A stretch of 60,024 nucleotides of DNA, from contig NZ_JAUCGJ010000028.1 of the NCBI RefSeq assembly GCF_030378065.1, positions 1 through 60,024 on the forward strand, written 5' to 3'. The DNA is from Candidatus Venteria ishoeyi (lineage in GTDB: Bacteria; Pseudomonadota; Gammaproteobacteria; Beggiatoales; Beggiatoaceae). A program made the position numbers and the translations under genes. Under the pieces are notes generated by a model. It was not told the DNA's origin, made no database searches, and worked only from the letters and a program-made list of their open reading frames with translations. This document shows, piece after piece, positions 1-60,024 of the stretch; position 1 is the first letter of the stretch, and every line of letters begins with the position of its first letter.

Positions 1-14
1 AAGATGAGTAATCA

Positions 15-800
15 ATGGATAAAACAGCTGCCATTCATGTAGAGCAGGTTTCTTTTACTTACAATGGCCCGCAGATCCTTGAAAATGTAAATTTTGTTGC
101 ACAAAATAAGGCATTTGTCGGACTGGTTGGACCTAATGGTGGTGGTAAAAGCACTTTACTGAAATTAATTCTGGGTTTATTAAAACCAGACAAGGGACAC
201 ATCAAAATTCATGGCCTGCCACCTGAGAAGGGGTGTTTGCAAATTGGTTACGTACCACAATTTGCATTGTTTCCCAGAGATTACCCTGTTTCCGTAGAAG
301 AAGTGGTATTAATGGGACGCCTGGGTCAAACCCGTTTTTGGGGGGGGTATCGTGAGCAGGATAAACAGATTGCGATGCAAGTGATGCAGGAAGCACAAAT
401 TGAAAATCTGAAACAGCGCCCAATTAACAGCTTATCTGGCGGACAATTGCAGCGGGTATTAATTGCGCGGGCGCTGGCTTGTGAGCCAAAAACACTCATA
501 CTGGATGAACCCACCGCCAATATTGATATGCGCACTGAAGAAGATATTTTTGAACTGCTGAAAACCCTGAATCAGCGCTTGACCTTATTGGTGGTCTCAC
601 ATGATATTGGTTTTATTTCCGGTTATGTTGATCAGATTGCCTGTTTGAATCAAACTTTGTTGTGCCATCATACCGATGCACTGGAAGGGGGATTGGATGC
701 ACAATCCATAGAAAACTTATATGGTGGTGCAGTACGCGCAATTCATCATCAACACCCAGGGATGCCGCATCATTGCCCTACACCGACTAACTCCCACTGA
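15..800 (+). CDS. Metal ABC transporter ATP-binding protein (ZnuC/MntB type)
   Basis: ATPase subunit of a cluster-9 (zinc/manganese) ABC importer; it binds and hydrolyses ATP on the cytoplasmic face to drive the permease encoded next. The 261-residue protein has Walker A GPNGGGKST near residue 39, signature LSGGQLQRV near 141, Walker B LILDEPTANID and the H-loop VVSHD. The His-rich C-terminal tail (HHQHPGMPHHC) is common in zinc transport ATPases and hints at zinc, but does not settle Zn versus Mn. The permease starts 9 bases downstream, so the two are one operon. The substrate-binding protein is not in the window and may lie just upstream. ATPase family is certain; the metal is inferred. Confidence 0.9.
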   Translation: MDKTAAIHVEQVSFTYNGPQILENVNFVAQNKAFVGLVGPNGGGKSTLLKLILGLLKPDKGHIKIHGLPPEKGCLQIGYVPQFALFPRDYPVSVEEVVLMGRLGQTRFWGGYREQDKQIAMQVMQEAQIENLKQRPINSLSGGQLQRVLIARALACEPKTLILDEPTANIDMRTEEDIFELLKTLNQRLTLLVVSHDIGFISGYVDQIACLNQTLLCHHTDALEGGLDAQSIENLYGGAVRAIHHQHPGMPHHCPTPTNSH

Positions 801-809
801 TACCTCATC

Positions 810-1637
810 ATGAATTTTTTTGAAGCCTTAGTGCAATTTTCATTTCTGCAACATGCCTTGCTGGGCGGCGTATTAGCCAGTATTGGTTGTGGTGTTATGG
901 GGACTTATGTCGTGGTTAAACGCATCAGTTTTCTGGCCGGTGGTATAGCGCACGCCGTACTGGGCGGTATGGGGCTGGCCTATTATTTTCAGGGGCAGCC
1001 AATCATCGGTGCATTGATCGCCGCTATTCTTTCCGCCCTGCTCATTGGCTGGATTAAACTGCGTTGGCAGGAAAATGAAGATACCCTGATCAGTGCTATC
1101 TGGGCGATTGGCATGGCAGTGGGGATTTTATTTATTTCCCAAACCCCCGGTTATAACACCGATCTCATGAGTTATTTGTTTGGCAATATTTTATTGGTTA
1201 CGCAGCAAGATCTGTATCTCATGCTGGTTCTGGATATACTGATTCTGGCAACTGTATTGCTGTTTTATAAACAGTTTCTTGCGGTTACCTTTGATGAAGA
1301 ATTTGCCCGTTTGCGCGGCATCAAGGTTGAAGTATTTTATTTGCTGCTATTGTGTCTGGTGGCATTAACAGTGGTCTTATTAATCCAATTGGTCGGTTTG
1401 ATACTGGTCATTGCTTTGTTATCTTTGCCTGCGGCAATTGCCCGTCAACATTTTAATTCTCTACCCCGCATTATGGGGTTTGCGGTTTTGCTCGGCATAA
1501 TATTTACCGGTGGCGGCCTGATGCTGGCTTACAGCCCGGATTTACCCGCAGGTGCCACCATTATTTTGTTTGCTGGCAGCGGCTACTTGTTGTCGAGTTT
1601 AATTAAATATGCCAAGTTGTATCACATCAGTGAATAA
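810..1637 (+). CDS. Metal ABC transporter permease (ZnuB/ABC-3 family)
   Basis: Integral membrane permease of the same importer as the ATPase just upstream. The 275 residues are almost entirely hydrophobic helices (about 8), with the family hallmarks GGIAHAVLGGMGLAYY near the N terminus and the motif around LPAAIARQH near residue 205. Length is normal for ABC-3 permeases (260-290). The stop overlaps the start of the next gene, so the transporter and the DUF2145 protein are probably translationally coupled. Zinc is the likelier substrate because the partner ATPase has a His-rich tail; that is inference. Confidence 0.9.
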   Translation: MNFFEALVQFSFLQHALLGGVLASIGCGVMGTYVVVKRISFLAGGIAHAVLGGMGLAYYFQGQPIIGALIAAILSALLIGWIKLRWQENEDTLISAIWAIGMAVGILFISQTPGYNTDLMSYLFGNILLVTQQDLYLMLVLDILILATVLLFYKQFLAVTFDEEFARLRGIKVEVFYLLLLCLVALTVVLLIQLVGLILVIALLSLPAAIARQHFNSLPRIMGFAVLLGIIFTGGGLMLAYSPDLPAGATIILFAGSGYLLSSLIKYAKLYHISE

Positions 1638-2412
1638 TAAACTTATCTGTTTTTTTTGCTGCCTCTGGCTGCCCGCCACACTATTTGCCAGTAATAACCC
1701 GGCAAACAATGAGCCGCATTTCACTGTTGCGCAAATTAGTGCTTTTGCTAAAAAAGTCGAAAAGAAACTGGGGCAAAAAGGCGCGCGGGTTTTTATTTTG
1801 TCGCGCGTAGGACGCCCCCGTGAGCAATTACCAGCGGGTATTCAATATACCCATACCGCACTTGCAGTGTACTCAAAGATTACGACAGAAGCCAGTGATA
1901 CAATTCCAGGTTATGCGATTTATAATCTGTATCAAAAAAACCAACAAACTGATCGCAGTGAAATCGTGATTAATTTTCCGGTAGATTTTTTTGCTGACAG
2001 CTATTTGCTGGAAACCGGCATCATCATTCCCGTTCCCAAATTGCAACAGCGTTTACTGCAAGATATTCAGGCAGGTATGCATCAGAAACTGCACAATCCC
2101 CGCTATTCGATTATTGCCAATCCCTTTAACCAGCAATTTCAAAACTGTACTGAATATGTACTGGATTTATTAAATGCCGCAATTTATAAGACCGCTGATA
2201 AAGTGCAGTTAAAAGCCAATGCCAAAGCCTATTTTCAAGCACAGGCTGTTGAGGTGAACCCCTTAAAACTGATGTTTGGTGCGATGCTGGCACCTGAGGT
2301 GGCCTTGTCGGATCATCCAGATACGCCTGAAACAGCCACTTTCACCCGTATTGCCCGTTATCTGGAGAAGTATCAAATGGTACAGGAAGTGTTTGTTATC
2401 AAAGCGGATTAA
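1609..2412 (+). CDS. DUF2145 family secreted protein
   Basis: A 267-residue protein that I match to DUF2145, proteobacterial proteins of unknown function. The N terminus has a hydrophobic signal-like stretch ([16 protein letters not shown]), so export is likely. The core holds [16 protein letters not shown] near residue 180; this Cys, with a His in the YTHTALAVY segment, resembles a papain-like amidase arrangement, which is my inference. The ATG start overlaps the permease by 29 bases; a GTG at 1630 would give a shorter, more typical signal peptide, and neither has a clear ribosome site. Its stop codon overlaps the stop of the opposing kinase gene. Confidence 0.75.
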
Positions 2413-4496
2413 TGCGGGCTGGCATCATAAGATGTCACCTGATTTTGCACCACTTTACGAATCATTGCGGGTAAAGTCACCTTAAAATTGGAACCTTGTT
2501 CGGGGACACTGGTGACTTCAATCTCCCCTCCCATCATCTGAATAAAACTGTGTGTAATCGCCAGCCCCAGACCCGTGCCACCATATTTGCGGGTAGTAGA
2601 AGCTTCTGCCTGAGTAAAAGGTGTGAATATTTTTTCTAATTGCTCAACTTTTATACCAATGCCATTGTCACTGACCGTAAAATGCAACTGGTTTTGGCGC
2701 TCAAACCGTTGTCTTCGTACAATAAGCTGGATGCGGCCTTGCTGGGTGAATTTACAGGCATTGCTGAGTAAATTCAGCAGGATTTGTCGTAACCGTGTGA
2801 GATCGGAGTACATTTGCCCTAAATTATTATCCGTCGGTATATCCAGTAGCAATTCATTATGATTTTTTTCAGCCATTGGCAGCATGGTGCTATAAACATC
2901 CTGTAACATTTCTTCTACAGAAAAATCTTCCAGAAATAATTCCATACGATTGGCTTCAATTTTTGAAATGTCCAATACATGATTAATGAGTCCCAGCAAA
3001 TGCCGTCCTGACTGACTGATTTTCATGGCATCTTGTTGTAAATCCTGATTTCCCACTTCTTCTGCCAGCATTTCACTGTAACCAATAATCGCATTAAGCG
3101 GGGTGCGTAACTCATGACTCATATTGGCTATAAAATGGCTTTTTGCCTGATTGGCTTCTTCAGCCGTTTTTTTCGCCTTTTCCAGCACCTGAGTCTGTGC
3201 ATTGAGGTGATTTAGTAAATGGTGATTTTCATGGAAAGTATGCGCGACTTTGACAAACCACAACATCCACTCATCAGGCACATCAGGAATTTTAGTATTG
3301 GGCGAGTGACTTTGATCCTCAATATGCTGCACCAGTAAACCTGCCGGAGTAATAAATTCGCGGCGAATCAACCCGGCGCTGATCATGATTAAAATAATTA
3401 AAGCAGGCAATAAAAACAAAAAAGCCCAGTCACTCTGGCGCAGGGATTTGACCAGCAATTGATGTTTAGGTACTAATAAAATTAAATGCCAGGGTACATG
3501 TTGTAACGACTGTGATAAATACAGATAATCGCCTTGGGATAAAAATGTTTGCGTAGGCTGTAATAATATATCCGTGACGGGTTGCCTCAGCACGGCAGGC
3601 AAACCTGTCTTCAAGGTTTTAATTGTTTGCGTGCTGCTGCCTGCCATTGTGGAATGCCCCAATAACTGATCGTGCTGATTGACAATCAGAAAACTGTTAT
3701 TACTGGCAGTTTGCACAAAATCTTTGAGCATATTCAAAGAGGTGTCTAATGCCACCACCCCAAGAAATTCCCCGCCTTCATCTTGTGGCGCGTAAATTGG
3801 CGCGGAATAGGTTGCCATTAAGCCTTTTCCGGCCTCATCCATATAAGCCTGACTCCATAAGGCCTGCGCTTGTGGATTATTTTCTGGTAATACTGCCGTG
3901 TAAAAATCACGTTGATAATAATGGCTATCAAATTTGAAAAACTGACTGGGAATCCAGGGATATAGATTGATGAAATAGCGCTTTGACATATAATAGGCCC
4001 AAGTCATATTGCTGAGGCTGTTTTGCGCGACCTGGAATAGGGTATTCAGGTTCAAAGCCATATTAATTTCCTGATAGAAATCTGCGCTGCGCTCAGTTAA
4101 TGAACCACTGCCGGTTAAATTCCCCACCTTATCCTGTGAGTAAGGGGGGCAGACCTGATCTAATGCATAAGCAGGCATTTCTCCTGATTTTATTTCTCCA
4201 GGCTGTATGCGTAATTGTGAAAATAAGCCCTCTTCCAGCCCATCATTTAGAAAATGGGAGCGCGGATGGGTTTCCAAAAAATAATTGGCACTAATGCGTA
4301 TACCTTCCAGCATTTCAACGCTGGTTTTCATTTTATGGTTTAATTGCCCCAGACGATCCATAAATAAACTGTGTAATGCGGTTTTTTCATGCAAATAGTG
4401 GGCACTGAATTGGAAATAAAATAATGTCAGCGAAATCATCGCAAACAATATAAAACTTACCGTCATGATCTGGTTGTAGCGTTTGAAAAAGTTCAT
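2409..4496 (-). CDS. Membrane sensor histidine kinase with periplasmic sensor domain
   Basis: A 695-residue histidine kinase. There is one transmembrane helix near residues 11-30, a long periplasmic region to about 355 that looks like a double-Cache/PDC sensor, a second helix near 360-382 and a linker with a short coiled coil. HisKA follows, with HELRTP placing the phosphorylated histidine at 461. The HATPase has N-box [10 protein letters not shown]1 DNGIGI and G2 GTGLGLAI. The C terminus ends just after the ATPase, so there is no receiver domain. No response regulator gene is adjacent; the partner must be elsewhere. The signal is unknown; Cache domains commonly bind small organic ligands. 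It is divergent from priA and convergent with the DUF2145 gene. Confidence 0.9.
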
Positions 4497-4600
4497 TTTA
4501 GATGGTGGTATAACTATTTATTATCTGATGTTATGCAGTCACTATTTTTTACAATACGTAACACCAGTTATTTATTTTCAGAGAGCTATAACATAACCTG

Positions 4601-6847
4601 ATGCCCGTGATTTGTACAGATACAATTCTACAGCTTGCAATTCCCTGCCCCTTGCCAGGGTTATTTGACTATCTGCCGCCACCACAAGCGGCAAGCGATA
4701 ACTGGCAGGCCGGGATGCGTTTGCGTGTGCCTTTTGGCTCTAGCACACGTACCGGGGTACTCATTAAGGTGGCTACGCATACTCAGGTGGCACTGGATAA
4801 ATTACGCGCCGCAGAAGTTGTGCTAGATGATAAGCCGGTTATTCCCACTGATATCTTAAAATTGGCGCAATGGGCAGCAAATTATTATCACCATCCGCTA
4901 GGACAGGTGCTGGAAACCCTGCTACCGTCTTTGCTTAATCGCGGTGAAGTTGCGGCTTTGCCAGACTTACCCGGATGGTGTGCGACAGAAAAAGGGCGGG
5001 AAAGCCAGATTGACAGCTTGCCCAAAAGAGCCTTGCGCCAACGCGCTTTATTGCAATGCCTGCAACAATACCCGGAAGGTTTAAGCAACGCCATGATCCA
5101 ACTGGCTGCGCCGACACCACCAGCCACGCTAAAGCGATTGGAACAACAAGGCTTGATTCAGGCCAAGCGTTTTGCCAAGCCTTTGCATAGCCTGCTTAAC
5201 ACCCACAACGATACGACTCAATCCAAAACTGTGGCACTGGCATTAAATGCTGCACAACAAGCCGCAGTTGATGAGGTTTGCGGCGCACTGGGCCAGTTTC
5301 AGGCTTATTTGTTAGACGGCGTCACTGGCAGCGGTAAAACTGAAGTTTATTTACAAATCATTCAGCACGTCATTGCGCAGGGTCAGCAAGCACTGTTGCT
5401 GGTGCCGGAAATCAACCTCACGCCGCAAATGCTGTCACGTTTTACCCGCCGTTTTGATGTGCCGATTGCCATTTTGCACTCCCGGTTGACGGATAAGGAG
5501 CGTTTATCAGCCTGGTTAATGGCACGTGATGGTTTGGCCCCCATTGTGATTGGCACCCGCTCAGCAGCCTGGACGCCACTGTTGCGCCCTGCTGTATTTA
5601 TTATTGATGAAGAACACGATAACAGTTATAAGCAGCAAGGCGGCCTGCACTATTCAGCGCGCGATTTAACGGTCATGCGCGCCCATCAAACCGCTTGTCC
5701 GGTGTTACTTGGCACTGCAACACCCGCATTGGACACGCTCTATAACAGCCAGCAACAGCGTTATCAGCGTTTGCATTTACCTGAGCGCGCAGGCGGTGCA
5801 AAGCCCCCTGATTATAAGCTGATAGACTTGCGGGTACATAAAACCTATGACGGCCTGTCTCAGCCGCTGGTTAAAGCCATTCAGACCCGCCTGGATTTGG
5901 GCCAGCAAAGCCTGATTTATATCAACCGCCGCGGTTACGCACCAACGGTGATGTGTCATGATTGTGGCTGGGTTGCCGAATGTCGCCATTGCAGCGCGCA
6001 TTTAACTTACCATGCGCACAATAAACAACTGGCTTGCCATCATTGCGGCATGGTAATCGCGTTGCCCAGACATTGCCCCAGTTGTCAAAAAACTGCGCTA
6101 CGCTGCCTGGGACAAGGTACGCAGCGCCTTGAACAAAGCTTGCAAGGGTATTTTCCCAAAGCCCGGATTCTGCGTATAGACAGTGATACCACCCGTGGCA
6201 AACACAATATGGAGAACCTGCTGGAACAGGTACACAGTGGTAAGGTGGATATTCTGGTGGGTACACAGATGCTGGCAAAAGGCCATCACTTCCCTAATGT
6301 CACCTTAGTGGGTGTCATTAACATGGATGGCGGATTGTTTGGCGTGGATTTTCGTGCGGGTGAGCGGGTAGCTCAAGCATTGATTCAGGTCGCTGGACGC
6401 GCTGGACGCGCGGAACTACCCGGAGAAGTGCTGGTACAAAGTTATCATCCCGACCACCCCTTGCTGCAAGCTTTGTTAAAACAAGGTTACGGCGCTTTTG
6501 CTGACACCGCACTGGCAGAGCGCAGCGAAGCAGAGTTGCCGCCTTATACCTATTTGGCGCTACTACGCGCGCAGCACCGCGATGAAAATAACTTACAAGC
6601 TTTTTTAAGTCATGCCATGAATCAAGCCAGTGCTGTCACCACCTCAAATCCCGTGGAACTCTTCGGGCCACTACCTGCACCTTTAAGTCGCCGCGCGGAT
6701 TTACATCGCGCGCAATTACTCATCCAGACCAGGCAGCGCGCCGCTTTGCATCACTTGCTTCAGCAATGGCTGCCGCAGTTGACTGATAACCCGCATCGTA
6801 AAGGGATACAGTGGATGCTGGATGTCGATCCTCAGGATTTGTTTTAG
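4601..6847 (+). CDS. priA: Primosomal protein N' (replication restart helicase PriA)
   Basis: PriA, the 3'-to-5' SF2 helicase that recognises stalled forks and reloads the replisome. It has an N-terminal 3'-binding and winged-helix region (about 1-210), Walker A GVTGSGKTEVY near residue 240 and the DEEH box IIDEEHDNSYKQ. The two-zinc cluster has Cys pairs CHDCGW, CRHC, CHHCG and CPSC between about 455 and 500. The helicase C-lobe contains VAGRAGRAE. At 748 residues the length is normal (E. coli 732) and all zinc cysteines are present. It is monocistronic and ends 37 bases before the convergent globin gene. Confidence 0.97.
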   Translation: MPVICTDTILQLAIPCPLPGLFDYLPPPQAASDNWQAGMRLRVPFGSSTRTGVLIKVATHTQVALDKLRAAEVVLDDKPVIPTDILKLAQWAANYYHHPLGQVLETLLPSLLNRGEVAALPDLPGWCATEKGRESQIDSLPKRALRQRALLQCLQQYPEGLSNAMIQLAAPTPPATLKRLEQQGLIQAKRFAKPLHSLLNTHNDTTQSKTVALALNAAQQAAVDEVCGALGQFQAYLLDGVTGSGKTEVYLQIIQHVIAQGQQALLLVPEINLTPQMLSRFTRRFDVPIAILHSRLTDKERLSAWLMARDGLAPIVIGTRSAAWTPLLRPAVFIIDEEHDNSYKQQGGLHYSARDLTVMRAHQTACPVLLGTATPALDTLYNSQQQRYQRLHLPERAGGAKPPDYKLIDLRVHKTYDGLSQPLVKAIQTRLDLGQQSLIYINRRGYAPTVMCHDCGWVAECRHCSAHLTYHAHNKQLACHHCGMVIALPRHCPSCQKTALRCLGQGTQRLEQSLQGYFPKARILRIDSDTTRGKHNMENLLEQVHSGKVDILVGTQMLAKGHHFPNVTLVGVINMDGGLFGVDFRAGERVAQALIQVAGRAGRAELPGEVLVQSYHPDHPLLQALLKQGYGAFADTALAERSEAELPPYTYLALLRAQHRDENNLQAFLSHAMNQASAVTTSNPVELFGPLPAPLSRRADLHRAQLLIQTRQRAALHHLLQQWLPQLTDNPHRKGIQWMLDVDPQDLF

Positions 6848-6857
6848 ACAGTGCCCA

Positions 6858-6872
6858 AGCCCCACTGGGGTT
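6858..6872. terminator. Possible short hairpin between priA and globin gene
   Basis: An AGCCCC / GGGGTT stem with a 3-base loop lies in the 37-base gap between the convergent stops of priA and the globin gene. The stem is short and has one G-T pair and no U-tract directly after it, so this is a weak bidirectional terminator candidate. Confidence 0.3.
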
Positions 6873-6884
6873 AGCTGTATAAAA

Positions 6885-7781
6885 TTATGCGTTTTTTGGT
6901 TTTTTTACCACTACCGGCATTTGTCCGGAACATTTCAGTACGCACTCATTGACTGATTTTTTGACAATACTGCTGCGAAAATTGTCATCCACTTGCAGCC
7001 AGCGTTCCGCAATTTCAGGGCTGAGTCCTTCATCCAGTATCGCCTGACACAGAATATTCTGGCGTAAATCAGCAATTTCATCGGTGATGAACATGTGCAT
7101 ATGGATAAAAGCAGGGGTATCCCCCCGATATTGGTTTTCGCCACCAAAGGCGGCAACCATAAACTGGGTTTGTTTCATCACCAGTGATTCTTTGGATTTG
7201 CCAAAGAAAAACTGCCCCAGCCAGTCGTGGTCAAACATCACGTCATAAAAACGTTGATGCACCTGAGTGACCTTATCTTTGCCCCCAATTTTTTCCAGCA
7301 AATCCGTATTATCAGCCAGATTCCTAATATCACGGTGGACTTTACGCCGCTCTACCTGTGCGATGGCCTGTTTCATCAAGGCTGCCACATCAGCAAAAAC
7401 AGCTTGCCAGGCTTCGCGTAAAGCTGTATCCATCTCAATTTCAGGATTACTGTCCAGAGCGCTTAACAAGGCGGCTTGTGCGGTATCAAAATATTCCGGT
7501 TGTACACCGTAATCAATCAGATGGCGCTCACCCATACGTGCCAGAGAAGGCTGGATTTTTTCCAGGTGCTTAACATTTTTCAGGATGTTCAGCATATTGG
7601 AAAACTTACGATTTAATACCTCAACACCGCCGGGAAACACTCGTTCCAGCGATATATCACGCAAAAACAGTTCCCGGAAAAATAAACGTGAAAGTTCATT
7701 AATATCTTGGATATTTTCTATGCAGTCTTTCACTAAAAGACGTTGCTCGGTTTTCTGTTCAAGCATTTTCTTTAAATCCAA
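6885..7781 (-). CDS. Two-domain globin: FHb-like globin fused to truncated haemoglobin
   Basis: The 298 residues hold two globin units. Residues ~10-145 look like a flavohaemoglobin-type single-domain globin: the F-helix segment ARMGERHLIDYGVQPEYF gives a proximal His at 87 and a Phe-rich CD region lies near 50-60. Residues ~160-275 match a truncated haemoglobin: LLEKIGGKDKV, the FGGENQYRGDTP turn typical of the family, then IHMHMFIT with the likely proximal His at 227 (or 229). The tail carries two Cys and basic residues. Such proteins bind O2, NO or CO; NO detoxification, O2 sensing or redox signalling are all possible, and no reductase domain is fused. The start directly abuts the pentapeptide gene stop, so it is the last gene of the csrA operon. 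Confidence 0.8.
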   Translation of the reverse strand: MDLKKMLEQKTEQRLLVKDCIENIQDINELSRLFFRELFLRDISLERVFPGGVEVLNRKFSNMLNILKNVKHLEKIQPSLARMGERHLIDYGVQPEYFDTAQAALLSALDSNPEIEMDTALREAWQAVFADVAALMKQAIAQVERRKVHRDIRNLADNTDLLEKIGGKDKVTQVHQRFYDVMFDHDWLGQFFFGKSKESLVMKQTQFMVAAFGGENQYRGDTPAFIHMHMFITDEIADLRQNILCQAILDEGLSPEIAERWLQVDDNFRSSIVKKSVNECVLKCSGQMPVVVKKPKNA

Positions 7782-8423
7782 TTAATCGTCTTTAGCTCGA
7801 ATCACACCAGTGACTTCGGCATCCTTAAATGAAGCATCTTCAATTTCAGCACCCGTTAAAATCGCATTACTGAGTTGTGCTTTATCAAAATTGGCTTTAG
7901 TCAGCGTTGCGCCGGTTAAATCCGCAAATTGAAACTCTGCGCCTGTGGCATCGGCTTCTTCAAAATTGGCTTCTTTGAGTTTGGCTTCAGATAAGTCCGC
8001 ACCCTGCAAATTGGCTTTGGTAAAATTTGCACCGCGTAAATCCGCGCCACGCAATTTTGCCCCCGCTAAATTGGCACCTTCAAAATTAGCCTCGCGTAAA
8101 TCCACTTTTAAGAATTTGGCACCTTGTAACTTTGCGCCTTCAAAATTGGCTTCTTTGAGGTTGACCCGGATAAATTTTGCACCCTGCAAATCTGATTGGG
8201 ATAAATCAGCCTCATTAAAGTTCAGGCGATTTTTTTTCTTTTTAGCTTTGACCTTAACGCCTTTTAGATTACATTCTGAGCATTCCTTGTCTTCCAGCAG
8301 TGTTTCCAGGTTTTCCTGTATTTCTTCGGCATCTTCCTCTTCATCAGCCAGTACGATGCTGCTCCCGGCAAGGTTAAACCCCAATAAAAACAAGTATAAA
8401 GGCAAGTGTTTTTTATGATTCAT
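7782..8423 (-). CDS. Exported pentapeptide-repeat protein
   Basis: A 213-residue protein with an N-terminal signal peptide (LPLYLFLLGFNLAGSSIVLA), a short acidic stretch (DEEEDAEEIQENLE), a CSEC pair and a Lys-rich linker. About 28 consecutive A(D/N)(L/F)xx pentapeptides follow, from roughly residue 70 to 200. Such repeats fold as a right-handed quadrilateral beta-helix; the specific role of exported members is generally unknown. A good ribosome site (GAGGAG) precedes the ATG. It starts 11 bases after the Mth938-like gene and ends at the globin start, so it is cotranscribed with csrA. A gyrase-protecting role (Qnr-like) is unlikely because it is exported. Confidence 0.85.
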   Translation of the reverse strand: MNHKKHLPLYLFLLGFNLAGSSIVLADEEEDAEEIQENLETLLEDKECSECNLKGVKVKAKKKKNRLNFNEADLSQSDLQGAKFIRVNLKEANFEGAKLQGAKFLKVDLREANFEGANLAGAKLRGADLRGANFTKANLQGADLSEAKLKEANFEEADATGAEFQFADLTGATLTKANFDKAQLSNAILTGAEIEDASFKDAEVTGVIRAKDD

Positions 8424-8434
8424 GCTAAGACTCC

Positions 8435-8806
8435 TCAGACAATCAATAACGCAGCAAGTACATTACGTCCTTCTGCGGCTAACAGGCCATAAGTGCGACA
8501 TGCTGCTGCGGTATCCATGACTTCAACACCAATACGGGCATTGATCAAAGCTTGCAACAGATGTGATGGTGGGTAACGAAAACAACTACCAGAGCCAAAA
8601 ATAAGCAATTCAGCTTGCCAGTCCAGTAATGCGCTGAAATGTGATGGCGTTAACTGCTCAAATTGTTGCGGTGTCCAGAATTCCAGGCGTTGCGGACTGA
8701 CTAACAGGCTTTGCGTGTGGTGCTCGCCATTAACTTTCACATATTCCTGAGATTGATAAGCCTGGATTTGGTAATGAGCTTCATTATGATCCAGTTGCAG
8801 GTTCAT
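8435..8806 (-). CDS. Mth938-like (DUF498) domain protein
   Basis: A 123-residue protein of the Mth938/DUF498 family (related to human AAMDC and NDUFAF3), with the hallmark [15 protein letters not shown] near residue 65 and the conserved tail [28 protein letters not shown]. Its biochemical role is not established. I chose the ATG at 8806; a longer frame opens at 8917 but would lie entirely across csrA. With this start it overlaps csrA by 23 bases, indicating translational coupling. Second gene of a four-gene minus-strand operon. Confidence 0.85.
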
Positions 8807-8987
8807 TGTTTTCAGCCGTTGTTTTTTCTTGTTGAATGCGTTGATAAATTTCTTCTCGGTGTACAGCAATTTCTTTTGGTGCATTGACGCCGATGCGCAC
8901 CTGATTACCTTTAACACCCAATACGGTTACGGTCACATCATCGCCTATCATCAGCGATTCCCCAACACGCCTTGTTAATATCAACAT
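8784..8987 (-). CDS. csrA: Carbon storage regulator CsrA
   Basis: Global post-transcriptional regulator: a dimeric RNA-binding protein that binds GGA-containing hairpins and controls translation and stability of mRNAs for carbon flow, motility and biofilm. The 67-residue sequence [18 protein letters not shown]... is the canonical fold, with the RNA-binding residues of the first strand (LTRR) and the [10 protein letters not shown] segment present. A ribosome site (AGGAGG) lies just before the ATG. It opens an operon continuing into the Mth938-like, pentapeptide and globin genes, an unusual set of partners for csrA. Confidence 0.97.
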
Positions 8988-9329
8988 CCTTTTATCCTCC
9001 TTGTCGATGTTTTGCCTGCTGCGCTATAAGAAACAGAATAAGGAACATGTTTGACTTGTTTTTTATCCTTGTTCCTGAGCGTTTACTCTCCAATGCTCAT
9101 GATAATTGAGCAAGCGCCCCCCCAGATTTTACAACCTGTGCCAAGCCCTCAGGTTCACATCTATTATGACTTTATCGTATTATTATAAATCGCTGGCGTT
9201 ACGCAAACGCTTCACAATGAGTTTTCCAAAGCAAAGCGAGTTACATAACATCAGTATAGAACTTTATAATACCATCAAAATTATAATTAATGCTACGCAA
9301 CCCGGTTATTTTTGGTTTGAGGTGGAAGC

Positions 9330-9367
9330 AGTTTTTAGCCATGCAACGGCTAATCGGGCTTCCACCA
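9330..9367. repeat. Small hairpin element, copy a
   Basis: GGTGGAAGC ... GCTTCCACC form the outer arms, with an inner TTAGCC / GGCTAA stem around ATGCAAC. The inner part is closely similar to 18994-19018 (TTTTTAG(C/T)C-GCA-CGGCTAATCG), so this is a repeated structured element rather than chance. It could be a terminator-like or mobile hairpin. Confidence 0.55.
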
Positions 9368-9427
9368 ACAAAGCTAACCTGCTGCCAACCATACTGCTGC
9401 GCGTAGTGTGACAGCACGGTTGGCGGT

Positions 9428-9591
9428 TAAGGAGTAAGGATGAAATAAGTGCAGAAACTGGGCGCAGGATTTTTATTTATTTTCAAGGCATGAAAACAGG
9501 CGCATAGCAAGCTATGTAACTGTTTTCACAACGCAGAAAATGGAGAAAAAGACCAGCCAGGTTGCTGAAGTTATAAAATTCTCACTCCTAA
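9428..9591 (+). mobile_element. MITE-like element, copy 1 (family A, full length)
   Basis: A non-coding element of about 164 bases with imperfect terminal inverted repeats (5' TAAGGAGTAAGGAT, 3' complement TTAGGAGTGAGAATT). The internal hairpin has arms GAAAACAG / CTGTTTTC with a second stem CATAGC / GCTATG. Four further copies lie in this window (20318, 34081, 36358, 39225). Ends beginning with TA fit the TA target duplication of IS630/Tc1-type transposases, which is inference. No transposase gene is present here. Confidence 0.8.
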
Positions 9592-9684
9592 GTAGCTTGT
9601 GTATGTCCGGCGGTTCCCTGTAGGAGAATCACCGTCAAATAACAATATCATTATTTTTTCTCAACCGTTATTTACTGACCATTC

Positions 9685-12600
9685 CTAAGCTGATTCCCGC
9701 TTTTGAAACACGCCACTGCCCGCCAGTTCTTCCGTTTTGATTTCTTCCTGCACAATAATCGCATCCTTTAAGGATGTTTTGCCGGATAATAAGCGATTGA
9801 GATTGACATCAAAAGAGTCAAAATCAGGGTGGGTCAGGATTGGGATATAGACATTGACGTCTTTTTTCTGCCCGATGCGGTAGGCGCGGTCAGTAGCCTG
9901 GGCTTCTTTGGCGGGATTCCAGTGGCGCTCCAGGTGGATGACGTTATTGGCGGCGGTAATGGTCAGGCCCACGCCTGCCGCAACCGGGGAAATCAACATG
10001 ACACCAAAACCTGGTTGTTCCTGGAAGTGGTCAATGAGTCCCTGGCGGGTGGGATTGTTGGGGTTTTTGCTCACGGCTTTGGTTTCACCGTTGATAATCG
10101 GCACTGATAAACCATAAATACGGCTCACGCCCAGCGCGACCATTTCCTGCAAGCGTTTATTGACGGCAAACACCAGCGCCTTTTCTTCACGCTCGCGGAC
10201 GCCATCGAGTATATCCAGCAGCAGGCGCATTTTTTCCGATTGGTTCAAAAAGACACGCATGGTTTCCGGCGTTTGCGGCAGTTCCGGCACACCTTGTAAT
10301 AAGGTCGGGTGCAGGGAGGCATCACGCAATTGTTGCAAGCCTAATAAGGCCGTACCCACGCCTTGCTGCGCTTCCATTTTGTCGATAGTAACATCGACCA
10401 CTTCCTCATAACGCAGACGCTGCTCTCCCGCCATTTCGCAACTGATGCGCTCATCAAAAATAAAATCACCGTCCGCGTTGTAATCACCCAGAATTATGTG
10501 TTTTTTTGGCAGGTTTTTCAGGTGGTCTTCTTTAATACGCCGTAGCATAAAGCCGCCGACTGTATCCCGCAGCGCCTGTCCAATTTCTTCGCGCACCTCC
10601 TGGGCGGTTTCCTTGGGTGCTTTTAAGATGGGTTTGATGTAGTTTTGGCGGAATTCCTGGTAAGAGCCTAAAAAACCGGGCTGTAATGTATCAAACAAAC
10701 ACCAGAATTCTCCGAGGTGGTTTTCTACCGGGGTGCCTGTCATCAGTAGTTTGAAGTCGGCGTTTAAGGCTTTGGCGGCACGGGTTTGCAGCGTATTGGG
10801 GCTTTTGATGTTCTGCGCTTCGTCAAATGCGGCAATAGACCAGTTGACCGAGGCCAGTGAAAACTGGTAATCGCGCAGGGTTTGAAAGGTGGTTAAAACC
10901 AACGTGCGCGGTAAGTCCAGACGCTGTTCTTCCCAGATTAAACCAACTTTCAGTGAGCAGGGTGGATAAAAATCCTGTTCAGCTTCAGCTTCGGCTTCGG
11001 CTTCGGTTTCAGTTTCTGTTGTCGTTGCTGTTGTCGTTGCTGTTTCCTGGGGTTCGTCTTCTACGGCTGTGCTGGTGTTTTCTTGCAGGATTTCCGGCAA
11101 GTCTTCCCAGGGTGGTATATCGGTATCAGGTTCTGCAATTGGGGTTGCTGTTTCTTCCTGCAATGGCGCTTTGGTTTCTACACCCATGCCTTCAATACGG
11201 TACTGGGGCAAGTCACCATCCGACTGCAAAGTGATAATACGCTCAAATAAAGGGGTTTTGTAAGTGTCTTCAACTTCCCGTTTCCAGTTTTCCAGCAGGC
11301 TCAGCGGCGCAACCACCAGCACGGGTTTTTCAGACTGGGTGTGCCGCAGAATTTCCCGGATGCCAACGATAGTCATATAGGTTTTACCCAGGCCCATGTC
11401 ATCTGCCAGCAGCGCGCCTTCGACTTTTTGTTTGGGGCCTAGCGGCTGGCCTTGGTTTTGCGCTAAGGCCAGCATCCAGCGTATGCCTTCGACCTGATGT
11501 GGAAAGGGGGTACGGCTGTATTCAGCAAAATCAATTTCTGTGCTGCTGCGTATACCTTTTGGCGGTGGTTGCAATTCTTCGCCAAAATCAGATTCCATAT
11601 CATTGAGATGAATATCAATGGCGATGGGGCCAGTGTCTTCCGTTTGCTCTTCAGCAGCGTTTTGTAGTTCAACTTCCAGTTCTTCGACCGCTTTTAATAC
11701 CGTGACGGGATCGGAAATATCCACCTGCCGTCCTTCAACGTGGACACAGGATGCATTGGTTTGTTGTGCATCAGCCAGACTCTGGCGAAAGTCTGCCAGG
11801 GTGGGCAGGTCACTAATAACCTCAGACAAGGCTTCCGGGGCAACCAGCGCAGGGCTATCTTCCCAGTTTTCAATCAGGGCATCCATTTCTGTGCCTGCGG
11901 CGGCACCAGCCTGGAACCATTGAATTTCATTACCACCGGTTTCGCCAAAATAGGCTTGTTGAAAGGGGCCAGCACCTTTTACGCGCAAAGAAAAACCATT
12001 ATCCAAATGGATTAAGTCGGCATCTAAAAATGAGCCGGGCGCAGCAAAAAACTTGCTGCGCTGGGATAGCGGAATATAACGTTTTTGAATAATCTCATGA
12101 GCGGCTTTTAAGCGTGGCTCATCCAGCAAAATCAGTTGTTTGCCAACCCGCAGACTTTGTGCTTTGCCATCGGGATGTAATTGTCCCAGGCGTTTGGCGA
12201 CTAAGGTCTGATCCAAGCCCTCGCCAAAGCTTGGCATGAGTTCCAGACTGCCATCGGCCTGCACTTCAACCGCCAAGCCAACTTTGTCCGGCGCGCAAAC
12301 CTGGAAATCATTAAATGCGGCACAATCCAAATCCAGACCGGCTTTACTTGCGCTAATCAAACGGTTAACCGCAGCGAGATTGTCATATTCCTGGTGTGGT
12401 GAATGCTGGTGTTCGGCGATGGTATTGAGCGCATCCCATTGCAGGGCATCTGGCAGATAGATTTCAGTCTCACTGAGTTGCAGCAAAGGGCTGTCAAACT
12501 GGTAATAACGGATGAGTTCATCATCCTGGCTGCGTAAATTTAATTGCAAGGCAAAACTGTCTTCAGTGGAACGCCCGCTGATTTGCAATTGCATGGCACC

Positions 12601-12900
12601 CGGCCAAGGCGCGGGCAGGTTAAAAATATAACGGCTGTCGGCATCCAGCGCGGCGGCATCTGCCGGGGCTAAGAAAATACCGCAGGGCAAATCTTGGGCG
12701 ATACCTTCTTCCAGCAGCATTTGCATCCGTAAAAACTGGTGTAATACCAAATCAGTGCCAGCACCGCGTTTGGCTTGTTCCCAGTCTTGTTCAGGAAACT
12801 GTAACGTGAGTCCTTGATCCTGTACCTGGTAACTCAGTTGTGAGCTTTCTACAAGCTGTTCCTTGCTGAATAAATTTTTGACTAAATCCGTCAGTCCCAT
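9685..12900 (-). CDS. Large SNF2-family helicase with long unknown N-terminal region
   Basis: A 1071-residue protein. Residues 1-460 are a region I do not recognise. The SNF2 motor begins near FPHQVEGIRWML (467), with motif I DMGLGKT at 501-507, VVAPLSLLENWK, motif II DEAQ near 693, MTGTPVENHLGEFW and a C-lobe containing ERHWNPAKEAQATDRAYRIGQ. An insertion of about 80 residues (565-650), rich in Thr, Glu and Ala and encoded by short tandem repeats, sits between motifs Ia and II. SNF2 enzymes translocate on duplex DNA or remodel protein-DNA complexes. It starts 8 bases after the TOPRIM gene, so it is the third gene of one operon. Related motors occur in defence systems (DISARM DrmD), but the N-terminal region does not identify it as one of those. 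Confidence 0.85.
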   Translation of the reverse strand: MGLTDLVKNLFSKEQLVESSQLSYQVQDQGLTLQFPEQDWEQAKRGAGTDLVLHQFLRMQMLLEEGIAQDLPCGIFLAPADAAALDADSRYIFNLPAPWPGAMQLQISGRSTEDSFALQLNLRSQDDELIRYYQFDSPLLQLSETEIYLPDALQWDALNTIAEHQHSPHQEYDNLAAVNRLISASKAGLDLDCAAFNDFQVCAPDKVGLAVEVQADGSLELMPSFGEGLDQTLVAKRLGQLHPDGKAQSLRVGKQLILLDEPRLKAAHEIIQKRYIPLSQRSKFFAAPGSFLDADLIHLDNGFSLRVKGAGPFQQAYFGETGGNEIQWFQAGAAAGTEMDALIENWEDSPALVAPEALSEVISDLPTLADFRQSLADAQQTNASCVHVEGRQVDISDPVTVLKAVEELEVELQNAAEEQTEDTGPIAIDIHLNDMESDFGEELQPPPKGIRSSTEIDFAEYSRTPFPHQVEGIRWMLALAQNQGQPLGPKQKVEGALLADDMGLGKTYMTIVGIREILRHTQSEKPVLVVAPLSLLENWKREVEDTYKTPLFERIITLQSDGDLPQYRIEGMGVETKAPLQEETATPIAEPDTDIPPWEDLPEILQENTSTAVEDEPQETATTTATTTETETEAEAEAEAEQDFYPPCSLKVGLIWEEQRLDLPRTLVLTTFQTLRDYQFSLASVNWSIAAFDEAQNIKSPNTLQTRAAKALNADFKLLMTGTPVENHLGEFWCLFDTLQPGFLGSYQEFRQNYIKPILKAPKETAQEVREEIGQALRDTVGGFMLRRIKEDHLKNLPKKHIILGDYNADGDFIFDERISCEMAGEQRLRYEEVVDVTIDKMEAQQGVGTALLGLQQLRDASLHPTLLQGVPELPQTPETMRVFLNQSEKMRLLLDILDGVREREEKALVFAVNKRLQEMVALGVSRIYGLSVPIINGETKAVSKNPNNPTRQGLIDHFQEQPGFGVMLISPVAAGVGLTITAANNVIHLERHWNPAKEAQATDRAYRIGQKKDVNVYIPILTHPDFDSFDVNLNRLLSGKTSLKDAIIVQEEIKTEELAGSGVFQKRESA
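10981..11050. repeat. Short tandem repeats inside the SNF2 gene
   Basis: On the plus strand GCTTCG-type hexamers repeat four to five times, followed by a GTTGCTGTTGTC repeat. They encode Glu-Ala and Thr-Ala repeats in the insertion between SNF2 motifs. Such repeats can change length by slippage in multiples of six, keeping frame. Confidence 0.7.
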
Positions 12901-12908
12901 GATTTTCC

Positions 12909-13556
12909 TTATGAATTAAAGAGTCTGTTTAACCAATTGGCAAAGCTGCTGGCAATTTCATGATCATGTTGGAGTGCATGAGAAGTAAGCGATTGCCCCA
13001 GTGGTTTGCCGGGTTCATCTTGCCAGGACAGGTAGGTGTGTAGTATGGCTTTACTGCGATGCACAGGCTTAAAACGGGTTAAGTTTTTAGCTTCGGCTTG
13101 GGTAACGCAATATTTCGCGTATTCCAGTGTTGGTGTCTCAGCCAATGGCATGAGGAAATCTTCCAACATACCTGGATCGTGATTATTGGGCATGAACCAG
13201 AGACCTATGCGAGGGTGGTTTTCTAATGTTTCAAGCACCGTACCCTGAGCTTCAGGCGCTTTGGGCAGGCTATAGCCAAAAGTGCTTAGAATACCTGCAA
13301 GCTGTTGCCAGCGGACGGCAAGGTTTGGTATTTTTTCCAGGATGTCAGTATCTAATACTACACCAATCGTATTAATATCCTGTTCTTCAACCAAGGCATC
13401 TAAACGGGATAATAAGTTTTCATCACCACCACACTCATATAAACCAAAACTTTCTTTTAGGTTGTATTTTTCGCACAAGGCCATAATGACATGGCAATCA
13501 TTTTTTCCTTCTACCAGCAACACTTGGGAGCCTTTATATTTACAATTTGAAGACAT
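12909..13556 (-). CDS. DUF3226-like TOPRIM protein (putative nuclease subunit)
   Basis: A 215-residue protein. The N terminus LLVEGKNDCHVI has the TOPRIM catalytic Glu (16) in the EGxxD context, and GVVLDTDI gives the metal-binding DxD (69, 71). This arrangement is shared by OLD nucleases, topoisomerase primases and DUF3226/DUF4435 proteins; DUF3226 is my best match. The start codon overlaps the stop of the AAA gene by one base (TGATG) and the SNF2 gene follows after 8 bases. A stand-alone TOPRIM protein next to an AAA ATPase recalls the PARIS pair AriA-AriB and a split OLD nuclease. Nuclease activity is inferred from the motifs. Confidence 0.8.
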   Translation of the reverse strand: MSSNCKYKGSQVLLVEGKNDCHVIMALCEKYNLKESFGLYECGGDENLLSRLDALVEEQDINTIGVVLDTDILEKIPNLAVRWQQLAGILSTFGYSLPKAPEAQGTVLETLENHPRIGLWFMPNNHDPGMLEDFLMPLAETPTLEYAKYCVTQAEAKNLTRFKPVHRSKAILHTYLSWQDEPGKPLGQSLTSHALQHDHEIASSFANWLNRLFNS

Positions 13557-14605
13557 CAGCGCATCTCCACATCTGTTGTCAAGGCATTGCCTAATCTTTT
13601 TCTTGGATATTCAGTCACAAACACAGTTTTATCGGGTGGATTATTCAAACGTAAAAAACTCCCGATACTTTCATCAGCCTGTAGCATCCATGCCTCATAA
13701 AAGCTCTCTACACAATCCCGGCTATGGGTGGTGGCAAATACCTGTACCTTGAGTTCTTCCGCCAGTTGAAAAATTAAAGCCCAAATTTGTGGTTGTATGC
13801 GCCAGTGCAAGCCATTCTCAAATTCATCAATCAATAAAGTACCATTTTGCGCATTGACCAGTGCTAAAATGATATGAAATAAATGGGTCATGCCATCACC
13901 GAGTTGCCGCAAGGGGACGCGCTGCCCCTGACGAAATACAACCGGAATCATTTCAATTTCTTCGTTTTTGGTATGATTGCGTATCAGTCCAAAACGGTCA
14001 ATTTCAGGGTCTATTAATTGCAGAGCATGAATAACCGTATCTTCAAATGCTGTAAATACAATCTGATCCCATAATATTTCTATCTGCTTAGAAACAAAGC
14101 GCGTGGTAAATAGAAAATGCGTTTTTCCAGTGAAACGATATTCACTCATCAAGTAGGGTGTCAATTCGGATAAAAGGGTTTCATTGCGTATTATCCCTCC
14201 TGGCCCAGCATACTCCGTTACAAAAGTATTTTTTCCAGGAAATTTATTATTCATTTTCAGATCATATCCATAACACTCTTCTTCATATTCATTAACACCT
14301 TCAAGATGACGCAAGAAACAATCGAATAGTTCAATAGTTTCTGAATCTTTATGCTGGTGAAAAAGATGATATATCGGATGGTTGGCATCGCTGGATTCGT
14401 TTTTATTTTGCCAGAATTCTTCACGCTGCGTAAGAATGCTGCGCAAAATTTCAGGTGCTACATCTCCTGTGTAAAGCCACAAGGCTTCCAGCAGGCAGGT
14501 TTTGCCGGCATTATTTTTACCTACAATCAGATTTACGCGCCCGAAACGCTGAATATCAAGCGTCTTGAACACCCGAAAATTTTTAATATGAAAAGAAGTG
14601 ATCAT
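13556..14605 (-). CDS. AAA ATPase of the OLD/RecF-like ABC type
   Basis: A 349-residue ATPase starting MITSFHIKNFRVF, the classic N terminus of OLD/AAA_15/AAA_21 proteins. Walker A GKNNAGKT lies at 29-36, a signature-like RQLGDGMTHLFHIILAL at 233, Walker B LLIDEFENGLH at 257-267 and the H-loop ATTHS at 291. It lacks its own TOPRIM domain; that domain is encoded by the next gene. The frame stays open back to 14830, across hslV, but the promoter at 14663-14692 and the family N terminus support the ATG at 14605. It leads a three-gene unit (ATPase, TOPRIM, SNF2). Role in phage or plasmid defence is inferred from the combination. Confidence 0.85.
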   Translation of the reverse strand: MITSFHIKNFRVFKTLDIQRFGRVNLIVGKNNAGKTCLLEALWLYTGDVAPEILRSILTQREEFWQNKNESSDANHPIYHLFHQHKDSETIELFDCFLRHLEGVNEYEEECYGYDLKMNNKFPGKNTFVTEYAGPGGIIRNETLLSELTPYLMSEYRFTGKTHFLFTTRFVSKQIEILWDQIVFTAFEDTVIHALQLIDPEIDRFGLIRNHTKNEEIEMIPVVFRQGQRVPLRQLGDGMTHLFHIILALVNAQNGTLLIDEFENGLHWRIQPQIWALIFQLAEELKVQVFATTHSRDCVESFYEAWMLQADESIGSFLRLNNPPDKTVFVTEYPRKRLGNALTTDVEMR

Positions 14606-14662
14606 GCTAAACCCACTTTTGAGGACTAAAATAACAAGCAACTCAAACATTACAGTGCCAGG

Positions 14663-14692
14663 AGTATACGGTTTGCGCCAAGTTGCCGTCAA
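14663..14692 (-). promoter_or_regulatory. Predicted sigma-70 promoter of the AAA/TOPRIM/SNF2 operon
   Basis: Read on the minus strand: -35 TTGACG (14692-14687), an 18-base spacer and -10 TATACT (14668-14663). Both boxes differ from consensus at one position. Transcription would begin near 14655, about 50 bases before the chosen ATG at 14605, and it rules out the longer upstream starts of the ATPase frame. Confidence 0.55.
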
Positions 14693-14738
14693 ACCTGGTA
14701 CTTTTGTCATCATATTATATTGCTTTGCCAAGAAAAAT

Positions 14739-14767
14739 TTGAATATCCCCTCTATTTTTTCGATAAT
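14739..14767 (+). promoter_or_regulatory. Predicted promoter of hslVU
   Basis: -35 TTGAAT (14739-14744), a 17-base spacer and -10 GATAAT (14762-14767), 42 bases before the TTG start of hslV. It reads as sigma-70. In E. coli hslVU is a sigma-32 operon; a run CCCCTCTATT at 14747 loosely resembles a sigma-32 -10 box, but I see no properly spaced -35 for it. Confidence 0.4.
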
Positions 14768-14808
14768 ACTCTGTTTTATCTTAATCGCAGCAACACGAGG
14801 GCAAGGTA

Positions 14809-15354
14809 TTGGAACGCATTTATGGAACAACCATCCTGTCTGTACGCAGAAATGGACAAGTTGTAATTGGTGGTGATGGTCAGGCGACCTTGGGTAATGT
14901 CATCATGAAAAATAATGTCCGTAAAGTACGGCGCTTGTATCATGATAAAATTCTTGCAGGTTTTGCAGGTGCTACCGCCGATGCTTTCACCTTGTTTGAG
15001 CGTTTTGAAGGCAAACTGGAACAGCATCAGGGCCACTTGGTGCGCGCAGCAGTGGAATTGGCGAAAGATTGGCGCACTGACAGGATTTTGCGCAAACTGG
15101 AAGCGATGCTGGTGGTGGCAGATGCCAATGCCTCATTAATGATTTCAGGTACCGGCGATATTATTGAGCCGGAAAAAAACTTAATGGCAATAGGCTCCGG
15201 CAGTTCTTATGCACAGGCGGCAGCGCAGGCCTTGCTGGAAAATACCGAGCTCAGCGCACAGGAAGTTGTAGAAAAAAGCTTGAGTATTGCCGCTGATATC
15301 TGCATTTATACCAATCACCAATTCACCATCGAAACGCTGGAAACCGGAAATTGA
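14809..15354 (+). CDS. hslV: ATP-dependent protease peptidase subunit HslV (ClpQ)
   Basis: Proteolytic core of the HslUV protease, a double hexamer using an N-terminal threonine nucleophile. The 181 residues match E. coli HslV closely ([43 protein letters not shown]). The start is a TTG preceded by GAGGGCAAGG. Before the GTTILSVRR segment lie six extra residues (MERIYG), so the catalytic Thr would be exposed by removing a short propeptide, as in many beta- and gammaproteobacteria. Its stop lies two bases before the hslU ATG. Confidence 0.96.
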
Positions 15355-15356
15355 TA

Positions 15357-16679
15357 ATGAGTGAAATGACCCCAAAAGAAATTGTCAGCGAACTGGATAA
15401 ACATATTATTGGGCAGGCGCAGGCGAAACGTGCAGTTGCCATTGCCTTGCGTAACCGTTGGCGCAGAATGCAGGTGAGTGATCATCTGCGTAATGAAATC
15501 ACCCCCAAAAATATTTTACTGATCGGGCCGACAGGCGTGGGTAAGACCGAAATTGCCCGCCGTCTGGCACGTTTGGCGAATGCACCGTTTTTGAAAGTGG
15601 AAGCCACTAAATTTACCGAAGTCGGTTATGTTGGGCGTGATGTGGAATCCATTGTGCGTGATTTGATGGATATTTCCATTAAAATGTTACGCGAAGAAGC
15701 CACTGAAAAAGTTCAGTACCGGGCTATGGATGCCGCAGAAGAGCGTGTTTTAGATGCACTGCTGCCACCCGCACGTGGCGCACAGGAAGAAGACCAGAGC
15801 AGTACCCGGCAGAAGTTTCGTAAAATGCTGCGCGAAGGCAAGTTAGACGATAAAGAAGTCGAACTGGAAGTCAATGAATCACGCATAGGCGTTGAGATCA
15901 TGGCACCGCCAGGCATGGAAGAAATGACCAGTCAGTTGCAGAATATGTTTCAGAACATGGGCAACAACCGCACCCGTTCGCGTAAAATGAAAGTTTCTGA
16001 AGCAATTAAGGTGCTGACGGAAGAAGAAGCGGAAAACCTGATTAATGAAGATGATCTCAGAGCCAATGCCGTAGAGCGCGTGGAACAGAACGGCATTGTA
16101 TTTTTAGATGAAATGGACAAGATTGCGCGGCATTCTGAACGCAGTGGCAGTGGTGGCGATGTTTCCAGAGAAGGCGTGCAGCGCGATTTGTTGCCTCTGG
16201 TTGAAGGCAGCACGGTCAGTACCAAATATGGCATGGTTAAAACCGATCATATTCTGTTTATCGCTTCAGGTGCATTCCACTTTTCCAAGCCTTCTGATCT
16301 TATCCCGGAATTACAGGGGCGTCTGCCAATTCGGGTGGAGCTTCATGCCCTGACAGTAGATGATTTTACCCGTATTCTCACCGAACCCGATGCTTCTTTG
16401 ACCGAACAATACACCGCCTTAATGGAAACTGAAGGGGTGAATCTGTCTTTTGATTTATCCGGTATTCATCGCATGGCAGAAATGGCATGGCAGGTGAATG
16501 AGCGCACGGAAAATATTGGTGCAAGGCGCTTGCACACGGTGCTGGAATCCTTGCTGGAAAATTTGTCGTTTGAAGCAGCAGAGAAATCAGGAGACAGCAT
16601 TGTGATTGATGAGCAGTATGTGAATAGTCATCTAAATGAACTGGTGCAGAACGAAGATCTCAGCCAGTATATCCTGTAA
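15357..16679 (+). CDS. hslU: ATP-dependent protease ATPase subunit HslU (ClpY)
   Basis: AAA+ unfoldase that feeds substrates to HslV. The 440 residues start [20 protein letters not shown], as in E. coli. Walker A is GPTGVGKTE, the pore loop region GYVGRD, Walker [10 protein letters not shown], and the C-terminal tail ends LSQYIL, which inserts into HslV to activate it. I chose the ATG at 15357 rather than the in-frame TTG at 15351, which overlaps the hslV stop. Length and the I-domain (about residues 110-245) are normal. Confidence 0.97.
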
Positions 16680-16713
16680 TACCAAGCCTTTTCAGGTTAA
16701 TTTAGTTGTTCAT

Positions 16714-16741
16714 AAAAAAGCCCCACTTAAGGGGCTTTTTT
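16714..16741. terminator. Bidirectional terminator after hslVU
   Basis: AAAAAAGCCCC - ACTTAA - GGGGCTTTTTT: an 11-base stem with A- and T-runs on both sides. It sits between the convergent ends of hslU and the sugar transferase gene and can serve both. Confidence 0.85.
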
Positions 16742-17951
16742 ATGATTCCTGAGGCGTTTCCTTGCATTCTCCCAATGGATTTTTAGGGGTAAATAGCGCT
16801 TGTTTTACCTGCGCTAAAATGGATATCGGCGTACTCAGGATAATTTTCAGATCCAGCCAGAAGCGTATATTACGTGAATATGCCACATCCAGTGCCATCA
16901 TTTGTTCATAGCTGGTATTATTTTTACCACTGACTTGCCACAGGCCGGTTAAACCAGGGTAGGCATCAGAACGGGTGTGATACCAGGAATAGTAATTTTT
17001 AACGGCGTATAACACATCCGGGCGCGGCCCCACCAGGCTCATTTCACCACGCAACACGTTAATAAGTTGTGGAAACTCGTCAATCCCGGTTTTACGCAGG
17101 ATATTTCCATAAGGAATCACCTTGGGATCGGTATCTTCCAATTTGTACATGGGCTTACCATTTTTCAGCAATTCCGCCACATAATGCTGATGTTTGCTGG
17201 TATCGATATTACTTTCCATCGTTCTGAACTTGAATATCGTAAAGGTTTTTCCCAAATACCCGACTCTGGGTTGGGTGAATAGCACCTTGCCTTTGGAAAT
17301 GGATTTAATATAAATGGCGACCAACAAAAATAAAGGGGATAGCAAAAGCAGGCCAATACTGGCCCCGACAATATCCGTTGCTCTTTTCCACCAGGGCATT
17401 GCCTGTATTAATAAGTGATCTAAGCTGGGCGGTGATTCCAATACTGCACCACGCTCTTCAGCATGTAAGTATTGTACGGTATCTGATACCATATTCTCCT
17501 GAGCGACCTGATACCATTCTCTTTCCAGCTCAGGATGCCAGTCTAAAGGATAGTGGTGAACCTGATGCAAGGGCATATCTGCTGATTCATAACGCTGCCT
17601 GAATAAGTGCGTGATGCTGTTAAGAAAATATTGTGTCCCTTGCATTTCTTGTACACCCGATAGCAATACACCAAGATAGTGTTCATTAACCCAACCGGCA
17701 ACATCACTTAAGCACAAGCGCGAGGCTAATACTGTCAGCATTCTGCTGGCTTGCTCAGAACCTTGATCCAATTGAAAAGTGACCAGCATAAAATTATGTC
17801 CGTACTGGTCAGAACGCGCGCACTCGCGATCAATGATATTTAAAAAATCATTTTCGCTATAAAATAACGTATCCGTATCCAGAAATTTTTTCTGGCTTTT
17901 TGAGCTTGCTATCAGTTGGATCAGTGTATTATGAATCAGGGCATTATCCAT
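16740..17951 (-). CDS. Bacterial sugar transferase with degenerate GGDEF-like N terminus
   Basis: Initiating glycosyl-1-phosphate transferase (PF02397 type) that loads a sugar phosphate onto undecaprenyl phosphate for exopolysaccharide or O-antigen. The C-terminal half has one membrane hairpin ([20 protein letters not shown]), then [48 protein letters not shown] and [12 protein letters not shown]. In place of the usual multi-helix N terminus there are about 190 soluble residues that look like a decayed GGDEF fold ([19 protein letters not shown]...). I chose the ATG at 17951, which has GGAG at proper spacing; the upstream ATG at 17975 has none. No other polysaccharide genes adjoin it. Confidence 0.85.
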
Positions 17952-18366
17952 AACTTTACTCCAGTTTTTTATCATGATTGATATTATTCTTGAGTTTGAT
18001 GCATGGTGTTTAGGAGTGTTATTCTGAAAAATCAGGTGTTAAACTCAATTTTTTCTAATTTATATTGAGTAAGATCAACTTCAACACTTGGCACTTAACC
18101 ATACAATAACTACAACAATTTGTAACAAAATATTATTTTTAAATTAAAAATGAGCAAGATAAAGTCCAATATCTGGGATTTAAATATAAATACTTGTAAC
18201 AATTTGTAATAAAAGATTATTTTCAAGTTACAATAATATGATTTTTGATAAAACCTAAGTAGTCAGGATACTTAATTTGCATTTTGGGAAATTGATTTTC
18301 TCAAAATGAGACGCATTTTAAAAATACAGTTTTCTGTCTATCCAATCATTACTTTGAGTACAACTT
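17952..18366. other. AT-rich divergent intergenic region
   Basis: 415 bases between the sugar transferase and fxsA starts, strongly AT-rich, so promoters for both genes are expected here. The only structure I see is an imperfect direct repeat (18112-18147 and 18197-18230) built on ACAATTTGTAA(C/T)AAAA followed by ATTATTTT. It could be a binding site pair for a regulator. Confidence 0.5.
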
Positions 18367-18822
18367 ATGTTCCCTTACCTCTTTTTGATTTTTATTATTG
18401 TTCCCGTTATTGAGATTTATTTGTTAATTACAGTAGGCTCGATCATTGGTGCCTGGATTACGATTTTGTTGATTATTGCAACCGCCATGATTGGTAGCGT
18501 ATTGTTACGCCAGCAGGGTATTTCTGCACTACAACGTGCGCAACACAACATGCAACGCGGTGAAGCGCCCGCGCAGGAACTTTTGGAAGGTCTGGTGTTA
18601 TTAATTGGTGGACTCTTATTAATTACGCCAGGCTTTTTTACTGATGTGCTTGGTTTTATCTGTTTAATTCCACCTTTGCGGCGTGGACTTATCCGCTTTT
18701 TTATGCAGCGTCTGCTGCAAAACATAGTTGTGATGCAAAGTGGCTATTCCAATACTCAGGAAGGCACCATTATTGATGGTGAATACCAGAAAGAGAAGGA
18801 TGAATCGTGGCGTTTGAAGTGA
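18367..18822 (+). CDS. fxsA: FxsA family membrane protein
   Basis: A 151-residue FxsA homologue, named for suppression of F-plasmid exclusion of phage T7 in E. coli. It starts MFPYLFLIFIIVPVIEIYLL, has about four membrane segments and carries the conserved GLVLLIGGLLLITPGFFTDVLGF followed by PPLRRG. The C-terminal tail is hydrophilic and shorter than in many homologues. It is the only gene of its unit; rppH starts 229 bases later. Confidence 0.93.
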   Translation: MFPYLFLIFIIVPVIEIYLLITVGSIIGAWITILLIIATAMIGSVLLRQQGISALQRAQHNMQRGEAPAQELLEGLVLLIGGLLLITPGFFTDVLGFICLIPPLRRGLIRFFMQRLLQNIVVMQSGYSNTQEGTIIDGEYQKEKDESWRLK

Positions 18823-18965
18823 AGCCATAATTTTAAAATCATGCTGTTTATCCTTTGTTTTTATGCTGGAATTAAGCTAATTTCCAATATGGAAAAACGG
18901 GCACTGCTTCGTTATACTCTTGCATTTAATTATTGAAGTGAATCAACCGGGTTCGATATCAAGCT

Positions 18966-19030
18966 TTACAGCAGTGGACACGGTTTTTAGTCGCATAGCG
19001 GCTAATCGAATTGACACCGAACTCAGGTTG
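18966..19030. repeat. Small hairpin element, copy b
   Basis: Contains TTTTTAGTCGCATAGCGGCTA, whose TTAG(C/T)CGC / GCGGCTAA arms form a hairpin, between GTGGACAC and GACACC. It matches the element at 9330-9367 in its core. A related arrangement (CATCGC / GCGATG hairpin then CAAACTCAGGTTAA) lies at 27861-27905. It sits in the leader of rppH. Confidence 0.5.
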
Positions 19031-19051
19031 AATCAGTAAAAGTGAATAGTT

Positions 19052-19540
19052 GTGATTGATGTAGAAGGTTTCAGAGCAAATGTAGGTATTATTTTGACCA
19101 ATCAACTTGGGCAGGTTTTCTGGGCCAAACGGATTGGGCAGAATTCCTGGCAGTTTCCACAGGGTGGGATTAAGTCCTATGAAACACTGGAGCAGGCCTT
19201 ATATCGGGAGCTGACTGAAGAAGTTGGCTTAACACGCGATCATGTTGAAATCCTGGGCATGACGCAGCAATGGCTTTATTATAATTTGCCCTACCATTTG
19301 ATTCGCCATCACAAACGCCCATTGTGTATTGGGCAAAAACAACGCTGGTTTATTCTGCGTCTGCTGGGGAAGGAAAGTGATGTGCGCCTGGATTTAAGTG
19401 GAACCCCCGAATTTGACGGCTGGCGCTGGGTGAATTATTGGCACCCATTGCGCGAAGTTGTGCCATTTAAACGCAAAGTTTATGAATCTGCCTTAAAAGA
19501 ATTGGAACCACTCTGCCCTGCTTTGAAAAGGCCGGCATAA
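19052..19540 (+). CDS. rppH: RNA pyrophosphohydrolase RppH
   Basis: Nudix enzyme that removes pyrophosphate from the 5' end of mRNA and so triggers RNase E decay. The 162 residues begin [15 protein letters not shown] (GTG start) and contain the complete Nudix box [23 protein letters not shown], then the RppH-specific [12 protein letters not shown] and STPEF-like [11 protein letters not shown]. Compared with E. coli RppH (176) only the low-complexity tail is shortened. Not adjacent to ptsP, its common neighbour elsewhere. Confidence 0.95.
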
Positions 19541-19670
19541 AAAAATGACTACCCAATTAAGCCGTAGGTCTATATGCGTGTGCTTTTCAGCGGCTGCCAC
19601 ACAGCCCATACTTCCCATTAAGGTACCAACAGCAGCCGTATCTGCTTTTATTTTATTTCCATTTATTAGC

Positions 19671-20090
19671 TTATTTAATACAAGCTTTTTCTATCGAAGC
19701 AAGTTCTTCAGTGCTGAAAATTTCTTGTACAATATTAAATAATTCTCTTTCTTCAAACCTTGCATGTTTTTCTAATAAATCACCCAACTCTTTTAGCGTA
19801 TCAGCAGTATGTTCAGCTGTTGGGTTAAAATAAGCGCTAATATCAGCATGCTCATTATAGAGCCTTTCTATAAGTGCTGTTTTTCCAAGTAACTTGAGTT
19901 GTGGTGCAATATGGGTTTCTTCTATACGGAAATGATTTTCTAACTCAGCTGCATAATATGCTTCCATTTCATGCCATATATCAGAGATATTCAAGTTACC
20001 TGTTAATTTAGCCTGTTTTGCCTTTTTAGCCATGACTAAGGCCCGGTGGTGATCGCTGGACAGACCGCTTAATTCGGGTACTCTTTTCAT
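19671..20090 (-). CDS. Hemerythrin HHE domain protein
   Basis: A 139-residue four-helix hemerythrin-like protein. Its iron-ligand pattern runs SSDHHRAL near the N terminus, ELENHFRIEETHIAP, YNEHADI and KHARFEERELF. These bind a non-haem di-iron site; functions range from O2 or NO handling to iron-sulfur protection. I chose the ATG at 20090 (MKRVPELSGLSSDHH); the open frame runs 22 codons further but those residues are not family-like. A GGA lies about 10 bases upstream of this start. Confidence 0.85.
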   Translation of the reverse strand: MKRVPELSGLSSDHHRALVMAKKAKQAKLTGNLNISDIWHEMEAYYAAELENHFRIEETHIAPQLKLLGKTALIERLYNEHADISAYFNPTAEHTADTLKELGDLLEKHARFEERELFNIVQEIFSTEELASIEKACIK

Positions 20091-20477
20091 TGAAAATTTC
20101 CAATACTTTCTGGATGATGCTTTGCCAGTACGGCGAGAAAGGCACGCACAGGCCATCTATAGGCTGTCAGATAATTAATTTCCTGGAAGACCAACGGATA
20201 ACACCCCTTTGAAGGGGTGTTATCCGTAAACCATTTACCTGAGAACTTATAAAAGACTAATGCTTAAAAAACATGAACCTTTTAGGCATTTAGATTTATT
20301 TTTTAATTTTCGTATTTTAGGAGTGAGGATGAAATAAGTGCAGGAACTGGGCGCATGATTTTTATTCATTTTCAAGGCGTGAAAACAGGCGCATAGCAAG
20401 CTATGTAACTGTTTTCATAACGCAGAAAATGGAGAAAAAGACCAGCCAAGTTTCTGAAATTATAAAATTCTCGCTCC
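20091..20477. other. Intergenic stretch with two different repeats
   Basis: 387 bases upstream of the hemerythrin gene and downstream of the Met-rich gene. It holds a 74-base hairpin element (20168-20241) and most of a ~164-base MITE-like element (20318-20480). No gene is visible. The hemerythrin promoter must lie in the first ~75 bases or within the repeat. Confidence 0.6.
20168..20241 (+). repeat. 74-base hairpin element (family D), copy 1
   Basis: Flanking ends CAGATAATTAATTT and AAACCATTTACCTG are roughly inverted. The centre is a perfect 16-base inverted repeat, ACGGATAACACCCCTT with its complement, around a 2-base loop. The same 74-base unit occurs inverted at 58207-58280. It may act as a transcription terminator or be a minimal mobile element. 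Confidence 0.75.
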
Positions 20478-20480
20478 TTA
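20318..20480 (+). mobile_element. MITE-like element, copy 2 (family A, full length)
   Basis: Same unit as 9428-9591, with 5' TAGGAGTGAGGATG and 3' complement TAAGGAGCGAGAATT, the internal GAAAACAG hairpin and the GGAGAAAAAGACCAGCCAAG block. Its right end overlaps the stop codon of the Met-rich gene: the TAA at 20480-20478 is the first three bases of the terminal repeat. Confidence 0.8.
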
Positions 20481-21374
20481 TTCAGTATGTGCAGCAACTT
20501 TTTGTGCAGAAGTACTAACAGCTTTTAAACGCTCATTACATTCTTTCATAATAACGCGACGTGCTTTATATTCAGCCTGACTTTGTTTGGCTCTTGCTTC
20601 AAACGCTTCTTGATTTGGCATTTCAGCAGCACCGGGAAACATTTTATCCATTTGTGCGCGCATGGTATTCATTTGTTTTTCTTGCTCTGCACGCATTTTT
20701 TCAAATTGCTGTTTCATCGCTTCAGCATCAGCAGGGGCAGCAGGATAAGCAACCTGAGCTGGTTTTGCGTAAGGTGCGGGCATATTTTGGAATTGTTTTT
20801 CAAACTGTTCGCGCATGGCTTTCATTTGTGCTTCCTGTGCAGCGCGCATTTTTTCCATATGTGCTTGACGTTCTGCCGCAGAAGGCATTGCTGGTGCATT
20901 CCAGGTGGGTTGGAAAGGCCGTGGCATTGTTGCAGCCTGTTTTTCCATTTGCGCTCGCGCGGCTTTCATGCGTTCTTGCTGAGCAGCACGCATTTTTTCT
21001 ATTTGTGCTTTATGCTCTTCTACTGATGGTCCGCCTGTCCATGGGCCGTTTACTGGATAAGGTGGGACAAAGGCTGACTGCTGGTAGATGTTATCCATTT
21101 GTGCTTTTTGCGCTTGAAACTGTTGTTCCATCCACTGCCGTTGTTGATCCATTTGTGCTTGCATGTGCTTCGCCATTGGATCTAAAGCTAATGCAGGGAA
21201 GGCTTGCGCGTGCATTTTTTCCATTTCAGCTTTACGTGCTTCAAATTTTTCTTGCATTTGTTGGTGACGTTTTTCAGCTTCAGCCTGCATTGCCTGTGCA
21301 GGACTATCATTTGCTACAGCGAAGGAGGTTGAAAAAGCCAGAGTAATTGCAAGCGGCAGGGTAGCGTATTTCAT
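20478..21374 (-). CDS. Secreted methionine-rich helical repeat protein
   Basis: A 298-residue protein with a clear signal peptide (LPLAITLAFSTSFAVA, cleavage before NDSPAQ). It has about five helical blocks of roughly 28 residues rich in Met, Gln, Glu, Lys and Arg (EKMRAAQEAQMKAMREQFEK and variants), separated by Pro-rich linkers (MPRPFQPTWNAP, MPAPYAKP). Charge and Met/Phe spacing suggest coiled coils. I do not recognise the family. Dense periplasmic methionines can bind Cu(I) or quench oxidants; both are speculation. The stop codon is contributed by the adjoining repeat element, so the C terminus may have been altered by its insertion. Confidence 0.8.
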   Translation of the reverse strand: MKYATLPLAITLAFSTSFAVANDSPAQAMQAEAEKRHQQMQEKFEARKAEMEKMHAQAFPALALDPMAKHMQAQMDQQRQWMEQQFQAQKAQMDNIYQQSAFVPPYPVNGPWTGGPSVEEHKAQIEKMRAAQQERMKAARAQMEKQAATMPRPFQPTWNAPAMPSAAERQAHMEKMRAAQEAQMKAMREQFEKQFQNMPAPYAKPAQVAYPAAPADAEAMKQQFEKMRAEQEKQMNTMRAQMDKMFPGAAEMPNQEAFEARAKQSQAEYKARRVIMKECNERLKAVSTSAQKVAAHTE

Positions 21375-21395
21375 TTGATGGTACTCCGTATTATT

Positions 21396-21427
21396 AAGAT
21401 AAGATATATGGAAGATAAGATATATGG
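21396..21427. repeat. 16-base tandem duplication upstream of the Met-rich gene
   Basis: AAGATAAGATATATGG occurs twice in direct succession (21396-21411 and 21412-21427), 22 bases upstream of the ATG of the Met-rich gene, in the region where its promoter is expected. Copy number change here could alter promoter spacing. Confidence 0.7.
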
Positions 21428-21571
21428 AAAATTGTTATTTTCGAATATTATAACTTTCTAATGTTTGGATTTCAAGTTACTTTGTATAAAATTCACTTTC
21501 AATGTAAGCTCTGATAAGGAGTAAAATATTGAAAAGGCTGTCTACCTCTCGCTGCTTGGAATTAAAATTAT

Positions 21572-22354
21572 ATGCGGATTTTTTTTGCCATCATCTTGGC
21601 TTTTCTTGTAAATTTAGGACTTTTTTGGTGGATGCAGGAAATGATTGCTAAGCAATCAGTAATAATGGAAAAAAAAACATCACCTTATGTTATTGAAACC
21701 TTGAAACAGCAAGCTCCACAAAATCTGGAAAATACCGCATCTGTGCAATCTGCTCAGTTACCAGCAATGCCCCCAATACCTACATCATCACCTGTAACAC
21801 CACCTCCAGAACCACTTGCTGTGCCGCCTCAAGCCAAAGACATCAGTTTACCGAAAAAAATCTTAAACTTACCACCATTAGATTTTATTCCACAATTTGC
21901 AAGCCTGAAATCGCATGAGATAATAAAAAAACCACCGAAACCCCCTGAAAAACAAGCAGTAATCCCAAACAAACAGGCTGAGCCTGGTAAAAACAGGCTA
22001 AGTACAAGTTCTGTTTCAAAACCGCTGGTTCATGCTCAGACAAAACCTGTTGCAGCCAGTAAACAATCCAGAATCATCAAAGCTGACAGTAACTTAATTC
22101 CTCTGCGCCGCATCGACCCAGTTTACCCCCCACGGGCCAGACGTAAACATATTGAGGGCCGGGTCACGATAGAATTTATTGTGACCGAGCAAGGTGCTGT
22201 CAGTGCGCCGGTTGTGGTAAAAGCAATACCCGCAGGCATTTTTGAAGAGGAAGCTTTACAGGCAATCAAACGCTGGAAATTTTCACCTAAGTACATTGAT
22301 GGTGAAGTGGTACGACAACGCGCCAGACAAGTGATGTTATTCAAATTAAAATAA
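21572..22354 (+). CDS. TonB-family energy transducer protein
   Basis: A 260-residue TonB-like protein. It has an uncleaved N-terminal membrane anchor (IFFAIILAFLVNLGLFWW), a Pro/Lys-rich periplasmic spacer (about 45-165) and a C-terminal TonB domain (PVYPPRARRKHIEGRVTIEF ... AIKRWKFSPKYIDGEVV). Such proteins pass the proton-motive force from ExbB-ExbD to outer-membrane receptors. No exbB, exbD or receptor gene is nearby. The CHAT protease gene begins 135 bases downstream on the same strand, so joint transcription is possible. Confidence 0.88.
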   Translation: MRIFFAIILAFLVNLGLFWWMQEMIAKQSVIMEKKTSPYVIETLKQQAPQNLENTASVQSAQLPAMPPIPTSSPVTPPPEPLAVPPQAKDISLPKKILNLPPLDFIPQFASLKSHEIIKKPPKPPEKQAVIPNKQAEPGKNRLSTSSVSKPLVHAQTKPVAASKQSRIIKADSNLIPLRRIDPVYPPRARRKHIEGRVTIEFIVTEQGAVSAPVVVKAIPAGIFEEEALQAIKRWKFSPKYIDGEVVRQRARQVMLFKLK

Positions 22355-22489
22355 TTAATAACATCTAAAGCATCAGTTTTCTCAGCTTAAAAGTGCTTTC
22401 ATCACCCAAACGCTCTGGTATTTTGATATATTTATCATTTATCATTCTCACAATAACCTTATGGCTTTATTTTTTACGGTGTATCTTCC

Positions 22490-24787
22490 ATGATATTCAG
22501 AATTGCAGGTATTTTTTTATTTTTAATAATGGGTGCCAGTCATGCCGATGATAAACAGGCTGTTTTAACATCAGGGGAAGCTGCTTTTTCCCGGGGTGAA
22601 TTTCAACTTGCGGCAAGCCAATGGGAAAACCAGTTAAAAAATACTACGCCAGCAACAGCGCAGGCTATTGATTTACGTCTGCATCTGGCAGAGGCTTATC
22701 AAGCGCTGGGGATGCACGATAAGGCTTTTGCGCAATTATCACCACTGTCAGCCTGGGCTGAGCAATTAGTGGATAGCAAACGCCAGATTCAGGCACATAA
22801 TCAAATCAGCGATATCTGGCTTAGTACAGGAGAATTGAATGCCGCGCATAATCATGCGCAGGCCAGTATGGACTTGTTAAAAGCATTGCAATCACCCCAA
22901 CCAGGTCTGCAGGCGGCGACGTTAAACACCTTAGGTAATGTCTTGACCGAATTTGGCAGCCCTGAGCAGGCGCTATCAACTTATCAGCAGGCTGTTGCGC
23001 AGGCCGATAGCGCCATGCAACCCGCCTTGGCAAATAAAGCCGCCATTAATCTGTTGAATGTGCAAATCAGTCAGCAGCAGTTTCCTGAAATCACCCAAAA
23101 TCTGAAAGATATTCAACGCAGACTGACATTGCAAAACAACGATCAGGATAAATTACATACTTATCTGGCGTTGGGTCTGGCAACACAAACACTCAGCACG
23201 GTTGCAAAAGCACCGGATAATATACGCCAGCAAGCATGGAAGAGTGCGGTTAAAAATTTTCACAGCGCCGCCCAACTTGCCAAAACCCTGGATTACAGCC
23301 GCGCACGCTCGCAGGCTTATGGTTACCTCGGTGCTTTATACGAACATTCCGGGGCAATAGCCGATGCTTTAAAACTCACCCGGCAGGCGATTTTCTTTGC
23401 ACTGCAAGGTGAAAATCCCGATATTTTATATCGCTGGCAATGGCAGCAGGGACGCTTATTTGCAGCACAGCAAAAAAATGACCGGGCAATCAGCGCTTAC
23501 CGGGAAGCTGGGCGCACCTTAAAACCCATACAGCAACGCCTGGATGTTGGTTATCGGCGCTCCCCCCCTGATTTTGATAGCGTAGTACGTCCGGTTTATT
23601 ATGGCTTGGCGGGTTTATTAATCGCTAAAGCCCGGCAAAGTCCAGATAAAACCCAGCAACAAGCTTTGCTGCGGGAAGCCCGAAATGCTATTGAATCAAT
23701 GAAAGTAGCAGAGTTGCAGAATTATTTTCAGGATGAATGCGTACAAGTTGCACAGAAACGGGCGAACCTGCGTAAATCCAGCCTGGAAAATGCCACGCCC
23801 GGCACGGCAACGATTTACCCTGTACCTTTGGATAAACAATTAATTCTGTTGCTGGGTATCAATGACCATATTGAAGCGGTCAGCGTACCGGTAGCCGCTG
23901 CGCAACTGCATTATGCGGTTAATCTGCTGCGCCTGCGTTTGCAAACCCGTACCACACGCCGCTTCATGTACCAATCTCAGCAATTATACAATTGGTTGAT
24001 TCGCCCCTTGTTGCCACATTTGCAGGCCAGGCAGATAGATACCCTGGTTTTTGTGCCTGACGGTAGCTTGCGCAGTATTCCATTTTCCACTTTGCATGAT
24101 GGACAACAATTTTTAATTGAGCAATACGCCCTGGCGAATACGCCGGGCTTGAGCCTGACTTACGCACAACCCATTAACTGGCAAAACAGCCAAATATTGC
24201 TGGCGGGTTTATCGGATGGAGTGCAGGGTTACAGCCCGTTACCCAATGTGCCGAAGGAATTGAAATCGATTCAGCAACTCACCCACGGTCTGGAAATGCT
24301 GAATGTGGCTTATACCCAGCCTAAATTTCGTGAAGCCTTAGCACAAACTTCGTATAGCGTGATACATCTGGCAACGCATGGTGAATTTGATGCCAACCCG
24401 GAAAATACCTATTTGCTGACATATCAGGAAAAACTGCATATGGATGATTTGCAGCAATTAATCGGCTTAGGCAAATTACGTGAAAAGCCGCTGGAATTAC
24501 TAACACTCAGTGCCTGTAAAACGGCTGTCGGCGATGATCGCGCCGCCTTAGGTCTGGCTGGCGTTGCGATTAAAGCTGGTGCTGGCAGCGCATTGGCAAC
24601 CTTATGGTTTATTGATGATGAAGCCACCTCTCTGGTGGTTACGCAGTTTTATAAAAACCTGCTTGGCACGCCCGGTTTATCCAAGGCTAAAGCCCTGCAA
24701 CAAGCGCAAATTCAATTACTGACACAGGTACGTTATACCCATCCTGCCTACTGGGGGCCTTTCCTGTTGATAGGAAACTGGCTCTGA
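22490..24787 (+). CDS. Exported TPR-CHAT caspase-like protease
   Basis: A 765-residue protein with an N-terminal signal peptide (MIFRIAGIFLFLIMGASHADD), TPR-like helical repeats (about 30-400) and a C-terminal CHAT peptidase domain (about 440-765). The catalytic dyad is intact: His630 in HLATHGEF and Cys676 in LSACKTAVG. CHAT proteases are clan CD relatives of separase and caspases. In the TPR-CHAT of the gRAMP/Craspase system the peptidase acts on a partner, but here there is no CRISPR context, and export points to a periplasmic target. The TonB-like gene precedes it. Confidence 0.88.
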   Translation: MIFRIAGIFLFLIMGASHADDKQAVLTSGEAAFSRGEFQLAASQWENQLKNTTPATAQAIDLRLHLAEAYQALGMHDKAFAQLSPLSAWAEQLVDSKRQIQAHNQISDIWLSTGELNAAHNHAQASMDLLKALQSPQPGLQAATLNTLGNVLTEFGSPEQALSTYQQAVAQADSAMQPALANKAAINLLNVQISQQQFPEITQNLKDIQRRLTLQNNDQDKLHTYLALGLATQTLSTVAKAPDNIRQQAWKSAVKNFHSAAQLAKTLDYSRARSQAYGYLGALYEHSGAIADALKLTRQAIFFALQGENPDILYRWQWQQGRLFAAQQKNDRAISAYREAGRTLKPIQQRLDVGYRRSPPDFDSVVRPVYYGLAGLLIAKARQSPDKTQQQALLREARNAIESMKVAELQNYFQDECVQVAQKRANLRKSSLENATPGTATIYPVPLDKQLILLLGINDHIEAVSVPVAAAQLHYAVNLLRLRLQTRTTRRFMYQSQQLYNWLIRPLLPHLQARQIDTLVFVPDGSLRSIPFSTLHDGQQFLIEQYALANTPGLSLTYAQPINWQNSQILLAGLSDGVQGYSPLPNVPKELKSIQQLTHGLEMLNVAYTQPKFREALAQTSYSVIHLATHGEFDANPENTYLLTYQEKLHMDDLQQLIGLGKLREKPLELLTLSACKTAVGDDRAALGLAGVAIKAGAGSALATLWFIDDEATSLVVTQFYKNLLGTPGLSKAKALQQAQIQLLTQVRYTHPAYWGPFLLIGNWL

Positions 24788-24917
24788 GGTACAACGCCAA
24801 ATGCGTTGAAAATTGCTGCTGTCTATTGATAGTGCCTACTGGATTTTATAATTTTTTGTTAAAAAAGCTTACATCAAGTTCAGCTTGTAATATTAATCAA
24901 ACGTTAAAAAAACTGCC

Positions 24918-24924
24918 AAGGAGG
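24918..24924 (+). promoter_or_regulatory. Strong ribosome binding site of ppdK
   Basis: AAGGAGG, a near-perfect complement to the 16S tail, 11 bases before the ppdK ATG at 24936. Confidence 0.8.
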
Positions 24925-24935
24925 CAGACTCAAAA

Positions 24936-27737
24936 ATGAATAAAAAATATGTTTATGCATTTAGCGAAGGTGATGGGAAAAATAAACAATTATTAGGTGG
25001 TAAAGGTGCAAATCTTTGTGAAATGACCCAGATTGGGTTGAATGTGCCTGCCGGTTTTGTGATTTCCACTGAAGCCTGTCTGACTTATCTGGCAGATGAG
25101 CAACACCGACTGCCCGAAGGTTTAATCGAAGAAGTTCACCAGCAAATTGCCACCGTTGAAAAAAATAGCGGTAAAGGTTTTGGTAATGCTGATAAGCCAT
25201 TATTGGTTTCCGTGCGCTCCGGTTCAGCCATGTCCATGCCGGGAATGATGGATACGATTTTAAACCTGGGTCTCAATAACAATACCTTACCCGCCTTGAT
25301 TGCGGAAACTGGTAATGAGCGCTTTGGTTACGATGCGTATCGGCGCTTTATTCAGTTATTTGGCAAGGTTGCCTTAGGTGTGCCTGATGAAAAATTTGAT
25401 GTACATTTTGAAGCGGTTAAAAAACGCTCCGGGGTTAAAGCCGATGTCGGTCTGACAGCTTCAGATCTGAAAGAAATCAGTGGTTTGTTCCTGGATGTGG
25501 TTAAAGAACACACGGGTCGTCCTTTCCCAATGGATGTTTACGAGCAGTTGGAAATTTCCATCAAAGCCGTATTTAATTCCTGGATGGGTAAACGTGCGAT
25601 TGATTATCGCCGAGAATTTAAAATTACCCCGGACATGGCCAATGGCACTGCCGTTAATATCGTAGAAATGGTATTTGGTAACATGGGTGATGATTGCGCA
25701 ACCGGTGTGGGCTTCACGCGTAATCCCGGTACCGGTGAAAACCTGATGTTTGGCGAATATCTGGTTAATGCCCAGGGTGAAGACGTGGTTGCCGGTATCC
25801 GCACCCCCAAACCTGTGCATCATATGGGCGAAGAAATGCCGGAAATGCACAGTCAGTTAGAAACCCTGCGCAGCAAACTGGAAGCCCATTATCTGGAAAT
25901 TCAGGATTTTGAATATACCATTGAAAAGGGTATTTTATACTGTCTGCAAACCCGCAACGGCAAAATGAATGCTGCGGCGATGGTGCGCACTTCCGTGGAA
26001 ATGGTTAAAGAGGGCCTGATTAACAAAGAACAAGCCTTGTTACGTGTAGATCCTGAATTATTAGAGCAATTACTGCATCCCCGCTTAATGCAGAATATCA
26101 AAGTGCAGCCATTGGCGCAGGGCTTGCCCGCTTCTCCGGGCGCAGCCTCCGGGCATTGTGTATTTGACGCGGATCGCGCGGAAATTCTCGGACGTTCCGG
26201 GGAAAAAGTGATTCTGGTGCGTGAAGAAACCAAGCCTGAAGATATTCATGGTTTTTTTGCTTCAGAAGGCATACTTACCAGTCGTGGCGGTAAAACCTCT
26301 CATGCCGCCGTGGTTGCGCGCGGCATGGGTAAACCCTGCGTTGCCGGTGCGGAAGGTATTTCCGTTGATACTCAGCAGCGCATTGCCGTGGTAGGCGAGG
26401 TTACCTTAAAAGAAGGTGACTTTATTACCATTGATGGCGGCACGGGCGACGTGTATTTGGGTGAATTGCCTACGGAAGAACCGGAATTTTCTGATGAATT
26501 AAAAATCCTGTTGTCCTGGGCTGATGATATTGCTGAGCTCAAGGTGATGGCGAATGCCGATACCCCGGATGCCGCACAAAAAGCCGTGGAATATGGTGCT
26601 ATGGGTATTGGCTTATGCCGCACCGAGCGCATGTTTAACGCCACTGACCGCCTGCCGTTTATGGTCAACATGATTCTGGCTGATACCACCGAAGAGCGCG
26701 AAGAAGCTTTGGCAAAACTGCGCGCCATGCAACGCCAGGATTTCAAGTCCTTGTTTAAGACGATGGCTCCCAATCCCGTCACCATTCGCCTGCTGGATCC
26801 TCCAATTCATGAATTCCTGCCCACCGAAAAAGAGCTGGAAGATGATATCGATAATCTGGAACAGGTACGCAAAGACATTAACGGCGTTGCGGTATTGTTA
26901 AGTTCTTTACGCCTGTTGCGTCCAGAAGTGAAAAGTAATCCGGAAAATACCGTATTACCGTTTAATGAAGAAGGCAAAACCCTGGTTGATGAAGCCATCG
27001 CGATGAAACGGCACATGCTGAGCAAGGTAAGGGAACTCTTTGAAGTCAACCCCATGCTGGGGCATCGCGGCGTGCGTTTATCGGTTACTTACCCTGAAAT
27101 TTATGAAATGCAACTGCAAGCGGTGATGGAAGCCGAAGCAGAATGTATCAAAGAAGGGGTTTCTGTACATGTTGAAATCATGGTGCCGCAGGTTTGTACC
27201 TTACAAGAACTGAAACATGTCAAACGTTACGTCAGTGCCACTAAAGAGCGCATTGAAGCGCGTAACAATCTGACCTTGAACTTCAAATTCGGTACCATGA
27301 TCGAAGTGGTTCGCGCTTGTATGCGTGCAGGGCATCTGGCTGAAGAAGCAGAGTTTTTCTCTTTTGGCACCAACGACCTGACCCAGGCAACTTTCTCCTT
27401 CTCGCGTGAAGATGCGGAAAACAAATTTCTGCCTTTGTATACCGAGAAAAATATTTTGCACAGCAACCCTTTTGAAGTGCTGGATATTAAAGGAGTTGGG
27501 CAACTCATGGGCTTAAGCGTGGATTGGGGGCGTCAAACCCGTCCCGGCATGAAAATCGGGATTTGTGGTGAGCAAGGCGGGCATCCAGAGTCGATTCGTT
27601 TTTGCCATCACATTAAGCTGAACTATGTTTCCTGCTCAGCCCCGCGTGTACCGATTGCACGCTTGGCTGCGGCACACGCCAAGCTGACAGAATCTGGCTA
27701 TGTGGTTACAGAGCGGGTACAGGAAGTCAGCAGTTAA
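24936..27737 (+). CDS. ppdK: Pyruvate, phosphate dikinase
   Basis: Interconverts ATP + phosphate + pyruvate with AMP + pyrophosphate + phosphoenolpyruvate. The 933-residue length and the order of domains fit the bacterial enzyme. The N-terminal nucleotide-binding domain has KNKQLLGGKGANLCEM and SVRSGSAMSMPGMMDTILNLG. The swivelling phosphohistidine domain has GGKTSHAAVVARGMGKPCV (catalytic His). The C-terminal PEP/pyruvate barrel has FGTNDLTQATFSFSREDA and GICGEQGGHP. In autotrophic or sulfur-oxidising bacteria it supports gluconeogenesis or PPi-linked glycolysis. It is followed by two hairpins and is probably a single-gene unit. Confidence 0.96.
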   Translation: MNKKYVYAFSEGDGKNKQLLGGKGANLCEMTQIGLNVPAGFVISTEACLTYLADEQHRLPEGLIEEVHQQIATVEKNSGKGFGNADKPLLVSVRSGSAMSMPGMMDTILNLGLNNNTLPALIAETGNERFGYDAYRRFIQLFGKVALGVPDEKFDVHFEAVKKRSGVKADVGLTASDLKEISGLFLDVVKEHTGRPFPMDVYEQLEISIKAVFNSWMGKRAIDYRREFKITPDMANGTAVNIVEMVFGNMGDDCATGVGFTRNPGTGENLMFGEYLVNAQGEDVVAGIRTPKPVHHMGEEMPEMHSQLETLRSKLEAHYLEIQDFEYTIEKGILYCLQTRNGKMNAAAMVRTSVEMVKEGLINKEQALLRVDPELLEQLLHPRLMQNIKVQPLAQGLPASPGAASGHCVFDADRAEILGRSGEKVILVREETKPEDIHGFFASEGILTSRGGKTSHAAVVARGMGKPCVAGAEGISVDTQQRIAVVGEVTLKEGDFITIDGGTGDVYLGELPTEEPEFSDELKILLSWADDIAELKVMANADTPDAAQKAVEYGAMGIGLCRTERMFNATDRLPFMVNMILADTTEEREEALAKLRAMQRQDFKSLFKTMAPNPVTIRLLDPPIHEFLPTEKELEDDIDNLEQVRKDINGVAVLLSSLRLLRPEVKSNPENTVLPFNEEGKTLVDEAIAMKRHMLSKVRELFEVNPMLGHRGVRLSVTYPEIYEMQLQAVMEAEAECIKEGVSVHVEIMVPQVCTLQELKHVKRYVSATKERIEARNNLTLNFKFGTMIEVVRACMRAGHLAEEAEFFSFGTNDLTQATFSFSREDAENKFLPLYTEKNILHSNPFEVLDIKGVGQLMGLSVDWGRQTRPGMKIGICGEQGGHPESIRFCHHIKLNYVSCSAPRVPIARLAAAHAKLTESGYVVTERVQEVSS

Positions 27738-27760
27738 TTTTTTCTGTTAGAAAAAATTAA
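27734..27760. terminator. Hairpin overlapping the ppdK stop codon
   Basis: TTAATTTTTTCT - GTT - AGAAAAAATTAA: a perfect 12-base stem with a 3-base loop. The left arm includes the ppdK stop. AT-rich, so less stable than a classical terminator, but symmetric and well placed. Confidence 0.5.
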
Positions 27761-27775
27761 AATACTATTCGGATT

Positions 27776-27810
27776 AAACCTTGCAGGTCTTAAAGACCCG
27801 CAAGGTTTTT
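27776..27810. terminator. Terminator-like hairpin after ppdK
   Basis: AAACCTTGCAGGTCTT pairs with AAGACCCGCAAGGTTT with one mismatch and is followed by T residues. It works as a rho-independent terminator for ppdK and resembles the AGACCTGACAGG palindrome at 56579 in being a dispersed GGTCT/AGACC hairpin. Confidence 0.7.
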
Positions 27811-27911
27811 CCAAATTTGCGACATACAATCAAAAATTTATCGTGAAATTTTGGCGGTTTTCATCGCCATAAGCGATGAATAAAGCTTAAATCAAACTCA
27901 GGTTAAATAAT

Positions 27912-28577
27912 ATGCACGTTATTGATGCCCTTAAACAACGTAAATCCACCCGCGCCTTTCTGGATAAAGCCGTCACAACTGCCCAAATTGAACGTATTTT
28001 AGATGCTGCCAGACACGCGCCTTCCGCCGCTAACACTCAACCCTGGCAAGTCGCTGTAGTGATGGGAGATAGTAAAAAAGCACTGGAACAAAAACTGGAG
28101 CAGGCTTTCCAGGGTGGTGAGACACCGGCAATGGATTACACTTATTATCCACAGCAGTGGCAGGCCCCCTATAAAGAACGTCGTGGAGCCTGTGCGGTAC
28201 AAATGTATCAAGCTTTAAACATCCAGCGGGAAGACAAAGAAAAGCGCCGCAGCCAATGGGCCGCCAATTACCGGGCGTTTGATGCGCCAGTGGCGCTGTT
28301 TTTCTTTCTTGACAGCGTCATGGAAACCGGTTCATTCATGGACTATGGCATGTTCCTGCAATCAGTGATGCTGACAGCGCAGGCTGAAGGTCTGGCGACC
28401 TGTCCACAAGCCGCGCTGGGGGAATATCCACAGATTGTGAAACAAAGTCTGGGGTATGCGCAAGATACGGTATTGTTATGTGGCATGGCACTGGGTTATG
28501 AAGATACGGATGCCGAGGTCAATCATTACCGCACCCCCAGAGAAGACGTAACAAGTTTTACCCGGTTTTTTAGCTGA
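27912..28577 (+). CDS. Nitroreductase family protein
   Basis: A 221-residue FMN-dependent oxidoreductase. The start MHVIDALKQRKSTRAFLDKAV and RHAPSAANTQPWQVAVV carry the FMN phosphate-binding Arg/Ser pattern; MLTAQAEGLATCPQAAL and LLCGMALGYEDTDAEVNHYRTPRE are the usual C-terminal flavin and dimer motifs. Such enzymes reduce quinones or nitroaromatics with NAD(P)H; the physiological substrate is unknown. Monocistronic between two terminators. Confidence 0.92.
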   Translation: MHVIDALKQRKSTRAFLDKAVTTAQIERILDAARHAPSAANTQPWQVAVVMGDSKKALEQKLEQAFQGGETPAMDYTYYPQQWQAPYKERRGACAVQMYQALNIQREDKEKRRSQWAANYRAFDAPVALFFFLDSVMETGSFMDYGMFLQSVMLTAQAEGLATCPQAALGEYPQIVKQSLGYAQDTVLLCGMALGYEDTDAEVNHYRTPREDVTSFTRFFS

Positions 28578-28601
28578 TAAACTGAGTTCAAGGTAAGCTT
28601 C

Positions 28602-28624
28602 TTTTTGCGCCAATAGCGCAAAAA
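28602..28624. terminator. Terminator hairpin after the nitroreductase gene
   Basis: TTTTTGCGC - CAATA - GCGCAAAAA, a 9-base stem with A/T runs on both sides, between convergent genes. It follows an AAGCTTCTTTTT motif that recurs before the similar hairpin at 32986. Confidence 0.75.
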
Positions 28625-28711
28625 ACTGCTTCCGCTTCATGCTAAGTTTTTGATAGTGAGCATAGAAAGTCACTATTTTTTAAAGATCCTTACATCGAAC
28701 GCTGGTTTTTA

Positions 28712-30238
28712 TTAACGATAAACCGGCCACACTGGTTTTTTACAACAAAATAGCTGCCACAAGGGTTTGACGACCACTCCTTGACCGGCGGCTTGTGCGC
28801 TGTACCAGCCATGCAGAAAAGCAATTGCCGGATGTTCGGAGTCCAGTTGGGTTTCGGCCTGCTGCTGTTGCAATTTCTTGCGTTTCTCAGGTTCGCCCAG
28901 TTCTTCGGCTAACAAATACAAAAAATTCAGGTAATTTTTACTGCCTGTATATAAGTTGCTTAGCAGACTTAAAGCGCGCCATTGCTTCTGACATTGTTTC
29001 CATAACCATTGTTGTTGCAGGGTATTCATTGGCTGCTCAGACATAATTTTCAAATGTCGGCGTTGCAGGCGATTACTGGCAAAACGCAGCAGCGTATGCG
29101 ATAACAGTCGTTGCTGCTTATTATTGCCATATTTTCTCCAACTTTTAGTCAACAGAATATTGGATAACTGTAATAATAAGCGGGTGTAACGCGGCGAATC
29201 CAGTAAACCGGCAATCCGCTCCAGATGCACATCCTGACGGCTAATAGTGATTTCCAGCAATTCCTGAATATAATCGTCTTTGCGCATTTGCTGGGGAATC
29301 TGTAATAAAGCTTTATGTAATAAAGTCCAGTCTTCTGCCGGGGTCAATTGATTTTGCAGCCATGCCAATGGCTTGGACAGCTCTTGACGGATTTTTTTGG
29401 GTAAGATACTTTTAAACAAACTGATGACAGTTTGTAAATTACGAATGGTTTCCAGCATCTTTAACAAACCCTGCGCATCCTGTTCCCGCGTGGCAATTTC
29501 ATTGCGTTGCAAACTATTCAGGTACAGTTCAAACAAGTAGATCATCGCTGTCTCTACATCCATATCGGATTTCAGACGCGCTTTCTGTGGTTGCCAGGCC
29601 TGACTTGCCAATGGCCTGATTTGCGTGGCTGACTGATGCAGGTGATAACCACGCTGTGCTTTACTGGCATTTTCCAAAACCAGTGGCACTTGCTCTAACA
29701 GACTCAAAGCCACATAAAATAAATCTTCTGTATTACCCTGCTTAAGCTCTAACTCAATTTCACTGATCGGCGTATTGCTCTGCGCAGTGCGCATTTCCCC
29801 CTGATCCAGACACAGCTCAATATGACTACCGTTTTTACCCTGCAATTGCCAGGTTGTACGGCGCATATCACTGGTAAATACAGGCTGAATTTTTTCCCAT
29901 AGATTGGTTTTCTTAAAAACCTTATCGCGTATTGTCTCAGGTACATGCGCAAGTTCCGGCTGCTCACTGCTCACCTGTGCTTCCCATTCCTTACGCTGAT
30001 GCAAACCGCCCACGCCTTTACCTGCCGTTTTGACGGCCTGAATCCAGGCATCATTTTCCCGGCGTACACGTAAACCAATTTTTGCAGCCAGCAATTCATA
30101 TTTTGGTGTATCGTAATAGGTGCCCAGTAATCGTTGTTCTTTTTGAGTATCACTGGCAGCCTGTACCAGTTCATGTTGCTGTAATTGTTCGATTACCGCA
30201 GGATCAATACGCAATTTCAATTCAGTTTCGGTAGCCAT
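28712..30238 (-). CDS. CYTH and CHAD domain protein (inorganic triphosphatase type)
   Basis: A 508-residue protein with an N-terminal CYTH triphosphate tunnel domain (about 1-200), showing the ExExK signature in TETELKLRID and GLRVRREND. A C-terminal all-helical CHAD domain (about 220-500) follows, binding polyphosphate. The layout matches E. coli YgiF, an inorganic triphosphatase. CHAD domains associate with polyphosphate granules, which fits a polyphosphate-storing bacterium (inference). I use the ATG at 30238; the frame opens two codons earlier at a TTG. Confidence 0.88.
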   Translation of the reverse strand: MATETELKLRIDPAVIEQLQQHELVQAASDTQKEQRLLGTYYDTPKYELLAAKIGLRVRRENDAWIQAVKTAGKGVGGLHQRKEWEAQVSSEQPELAHVPETIRDKVFKKTNLWEKIQPVFTSDMRRTTWQLQGKNGSHIELCLDQGEMRTAQSNTPISEIELELKQGNTEDLFYVALSLLEQVPLVLENASKAQRGYHLHQSATQIRPLASQAWQPQKARLKSDMDVETAMIYLFELYLNSLQRNEIATREQDAQGLLKMLETIRNLQTVISLFKSILPKKIRQELSKPLAWLQNQLTPAEDWTLLHKALLQIPQQMRKDDYIQELLEITISRQDVHLERIAGLLDSPRYTRLLLQLSNILLTKSWRKYGNNKQQRLLSHTLLRFASNRLQRRHLKIMSEQPMNTLQQQWLWKQCQKQWRALSLLSNLYTGSKNYLNFLYLLAEELGEPEKRKKLQQQQAETQLDSEHPAIAFLHGWYSAQAAGQGVVVKPLWQLFCCKKPVWPVYR

Positions 30239-30330
30239 TGCCAAGAGTCTCTTTATAATTTGTATACAGGTTTGCTTGATTTTTGCGCTAAATTCATAAA
30301 AACTGACCTTATTATATTCAATTGGGACTC

Positions 30331-32964
30331 ATGATGTTGACTCAAATACGATTTTTTTTCAGTTTTTTTCTTTTTTTGTTACTACTTACGGGTTGCGGCG
30401 GTAGTGGTAGTGATGATAACAACGGCTCATGGTCAGACGAACCGGATTACCCTGAGCCGGAAGCACCGGCTTATGTCAATGCCAGCGGCGTGCTGGCTGC
30501 TGCTGGTAATACGGCTGTAGACAGCGATGTCAATGATCCCAACGCCAACTATCGTGACAACAATGGGCTGGAGCAAGCACAAACCATTCCCAATCCCGTG
30601 ACTTTAGGCGGCTATGTCAATGAAGCCTTTACCGGTTCAGAAGGACGCTCTTACAACAGTGGTGATGCCTATGATTTTTTTGCTGTTGAGCTGCTCGCCG
30701 GACAAACCATCACATTATTGATTGCCAGCCCTGACTTGATAGCCAACGATCTGGATTTGGGTTTATTTGATGCAGGCAGCGGCGAGTTACTGGATGCCTC
30801 GGTCAGTATCGGCAATACGGAAAGTCTCAGCATCCGCCAAAATGGTCACTATATTATCCAGGTCGAAGCCTTTTCCGGTTATTCCAATTATGTCTTATCC
30901 ATTGGACAACATGCCAGATTGCAGCAAGTATTTAACCCGCAAAGCCTGCGCTTAAGTGATGATTTTGCCGTTGCCGAAGTAATCACCCGGTTTAAACCTA
31001 AAACCACTTTATCTGCACTCAGTCAACAATTATCCGGCTTATCACTACAACATAAAGCGGGAAAACCTGAACAGGCGCAGTTACTGAGCATGGACTTAAG
31101 CACCACTTTGCAAAAGCATGTTCAGTCCAGCAAAACACAGGCTGTGCCATTGCGTTTTAAAAATCTCAAAACCCAACGCAAATATCAAACCTTAATGGCG
31201 ATTAAGCAATTACAAAAGCAAGCTGGTATTCAACAGGCTGCGCCCAATTACCAGTTGCAAGCACTCAGAGTGCCGAATGATCGCCACTATGCACGGCAAT
31301 GGCATTACCCTCTGATTAATCTGCCCCAGGCTTGGGACATCACCACGGGCAGCGGCAATGTCATTGTTGCCGTTGTTGATACCGGAGTTTTGCTGAATCA
31401 TCCTGATTTGCGCAACAAAATTGGTGCTGGCTATGATTTTATCAGTGATACGGATATTGCCATGGATGGTGATGGCATAGACAGCAATGCCGATGATCCC
31501 GGCGATCAATCGCCCAATGGCAGCACCTTCCACGGCAGCCACGTTGCTGGCACTATTGCCGCAAGCAGTGATAATGATGAAGGCGTTGCCGGTATTGGCT
31601 GGCATACGCAAATTATGCCACTGCGGGTATTGGGCAAAAATGGTGCAGGTAATGATTACAGCGTGGCGCAAGCCGTGCGTTTTGCTGCGGGTTTAAGCAA
31701 CAGCAGCGGTCAGATACCAGCGCAGCGTGCTGATGTGCTCAATCTCAGTCTGGGCGGGCCGATGATTTCAGCAGAGCTTAGCAGCGCAATTGCGCAGGCG
31801 CGCACGGCAGGCGTGCTGGTTGTTGCTGCCGCAGGCAATAACGGCAACAGTCAGGCCACTTACCCAGCGGCCCTGGAGGGGGTTATTTCCGTTGCTGCGG
31901 TAGGGCCGGATAAACGCCATGCCAGCTATTCCAACACCGGGGCGACCATTGATATTGCTGCCCCCGGCGGCTCCACCAGTCGCGATCTGAATGGTGATGG
32001 CATACCCGATGGCATCTTCAGCACCAACGGCGATGACAGTGAAAGTTTTGAGGTGCGCTTTACCTATGGGAGCAGTGTTGGCACTTCAATGGCAACACCA
32101 CATATTGCCGGGGTGCTGGCGTTGATGAAAGCGGTAAATGCCAACCTCAGCCCAAATGATTTTGATGAGCTGCTGTCCAGTGGCCGCATTAGCGAAGACC
32201 TGGGCAGCAACGGGCGCGATAACTTATACGGTTATGGTTTGATTGACGCACATCAGGCGGTATTGATGGCACTGGAGATTGATGGCAACCCGCTACCGCC
32301 CCCCTTACCTGCCCTAAGCGTACAACCGGCTTCGCTCAACTTTGGCTCATTTACGCAGCAATTGGAATTTACTGTGTCTAATGCCGGTGGTGGTGATTTA
32401 TTTATCCGCTCTGTGCACAGTGATCGCCCTGACGTGTTAAATATTACCGCGCTCAATACTGACAGCAATGGCCTTGGACGGTATCAAATCGAACTGCAAC
32501 GCAGCGGCTTGGCAAGAGGCACTTACGGTGCCAGCTTAGAGGCAGAAACCACGCAGGGTGTCAGCCAAACCATTCCAATGATATGGCAGGTAGGCAGCCA
32601 ATCGGGTGGTGATGCCGGCACCCAATATGTTTTGATGATTGATCCTGACAGCCAGCAGGCAGTTGATGAAACGCAGGTTAAGGCATATCAGGGGCATTAT
32701 GATTTTTATATCAATGATTTGCCTGAAGGCAGTTACATTATTTTCAGCGGCAGTGATATGGATAATAACGGCTATATCTGCGAAGCAGGCGAATCCTGTG
32801 GTGCTTATTTGACACTGGAAAACCCCACGCAACTCCTGCTGGAGCGCAGCCAGGATAACATTGATTTTGATGTACAGTTTGATACTGAATTCTTATCGAT
32901 TAGCAGCCAGGCTGTTGCTACAGATTCCAGTAAAGCACAAAAATTTGCCCGGCCTGAAAGCTAA
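30331..32964 (+). CDS. Subtilisin-like (S8) serine protease lipoprotein
   Basis: About 877 residues. A lipoprotein signal peptide ends LLLTGC; a short acidic Gly/Ser linker follows. Around 90-190 is a bacterial pre-peptidase-like (PPC) beta domain (GDAYDFFAVELLAGQTITLLI...SGYSNYVLSIG). The S8 catalytic domain follows, with Asp in VAVVDTGVLLNHPDL, His in FHGSHVAGT and Ser in GTSMATPHIAG. Beta domains close the protein. PPC usually sits at the C terminus, so its N-terminal place is odd. GGGA at 30324 gives better spacing to the next ATG (30334) than to 30331; a TTG at 30322 is also in frame. Likely anchored to the outer membrane. Confidence 0.9.
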   Translation: MMLTQIRFFFSFFLFLLLLTGCGGSGSDDNNGSWSDEPDYPEPEAPAYVNASGVLAAAGNTAVDSDVNDPNANYRDNNGLEQAQTIPNPVTLGGYVNEAFTGSEGRSYNSGDAYDFFAVELLAGQTITLLIASPDLIANDLDLGLFDAGSGELLDASVSIGNTESLSIRQNGHYIIQVEAFSGYSNYVLSIGQHARLQQVFNPQSLRLSDDFAVAEVITRFKPKTTLSALSQQLSGLSLQHKAGKPEQAQLLSMDLSTTLQKHVQSSKTQAVPLRFKNLKTQRKYQTLMAIKQLQKQAGIQQAAPNYQLQALRVPNDRHYARQWHYPLINLPQAWDITTGSGNVIVAVVDTGVLLNHPDLRNKIGAGYDFISDTDIAMDGDGIDSNADDPGDQSPNGSTFHGSHVAGTIAASSDNDEGVAGIGWHTQIMPLRVLGKNGAGNDYSVAQAVRFAAGLSNSSGQIPAQRADVLNLSLGGPMISAELSSAIAQARTAGVLVVAAAGNNGNSQATYPAALEGVISVAAVGPDKRHASYSNTGATIDIAAPGGSTSRDLNGDGIPDGIFSTNGDDSESFEVRFTYGSSVGTSMATPHIAGVLALMKAVNANLSPNDFDELLSSGRISEDLGSNGRDNLYGYGLIDAHQAVLMALEIDGNPLPPPLPALSVQPASLNFGSFTQQLEFTVSNAGGGDLFIRSVHSDRPDVLNITALNTDSNGLGRYQIELQRSGLARGTYGASLEAETTQGVSQTIPMIWQVGSQSGGDAGTQYVLMIDPDSQQAVDETQVKAYQGHYDFYINDLPEGSYIIFSGSDMDNNGYICEAGESCGAYLTLENPTQLLLERSQDNIDFDVQFDTEFLSISSQAVATDSSKAQKFARPES

Positions 32965-32985
32965 ATGGTGTTACGCAAAAGCTTC

Positions 32986-33009
32986 TTTTTTGTGCTTTAA
33001 CACAAAAAA
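32986..33009. terminator. Terminator hairpin after the S8 protease gene
   Basis: TTTTTTGTG - CTTTAA - CACAAAAAA, a 9-base stem, preceded by GTGTTACGCAAAAGCTTC. The same hairpin type and leading motif occur after the nitroreductase gene. Confidence 0.7.
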
Positions 33010-33212
33010 ACCGCTTTTTGCTCCACGCTGATTTCTGACTGGTTTGAGAACGTAAGGAAACAAATGCATGGCACTCACCACTGTACCTTACATCAGGTGC
33101 GTGCTGGGTGCTTGGCTACACGGTTTAGTGATATTCTAAAGCGATGTTATCGGGCAATAGGTTAAAATAGATTTTTTGTAAAAAAATCTATTCCACAGGA
33201 AATCAAACCATC

Positions 33213-34049
33213 ATGAAGTTCCCAACTCAATCAATTTTCCAATCCATACTATTTTTACTGCTCAGCAGTTTTGCCATTACAACAACGGTTTACGCTGATA
33301 CTTACGAAGGTTTCACCCAGCCGGAACAGGAAATTGAAGTTGGCGCGCCGGATACCGGCATTTTAGCCAGTTTAAAGGTTCAGGAAGGTGATTTAGTAAA
33401 ACAAGAGCAGATATTAGGTGCATTAGACAACCGGGTGCAGGAAGCCAGTTTGCGCATTGCCAAAGCCAAACAAAAAGCCAGTGGTGAATTAAAATCCGCA
33501 CAGGCTCAAGCCAGATTGCATCAAACCCGGCTTAATCGTTTACTGCCTTTATTAGCACGCGGCGCGGCACAACAAGCAGAAATAGACCGGGAGCGTGCAG
33601 ATTTAGCCATTGCCAAAGCCAAGGTGCAGGCTGCTCGGGAAATAAAAAAAATTCATGCCCTGGAAGCACAGCAGATTCAGGCGCAAATTGCCCGTCGCAC
33701 ACTACGCAGCCCATTGAATGGCGTGGTCACTGAAATTCATCGGGACGCAGGAGAACTGGTACAAGTTTCCAGCTCAGAATCTGCGGTACTCACCGTTGCA
33801 AAAATTAATCCCTTATTATTGATACTGCATGTTTCAACCAGCGCTGCCATGCAACTTAAAGTGGAGCAGAATTTAACTGTGCGTTTTCCCGGTTACAGCC
33901 AGGTTTCGGAAACCAGCGGTAAAATTATTCTGGTCTCTCCTGTCACCGATGCCGGCAGTGATACAGTCAAAGTAAAGGTTTTATTAAATAATGATAAGGG
34001 TGATTTGCGCAGCGGTATTAAAAGTCTGGTGGATTTGTCAGAGAAATAG
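33213..34049 (+). CDS. Periplasmic adaptor (HlyD/RND membrane fusion) protein
   Basis: A 278-residue protein with a signal peptide (SILFLLLSSFAITTTVYA). A lipoyl-like half (QEIEVGAPDTGILASLKVQEGDLVKQEQILGALDN) is followed by a helical hairpin (about 75-150) rich in Ala, Gln and Lys, the second lipoyl half (RTLRSPLNGVVTEIHRDAGELVQ) and a beta domain. It is shorter than typical RND adaptors (about 370-400), and no pump or outer-membrane channel gene is next to it, so the partner is unknown. Confidence 0.85.
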   Translation: MKFPTQSIFQSILFLLLSSFAITTTVYADTYEGFTQPEQEIEVGAPDTGILASLKVQEGDLVKQEQILGALDNRVQEASLRIAKAKQKASGELKSAQAQARLHQTRLNRLLPLLARGAAQQAEIDRERADLAIAKAKVQAAREIKKIHALEAQQIQAQIARRTLRSPLNGVVTEIHRDAGELVQVSSSESAVLTVAKINPLLLILHVSTSAAMQLKVEQNLTVRFPGYSQVSETSGKIILVSPVTDAGSDTVKVKVLLNNDKGDLRSGIKSLVDLSEK

Positions 34050-34080
34050 CAAATCCTTCCTTTTTTCCCAAAATCGGTGG

Positions 34081-34170
34081 TAAGGAACGATAATGAAATA
34101 AAAACCGAAACCGGGTGAATGGAGAAAAAGACCAGCCAAGTTGCTGAAGTTATAAAATTCTCACTCCTAA
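34081..34170 (+). mobile_element. MITE-like element, copy 3 (family A, internally deleted)
   Basis: Both ends are kept (TAAGGAACGATAATGAAATA and TTATAAAATTCTCACTCCTA), but the central hairpin of about 75 bases is missing. Orientation matches copies 1 and 2. It faces copy 4 (36358) across the VanZ/metallophosphatase pair. Confidence 0.75.
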
Positions 34171-34180
34171 GATTAATTTT

Positions 34181-35116
34181 TTAGGGACGTCGTGGCTGCC
34201 AGCCGTATTCAACATATTCCCACTCGACATGATTGTTGTTCAGTGTAATGAGGTTATAGCCCGGTTTGGTCTTGTACCAGTTACCGCGCCGCCACCATTT
34301 ACCACATACTGCACCGCCGGTGATAAAAGTGGTGTTGCCCCACTGATAGCGTTCTTTAACATGTAAATGGCCTTGTAGAACCAGTATCAGGTTATGCTGA
34401 CTAAACAGTTCCAGTACTTCTTTGTTATTGACAATCACACGGTTTGATCTGGGTTTAAACTCAACGCCCTGGGTCACATTATAAAAAGCGGTGACCAGTG
34501 GCACATGGGTAATAACGACAATAGGAGTATCCGACTTTAGTGCTGCTAAATCTTGTTTGAGCCATTCCATCTGGGCAGGGGAGATAAAGCCTCTGTATTT
34601 ATATTTGCCACCAGTAACCTCCACCGAATCAAGCACAATAAAATGATACCCCAGCGTATCAAAAGCATAATAGGTGCGTGCCAGTCCCATTTTTTGCAGA
34701 TAAATAGCACGCGGATCTTCCGCAGCCGGCGTGCCATCTTCAGGCAATGCTGCTACCAGGTCATGATTACCGATGGCAGGAAAAAGCGTTGCCTGAATGT
34801 TGTTGTGCATTTTCATATATGCATCCCAACGGTGGGCAACCGTGGCTACTGAGGATTGAAAGCCATCCGTGATGTAATCCCCCCCGCCTAAAACGATGTC
34901 GGGATGTTGGGCGTTAATGCTTGCTGCCGCCATTGCCAGCGCTTCAGGTGTATCCCACTCCTTTCTGGCATGGATATCGGTATAAAAAGCAAGACGAATG
35001 TGCCTCTTGGCAGAACCTTGAACGGGCAAAATGGGTTTACTGGTACAGCCGACAACGGTTGAAGCCACCGCTGCGCCAATTGTTTGCAGAAAAAAACGAC
35101 GGCTTAGCTTAGTCAT
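34181..35116 (-). CDS. Exported calcineurin-like metallophosphoesterase (Tat lipoprotein)
   Basis: A 311-residue phosphoesterase with a twin-arginine signal (SRRFFLQ) running into VASTVVGC, so probably a Tat-exported lipoprotein. The metal motifs are in order: YTDIHARKEW, GGGDYITD, GNHDLVA, VVITHVPL and LQGHLHVKER. The substrate is unknown. I chose the ATG at 35116, because it places the twin-arginine motif near the N terminus and overlaps the upstream stop as ATGA, a typical coupled junction. Cotranscribed with the VanZ-like gene. Confidence 0.9.
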   Translation of the reverse strand: MTKLSRRFFLQTIGAAVASTVVGCTSKPILPVQGSAKRHIRLAFYTDIHARKEWDTPEALAMAAASINAQHPDIVLGGGDYITDGFQSSVATVAHRWDAYMKMHNNIQATLFPAIGNHDLVAALPEDGTPAAEDPRAIYLQKMGLARTYYAFDTLGYHFIVLDSVEVTGGKYKYRGFISPAQMEWLKQDLAALKSDTPIVVITHVPLVTAFYNVTQGVEFKPRSNRVIVNNKEVLELFSQHNLILVLQGHLHVKERYQWGNTTFITGGAVCGKWWRRGNWYKTKPGYNLITLNNNHVEWEYVEYGWQPRRP

Positions 35117-36339
35117 GATTTTTCCCCATGCCTTGAAAGTTGGAAAGACAGATAGAGTAATCCGGCAAGTATGGCAATAAAAATAAGCTGAATCCACAGC
35201 GCGCTGATTTTTGTAATAAGGTTCCTGGAGGTAGCGCTCTCATACTTCATTTGCCGATCTATCGCCTGCTTCATATCCGCAAGGTATTGCCTGTCCCAAA
35301 AGAACTTTGAGGGTTTAAAGGTCTCGGAAAAATATTTTTCCAATATATTATTCTCGTAATAGGCGCGGGTGATATATTGGCTATATTTTTCCGGGTTATC
35401 TTTATATTTATCGGCTCTCTTAGCATTCACGTTGCGACTGAACAGGTGGACGAGACATTCATGCAAAAATGGATCGGATATCGGGGTATATTTCTGCAAG
35501 AATTCGCTGTATTTTTCCTTTGTATATTGATTGATGATAGCAACAGCTTCTTTGGCTCTGGCTGCATCAGTCTGTTTTAATTCATCATGATTCAGTCTGG
35601 AGCGAAAAATTCCGGTATCGGGATCCTTGTAAAGATAGCCGTATTCGACCATGACAGATTCATTGCTACGCAAAAAGTCAAGCAAAGGAATTTTCTCAGC
35701 ATACCAGGCAATCCGTGGTGTTGTATTGAGAAAAGTCAGTTGCATCAAGACAACAAAAACAATCAGTACGCGAGACAAAAACAAAAGACTGCTTGCGCGA
35801 ACAGGAGCAGAAATAAAACTCGGATTAAAACCTTTGGCAATGCCGATCTGTACCAGGACGACCGCAAAAAAATTAATCCATATATCAGCAAGCTCCCAAT
35901 ATCTTCCCGGAACAATCCACTGAATCGTTTCATCCAACGTACCAATAATCGCACCTAGTGCTGCTGCCGAGAAGTAGATGCTATAGTCTTTGTTTCGATG
36001 CGCAAGTGCCCGGAAAAGAAAAACGCCAAGCACACTATACAATACAAAATGAACCGCTTCTTCAGGCATTTCTCGCAAATGAATAGTATAGGCGATAAAG
36101 GCTACTGTAACAGTCAGTAGCCAAACTTTATTTTTGCCAGTCTGGAGTTTACGCTTGCTAAGCTCTAACAGCAGCACGACACTGGCAATGATGATAAAAA
36201 TGAGTACAACATATAAAAAGAAAGAACTGCCAAAGTACTTATCAACCAATGCTTCAATCGTTCTAGCAAATGGTATGGCAATAAAGATAAAGACAGACCA
36301 AAGCGTTACATAAACCCAAGAGCGTAATTCTTTTCCCAT
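35113..36339 (-). CDS. VanZ-like membrane protein with C-terminal extension
   Basis: A 408-residue membrane protein. The N-terminal ~200 residues match VanZ-like proteins: several helices with PEEAVHFVLYSVLGVFLFRAL and the typical GTLDETIQWIVPGRYWELADI. A membrane helix near 205-225 precedes a largely soluble segment of about 170 residues (225-375), and a last helix lies near 380-400. The long extension is not part of normal VanZ and I do not recognise it. VanZ of vancomycin operons confers teicoplanin resistance; most VanZ-like proteins have no known role. It overlaps the phosphoesterase by 4 bases. Confidence 0.75.
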   Translation of the reverse strand: MGKELRSWVYVTLWSVFIFIAIPFARTIEALVDKYFGSSFFLYVVLIFIIIASVVLLLELSKRKLQTGKNKVWLLTVTVAFIAYTIHLREMPEEAVHFVLYSVLGVFLFRALAHRNKDYSIYFSAAALGAIIGTLDETIQWIVPGRYWELADIWINFFAVVLVQIGIAKGFNPSFISAPVRASSLLFLSRVLIVFVVLMQLTFLNTTPRIAWYAEKIPLLDFLRSNESVMVEYGYLYKDPDTGIFRSRLNHDELKQTDAARAKEAVAIINQYTKEKYSEFLQKYTPISDPFLHECLVHLFSRNVNAKRADKYKDNPEKYSQYITRAYYENNILEKYFSETFKPSKFFWDRQYLADMKQAIDRQMKYESATSRNLITKISALWIQLIFIAILAGLLYLSFQLSRHGEKS

Positions 36340-36695
36340 AACATTTCCCCTCTTCGCTTAGGATTGAGAACTTTATAACTTCAGCAACTTGGCGGGGATT
36401 TTTCTCCATTTTCTGCATTATGAAAATACTTACATAGCTTGCTATGCGCCTGTTTTCAGGCCTTGAAAATAAATAAAAATCCTGCGCCCAGTTTCTGCAT
36501 TTATTGCATCCTCATCAAACAAAGCGTATGTGCGTTTGCCGTATCAATAAGAAAAATTTATAATCAACCGATATTACGCAGTCGCTTCTTTGAGCTAAGG
36601 AAATAATCGTTGCGTGAGATCAAATAACCCGTACAAAATTATATCTGCGTAACTTCCGTCATTCATCAAACCCAGATTATCACATAGGAAATTTC
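36340..36695. other. Divergent intergenic region upstream of efpL
   Basis: 356 bases between the VanZ-like and efpL starts. Most of it is repeat copy 4 (36358-36515). The rest contains a GATATTACGCAGTCGCTTCTTT motif (36569-36590) that recurs elsewhere in the window. efpL promoter elements should lie in 36520-36690; none stands out. Confidence 0.5.
36358..36515 (-). mobile_element. MITE-like element, copy 4 (family A, reverse)
   Basis: Reverse orientation of the same unit: TTAGGATTGAGAAC, CTTCAGCAACTTGGCGGGG, the GCTTGCTATGCGCCTGTTTTC hairpin arm and CCTGCGCCCAGTTTCTGCAT. The far terminal repeat is eroded (ATCCTCATC in place of ATCCTCACTCCTTA). Confidence 0.75.
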
Positions 36696-37259
36696 ATGAA
36701 AGCCAATGAAATCAAAAAAGGCAGCGTACTGCAAATCGACAATCAGCCCATCATGATTAAGCAGGTGCAAGTGCAATCGCCTTCTTCGCGCAGTGGCAGT
36801 ACCTTATATAAGGTCAAAGGTAAGAATATTGTCACCCGGCAGAAGTTTGAGCGCAGCTTTAAAGGCGATGAACAGGTGGAAACCGTGGAATTTGTGCGCA
36901 GGCCGGTACAATTGTTATATCAGGACAGTGACGGTTGCACCTTTATGGACAGCGAAACCTATGAGCAGTTCATTGTCTCCAAAAACCTGATAGAAGAAGA
37001 GCTTACTTATGTCAGCGAAGGGCTGGAAGGGATGCAGGCATTTATCAGCAATGAGCAGGTTTTAGGTATCGAACTGCCCGGTACCGTTACCCTGGAAATT
37101 GTTGACAGCGCACCGGGTATCAAAGGCGCTTCCGCTTCTGCACGCAGCAAACCTGCCACCCTCAGCACCGGTTTGGTGGTGCAGGTACCGGAATATCTTA
37201 ATCCCGGCGAGCGCATTAAAATCAATACGGATAATGGGGCTTATATTTCACGGGGCTGA
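36696..37259 (+). CDS. efpL: Elongation factor P-like protein EfpL (YeiP)
   Basis: EF-P paralogue that helps ribosomes through proline-rich stretches. The 187 residues match E. coli YeiP over the full length, including SPSSRSGSTLYK with an unmodified Arg (32) at the tip where EF-P has a modified Lys, and the conserved GIKGASASARSKPATLSTGLVVQVPEYLNPGE. Arg at the tip separates it from EF-P itself. Monocistronic. Confidence 0.95.
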   Translation: MKANEIKKGSVLQIDNQPIMIKQVQVQSPSSRSGSTLYKVKGKNIVTRQKFERSFKGDEQVETVEFVRRPVQLLYQDSDGCTFMDSETYEQFIVSKNLIEEELTYVSEGLEGMQAFISNEQVLGIELPGTVTLEIVDSAPGIKGASASARSKPATLSTGLVVQVPEYLNPGERIKINTDNGAYISRG

Positions 37260-37428
37260 TAGTTGTCCCATATAAAACCCCAGTTAAAATCAATAAGTAA
37301 CTGAATTTTAATAAAAATATAAAATGGCACAGTACATGCCTTATATACAGATGTCTATTAAAGAGGCTTTACAGCCCTTTAATTAAAGGAAAGCCCTGAT
37401 AAGACTGAATAAATCAAAGGAGTATAAA

Positions 37429-39201
37429 ATGAAACTTCGATACAAACCTTTAAACGCAGTCATCACGCTGATATTCACCATTTCTATGTACAGCGCTATT
37501 TTCGCTCAAACACCACCGCAACCAACGATTGATGGGTGCAGTGGATTAGACACTGGAGACAGTTGCAGTTTTGTCACACCCAACGGCACAGAAAGCGGTT
37601 TCTGTACTATGGCGGACACGGTATTATTTTGCACCCCAAACCCCGCTTCGAGTGCTGGTGTTACTGCCACTGCGGTACCTGATGATATTGGCACGATGAT
37701 AGGCACTACCGGCGGCAGTCTGCCGGATACGGGGCAGACTTACTGTTATGATGCCAATGGCAGCGCCACTACCTGCCCCGTTTCAGGTGCCGCTTTTTAT
37801 GGTCAGGATGCGCAGTATCAGGGGAATGCCTTGAGTTACACTAATAACGGTGATGGCACTGTCAGTGATAATATCAGCGGTTTGATGTGGCAGCAGACAA
37901 CAGACATAAATGGCGATGGTGTTATCAACAGCAGCGACAAACTGAGCCTTGGTAACGCACAAAGTTATTGCGAAAGTCTGAATCAGGGTGGGCATAGCGA
38001 CTGGTGGCTGCCTGACATCAAGCAAATGTATTCGTTGATTGATTTTGATGGTCAAGATGTCAGCAGTTACAGCGGTACCGATACCAGCGGCCTGATTCCT
38101 TTCATCGACACTCAGTATTTCACCTTTGGCTATGGCGATACGGCTGCTGATGAACGTATCATTGATGCCCAATATGCATCTTCCACCCAGTACGTCAGCA
38201 CCACCATGAATGGTGATACAACGATGTTTGGAGTAAATTTTGCCGATGGGCGTATCAAAGGTTATGGCATAGCACTTCACGGTCAAGATAAAACTTTTTA
38301 TGTTCAATGTGTCCGTGGCAACAGTGCTTATGGTCAAAATAGTTTTACCGACAATGGTGATGCAACCATCAGCGACAAGGCCAGTGGTTTGATGTGGGCG
38401 CAAAATGATAACGGCAGTGGATTAAGCTGGGAAGATGCGCTGGCTTGGGTGACGCAGCAAAATGCTGCTGCCTATTTAGGTTATAGCGACTGGCGCTTGC
38501 CCAACATCAAAGAGCTGCAAAGTCTGGTAGATTATACCCGTTCGCCGGACACCACAGGCTCCGCCGCCATTGACCCGTTGTTCAACGCCAGCGCGATTAG
38601 CAATGAAGCGGGACAGAGCGACTATGCTTATTACTGGAGTAGCACCACCCATATTAATAGTGGCCCGGTACCTGGCGCAAATGCCGCATATATCAGTTTT
38701 GGGCGTGCCATCGGTTCCATGAACAGTGGCAGTACCTGGATAGATGTTCACGGCGCAGGTGCGCAGCGCAGTGACCCAAAAACTGGTGATGCGGCTGATT
38801 ATCCCCAAAGCCACGGCCCACAGGGTGATGCCCAACGAGTTTTCAATTATACCCGTTTGGTGCGCACAGATGGCGGCACCGACAGTTCCCAATGTGCCGT
38901 TTTCAATGCCACAACCACACCCCAGCTTAATTTACCCTGTGTGGATGTGAGCGGTACACTGTACAGTGTAGGTATGAATATGGTTAATGCAACGGATCTG
39001 CTTTTCGCGGTGGATGCCAGCAGTCTGCAAGCACTGAATACGACAGCAGGTGGGGATTGTGCTGCTTTTCCTTACGGTTCACAAAGTCGTTTGCGCTTAA
39101 ACTGTGTAGATGTCGATGGCAGCAAGTTGTGGGCGGAGTTAACGTATATTCCGGGCATAACGGATATTGAGTTTGAGCTGGTGGATTACGGCAGTCATTA
39201 G
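37429..39201 (+). CDS. Secreted protein with two DUF1566 (Lcl) domains
   Basis: A 590-residue protein with a signal peptide (LITLIF-type core ending AIFAQ). It has two DUF1566/Lcl C-type-lectin-like domains: the first around 130-300 (DNISGLMWQQTTD ... WWLPDIKQMYSLIDFDG ... FYVQCVRG), the second around 305-480 (DKASGLMWAQNDNGSGLSWEDALAW ... DWRLPNIKELQSLVDYTR ... TRLVRTDGG). A C-terminal beta region carries paired Cys. Lcl domains are found in adhesins. The start has a good AAGGAG ribosome site. Unlike the caspase-DUF1566 protein at 56748, its C terminus has no hypervariable NNC codon run. Confidence 0.85.
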   Translation: MKLRYKPLNAVITLIFTISMYSAIFAQTPPQPTIDGCSGLDTGDSCSFVTPNGTESGFCTMADTVLFCTPNPASSAGVTATAVPDDIGTMIGTTGGSLPDTGQTYCYDANGSATTCPVSGAAFYGQDAQYQGNALSYTNNGDGTVSDNISGLMWQQTTDINGDGVINSSDKLSLGNAQSYCESLNQGGHSDWWLPDIKQMYSLIDFDGQDVSSYSGTDTSGLIPFIDTQYFTFGYGDTAADERIIDAQYASSTQYVSTTMNGDTTMFGVNFADGRIKGYGIALHGQDKTFYVQCVRGNSAYGQNSFTDNGDATISDKASGLMWAQNDNGSGLSWEDALAWVTQQNAAAYLGYSDWRLPNIKELQSLVDYTRSPDTTGSAAIDPLFNASAISNEAGQSDYAYYWSSTTHINSGPVPGANAAYISFGRAIGSMNSGSTWIDVHGAGAQRSDPKTGDAADYPQSHGPQGDAQRVFNYTRLVRTDGGTDSSQCAVFNATTTPQLNLPCVDVSGTLYSVGMNMVNATDLLFAVDASSLQALNTTAGGDCAAFPYGSQSRLRLNCVDVDGSKLWAELTYIPGITDIEFELVDYGSH

Positions 39202-39224
39202 GCAATAGGTAGGCAAAATGCCGA

Positions 39225-39388
39225 TAAGGAGCGAGAATTTTATAACTTCAGCAACCTGGCTGGTTTTTTTCTCCATTTTCTGCGTTCCGAAAACAGTTAC
39301 ATAGCTTGCTATGCGCCTGTTTTCACGCCTTGAAAATGAATAAAAATCCTGCACCCAGTTTCTGTATTTATTTTATCCTCACTCCTTA
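39225..39388 (-). mobile_element. MITE-like element, copy 5 (family A, reverse, full length)
   Basis: Full-length reverse copy with both terminal repeats intact (TAAGGAGCGAGAATTTT and ATCCTCACTCCTTA). The internal hairpin and the CCAGCCTGGTTGCTGAAG-type block are visible in reverse. Begins 24 bases after the DUF1566 gene. Confidence 0.8.
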
Positions 39389-39471
39389 AAGGGGATTTCA
39401 TAGCCAACGATACCAACTTCACCATCTATCGATTTGTTTTTTTTGCTATCAATCCACGCATCCGGCACAGT

Positions 39472-40464
39472 TTAATGATGCATCGCCTGGGTTTTATCCC
39501 ACCAGTTTTCCAGACCCTGCGCATTTAACTCAATATCCATTGCCAGTTGGTTCTGGATTTGTTGTTTGCTTTGCTGGCAGCCGTGGGCTTGCAGTCGCGT
39601 GATTAAATAGTCGCTTAATGCCTGTACCAACAACGTATGGCGTTGCTGTTTATCCTGTGCATGGGCGAGAGCAATCTCTCCGGTGATGCGTACAAATTCA
39701 TCAATTAATTGATGCAGATTTTTCGCCAGACGTGGCAGTTCAGTGACTTCGCCATAATGGGTTAGGTAGGCTTTTTTGGCCGGATAAGACAGCAAACGAT
39801 TAATCGAAGCATGCAGCGCACCAGGGTCAAATTGTATCGGCGTGGTTGCAGGAAATACAAAGGCCCCTTGTTTGTTGTTTGTATTTTGATCAAAGCCCCG
39901 ATAGGATAAACCAAAGGTATCGCCGGTAAACAAGCTCTGACTGCTGTGATCAAAAATACAAAAATGATGTAGCGCATGACCAGGGGTATCCAGAAAGAGT
40001 AATTCCCGTCCATGAAAATCCAATTCATAGGTATCATCGGCCTGAATAACGCGCGCTTCAGGAATTTTGGGAATGTCGCCGTATAAACGCTGAAATTTCT
40101 TTTCCCCATAGACAGCTTGCGTGCCTATTATCAGACGAGCGGGATCTATCATATGCTGCGCACCACGCGGATGTACAATCAGTTTGGCCTGAGGGCAAAC
40201 CTGCATCAAGGCACCGGCACCGCCTGCATGATCCAGGTGTACATGCGTGACCACAATGTATTCAACTTGTTGTGGTGACAGGTTTTTAGTTTTCAGCACA
40301 TCCAGAATACCGGGGACGGAATAGCTGGTACCGGTATCAATTAACATGGCATGATTATTTTCCCGCAGCAAATGAATCGCAGCAAGGCCTGGACGCACAT
40401 AAGCGGCATCAATGGTGGTGATGCCATAATCATGATCTTGAAAAGCAAGAGCGGCTGTATTCAT
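39472..40464 (-). CDS. Metallo-beta-lactamase fold hydrolase
   Basis: A 330-residue MBL-fold enzyme with the metal motif THVHLDHAGGAG near residue 75, LDTPGHALHHFCIFD near 156, GDTFGLSYRG and LTHYGEV. The C-terminal ~90 residues form a helical extension. Members act on thioesters, lactones, nucleic acids or sulfur carriers; this sequence does not decide. It starts 3 bases after the WD40/NTPase gene, so it is the last gene of a four-gene operon and may process a product or messenger for that protein (inference). Confidence 0.88.
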   Translation of the reverse strand: MNTAALAFQDHDYGITTIDAAYVRPGLAAIHLLRENNHAMLIDTGTSYSVPGILDVLKTKNLSPQQVEYIVVTHVHLDHAGGAGALMQVCPQAKLIVHPRGAQHMIDPARLIIGTQAVYGEKKFQRLYGDIPKIPEARVIQADDTYELDFHGRELLFLDTPGHALHHFCIFDHSSQSLFTGDTFGLSYRGFDQNTNNKQGAFVFPATTPIQFDPGALHASINRLLSYPAKKAYLTHYGEVTELPRLAKNLHQLIDEFVRITGEIALAHAQDKQQRHTLLVQALSDYLITRLQAHGCQQSKQQIQNQLAMDIELNAQGLENWWDKTQAMHH

Positions 40465-40467
40465 TCC

Positions 40468-43400
40468 TTATTCCTCCAGGAAAAATTGTTTGCGTTGAGT
40501 AGGGCTTAGCTTACGGGCCAGGGTGTTTTTTGCATAAGCAATGACCTCTGCCGTATTATCAAAAACCGGCCAAAGTTGTGCGCTGTGATCGGCTGAGCTG
40601 CTCAGTATCTGTTTTCCATCCGGGCTGAACATGACTTCAGTGACTTCTTCACTGTGTGGCTTGAAGGCATTAATGAGTTGCATGGTCGTGCTGTCATATA
40701 AGCTGATTTGTCTGTTTGCTGCTAGTATCAGTAAGTGTTGCCCATCTGGACTGAGCGCAAGTTTTAACAGTGCATTATCCGCTGTTAAAGCCGGTAGTGC
40801 GGGTAAAACTTCAGCCTGGGATGCTGCGTTTTCGGGCAATTGCCAGATTCGCACGCTATTATCCAAAGACTCTGCAAATAAACCATCATTTCCTGAGATG
40901 CTGAATAAACGTTTGCCATCCGGGGAAAAGGCAAGCGCATTAATCTTGTCTTCATGTCCGCTTAAGATCACAGACAGACTTGCATTTGCCGTAGACCATA
41001 AGCGTATTTTATGCTCGGCATGTAGCGTCAGTGCGTATTGGCTGTCGGGGCTGAATAACAGTTGCTGCGCACCTTTTAATTCTTCACCCAGAGTGGTGAT
41101 TTCATTAATTTCCAGCGCACCCTCCTGGTTTTCAATCGCCCATAAAATAGCACCAGGCCCTTCTGCGCTACGGGTCAGTAAAAAGTGCTTATCAGGGCTG
41201 ATGATGGCCTGCTCTATCGCACCGGTAAAGCTTTCCACTTCGGCAAGGACTTGCGCCTTGTGGCTGTCCCATAACTGCGCCGTGCCATCAGCTCGTGCCG
41301 TTATCAGCCATTGCCCATCAGCCGTATAAGCCGCTTGCAAAACTTTACTGAAACCGGATTCCGAGGTGGGGTTCAACGTGTATTGCAAGCTTAATTTTTG
41401 TTGCGCGGCCTGCCATTGCCATAATTGTACCTGGCCTGCGTGATCCCGGCTCAGCAGTTGTTTACCATCTGCGCGAAAATGTAAGTCGATGATGGGCGAT
41501 GACAGCCTGTCATCGGCAAAAAGCTGTTGTCCATTGTCCCGCTGCCAGAGGCGCAGGCTGGTTTCTTTGGGATTCCACGGATCGCCTGAGGCGCTGGCGA
41601 TAAAGTGTCCATCAGGACTAAAAGCAATACTATTAACGCTATCCTGATGACGACTGAAACGCATATTGAGATGACTGTCATAGACTTGCCACAGTCGCGC
41701 TGTGTTATCTTTGGAATCCCACATGCGCCCCCCGGCAGTGGCAATTTGCCTGCCATCAGGGCTGAACTGTAGATGCTGTATGCGATCTTCATGTCCGGCT
41801 AAGGTTGCCAGGTGTTTGCCTGTCGCGCTGTCCCACAACCAGGCCAAACCATCATTACCCGCCGTTGCCAGCATTTGTCCATCCGGGCTGAAAGCCAACG
41901 CATACAGTTCACCGGAAAATCCGGGATACTGGAGCAGGCTTTGTTGCGTACCCTTATCCAATTCCCATAAACGCGCGGAACCATCCAGCGAGATGGTTGC
42001 AACCAGTGCAATGGATTGTTGGTCAGGGCTGAATTGTGCATCCAGCACCGGGCCTTCATGCCCTGCCAGCGTAAATAGCATTTGACCATTTTGATCCCAT
42101 ATTTTTGCAGTTTTATCTTCTGACGCAGTAATGATATAGCGACCATCGAGACTAAGACGGGCTTGTAATACAGCGCCTTGGTGGCCCTCCAGGCGTTGCA
42201 ATTCCTGCCCCGTTGCCACCGACCATAAACGCGCACTGCCATCCTGGGAGGCACTTAGAATTTGTTGAGCATCGGGGCTGAAATGTGCCTGGGTTACGCT
42301 GGCCTGATGCCCTTGCAAGGTAAAACGCAGTTTTCCGGTGCTGACTTCCCACAGTCGCATCGAGTTATCCGGGCTGCTGTCTAAAGCACCTGCTGCGCTT
42401 AACAACCATAAACTATCAGGGCTGAAAACCAGGCTATTGATGGGGGTTTGATGCCCACTGAGTTCAGCTAACATTTCTCCCTGCACATTCCAGATACGTA
42501 CAATACCATCACTGGCAGCACTGGCAATATGCGCACCATCCGGGCTGAAAGCCAAAGCCGTTACAGGGGCTGCATGTGATGCAAAAACCACAGGTTCAGC
42601 AGCATTTTCAGCCAGAGACCCCAATGACCAAAGGCGTATGCTTTTATCCGAAGAAGCCGTCAACAACTGCTTTCCATCGGGACTGAAGCGAATCTGACTG
42701 ATTTCGCTTCGATGACCTTGTAAAATTTTACGCTCCCGCAGATTAACCACCGCCTGATAGAGTTGCTCAGTTGCCTGACTGATTTCAGGGCGTTCCGGGT
42801 GTGCTGCATCCGGCAGAGCCTCTAGTGCTAATAAGGCCGCATTCGTAAATTGCTGACGCTCATTCTGGCGCGTGGCAAGATGGGCTAAAAACAGTGATTG
42901 GGTTTTCTGGGTACGGATAACTTGTTTGCGGGTATTTTCCTGCGCCTGCTGCGCCACGTCTGCCTGATGCTCGGCTTCATCGGCTTTTTGCCAGGCATAA
43001 ACGCCAAGGCCAAGCATAATAATATTGAGTATGGCAAAACCACTGACCCAACGCCGGGTATTGCGTAATTTACGCTGTGCCAGCAACATTTTGGCATCAC
43101 GTCGGCGTTGCGCACGTTGCTGCGAAGCTTCGATATACACCAGCTCATGCGGGGCTAAAATTTCCCGCCAATGTTCCAATAAATAACTGGCTTCCATTAA
43201 AGGTTTACCATCAGGAAGTAATAAGTCTGATAATTGCTGTTCCTGCTGCCAGCGCAAAGCATTATCAGCTAAAAAGGCGCGAATGCGCAGCCATTCCCGA
43301 TCTTCGCTCAACCAGTTTTCTAACACCGGCCAGTGCTGAAACAGGGCTTCATGCACAATGCGCACAACGGCCTGTCCTTGATCGTTTTTATCACTGATTA

Positions 43401-45036
43401 ATAAGCGCGCATCAATGAGCTTTTCCACCAGCGCCTGTTGTTCTGCCTGCTGACTTAAAGTCTCCAGTGGCGCACGGCGCGCGGTAAACGGCATGGTTTC
43501 ATTATCACTGACCGTAACCAGCGCCCGCATCAACTTTTGCAGGGCTTTGCGTTCCGTGTCATTTAGCTGCTGGTAGATATGATCGGCATGTTGCGCCAAT
43601 GCCCCGGTAACGCCGCCAATTTCCTGGTAAGCGGCATTAGTTAAGGTGTTGTCATGACGTCGTTGATATAAAGCCTGCAAAGTAAATTCCAGCAAGGCGA
43701 GACTGGTAGCCTGGTCGGCAATTTCATCAAAAATACGTTCATTTAAAGGCGCTTGTTGCGGCAGGTGTTCAAAACTCAAACCTGCTGCCTGCGCCGGACG
43801 GGTAATAATCTGATGAATCTCGCTGGGGCTGGGCGGCATTAATAAATAGCGGCCCTTACCCTCTAACAATGCAGCCAACACTGAATATTCACTGGCCTGT
43901 GCCAGAAACTCACTGCGCATGGTGCCCATTACCCAAATCTTGCCACTACGCGCCCAGGCTGAAATTAAATCAAAACACTGCTGACGAACCGCTTCTGTCA
44001 CCCGCTCCAGGGTAAAAAATTCTTCAAATTGATCCAACAGCAATACCGCTACCGGCAGCGTTGCTGTGTGCCCCGTATGATTGTGCGTCAATGCAGGCTT
44101 AGAAACATCAATCTGCCCCGTAAAAGCCTCGACTACAGACTGTAAGCTGGTGAGTAGATCATCTCCAGCATCAGACGGGCGAAACAGTACACAGGGCAGT
44201 GCCAGTTTGCGCAATAAGGGCAGGATGCCAGCGCGCATCAAAGAAGATTTGCCGCTGCCACTCAATCCCAAAATTAACACAAATGCACAGCTATTTTCCG
44301 CTTGTTCGCGCAAGGCATTGTAAACTTCATCAATGGATTGATTGCGCCCGAAAAAAACCGGGGCGTGGGTTTCATCAAAAACTTCCAGGCCACGAAAGGG
44401 CGAGCCTGACCACTGAATTTGGCAAAGTCTGCGGCTGTGACTATCAGCAGGCAGAAATTTTTCTACCAAAAGTTTACATAAATGCGTTTCCAGTTTTTCT
44501 TCAAATTCCGTCAGGCTGCGAAATTCACTATGTCCCCTAGGATAACGCCCCTCTTCATCCTGAAACCATTTACGGTAAAAGCCGTGTACCCCCTCCATTT
44601 GCCGGGTTTTTTCTGCAAATTGTTTATCTTCCGGGTTTAACACCAGCTTGTTGCGTTTGAAATACATCAAAATTGCGGGACTGCCTTTGGCTTCATAAGC
44701 ATCCAGCGCATCTTCAAATTCCGCAACCGTACCGGATTCATATTCACTGCCATCATCACGTAAAATCGGCGTGCCATCTTCAAATACTGAACCTTTAGGC
44801 AAGGGCGTGCCGATACGTGACCACAACAAACAAATAAATAAATCACTGTCTGCGGCGCGGGGAAACTGGGTCTGAAAGGTTTCCGTAGCAAGTACCGGCT
44901 CATCTTCCCAGAAGAATCCCTGTAATTCCAAACGCCCTGCCAGTTTTTTTTGTAAACGCTGGAGGATTTGCTGGGTCAGTTGGCGTTCTTCAATGACATC
45001 ACCGGGAGAGGAAACAAATATTCGTATCGTTTTCAT
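40468..45036 (-). CDS. DUF4062 - NTPase (nSTAND-like) - transmembrane - 16 WD40 repeats
   Basis: A 1522-residue signalling-type protein. Residues 1-~100 are DUF4062 (RIFVSSPGDVIEERQL...). A STAND-type NTPase follows, opening with SPFRGLEVFDETHAPVFFGR, Walker A GLSGSGKSS and Walker B VLLLDQFEEFF. A single membrane helix (VSGFAILNIIMLGLGVYAW) lies near 670. About 16 WD40 repeats fill 745-1510 (FSPDGKQLLTASSDKSIRLW and variants), enough for two propellers. The plan, N-terminal effector-like domain, NTPase switch and C-terminal sensor repeats, is that of NLR-like STAND proteins, some of which are anti-phage. Here it lies between cysQ and an MBL hydrolase, 9 and 3 bases apart. The role is not known. 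Confidence 0.88.
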   Translation of the reverse strand: MKTIRIFVSSPGDVIEERQLTQQILQRLQKKLAGRLELQGFFWEDEPVLATETFQTQFPRAADSDLFICLLWSRIGTPLPKGSVFEDGTPILRDDGSEYESGTVAEFEDALDAYEAKGSPAILMYFKRNKLVLNPEDKQFAEKTRQMEGVHGFYRKWFQDEEGRYPRGHSEFRSLTEFEEKLETHLCKLLVEKFLPADSHSRRLCQIQWSGSPFRGLEVFDETHAPVFFGRNQSIDEVYNALREQAENSCAFVLILGLSGSGKSSLMRAGILPLLRKLALPCVLFRPSDAGDDLLTSLQSVVEAFTGQIDVSKPALTHNHTGHTATLPVAVLLLDQFEEFFTLERVTEAVRQQCFDLISAWARSGKIWVMGTMRSEFLAQASEYSVLAALLEGKGRYLLMPPSPSEIHQIITRPAQAAGLSFEHLPQQAPLNERIFDEIADQATSLALLEFTLQALYQRRHDNTLTNAAYQEIGGVTGALAQHADHIYQQLNDTERKALQKLMRALVTVSDNETMPFTARRAPLETLSQQAEQQALVEKLIDARLLISDKNDQGQAVVRIVHEALFQHWPVLENWLSEDREWLRIRAFLADNALRWQQEQQLSDLLLPDGKPLMEASYLLEHWREILAPHELVYIEASQQRAQRRRDAKMLLAQRKLRNTRRWVSGFAILNIIMLGLGVYAWQKADEAEHQADVAQQAQENTRKQVIRTQKTQSLFLAHLATRQNERQQFTNAALLALEALPDAAHPERPEISQATEQLYQAVVNLRERKILQGHRSEISQIRFSPDGKQLLTASSDKSIRLWSLGSLAENAAEPVVFASHAAPVTALAFSPDGAHIASAASDGIVRIWNVQGEMLAELSGHQTPINSLVFSPDSLWLLSAAGALDSSPDNSMRLWEVSTGKLRFTLQGHQASVTQAHFSPDAQQILSASQDGSARLWSVATGQELQRLEGHQGAVLQARLSLDGRYIITASEDKTAKIWDQNGQMLFTLAGHEGPVLDAQFSPDQQSIALVATISLDGSARLWELDKGTQQSLLQYPGFSGELYALAFSPDGQMLATAGNDGLAWLWDSATGKHLATLAGHEDRIQHLQFSPDGRQIATAGGRMWDSKDNTARLWQVYDSHLNMRFSRHQDSVNSIAFSPDGHFIASASGDPWNPKETSLRLWQRDNGQQLFADDRLSSPIIDLHFRADGKQLLSRDHAGQVQLWQWQAAQQKLSLQYTLNPTSESGFSKVLQAAYTADGQWLITARADGTAQLWDSHKAQVLAEVESFTGAIEQAIISPDKHFLLTRSAEGPGAILWAIENQEGALEINEITTLGEELKGAQQLLFSPDSQYALTLHAEHKIRLWSTANASLSVILSGHEDKINALAFSPDGKRLFSISGNDGLFAESLDNSVRIWQLPENAASQAEVLPALPALTADNALLKLALSPDGQHLLILAANRQISLYDSTTMQLINAFKPHSEEVTEVMFSPDGKQILSSSADHSAQLWPVFDNTAEVIAYAKNTLARKLSPTQRKQFFLEE

Positions 45037-45045
45037 AAAACTATC

Positions 45046-45864
45046 TTACCCCATAACCGTCCGCAAACACTGTAGCCAATGATTTTCCAAAGAAGAAAAA
45101 GCGATAAAATGGGGGTTGAGCAAAGATTCCTTGGTATTGTAACGCAGATTTTTTAAATCCAGATCGGTTAATTGGCCTCCGGCTTGTTCAACAATACATT
45201 GCGCAGCGGCGGTATCCCATTCTGAAGTCAGGCCAAAGCGCGGATACAAATCCACCTCACCCTCAGCCACCAGGCACATTTTCAAGGAGCTGCCGATACT
45301 TTGCACCTGGGTATTTTCACCCAGGCATTGAATGAACTGCTGATTCATCTCAGAACCATGCGAGCGACTGCCTGCCAGACTCACCTGTTTGGGCCGATAA
45401 GGGGCAACGTGAATGGGGTGTGGCAGACTTTCCGGAACTTGTTTATAGGCACCGATTCCGGTGGCGGCAAAATAACAATGATGAGTGACCGGCACATAAA
45501 CCACGCCCAGCACCGGTTGATGATTTTCTATCAAAGCGATATTAACGGTAAACTCACCATTACGTTTAATAAATTCCTTGGTGCCATCCAAGGGATCAAC
45601 CAGCCAGTAACGCTGCCATTGCTGGCGCTGCGCAAAATCAATATCACTGTCTTCTTCAGATAATACGGGCCAGTCCTCCAGCGCGCGCAAGCCATTAAAT
45701 AAAATCTCGTGCGCCGCCTTATCAGCTAAGGTCAGAGGACTGTCATCGGCCTTGCTTTCAATGCCCATATCCTCTTGCTGATAAATCTCTAAAATAGCCT
45801 CAGCCGCTTGTTTTGCCAGTAGCAGCACTTCATCCAGTAGTGTTTCGTAACGTTTATCGTTCAT
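45046..45864 (-). CDS. cysQ: 3'(2'),5'-bisphosphate nucleotidase CysQ
   Basis: Converts 3'-phosphoadenosine 5'-phosphate to AMP, relieving PAP build-up in sulfate assimilation. The 272 residues carry the magnesium motifs LSEEDS, DPLDGTKEFIKRNGEFTVNIALI and WDTAAAQCIVEQAGG of the inositol monophosphatase superfamily. I use the ATG at 45864 (MNDKRYETLL); the ATG at 45885 would overlap the upstream gene by 16 bases. Placed between a peptide-binding lipoprotein and the DUF4062/WD40 gene, an unusual neighbourhood for cysQ. Confidence 0.92.
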   Translation of the reverse strand: MNDKRYETLLDEVLLLAKQAAEAILEIYQQEDMGIESKADDSPLTLADKAAHEILFNGLRALEDWPVLSEEDSDIDFAQRQQWQRYWLVDPLDGTKEFIKRNGEFTVNIALIENHQPVLGVVYVPVTHHCYFAATGIGAYKQVPESLPHPIHVAPYRPKQVSLAGSRSHGSEMNQQFIQCLGENTQVQSIGSSLKMCLVAEGEVDLYPRFGLTSEWDTAAAQCIVEQAGGQLTDLDLKNLRYNTKESLLNPHFIAFSSLENHWLQCLRTVMG

Positions 45865-45869
45865 GCCAT

Positions 45870-47381
45870 CTATGTCCTGTTGCAATTTTTTTGTACCTTG
45901 CGCAAACTATCATAATTGCCATCATGATGTAGCTGATAATGTTGAATACAAGGGCGGGTCACTAATACCTGATCTTCATACCATAAGGGTACATAAGGTA
46001 AGTCCTGCCATATTTGTTTTTGTAACTGTTGATAAGCCAGCACCTGGCTTGGCAGATCATCGGCCTGTTCTGCCTTTTCTATCCATTGATCCGCTTGAGG
46101 GCTTTGATAACGTCCCCGGTTTGCACCTTTAGGGGGTATTGATTCACTATGAAATACATAACGAAAAATATCCGGCGTTTTAACACCCACCCAGGATAAA
46201 CTGTACATTTGAAAACGTCCGCTTTTAATATCACTGTAAAACGTACCCCAGTCATAACTGCGTAGATCAACTTCAATGCCAACTTGCTTTAATTGGTGTT
46301 GAATCACGGTTGCCCGGCGCAGGCTCAAAGGATTGCTGGAGGTTTTATACAGTAAACGCAGTGGGTGAGCTTTATCAAAACCAGCTTGTTTTAATAAGGC
46401 CCGGGCTTTGTCGGGATTATAAGGATATTGCGCCAGGTCAGGGTGTCCGGCCCAATGCGTCGGCGGTAATAAAGCGGCGGCTAAACGCGCGGCATCGCCC
46501 ATCAGATAACGGATAATTTCTTCACGATTCAGTGCATGAGCAACTGCCTGACGTATTTTCAACTGCCCGGTAGCCGCATCTTGCAGATTAAAACCCATAT
46601 AGGTGAAGTTACTGCCGGGGCGTTTGCTGATGCTGATGTGTTCTTTGTTGCCCAACCAGCGTATCATTTCCGCAGGCAGGTTATTTTGCAGAATATCCAG
46701 TTCACCGCGTAATAATTTCAACACCCGCACCAAAGGATCTTTCACCGGCACCAATATAATTTTCTGTTGGTCAGCACGGCGGCGTAATATTAAGGGTTCC
46801 GCTTCGCGCCAGCTTATTAATTCAAAATCACCACTGCCCTGGGGCTGACGATTAAATGGCGCTGCTTCGGCAATGCCTTTGGCGGGTAAAATGCCCAGTG
46901 TCAGGTGGGCGGGAAATAATAAATCGGGTTTCTCTATTGTGAATTCCAGTTCTCGTAAACTGAATACAGAAATTTCTTGAATATTATCCAACGCCCCCCG
47001 GTGGGGGGATGCCGTTGTTGGATCTAATATGCTGTCATAAGTGGCTTTGACATCCTTTGCCGTTACCGGTTGACCGTCAGGAAAATGTCCTGGCTTTGCA
47101 TTTAATACAAAACGATAACGTGTGGGACTGAGCTGCGTCCATTGCGCCAGGGCTGGCACCGGGCGTAAACCCGCATCAAAATCAACCAGGCGCTGATATA
47201 ATAAGCGGTTAATCCTTGCAGATTCAGCGTCTGTGGCAAAACGCGGATCCAGCGTAACGGGTGTGGCTGACAAGCCAAAACGGATAATGTTATCGCTTGT
47301 TTCGGAAGGGGGCAACTGGCAGGCTGTCAGTGTCATTTGCAGCCATAGCACCAGCGCAAAAAGACGGATTGGCTTAGACAT
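45870..47381 (-). CDS. Peptide/oligopeptide ABC transporter substrate-binding lipoprotein
   Basis: A 503-residue SBP_bac_5 family protein (DppA/OppA type). The lipoprotein signal ends LTAC; RFGLSATPVTLDPRFATDAESARINRLLY, DGQPVTAKDVKATYDSI and AVAHALNREEIIRYLMG are standard family motifs. It captures peptides or similar ligands in the periplasm. No permease or ATPase gene is next to it; cysQ follows after 5 bases. Confidence 0.92.
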   Translation of the reverse strand: MSKPIRLFALVLWLQMTLTACQLPPSETSDNIIRFGLSATPVTLDPRFATDAESARINRLLYQRLVDFDAGLRPVPALAQWTQLSPTRYRFVLNAKPGHFPDGQPVTAKDVKATYDSILDPTTASPHRGALDNIQEISVFSLRELEFTIEKPDLLFPAHLTLGILPAKGIAEAAPFNRQPQGSGDFELISWREAEPLILRRRADQQKIILVPVKDPLVRVLKLLRGELDILQNNLPAEMIRWLGNKEHISISKRPGSNFTYMGFNLQDAATGQLKIRQAVAHALNREEIIRYLMGDAARLAAALLPPTHWAGHPDLAQYPYNPDKARALLKQAGFDKAHPLRLLYKTSSNPLSLRRATVIQHQLKQVGIEVDLRSYDWGTFYSDIKSGRFQMYSLSWVGVKTPDIFRYVFHSESIPPKGANRGRYQSPQADQWIEKAEQADDLPSQVLAYQQLQKQIWQDLPYVPLWYEDQVLVTRPCIQHYQLHHDGNYDSLRKVQKNCNRT

Positions 47382-47660
47382 AAATTAACTGATGTTACAC
47401 AGTGGCTTCTTTTTAAGGATTGACGTATTGGTTAAAAAATCGCCACTGCATAACACTGGTTGATCTCCGGTTGGTGTAACTTCAGTAAATTAATTCTTGT
47501 TCATCAAGGAAAATAATTGATAAACCTGGTTTGAAAATGTAGTAAGCTGATTTTCAGAAAAGGAAGCCTGGGAGGCTGTCATGCTCCTGAGCTAAACTTC
47601 CTAATATACCATCTTGCCCAAGTTAAATGTACAAAACCTCATTGTTCCCCAACTCAAAAT
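47382..47660. other. Divergent intergenic region
   Basis: 279 bases between the divergent lipoprotein and Lys/Pro-rich genes. It contains CTGATGTTACACAGTGGCTTC (47386-47406), a member of the recurrent GATRTTACRCAG motif, and a small GAAGCCTGGGAGGCT hairpin near 47561. No gene seen. Confidence 0.5.
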
Positions 47661-48377
47661 ATGAAAATAAAAACACCCTGGAAAACCTTAAAAATAATTG
47701 CTTTAACGCTTATTTGCAGTCTGCTGCTACCAGCTCATGCAGAAGAGGCCGGGCAGTTTAACTTATTTAATAAGGATCGTGGTAAAGCACCGGTACCTGT
47801 AATAAAACCAAATAAGCCTAAGAAGCCAGCAAAATCACCACCTAAAATAAGCAAACCCAAGCCACCTAAAAAATTACCGCCGCAAAAGGATTTTTCCCTG
47901 CGGGGTATTAACCGCATTGGCAGCCTATACCGCATTCACCTACAAGCACCCGATAGAAAACCCTTATGGGTGGATTGGCGTAAGGGCAATAAAAAAGACA
48001 TTCCCGGTTATGCCGGTTATCGCATTTTGAAAGTGGGTAAGCGTCGCCTGCAACTGGCTTACCCTAAGGGCATACCCTGCCAAAAAGATAAACCGGCGCA
48101 AGGCGTCACCTGTAATGTTGCTAAAAACTATGCGCGCATGGAAATTCTGCGTGGCAAGCCCACTGCCGCGCCTGCGGCTCCAAAAGCCCCGGCACGCATT
48201 TCGCGGAATAAGAATCAGGCGCGACAGGCAAACAGGACATCAAACCGGGGTCAGTCAAAACAGACCCCCGCTTTAGCCGCCTCTTTTAAAAAGCAGATTA
48301 AGCCTGAAGATGTCCCGAAAGGCATGAAAGTGGTGAAAACCCCGTTTGGTGATCGCTTGATTCAAAAACCCAAATAA
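47661..48377 (+). CDS. Secreted Lys/Pro-rich basic protein of unknown function
   Basis: A 238-residue protein, family not recognised. Signal peptide (IALTLICSLLLPAHA). A low-complexity stretch (about 50-75) is rich in Pro and Lys (KPNKPKKPAKSPPKISKP). A central folded-looking domain (about 80-165) has GINRIGSLYRIHLQAPDRKPLWVDW and YAGYRILKVGKRRLQLAYP plus two Cys (CQKDKPAQGVTC). A basic Ala/Gln/Asn-rich tail follows. The charge suggests binding to an anionic partner such as peptidoglycan, polysaccharide or nucleic acid (inference). Confidence 0.75.
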   Translation: MKIKTPWKTLKIIALTLICSLLLPAHAEEAGQFNLFNKDRGKAPVPVIKPNKPKKPAKSPPKISKPKPPKKLPPQKDFSLRGINRIGSLYRIHLQAPDRKPLWVDWRKGNKKDIPGYAGYRILKVGKRRLQLAYPKGIPCQKDKPAQGVTCNVAKNYARMEILRGKPTAAPAAPKAPARISRNKNQARQANRTSNRGQSKQTPALAASFKKQIKPEDVPKGMKVVKTPFGDRLIQKPK

Positions 48378-48516
48378 GCGACAAGCAGCGTGGAGCAAAA
48401 GTATTATTTATTGGCCATTGCTGAGTAGGCAAGTTGGACAGAACACAATATACTACGCCTTCTTGATACAGCATCAATGTTTGATGTTAGGCACAACATA
48501 AGGAGCATAATGCGTA

Positions 48517-48981
48517 ATGTGGGGAAAAAAAGAAGAACGCGTGACCCGAATTGATTCATTAATTGGGCAGGAAACGCAATTAAATGGGGATTTACATTTT
48601 TCCGGTGGTTTGCATGTTGATGGCAAAATCACGGGCAATGTTTATGCTGGAGATGACAGCACCTCCGTATTAACCCTGAGCGAGCAAGGTATCATTGAAG
48701 GTGAAATTCATGTACCTAATGTCATTTTAAATGGTCAGGTAACGGGGGATGTTTATGCCAGCGAACACATTGAGCTGGCACTGAATGCATGCATCACGGG
48801 CAATGTGTATTACAACCTGTTTGAAATGGCAATGGGTGCTGAAGTCAACGGCAATCTGGTGCATAAAAAAGATTGGGATAAGTCTGCCAAGCCCCAAAAA
48901 GGTAAGGCCTCATCCACAGCGAATAACCCCGCACAAGCGACGATGCCCAATAACCAGGCTGATGCAAATAAAACAGATTAG
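48517..48981 (+). CDS. Bactofilin (polymer-forming cytoskeletal protein)
   Basis: A 154-residue bactofilin. The central beta-helix is visible as Gly-rich repeats (TQLNGDLHFSGGLHVDGKITGNVYAG ... GIIEGEIHVPNVILNGQVTGDVYASEHIELA), with short flexible ends. Bactofilins polymerise without nucleotide and act as scaffolds for cell shape or envelope enzymes. An AAGGAG ribosome site lies 11 bases before the chosen ATG; an out-of-frame ATG precedes it by 7 bases. No M23 peptidase gene, a frequent partner, is adjacent. Confidence 0.93.
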   Translation: MWGKKEERVTRIDSLIGQETQLNGDLHFSGGLHVDGKITGNVYAGDDSTSVLTLSEQGIIEGEIHVPNVILNGQVTGDVYASEHIELALNACITGNVYYNLFEMAMGAEVNGNLVHKKDWDKSAKPQKGKASSTANNPAQATMPNNQADANKTD

Positions 48982-49021
48982 AACTGAATTTAGCAATGGC
49001 TTTGCTGATTTGGATAAAAAT

Positions 49022-49054
49022 CCAGTGCATTGCCAGTGCATTGCCAGTGCATTA
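49022..49054. repeat. Triple tandem repeat, 11 bases
   Basis: CCAGTGCATTG is repeated three times (the last copy ends in A) between the bactofilin and rarA genes. No other structure is seen in this short gap. Confidence 0.75.
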
Positions 49055-49113
49055 ACGGTTGCGCCCATTGACTGCGATCTTCTGTCAACCACTTCTTAAA
49101 ACCTCATCGTTTT

Positions 49114-50415
49114 ATGCACAACAGCACGCGTTTACAACCACTTGCCGCAAGAATGCGCCCACAGTCCTTAGCGGACATGGTTGGGCAACAACATGTGCTA
49201 AGTCCCAATAAACCGCTATATCAGGCAATTGCTGGCGGACATCTACACTCCATGATTTTATGGGGGCCACCCGGCACGGGGAAAACCACCCTGGCGCGCA
49301 TCGTAGCCAATTATGCCCATGCGCAATTTCTGAGTTTATCCGCCGTATTATCCGGGGTGAAAGATATTCGTCTGGCGGTAGACAAGGCCAAACACAACAC
49401 GGAACAGGCCACGATTTTATTTGTCGATGAGGTACACCGTTTTAATAAAGCCCAGCAAGATGCTTTTTTACCCCATATTGAAGATGGCACTATTACCTTT
49501 ATTGGCGCAACCACGGAAAATCCTGCTTTTGAACTCAATAATGCGCTACTCTCCAGAGCGCGGGTGTATGTCTTAAAAGCCCTGGAAACAGCGGATATTG
49601 CGCAACTTATCCAGCGCGCGCTGGTTGATAAAGAACGGGGTCTTGGTTCGTATCATCTGGAAATGCCGGAACACTTACAACAGCAATTGGCAGCAATGGC
49701 AGATGGTGATGCGCGCCGGGTATTAAACCTGCTGGAAATTCTGGCGGATTTGGCGCAGGCCGGGGAACAGCAAAAAATTACTGAGGCTTTATTAAAAGAA
49801 GTCCTCGGTGAAGCAGTCATGCGACAATTTGATAAGGGCGGTGATATTTTTTATGATCAGATTTCCGCCCTGCATAAATCCGTGCGTGGCTCTGATCCTG
49901 ATGCGGCGCTATATTGGCTGGTGCGGATGCTGGATGGTGGTTGCGATCCGCTCTATATTGCTCGGCGCATCGTGCGCATGGCCAGCGAAGACATAGGCAA
50001 TGCTGATCCCCGTGCTTTGACCCTGGCAGTGAATGCCTGGGAAACCCAGGAGCGTCTGGGCAGCCCGGAAGGTGAGTTAGCCCTGGCGCAAGCAGTGGTA
50101 TACCTGGCTTGCGCGGCAAAAAGCAATGCCGTTTATCTGGCATTTAAAGCGGCAAAAAAACAAGTGGCAGCAACCGGCTCTTTGCCAGTACCCGTGCATT
50201 TGCGTAACGCGCCTGCCAAGCTGATGAAAGAATTAGGTTATGGCAAAGCCTATCGTTATGCGCATGATGAGCCACATGCCTATGCGGCTGGGGAAAACTA
50301 TTTTCCTGAGACCTTAGAGGGGCAGCATTATTATTTTCCAGTGGATAGAGGTTTGGAAATTAAAATTGCAGAAAAACTGGCCTGGTTGCGGCAATTGGAT
50401 CATGCCGTTATTTAA
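49114..50415 (+). CDS. rarA: Replication-associated recombination protein A (RarA/MgsA)
   Basis: AAA+ clamp-loader-like ATPase that acts at stalled forks. The 433 residues have Walker [10 protein letters not shown], Walker [19 protein letters not shown], sensor 1 GATTENPAF and the tetramerisation region [24 protein letters not shown] typical of RarA/WRNIP1. Length fits E. coli RarA (447). The PLD-like gene follows after 18 bases. Confidence 0.95.
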
Positions 50416-50433
50416 TTCCCGTTCCTAACCCGG

Positions 50434-50955
50434 ATGAACCCTATGGATACATTACAGGAACATCATTTAGGCGAAACCCCATTGCCGATTATGTGCGATG
50501 ATCCCGACCAGGGACCACAAATTGCCGCGCACATGATAGGGCAAACGGAACATTATCTGGACATACTCAGTTATGATTTTGAGCCGTTTTTATACCATAA
50601 TGAACTGTGTTTTGAAGCCTTTGAAACCCTGGCTTTGTCCAGTCGCCACAGTCGTATCCGGGTATTAATTTATGAGCCGCGCCAGGTTGCGCAGCGCGGT
50701 CACAGCATTTTAACCTTAGGCCAGCGTTTAAGTAGTCGCTTCCAGTTTCGCCGTCCGGCAGAACTCACCCAAAGATACCCGGACAGTTTTTTAATTGCGG
50801 ATAATATCGGTATCATCCATCGCCCGTATCAGGATAGCCGTAACTTTTCCGCGAATTTTCAGGATGGCGAGCTTGCAAGGGAATTAGGCAGCCGTTTTCA
50901 ACGCCTGTGGGATGAAGCTGAAGATGATCCCTGGCTGCGGCGGCTTGTACTTTAG
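50434..50955 (+). CDS. Small PLD-like protein lacking HKD motifs (DUF7931-like)
   Basis: A 173-residue protein. Its tail (SFLIADNIGIIHRPYQDSRNFSANFQDGELARELGSRFQRLWDEA) resembles the second half of phospholipase D-fold domains, but neither HxKxxxxD motif is present, so catalysis is not expected. Similar domains occur at the end of some acetyltransferase-like proteins. It sits between rarA and the giant helicase and its stop overlaps the GTG of the helicase by one base, so it may be a binding partner. Confidence 0.65.
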   Translation: MNPMDTLQEHHLGETPLPIMCDDPDQGPQIAAHMIGQTEHYLDILSYDFEPFLYHNELCFEAFETLALSSRHSRIRVLIYEPRQVAQRGHSILTLGQRLSSRFQFRRPAELTQRYPDSFLIADNIGIIHRPYQDSRNFSANFQDGELARELGSRFQRLWDEAEDDPWLRRLVL

Positions 50956-53900
50956 TGAAGTTAGATAAGCTACAACAACGCCTGAATGCAGCGAGTTTTT
51001 ACAGCCCTTTGTTGCGTCTGCGCCTGGGTGGCAAACCCGGACAAGCCCGTTTATTGGATTGTCAACAGTTTGAAGCCCAGCAAACCGGCCTGGGGCAAGC
51101 TTTACTGGATACCATTATTTCCGGTAAGGGTCGCTGGCAGTGGAATTGTCCGGATCAAAAACTCTACGCGCAAATTAATCACCGAATTTATCGGCAGGCA
51201 GAGCTGGCGCAACGGGAAACTGGCGTACACGCGCTGTGGCTGGGCTACCCTCTCTTTTCTGTGGCAGATGTTGCTGCCCCAGGTAGCAAGTCAGCTTCCC
51301 CAAAAAAACAAGCCCTGTTAGCGCCGATATTCCTGTTTCCGGTACAACTGCAAACCAGCTTGCAACACCAGGGGCGTTTAACGCTGCAACGCCCAGCCAC
51401 GCTGGGCAATGCACGATTAAACCCTTTACTGGCGCACCGGTTGCGGCATTTGTTGGGCATTGATTTTCCTGAACTGCCCTTAAATCCCGATGCTGAAGCC
51501 ATTGCGCAGTTTTTGACCGACTTCTGTCAGCGTTTTCACGATGCACCCCGGTTTGATGCTGAGGCGGATTTATGCCCGATTCCCGCGCTGGATAACTTGC
51601 CGGAACAAGTGCAATTACATCCCGCCGCAGTCCTGGGTTATTTTCATACCCCCAATGCCGCCTTATTATCTGATTTAGAGGTGTTAGAAAAACAAATCCA
51701 TGAGACTCAAGCTCAGAACCAGGACTTACCCTTATTACGTTTGCTCACCGATAAACCCAAGGCCTTAGCAACACCCAATCAGCAAAAAATCAGTGAAGCC
51801 GATTCCTGGTTGGTGTATCCCGCTGATTTTTCACAAACGGAAGCGGTTGCCAAGGCCAGACAGGCACCGGGACTGGTCATTCACGGCCCACCCGGCACGG
51901 GTAAATCCCAGACCATTGTTAATATTATCGCCGATGCCCTGGCACGGCGCGAAACCGTGTTAATGATTTGCCAGAAACAAGCGGCATTGCAGGTGGTGCG
52001 GGAGCGTCTGCAACAAGCGGGGCTGGCAGATTTATGTATGCAGGTGCAGGATGCCGACAGCGAGCGTTTAAACGTATTTCGCAGTCTGCGCGCACAGATT
52101 GACAGCTTGCCGGACACGCTCACTGAGTTGGATATACGCCCCCGTTTGCAATTGGCCCAGCAAATCACGCGCCTGGAAAGCCAACTGGAAAAACATACAT
52201 GTGCGGTGCAGCAAAGACAGGAAAACAGTGGCTTATCCTATAGAGAAATTCTGGCTGAAATTGCAGCACTGGAAACAACATTTCCCGGCATACGCCCTTT
52301 GCAGGGTCTACAAACCCGACTGGCGCAGGTAAATAACCACGAATTAGAAGTGCTCAGCGAGCAGTTGTTAAAACTGGGGCATTTATTCGGTCAGGCCACG
52401 CCGTTGGAAAACCCCTGGCATCTACGCAAAGCTTTACGCAAAGCCATTCCCGAGAGCGAAGTGCGCGCGCAACTGCAACGCCTGCGCACCCTCAATGCCC
52501 GCCATTTGCATTTGCAGGAAGACGGCCTGCCAGTGGTATTATTACCGGAAAACCCGCAAGCACTGGGAGAGAAAAATACTAAAGACAATAATCTGGATTA
52601 TTTTGCCGGTTTTCTGGAAAAATTACGCAATACCAGTCTGCGCATCTTAAAAAATCCACAAGCCAGCAAAGAGCAGGCGCACAACCCAACGCTGCAAGCC
52701 TGGTGGTCAGCTTTGCGCGGTGCAACGCCTTTGCTGCTGCTGCAACACCAACAGCGTTGCGCCAACACGGCCTCATTGCTGGAACAACTGGATCAGCATC
52801 CAATTGACAGTGATTTATTGAATAGTGCCAATCCGCTGGCAAAATACATCCCCAGCGCAGACATGGCAAAATGCCTGCAACACACCCGGTATTTTTTATC
52901 TTATCAGGCAAAACGCTGGCGTTTTATTTTGCCCCGTTGGTACACTGCAACGCGGACTTTACAAAAATTACATCAGCAAGCGGAGAATGGTGACAGCTTA
53001 CTGCAAGCCGTGCAAAACCTGCATCGCTATCTGGAAAATCTCAGCCTGCACGCAGAACTGGTGTGCCTGTGTCAAACTTTAGTACCAGGGCGCGGTTGTA
53101 CCTTGCGCAACCCACTGGCACAACAGGCTTTTTTACGTGCTACCTTGATTGCTTTTGAGCAGGCGCAGTGGTTATATCAGCAGGAACAGCAACAACAATG
53201 GCTGCAACCTTTATTTGATCAACTGGAAAAACAAAGCCAGGGTGATACCCAGGCTGATTTTGAGCAAACTCTGGAACAGGCAACCCGCCGCCTGCCTATG
53301 GCAAAAACGCTATTAAACGCGCTGGATGACTTGCAGCACTGGTTACAGCCGCAAGCCCTGCAACTACCGCAGCAACAAGTACGTGCTGGTGAAAGTCTGG
53401 AACCCTGGCTGGACAGCCTGGAACAAGGCTTTGCCCAGATGCCCGCATTACAGAGCCTGGAAAAAGATCGCAAACGCCACGGCGGATTATTACGTGCACT
53501 GCTGGAAACCCTGGAAGACTACGAACAACAACGCAGACAAAACCCGGACAATAAAAAACAAGCCCTGCCACAACCACCGGAAAACTTAAATGGCGCAACA
53601 GGACGCGCTTTTTACGGGCGCTGGTGGGATGCTTTGTTACGCCGCAGCATGTTACAAGTCTGGCGTTTGCAGTGTGAACAGGATAATCCCAGCCTGCGTG
53701 ATCTCACGCCAGAAGCCCACGCCGATTTGGTGCAACGACTGCAAGATGCGCTGCATGAAAAACAACGACAAGAAAGCCCGTTAATGCTTCAGCAATGGCA
53801 AAAACGCCAGTTGCCGCTACGCAACCGCCCCTGGAAACGCCTGTTTCAACTGCGCAGTTCGCGCCAGAATCAGGCCAAGCGCCTGCGAGAAGCCGTACAT

Positions 53901-55265
53901 GAAGGCTTGGCTGAAGGCTTATTGGATTTACGCCCCTGCTGGTTAAGCAACCCCGACACCGCCGCGCAGATTTTTCCCTTGCAGGCGGGTTTGTTTGATT
54001 TAGTGATTTTTGACGAAGCCTCACAATGCCCACTGGAACAGGCCGTGCCGGTCTTATATCGTGGCAAGCGCCTAGTGGTCTGCGGCGATGAAAAGCAACT
54101 GCCACCCACCGGATTTTTTAATTCCCGTCAGGATGCAAATCAAGACAATGGCGATGATGATGAAATCACCCAAAGCTGGCAGGAAGACCTGCTGCAAACC
54201 AGTATTGGCATTCTGCCGGAAACCCGTCTGCGGGTGCATTACCGCAGCCAGAACCCGGCGTTGATTCAGTTCAGCAACCGCGCATTTTATCATGATTTAT
54301 TGGAAATTCCCCCGGCAGCGCATCAAGCATCAAACCGGATACCCATTGAATACCAGTTTATTGACGGTATCTATCAGCAGCGGTGCAATGAACAGGAAGC
54401 CGAAGCGGTTTTGAATCAGTTGCAAGTGCTATGGCAGCAAGCACATTACAGTGTCGGCGTGGTCACGTTTAATCAGGTGCAGCGGGACTTAATCGAAGAC
54501 AAACTGGCGCAGCGTTGCCAGAATAACCGCGACTTTGCCAAACACTATCAGCAACAGCTTAAAGCAGCGGATAATCAAAGCCTGTTTATTAAAAACCTGG
54601 AAAACGTGCAGGGTGACGAGCGCGATGCCTTGATTTTCAGCACCACCTTCGGCCCGGATGCCAGCGGTCGCGTACAGCGCCGCTTTGGGCCGCTGGGCAG
54701 CGCAGGTGGCGAGCGGCGCTTGAATGTTGCGATTACCCGCGCCAAAACCCACATCACCGTCATTTCCAGCCTGCCCCCGGAATCCCTGCCGGAATTACGC
54801 AATTATGCCTTAAGCGGCGAGTTAAAACCCGCGCATTATTTATCACTGTATCTGCATTACGCGCAGGGCGTGGCGCAACAGGAAACAGAACAAACCACGC
54901 ATTTATTAAGCCTGCTGGGTCAGCAGCAAACCAGCCTCGCCGCGCAGGCTTCCGGCGGCGAAGCGCAAAAACTGCTGGCAGATGTGCAACAGAAACTGGA
55001 ACAACACGGTTATGTCTGTGAACAACACGTAGGCAGCGGTGGCCTGCAAATTGATTTAGCGGTCAAAAATGCGGCGGGTGATTATAAACTGGGTCTGCTC
55101 TGTGACGGTGGCAACTGGTTTAACCACCGCAGTAACCGGATGCAAACCGTGTGGCGGCAACAACTGCTGCAAGCGCGGGGCTGGCGTTTATACGTGCTCT
55201 GGAGCCAACGCTGGTGGCTGGCACAGGATGCGGAACTGAAAAAGATTTTGGCGTGTTTGAGTTAA
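50955..55265 (+). CDS. Giant SF1 helicase (AAA_11/AAA_12) with degenerate REase-like tail
   Basis: A 1436-residue protein, GTG start coupled to the preceding stop. The helicase has Walker A VIHGPPGTGKSQT near residue 308, a long helical insertion (about 390-960), then FDEASQCPLEQAVPVL, VVCGDEKQLPPTGFF, RVHYRSQNPALIQFSN, NVQGDERDALIFS and RLNVAITRAK. The C-terminal ~100 residues (GSGGLQIDLAVKN ... LGLLCDGGNW ... GWRLYVLWSQRWWL) match the DUF559/Vsr-like nuclease of the same family, but the usual E before CDG is Leu. Related helicase-nuclease proteins are known as single-gene defence factors (Hhe); whether this one defends is inference. Confidence 0.85.
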   Translation: MKLDKLQQRLNAASFYSPLLRLRLGGKPGQARLLDCQQFEAQQTGLGQALLDTIISGKGRWQWNCPDQKLYAQINHRIYRQAELAQRETGVHALWLGYPLFSVADVAAPGSKSASPKKQALLAPIFLFPVQLQTSLQHQGRLTLQRPATLGNARLNPLLAHRLRHLLGIDFPELPLNPDAEAIAQFLTDFCQRFHDAPRFDAEADLCPIPALDNLPEQVQLHPAAVLGYFHTPNAALLSDLEVLEKQIHETQAQNQDLPLLRLLTDKPKALATPNQQKISEADSWLVYPADFSQTEAVAKARQAPGLVIHGPPGTGKSQTIVNIIADALARRETVLMICQKQAALQVVRERLQQAGLADLCMQVQDADSERLNVFRSLRAQIDSLPDTLTELDIRPRLQLAQQITRLESQLEKHTCAVQQRQENSGLSYREILAEIAALETTFPGIRPLQGLQTRLAQVNNHELEVLSEQLLKLGHLFGQATPLENPWHLRKALRKAIPESEVRAQLQRLRTLNARHLHLQEDGLPVVLLPENPQALGEKNTKDNNLDYFAGFLEKLRNTSLRILKNPQASKEQAHNPTLQAWWSALRGATPLLLLQHQQRCANTASLLEQLDQHPIDSDLLNSANPLAKYIPSADMAKCLQHTRYFLSYQAKRWRFILPRWYTATRTLQKLHQQAENGDSLLQAVQNLHRYLENLSLHAELVCLCQTLVPGRGCTLRNPLAQQAFLRATLIAFEQAQWLYQQEQQQQWLQPLFDQLEKQSQGDTQADFEQTLEQATRRLPMAKTLLNALDDLQHWLQPQALQLPQQQVRAGESLEPWLDSLEQGFAQMPALQSLEKDRKRHGGLLRALLETLEDYEQQRRQNPDNKKQALPQPPENLNGATGRAFYGRWWDALLRRSMLQVWRLQCEQDNPSLRDLTPEAHADLVQRLQDALHEKQRQESPLMLQQWQKRQLPLRNRPWKRLFQLRSSRQNQAKRLREAVHEGLAEGLLDLRPCWLSNPDTAAQIFPLQAGLFDLVIFDEASQCPLEQAVPVLYRGKRLVVCGDEKQLPPTGFFNSRQDANQDNGDDDEITQSWQEDLLQTSIGILPETRLRVHYRSQNPALIQFSNRAFYHDLLEIPPAAHQASNRIPIEYQFIDGIYQQRCNEQEAEAVLNQLQVLWQQAHYSVGVVTFNQVQRDLIEDKLAQRCQNNRDFAKHYQQQLKAADNQSLFIKNLENVQGDERDALIFSTTFGPDASGRVQRRFGPLGSAGGERRLNVAITRAKTHITVISSLPPESLPELRNYALSGELKPAHYLSLYLHYAQGVAQQETEQTTHLLSLLGQQQTSLAAQASGGEAQKLLADVQQKLEQHGYVCEQHVGSGGLQIDLAVKNAAGDYKLGLLCDGGNWFNHRSNRMQTVWRQQLLQARGWRLYVLWSQRWWLAQDAELKKILACLS

Positions 55266-55286
55266 ATCAGGAAAATTTTAAAGGCA

Positions 55287-55844
55287 TTATTCCAATAAGA
55301 CAAACTCCACCCGTCTATTGTGCTGGCAGGCACTGTCTTCAGCTTGTTGACAACCAACATACAAAGGCTGGCTTTCACCCAAACCTTGCACCTTAAAACG
55401 CTGGGCAGGCAAATGGTGATAGCGTTGTAAAAAAACCAGCACAGCCTGTGCGCGTTGCCATGATAAGTTGTGGTTATAACTCGCCGTCCCCAGCGCATCA
55501 GTATGCCCAACTAAAGCCAGTTTCAAATCTGGACGCTGTTGCAAGGCTTGCCCCCAACTGTTTAATACAGGCTGGGTATCGGGTCGCAAAACGCTGGAAT
55601 CAAAAGCAAATAACACCACTGCCCGATCCTTGGCAATACCCAAAATACCCTTGGGTGAATAAACAGGTTTGGCGGCAACGCCTTTAGCTTGATATTCCGG
55701 CAGTTGGGCATCGGCGCATTCACGGGTATCAAGGAAATGCAGGATTTCATCAGTGTTGGCGGGTGCGCAAAGGTTTTGATAGACCTCGGCGGCCTGGGCG
55801 TTGAAGCTGAGTAGTAATACACTGAGGATGTAGGCTGGTTTCAT
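55287..55844 (-). CDS. OmpA-family peptidoglycan-binding protein
   Basis: A 185-residue secreted protein (signal MKPAYILSVLLLSFNAQAA) with a C-terminal OmpA domain: VVLFAFDSSVLRPDTQPVL, LKLALVGHTDALGTASYNHNLSWQRAQAV and RFKVQGLGESQPL. The domain binds peptidoglycan meso-diaminopimelate. Two Cys pairs may form disulfides. I use the ATG at 55844, which begins the signal peptide; the open frame extends 28 codons further without support. Confidence 0.88.
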   Translation of the reverse strand: MKPAYILSVLLLSFNAQAAEVYQNLCAPANTDEILHFLDTRECADAQLPEYQAKGVAAKPVYSPKGILGIAKDRAVVLFAFDSSVLRPDTQPVLNSWGQALQQRPDLKLALVGHTDALGTASYNHNLSWQRAQAVLVFLQRYHHLPAQRFKVQGLGESQPLYVGCQQAEDSACQHNRRVEFVLLE

Positions 55845-55887
55845 GTTGTTTAGACCTCTCTGGTTCCCACGCGCCGGCATCATGCCA

Positions 55888-56472
55888 TTAATCCAGATCA
55901 ACTTTTGCATAAATGTCCTGCAAAACAATATTGATATTTAATGATTCAATCAGCAGGCAATCATCTGCCTTGTTCAATACCGTCAATAACCATTGCTTAT
56001 CTGTTTTACGTTGGTAATACTCAATCTGTAACCTATCCTGGCTCACCAGAATATAATGCTGCACACTGGGCAAATGTTGATACATGGAGAACTTATAGCC
56101 ACGATCATAAGATTCAGTAGATGGTGATAATACCTCAATGATAAGCATGGGATTACATAAATTATCCAGATTTTTATCATCAAATTGTTGTGGCTCGCAG
56201 GCAAGCACAACATCAGGATAAACAAAATCACCCTGTTCACTGAATTTTACCCGCATATCACTACTATAAACCTGGCAATCGCTGTTTTTTAAGCGTACCC
56301 CCAACTCAATCACCAGATTGCTCGTCAGCGTATTGTGTCTGCGGCTTGCCCCTGCCATTGCAAAAAGTTCACCGCCGACAAACTCACTGCGCTCGCTTGC
56401 TTTGCGCTCTAGTTCCAGATACATGGCAGGGGTATAAAGTAATTTTTTTTGCGTACTCATTGTTCCATTCAC
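55888..56472 (-). CDS. Uma2 family PD-(D/E)XK endonuclease-like protein (DUF820)
   Basis: A 194-residue Uma2/DUF820 protein: SEFVGGELFAMAGASRRHN, DFVYPDVVLACEP, MLIIEVLSPSTESYDRGYKF and QHYILVSQDRLQIEYYQR are standard. The fold is that of PD-(D/E)XK nucleases; the biological role of this large family, abundant in cyanobacteria and filamentous sulfur bacteria, is unresolved. GGAG lies three bases before the ATG at 56472, so the next ATG (56460) may be the true start. It is flanked on both sides by GTTCCCACG-type repeat fragments. Confidence 0.85.
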   Translation of the reverse strand: MNGTMSTQKKLLYTPAMYLELERKASERSEFVGGELFAMAGASRRHNTLTSNLVIELGVRLKNSDCQVYSSDMRVKFSEQGDFVYPDVVLACEPQQFDDKNLDNLCNPMLIIEVLSPSTESYDRGYKFSMYQHLPSVQHYILVSQDRLQIEYYQRKTDKQWLLTVLNKADDCLLIESLNINIVLQDIYAKVDLD

Positions 56473-56536
56473 TCCGGGATAGATAAATGTTTTCCGGCTT
56501 TTCGTTACCAGGCTCTAGCGTGGCAATGCCTACCTG

Positions 56537-56662
56537 CACGACTTTGAAGGTTAGCTCCGAATGGCGTTGCCGGAGCGAAGACCTGACAGGTTTTTAAAAA
56601 CCTGTCAGGTCTATAGAATGCTTGATTTCATGGGGTTTTATTGCTTAACCTTCAAAGTCGTG
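56537..56662. repeat. Nested inverted repeat
   Basis: Outer arms CACGACTTTGAAGGTTA (56537-56553) and its exact complement (56646-56662) enclose a perfect 34-base palindrome at 56579-56612 whose half is AGACCTGACAGGTTTTT. The whole ~126-base unit could form a cruciform. It lies between the Uma2 and caspase genes. Confidence 0.8.
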
Positions 56663-56692
56663 TATCTTGACGCTGGAGCATTAAAATCTACA

Positions 56693-56714
56693 TTCCCACA
56701 TGGAAACGTGGGAA
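56693..56714. terminator. Hairpin downstream of the caspase-DUF1566 gene
   Basis: TTCCCAC / GTGGGAA stem with an 8-base loop, 34 bases past the caspase gene stop. It may terminate transcription; a hairpin at this place is also what diversity-generating retroelements carry next to their variable region. Confidence 0.5.
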
Positions 56715-56747
56715 CGAGAGAAGAGGAAAAACAGCAAAAAGCAAAGG

Positions 56748-58190
56748 TCACTGTCCGTCGCGCACCAGGCGAACGTGCCGGTTGCTGCCACGGTAGTCGT
56801 TGCCGTCGTTTCCATTGCTGAAGTGCACGTACCAGGCGCCGTCCGAATCGGCGGCATAGGGCGAGCCTGACCAGACATCATATGGCGTATTAGGAAATAC
56901 ACTTTGTACGATGGTGGGGTTTTCATGGTCTGTTTCAGGTGATCCGGCACACCCCCAATCAAAGTTATTTGGCCGCTCCTGCGCTATATATTCCTCCAGC
57001 CCTGGCTTACCCTGATTAAAATAATCCAGCTTGCCATTGCTACAATACACCAGGCTGCGTAACTCTTGTATCGTGGGTATACGCCAGTCCTGATATTCGG
57101 CAAATGAGGCAGTTTGTTGTTTTGCCTTTTTCCACTCCATCGCTTTCTCTGCCCCCTGACAAGTCGCCCCATCCCAACGCTGCCCCACAACACAACGCAT
57201 CCACATCAACCCGGTTTTTGTATCCACAGCCGTGCCATTGGCATAAGCCACATAATGTTTAATACGCTGCCCTTGTGCTTGAGAAGGTGTACGGGTTGTT
57301 TCCGGCACTGCTTGTGGCTGCGCTGATTGCTGTTCCTGCTTTTCCTGTACCAGAGCAATCGCACCACACCCCGCCATACAATAATCCCCAATCAAATCAT
57401 CTTCATTTTTAGGTTTTTGGATTTCCACCCGCTTACCGGCGCGTTTATCCTTTTGTGTCTGCAAAAATACCGCATCGCGCACCAGTTTCACCACCCGGCT
57501 GATGGGCTGATTGGCCTGTTGTTTTAAGGTTTGCAGCAAATAGCGGGTATACAGGCTGTTGCGCTCGCGTGGTCTGCCCCAGGCAATCTGGTTGCTGCCA
57601 GCGGCATAAGACACCAACGCACCGTCAGGCTGCATCAGCGCAAACCCCGCTGCACCCATGCCTTTTTTGCCGGATTCGGCAATGCGGTTGCGGCAGGCAT
57701 CCAAAAACATCAGCTTGACCTTAGCCGGGCTGTTTTCCAGCTTGCCCAGTATCCAGTGGGCGTTAAGCCCGTAGGTCTGCAAATCCACCCCGTCGGCATA
57801 GGCGCGGTTAGCGGCGGCGAGATAGTTGTAATAATCTCCGGTTTCCCATACCTGCGCACCGTGACCGGAATAATAAAACAATACCGTATCCCCGGCGGCA
57901 ATGCGGTAGCGTGGTGGACATTTGCGGCGGTTAGATTCCAGCCCGATCAGGCAGTTTACCGCATATTCCATCTGGCTTTTGCCAGCATCTTTGAGCAAAT
58001 AAACCTGAAAACCATAAGATGCCAGCAGGTCTTTCATGTCTTTGGCATCTTCGTGGGGATTGGGCAACGGGCCGAATAAATTACGCTGGCTGATTTGCGG
58101 ATAATTTTCATTACCGATGACCAGCGCGATTTGCTTGGCGGCGCTCAAGGGGGTGAATAACAGCAGGTATAAAAGTATTAGTTTTTTCAT
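56748..58190 (-). CDS. Secreted caspase-like (C14) protease with DUF1566 C terminus, possible DGR target
   Basis: A 480-residue protein with a signal peptide (ILLYLLLFTPLSAA) and a caspase-like domain (about 20-240) with catalytic His110 (YYSGHG) and Cys166 (LDACRN). A Gln/Pro linker precedes a DUF1566/Lcl domain (about 310-480; TGLMWMRC, DWRIPTIQELRSLVYCSNG). The last ~40 residues (from WSGSPYAADS to HVRLVRDGQ) are encoded by visibly GC-rich DNA. From Tyr445 to Asn470, 18 of 26 codons end in C and can be derived from AAC by changing A only. This is the pattern of a diversity-generating retroelement variable region; caspase and Lcl domains are known hosts. No reverse transcriptase or template repeat lies in the window. 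Confidence 0.85.
   Translation of the reverse strand: MKKLILLYLLLFTPLSAAKQIALVIGNENYPQISQRNLFGPLPNPHEDAKDMKDLLASYGFQVYLLKDAGKSQMEYAVNCLIGLESNRRKCPPRYRIAAGDTVLFYYSGHGAQVWETGDYYNYLAAANRAYADGVDLQTYGLNAHWILGKLENSPAKVKLMFLDACRNRIAESGKKGMGAAGFALMQPDGALVSYAAGSNQIAWGRPRERNSLYTRYLLQTLKQQANQPISRVVKLVRDAVFLQTQKDKRAGKRVEIQKPKNEDDLIGDYCMAGCGAIALVQEKQEQQSAQPQAVPETTRTPSQAQGQRIKHYVAYANGTAVDTKTGLMWMRCVVGQRWDGATCQGAEKAMEWKKAKQQTASFAEYQDWRIPTIQELRSLVYCSNGKLDYFNQGKPGLEEYIAQERPNNFDWGCAGSPETDHENPTIVQSVFPNTPYDVWSGSPYAADSDGAWYVHFSNGNDGNDYRGSNRHVRLVRDGQ
56751..56880 (-). other. Candidate DGR variable region
   Basis: The end of the caspase-DUF1566 gene. It is GC-rich compared with neighbouring coding DNA and dominated by NNC codons (GAC, GGC, AAC, TAC, AGC, GCC, CAC, TTC) at positions expected to be solvent-exposed in a C-type lectin fold. 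It ends with a conserved-looking HVRLVR segment. Inferred, pending a matching template repeat. Confidence 0.55.
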
Positions 58191-58206
58191 ATTTTGGCTC
58201 CCGGCT

Positions 58207-58280
58207 CAGGTGAATTTTTTACGGATAACACCCCTTCGGAGGGGGGTTATCCGTGGCTCCCTGGAAAAATTAATTACCTG
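58207..58280 (-). repeat. 74-base hairpin element (family D), copy 2
   Basis: Inverted copy of 20168-20241: CAGGTGAATTTTTT, the ACGGATAACACCCCTT arm with one mismatch in its partner, and AAAAATTAATTACCTG. Same length (74) as copy 1. Lies in the 95 bases between the Rpn gene stop and the caspase gene start, so it may terminate Rpn transcription. Confidence 0.75.
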
Positions 58281-58285
58281 AAAGT

Positions 58286-59128
58286 CTATAGCTTGTCTAT
58301 TTGTGATTGGCTTAGCCCCGTTAATTCGATAATGGCGGATACCGGATCGCCTTTTTGTTTCATTTTTCCGGCGATAAGCTGTAACGCTTCCATCCTGCCT
58401 TCATCAAAGGCCGTATCAATAGAATTTTTTAAGTCACGGTAAATTTTCAGGCTTTCCTCATAAGCTGCATATTCTGCCTCCGTATAGTTGCCAAGTGCTG
58501 CCTGCTCAAATAATTTGGCAAATATGCGCTCCTGTAATTTCACCGGACGACTGCTTAAATCTTCCAGATTTTTCAGCACATACAGCCACTTGTCAAAATG
58601 GGTTTCCAGTTCATTTTCAGTTTTGTTGAACTTGGGCATTTCCAGATAAACATAAGTCAGTTTATCGTAAAAAACCTTATTGGTTTTTTTGTCGATTAAC
58701 TGTACTTCATGGTGAAACACTGCTGAGTCGTGTTTATCCTCATCAAACACAAAATCCAGAATACCGATGGTGTACACGGCATTAAGCTTAAAATTCCAGT
58801 CGCCTTTTTCCGCTTGTTGCTGAATCGGGAAGGTCGAATAATAAATGCTGCGGTCTTTGAAGTAGTTTTGTTTGGCTTTTTGCAGTTCAACAATAAATTT
58901 CTCACCACTTTCACTTTCGCAGTAAATATCAAATATGGCTTTGCGGCTGTCTGCGTCCCGCCCCAGTTGCTCCGGGGAAAGATAAGTCAGGTCGGTAATT
59001 CTGCCAGTGTCTTTTTGCAGCAGTTCGTTAAGAAAATCAATCAGAATGTCTTTATTCGGCTCGGAGCCGAATAATTTTTTAAAACCAAAGTCGGTAAACG
59101 GGCTGATGTATTTGTCTTTGATGCGCAT
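58286..59128 (-). CDS. Rpn/PDDEXK family nuclease-transposase-like protein
   Basis: A 280-residue protein of the Rpn (recombination-promoting nuclease)/PDDEXK_2 family. It starts with YISPFTDFGFKKLFGSEPNKDILIDFLNELL, and the nuclease core is IFDIYCESESGEKFIVELQKAK (Asp and Glu-x-Gln). The C-terminal helical part ends MEALQLIAGKMKQKGDPVSAIIELTGLSQSQIDKL, typical of the family. Some Rpn proteins cut DNA and promote RecA-independent recombination; others are proposed phage-defence or toxin proteins. The gene appears intact. It is flanked by a hairpin element on one side. Confidence 0.9.
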   Translation of the reverse strand: MRIKDKYISPFTDFGFKKLFGSEPNKDILIDFLNELLQKDTGRITDLTYLSPEQLGRDADSRKAIFDIYCESESGEKFIVELQKAKQNYFKDRSIYYSTFPIQQQAEKGDWNFKLNAVYTIGILDFVFDEDKHDSAVFHHEVQLIDKKTNKVFYDKLTYVYLEMPKFNKTENELETHFDKWLYVLKNLEDLSSRPVKLQERIFAKLFEQAALGNYTEAEYAAYEESLKIYRDLKNSIDTAFDEGRMEALQLIAGKMKQKGDPVSAIIELTGLSQSQIDKL

Positions 59129-59227
59129 GGTTGGTTTTCCTTGTATCCTAAAAACGACAAATGGCCCTGTTTACCCAGTGTTGCTTGATAATACTCTGAC
59201 TTGTAAGCGCCAGCTTGTCAAAATTAG

Positions 59228-59899
59228 TCAAGAAAAATGTACTTTTCCAACTAAATTTATCATTTCATTCTCATCCAGATATTCTGTTAAATCAGGACAG
59301 CACATATAGTCATAAGATTGCAGCAATGACATATAGTTAGTCATGAATAAATTTTCAAAATATTCATCAAATTCTTTTCTTGTTATCCCTTTGTTTATAT
59401 TTTTAAGCTTTCCCGTTTCTATCAAAGAAATAACATTATCCGGCAGTGCTTCCTTTGCAATAATCCCCCTATTTCTATGTGTAATAAAATAGCTGTATAT
59501 TATTTCTATTTTTTGTGAAAAATCATTATCAATCCTTAGAAGTTCAATCACTGTTTTCAGCTTCATTAAATTTTCAAACTCTTTGCTTGGTTCAAGCAAA
59601 TACAGATTAGACCACGTTACGTTTAATGCGCCTTGTACGTGTCCACAGATGTATCCAAATGACCAACCTGGAATCGATTTCTTTTCTCTTGATTTATAAT
59701 TTATGAGTGACTCAATGGCATTGGATAAATGTCTGATAAAATCATTCTCAACTTCAATTTCATCAAAGTCAAAATCTGCAATAGTGTTAGAACCATATTT
59801 ATATTTGGCGCATTCGAGCCATTTTCTTACTAATTGCATAGAAATTTTTCTAAGCACAAATTTCAGGGGTGAATTTCTTATGTTATGTTGATAATTCAT
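59228..59899 (-). CDS. AT-rich hypothetical protein
   Basis: About 223 residues, no family recognised. Largely helical and hydrophilic with several aromatic segments (SIPGWSFGYICGHVQGALNVTW) and a C terminus containing MCCPDLTEYLDENEMINLVG. No signal peptide or membrane helix. The DNA is clearly more AT-rich than neighbouring genes, suggesting recent acquisition. Starts at 59905 or 59899 are both possible (M-L-M). Could belong to a defence or toxin module continuing past the window end; nothing in the sequence shows this. Confidence 0.6.
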   Translation of the reverse strand: MNYQHNIRNSPLKFVLRKISMQLVRKWLECAKYKYGSNTIADFDFDEIEVENDFIRHLSNAIESLINYKSREKKSIPGWSFGYICGHVQGALNVTWSNLYLLEPSKEFENLMKLKTVIELLRIDNDFSQKIEIIYSYFITHRNRGIIAKEALPDNVISLIETGKLKNINKGITRKEFDEYFENLFMTNYMSLLQSYDYMCCPDLTEYLDENEMINLVGKVHFS

Positions 59900-60024
59900 C
59901 AGCAATTCCCGCTACATCCTGACTATTTCAGTCAACAATCATTTTCCATTTTTTTCTTAAGGTAATTTTTCATATCCACAAAAATACCTGTCCCGGCCTA
60001 ATGCCAAGCAGCTAAAAAGGAGAA

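Follow-up and report, generated by a model that had tools for sequence, protein, structure and literature searches.

The 60,024-nucleotide stretch of Candidatus Venteria ishoeyi DNA analysed here (contig NZ_JAUCGJ010000028.1, C40 below; hereafter the window) holds a caspase gene whose 3' end is rich in NNC codons. A sequence-only reading of the window had proposed that this end is the variable repeat (VR) of a diversity-generating retroelement (DGR), with the reverse transcriptase (RT) lying elsewhere. This raises the question of whether the caspase is indeed rewritten by a DGR and, if it is, what a protease with a variable tip might do for the cell.

The caspase gene and its variable end

Pfam assigned the protein a Peptidase_C14 domain at residues 20-246 (E 3.7e-27) and an Lcl_C domain at residues 319-477. 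The dyad residues were found as His110 in YYSGHG and Cys166 in LDACR, and the model of the full-length protein (mean pLDDT 83) matched paracaspase (MALT1) and caspase structures. These data support a caspase fold with a His-Cys dyad, proteolysis itself being predicted. The N-terminus resembles a signal peptide as judged by eye, and the protein thus looks exported.

The modelled C-terminal domain (56751-57287; pLDDT 85.5, pTM 0.81) was best matched, using VIA-align, by the C-terminal domain of Legionella Lcl (Z 12.1, 3.3 Å, 115 residues). Lcl is a surface adhesin, of which this domain is a part. The DGR proteins TvpA (2y3c, Z 8.0) and Mtd (1yu3, Z 7.8) also matched, at the level of many C-type lectins. 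It is because of these VIA-align matches that we speak of a C-type-lectin fold; a search of solved structures with the sequence of the Lcl_C domain gave no match at E 0.01, and Foldseek with the tip model gave none at E 0.001 (best 8q4e, E 0.0066). The variable residues are on the last strands and loops, in a confident part of the model, and the VR is at the extreme 3' end of the predicted C-type-lectin-fold domain.

The composition of this end was as the sequence-only reading had described it. Between Tyr445 and Asn470, 18 of the 26 codons are NNC, a density reached by none of the 26-codon stretches in the remainder of the gene (0/405) or in six other ORFs of the window (0/2899). The repeat has 65% GC, compared with 52% for the caspase gene and 46% for the window, and the HVRLVR noted beside the stop opens HVRLVRDGQ, residues 472-480, which ends at the stop codon.

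Elsewhere in the window, a 590-aa protein (37429-39201, + strand) has two Lcl_C matches, and its DNA gave no match to the repeat in the genome search described below. A possible defence gene at 50955-55265 (+ strand) encodes a helicase of 1436 aa (AAA_11/AAA_12) that also matches REase_MTES_1575 and, weakly, DUF4011. Genes for OmpA, Uma2 and PDDEXK_2 proteins lie near the caspase and this helicase. None of the four genes scanned near the caspase (OmpA, Uma2, PDDEXK_2 and helicase-REase) is mainly MoxR, vWA, VMAP or STAND, an nSTAND3 match in the helicase-REase protein being sub-threshold.

A template in trans and adenine-only changes

The genome of the organism (4.4 Mb, 115 contigs, 98.8% complete; G000 in the table) was searched with window positions 56745-56900. 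Five strong matches were obtained: besides the query, contig C27 had three and contig C5 one. The next match had an E value of 0.6. One of the C27 matches is the template, in which a stop breaks the Lcl_C frame; as the sequence-only reading had anticipated, it is near-identical to the caspase repeat, has A at the varying sites and overlaps the ORF of a DGR-type RT. The other matches, like the caspase, are VRs.

Mismatches with the template were compared over 113 bases, comprising 38 template adenines, and assessed with a hypergeometric test. All 17 mismatches of the caspase VR fell at template adenines (p = 5e-10), as did all 27 of the C5 VR (p 1e-17), 18 of 19 in the upstream C27 gene (VRup) and 22 of 23 in the downstream one (VRdn). 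Pooled over the four VRs, this amounts to 84/86, both exceptions being in the C27 targets. One further adenine-derived change in the caspase, at 56753, lies at the edge of the repeat and brings the count to 18/18 over 126 bases. We prefer the figure of 17/17 because an A-to-C change at this edge is common to all four VRs; it is probably a fixed boundary difference.

The template also clarified the origin of the NNC codons. That each of them can be derived from AAC, as had been pointed out, is trivially true; in the template, 13 of the 18 do read AAC, and the remaining five (GCC three times, TTC and GAC) are constant codons, the same there. Among the 13 codons changed in the caspase, the change at S449 is synonymous. 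Over 126 bases, 79 of the 89 substituted adenines of the four VRs are at codon positions 1 and 2, and 59 of the 89 substitutions are A to G. By computation, the template permits about 10^22 protein variants. The invariant 3' part of the repeat (Table 1) occurs in exactly five copies in the genome, even when three mismatches are allowed.

Table 1. Positions of the features discussed (window coordinates unless a contig is named; G000 is the organism's own genome)
Feature	Position	Strand	Remarks
Caspase gene, DGR target	56748..58190	-	480 aa; Peptidase_C14–Lcl_C (DUF1566) fusion, domains by Pfam
Lcl_C / C-type-lectin-fold domain bearing the variable region	56751..57236	-	Pfam and structure model
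VR of DGR-1	56749..56874	-	Template lies in trans, G000:C27:113251-113379
Span of the 17 adenine-derived changes	56778..56849	-	From codon 448 to 471, 13 codons affected
Invariant 3' part of the repeat, 23 bases	56755..56777	-	Same in the template and all four VRs
Segment just 3' of the repeat	56734..56754	-	About 20 bases, includes the stop
Hairpin after the caspase	56693..56714	-	Seven pairs and, past a G-T mismatch, an eighth; loop of 4 nt
DGR-1 template	C27:113251-113379		Overlaps the 5' end of the RT ORF; A-rich copy
DGR-2 locus	G000:C10:51000-63500		Avd, RT, template and three caspase-FGE targets on both sides of the RT
DGR-2 template	C10:59943-60060

All three other targets of this element, DGR-1, are Lcl_C (DUF1566) proteins, in which Pfam found no protease domain: an fn3-Lcl_C protein of 1057 aa, a protein of 163 aa with Lcl_C alone, and the C5 protein, which is 371 aa long. 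The genome has 14 Lcl_C matches, of which four are the VR genes and one is the template; the other Lcl_C genes (on C36, C42, C4 and others) are not DGR-1 targets. A caspase-domain match on C22 was hit in neither the DGR-1 nor the DGR-2 template search, so that at least one caspase match in the genome is not a target.

The machinery of DGR-1

The locus on C27 comprises, in this order, the VR-bearing fn3-Lcl_C protein, an Avd-like ORF, the template, the RT and the VR-bearing 163-aa protein. Template, Avd-like ORF, RT and the two local VRs all lie within about 3 kb, and the remote targets are the caspase on C40 and the 371-aa protein on C5.

DGR-type RTs are recognized by the motif [LIV]GxxxSQ together with YxDD. 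The reading frame of the DGR-1 RT (525 aa) contains IGNLTSQ and YVDD, scores above the cut-off for RVT_1 and hits a family of reverse transcriptases in PHROG (8.5e-98). The Avd-like ORF matches the PHROG family 'Avd protein of DGR' (3.4e-16), but it scores 29.7 bits with Pfam bAvd, where the cut-off is 40, and 41.8 bits with NCBIfam Avd, where it is 80. There are four RVT_1 matches in the genome, two of which, on C27 and C10, carry [LIV]GxxxSQ, both as IGNLTSQ with YVDD. The RTs on C45 and C86 were considered as drivers and rejected: the SQ motif is missing, the two sequences reading QGSPLSP and QGGIVSP.

The DGR-1 template contains the sole ATG that lies between the stop preceding the RT and the RT's conserved start; phages Magia and Cruim01 likewise have their template inside or across the annotated RT start.

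The adenine-only mismatches, and the RT and Avd-like ORF beside the template, thus bear out the proposal that the caspase is a DGR target with its RT outside the window, and we consider it highly probable that this DGR is DGR-1.

Downstream signals

The sequence-only reading had pointed to a hairpin after the caspase gene, hairpins near a VR being known to aid homing. It is present, 33 bases past the stop, with a TTCC loop on the sense strand and GGAA on the other, so that its GRNA-type loop is on the opposite strand, and about 0.4% of the window's 150-base pieces contain a structure of that kind. Any role in homing is putative: the stems differ from one DGR-1 VR to the next, with no hairpin present at all four targets, and we rejected it as a shared DGR-1 signal, the three sister VRs being without it. 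When 2 mismatches are allowed, the genome has a single copy of the hairpin, which is therefore not a dispersed repeat at that stringency, and the folding energy after the DGR-1 VRs is unremarkable (z 0.2 to -1.7). The segment immediately 3' of the repeat is near-identical in the four VRs (one C/G difference), and the template diverges after its first few bases. This segment is a candidate homing-initiation site.

After the VRs of a second element, DGR-2, folding is strong (z -3.4 to -4.8). Two stems lie downstream of each of them. The first, at a distance of 41-42 bases, has 11-12 bp and a 3-nt loop; in one copy its arms are different and can nevertheless pair. The second, at 78-79 bases, is GC-rich, with 7-8 bp and a loop of GGTA or GATA. 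Both stems are kept at 3/3 VRs, and the DGR-2 template has no stem of 6 bp or more downstream. In the part of PMC3240598 used here, phage DGR hairpins are described as 7-10-bp GC-rich stems with a GRNA loop, 4-34 bases from the VR; the second DGR-2 stem fits them in stem and loop, though it lies farther from the VR.

A second DGR on another contig

DGR-2 is only distantly related to DGR-1, and its Avd is above the NCBIfam cut-off. Its VRs have 18/18, 18/18 and 16/16 mismatches at template adenines (52/52 over a 114-base region anchored within the repeat; a longer BLAST alignment gives 18/19 for two of them). Each VR ends a caspase-FGE ORF, of 572, 662 and 582 aa from stop to stop, and the caspase region of the first target is 53% identical to that of the window caspase. 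As read from these sequences, the genome holds four caspases with putatively variable C-type-lectin-fold tips, supplied by two DGR lineages, and all four appear exported from the look of their N-termini.

Distribution in relatives and phages

None of the 57 relatives compared is from the same genus, and a contig scan of relatives with the caspase alone matched no relative. The DGR-1 RT was matched in 13 of 57 genomes at 1e-10 and in 6 of 369 genomes of the class at 1e-40, the organism's own genome being included in both counts. A repeat pair with a strong A (or T) bias was listed in 10 of the 18 relatives' loci; since the listing admitted only pairs having 75% or more of their mismatches at A (or T), its ratios are selected, and extra short pairs in L122 and L127, outside target ORFs, were left uncounted. 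Ten ORFs from those loci were scanned and all of them (10/10) match FGE-sulfatase. Two relatives, G032 and G011, have VR-bearing caspase-FGE fusions, and in G016 (contig C112) a caspase-FGE ORF is separated from its own VR-bearing end. Caspase-FGE DGR targets recur in two other genera of the family, perhaps in a third. Two relatives have kinase-FGE targets (L118:4836-7931 and L124:6530-9388), which resemble those reported in cyanobacteria.

The caspase-Lcl_C and Lcl_C proteins of G014, G009, G004 and G018 have NNC-rich ends (L111-L115), which are possible fossil VRs. The RVT_1 search gave no match in G004 or G018; G009 and G014 have RTs.

In a tree of 28 RTs, that of DGR-2 falls inside the family's own group. 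That of DGR-1 groups with three gammaproteobacterial RTs (G109, G150 and G094; 96/89), next to five phage RTs (100/100), and the RTs with which it groups have adenine-biased repeat pairs in their loci. DGR-1 is therefore of a lineage different from the family's DGRs. We considered that it came straight from a phage, since a 25-RT tree joined it to the five phage DGRs (100/100); the addition of the three gammaproteobacterial RTs moved DGR-1 to them, and we keep a phage source as a candidate only. The phage RTs were chosen from top matches, which makes the sampling biased, and several branches of the tree are long.

Adenine-biased repeat pairs were found in 7/7 phage loci scanned with the same 75% filter (BPP-1 and BalMu-1 being outside the scan), and 6/6 VR-bearing proteins from four of the five phages that group near DGR-1 have Lcl_C matches below the Pfam cut-off. 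The phage DGRs of the Magia type (Magia, Haboob, Cruim01, LPPA56 and QDWS) have RTs that share about 36-40% identity with that of DGR-1. Their template is inside or overlapping the RT gene, or within about 90 bases upstream of it, and they share with DGR-1 adenine-biased VRs in proteins with weak Lcl_C matches. They differ in that these proteins are small and the VRs in cis; no caspase match was found in the six target proteins scanned. The DGR of the Bordetella phage BPP-1 resembles DGR-1 in its order (target, small gene, template, RT). Its RT is 29% identical to that of DGR-1 and 35% to that of DGR-2, its target is in cis, and the GC-rich hairpin with a GRNA loop reported after its VR in the consulted part of PMC3240598 has its counterpart here in DGR-2.

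G150, a gammaproteobacterium from a different family, carries an RT resembling that of DGR-1 (44-47% identity) together with 33 Lcl_C matches spread over many contigs. Among 15 listed same-genome comparisons with its template (weak cross-genome pairs being ignored), mismatches at adenines made up at least 75% in eight, 70-74% in two and 46-58% in five; G150 thus apparently holds a large set of remote targets. Its Lcl_C matches are often tandem pairs with adenine-biased VRs (loci L262, L273, L286, L291 and L293-L296).

Discussion

We propose that the C27 template is transcribed and then copied by its own RT, random bases being placed opposite adenines, and that the resulting cDNA, guided by the 23 invariant bases, would overwrite the 3' end of the caspase gene. 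With the template on C27 and the caspase on a separate contig, homing would take place in trans. Rewriting would cover 15 residues encoded by AAC or AAT in the template, plus a few others, on the C-type-lectin-fold tip, and would leave the scaffold and the protease intact. Because AAC and AAT cannot become stops, it would do so without truncation at those codons. Judging from this one genome, the caspase VR would be a target to this day. The most likely role of the variable tip would then be that of a ligand sensor, whose binding would switch on, or direct, the caspase in the cell envelope. For this last step alone, argued from the architecture and from the four such caspases served by two DGRs, we see about even odds.

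A bolder reading, put forward tentatively and with a rough probability of 0.35, is that of an arsenal: exported caspases, the tips of which would be continually rewritten by two distantly related DGRs on Lcl_C and FGE scaffolds, would provide anticipatory recognition, so that binding of a phage, a rival or kin outside the inner membrane triggers proteolysis, the caspase-FGE version being kept in several genera of this Thiotrichales-like family. The best argument for selection acting on the coupling of variable recognition to a caspase is that two DGR lineages with two scaffolds reach one effector type.

The tip might instead be an adhesin-like or substrate-docking surface, directed at cells, prey or phage, rather than an on/off sensor of the protease. 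The adhesin origin of the nearest fold and the lack of a Pfam protease domain in the other three DGR-1 targets speak for this. Yet diversified tips on four caspases, produced by two DGRs on two scaffolds, suggest that the protease matters, and we find a mere docking surface somewhat unlikely.

We also considered the possibility that the caspase VR is a fossil, which DGR-1 would once have rewritten and which would no longer be a live target. More template adenines are unaltered in it (21/38) than in any of the other three VRs, no hairpin is common to the DGR-1 targets, and relatives have Lcl_C paralogues with NNC-rich ends, two of these relatives (G004 and G018) giving no RVT_1 match. If the copy had been drifting, however, changes at C, G and T should have accumulated, and there is no non-adenine difference over 113 bases. 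Furthermore, the segment downstream of the repeat is near-identical despite the separate contig, and RT, template and target are all intact as reading frames or repeats; loss of activity is therefore improbable.

That there is no DGR at all, and that paralogous Lcl_C domains of biased composition resemble each other by chance, can practically be dismissed: N, D, G, Y and S are frequently abundant at the Lcl_C ends of genomes unrelated to this one, but here the mismatches are almost purely at template adenines (p 1.5e-9 to 1.4e-17 across the VRs) and an RT and an Avd-like ORF adjoin the template.

Caspase-bearing DGR targets are already known. Vallota-Eastman et al. (2020, PMC7517822; partial text) described cyanobacterial DGR variable proteins with orthocaspase-like N-termini, which share with the present proteins the fusion of a caspase-type protease to a C-terminal DGR-diversified C-type-lectin domain, remote targets and the occurrence of kinase-bearing targets. 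In contrast to that set, as far as the partial text goes, the host here is a gammaproteobacterium, the window caspase has an Lcl_C (DUF1566) tip, and the caspases of a single genome are targets of two DGRs that are only distantly related. The N-termini here look exported, whereas the cyanobacterial targets are given there as mostly cytosolic, some being membrane or secreted.

The DGRs of Thiohalocapsa PB-PSB1 diversify putative antigen sensors, according to the portion of Dore et al. (2024, PMC10907252) on which we draw. Likenesses comprise several DGRs per genome, candidate in-trans targets, FGE-type tips and death-type effectors. In PB-PSB1, a DGR 2 target has a fused caspase-like CHAT domain and a DGR 5 target a signal peptide, and some clade 5D targets have N-terminal peptidases. 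The PB-PSB1 targets in that portion are mainly STAND, vWA and MoxR-associated, whereas the effector here is a Peptidase_C14 domain fused to the tip, in one case on the Lcl_C scaffold.

In the literature searched we found neither an Lcl_C-tipped caspase target nor two DGR lineages that serve caspases of the same genome, and both features appear to be new; in the open literature, no paper joining DGR with 'peptidase C14' or with 'Thiotrichales' came up. Caspase-FGE fusions were counted in 2012 (33 sequences), the FGE part being discussed, in the passages seen of PMC3501461, as a formylglycine-modifying enzyme. In five caspase-FGE proteins, three in this genome and two in relatives, the FGE domain bears an adenine-biased variable repeat, which has a bearing on those fusions.

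As to the purpose of cellular DGRs, two lineages that would supply tips to caspases make the idea of a sensor coupled to a protease concrete and testable, as the target is a single polypeptide and the template predicts which of its residues vary.
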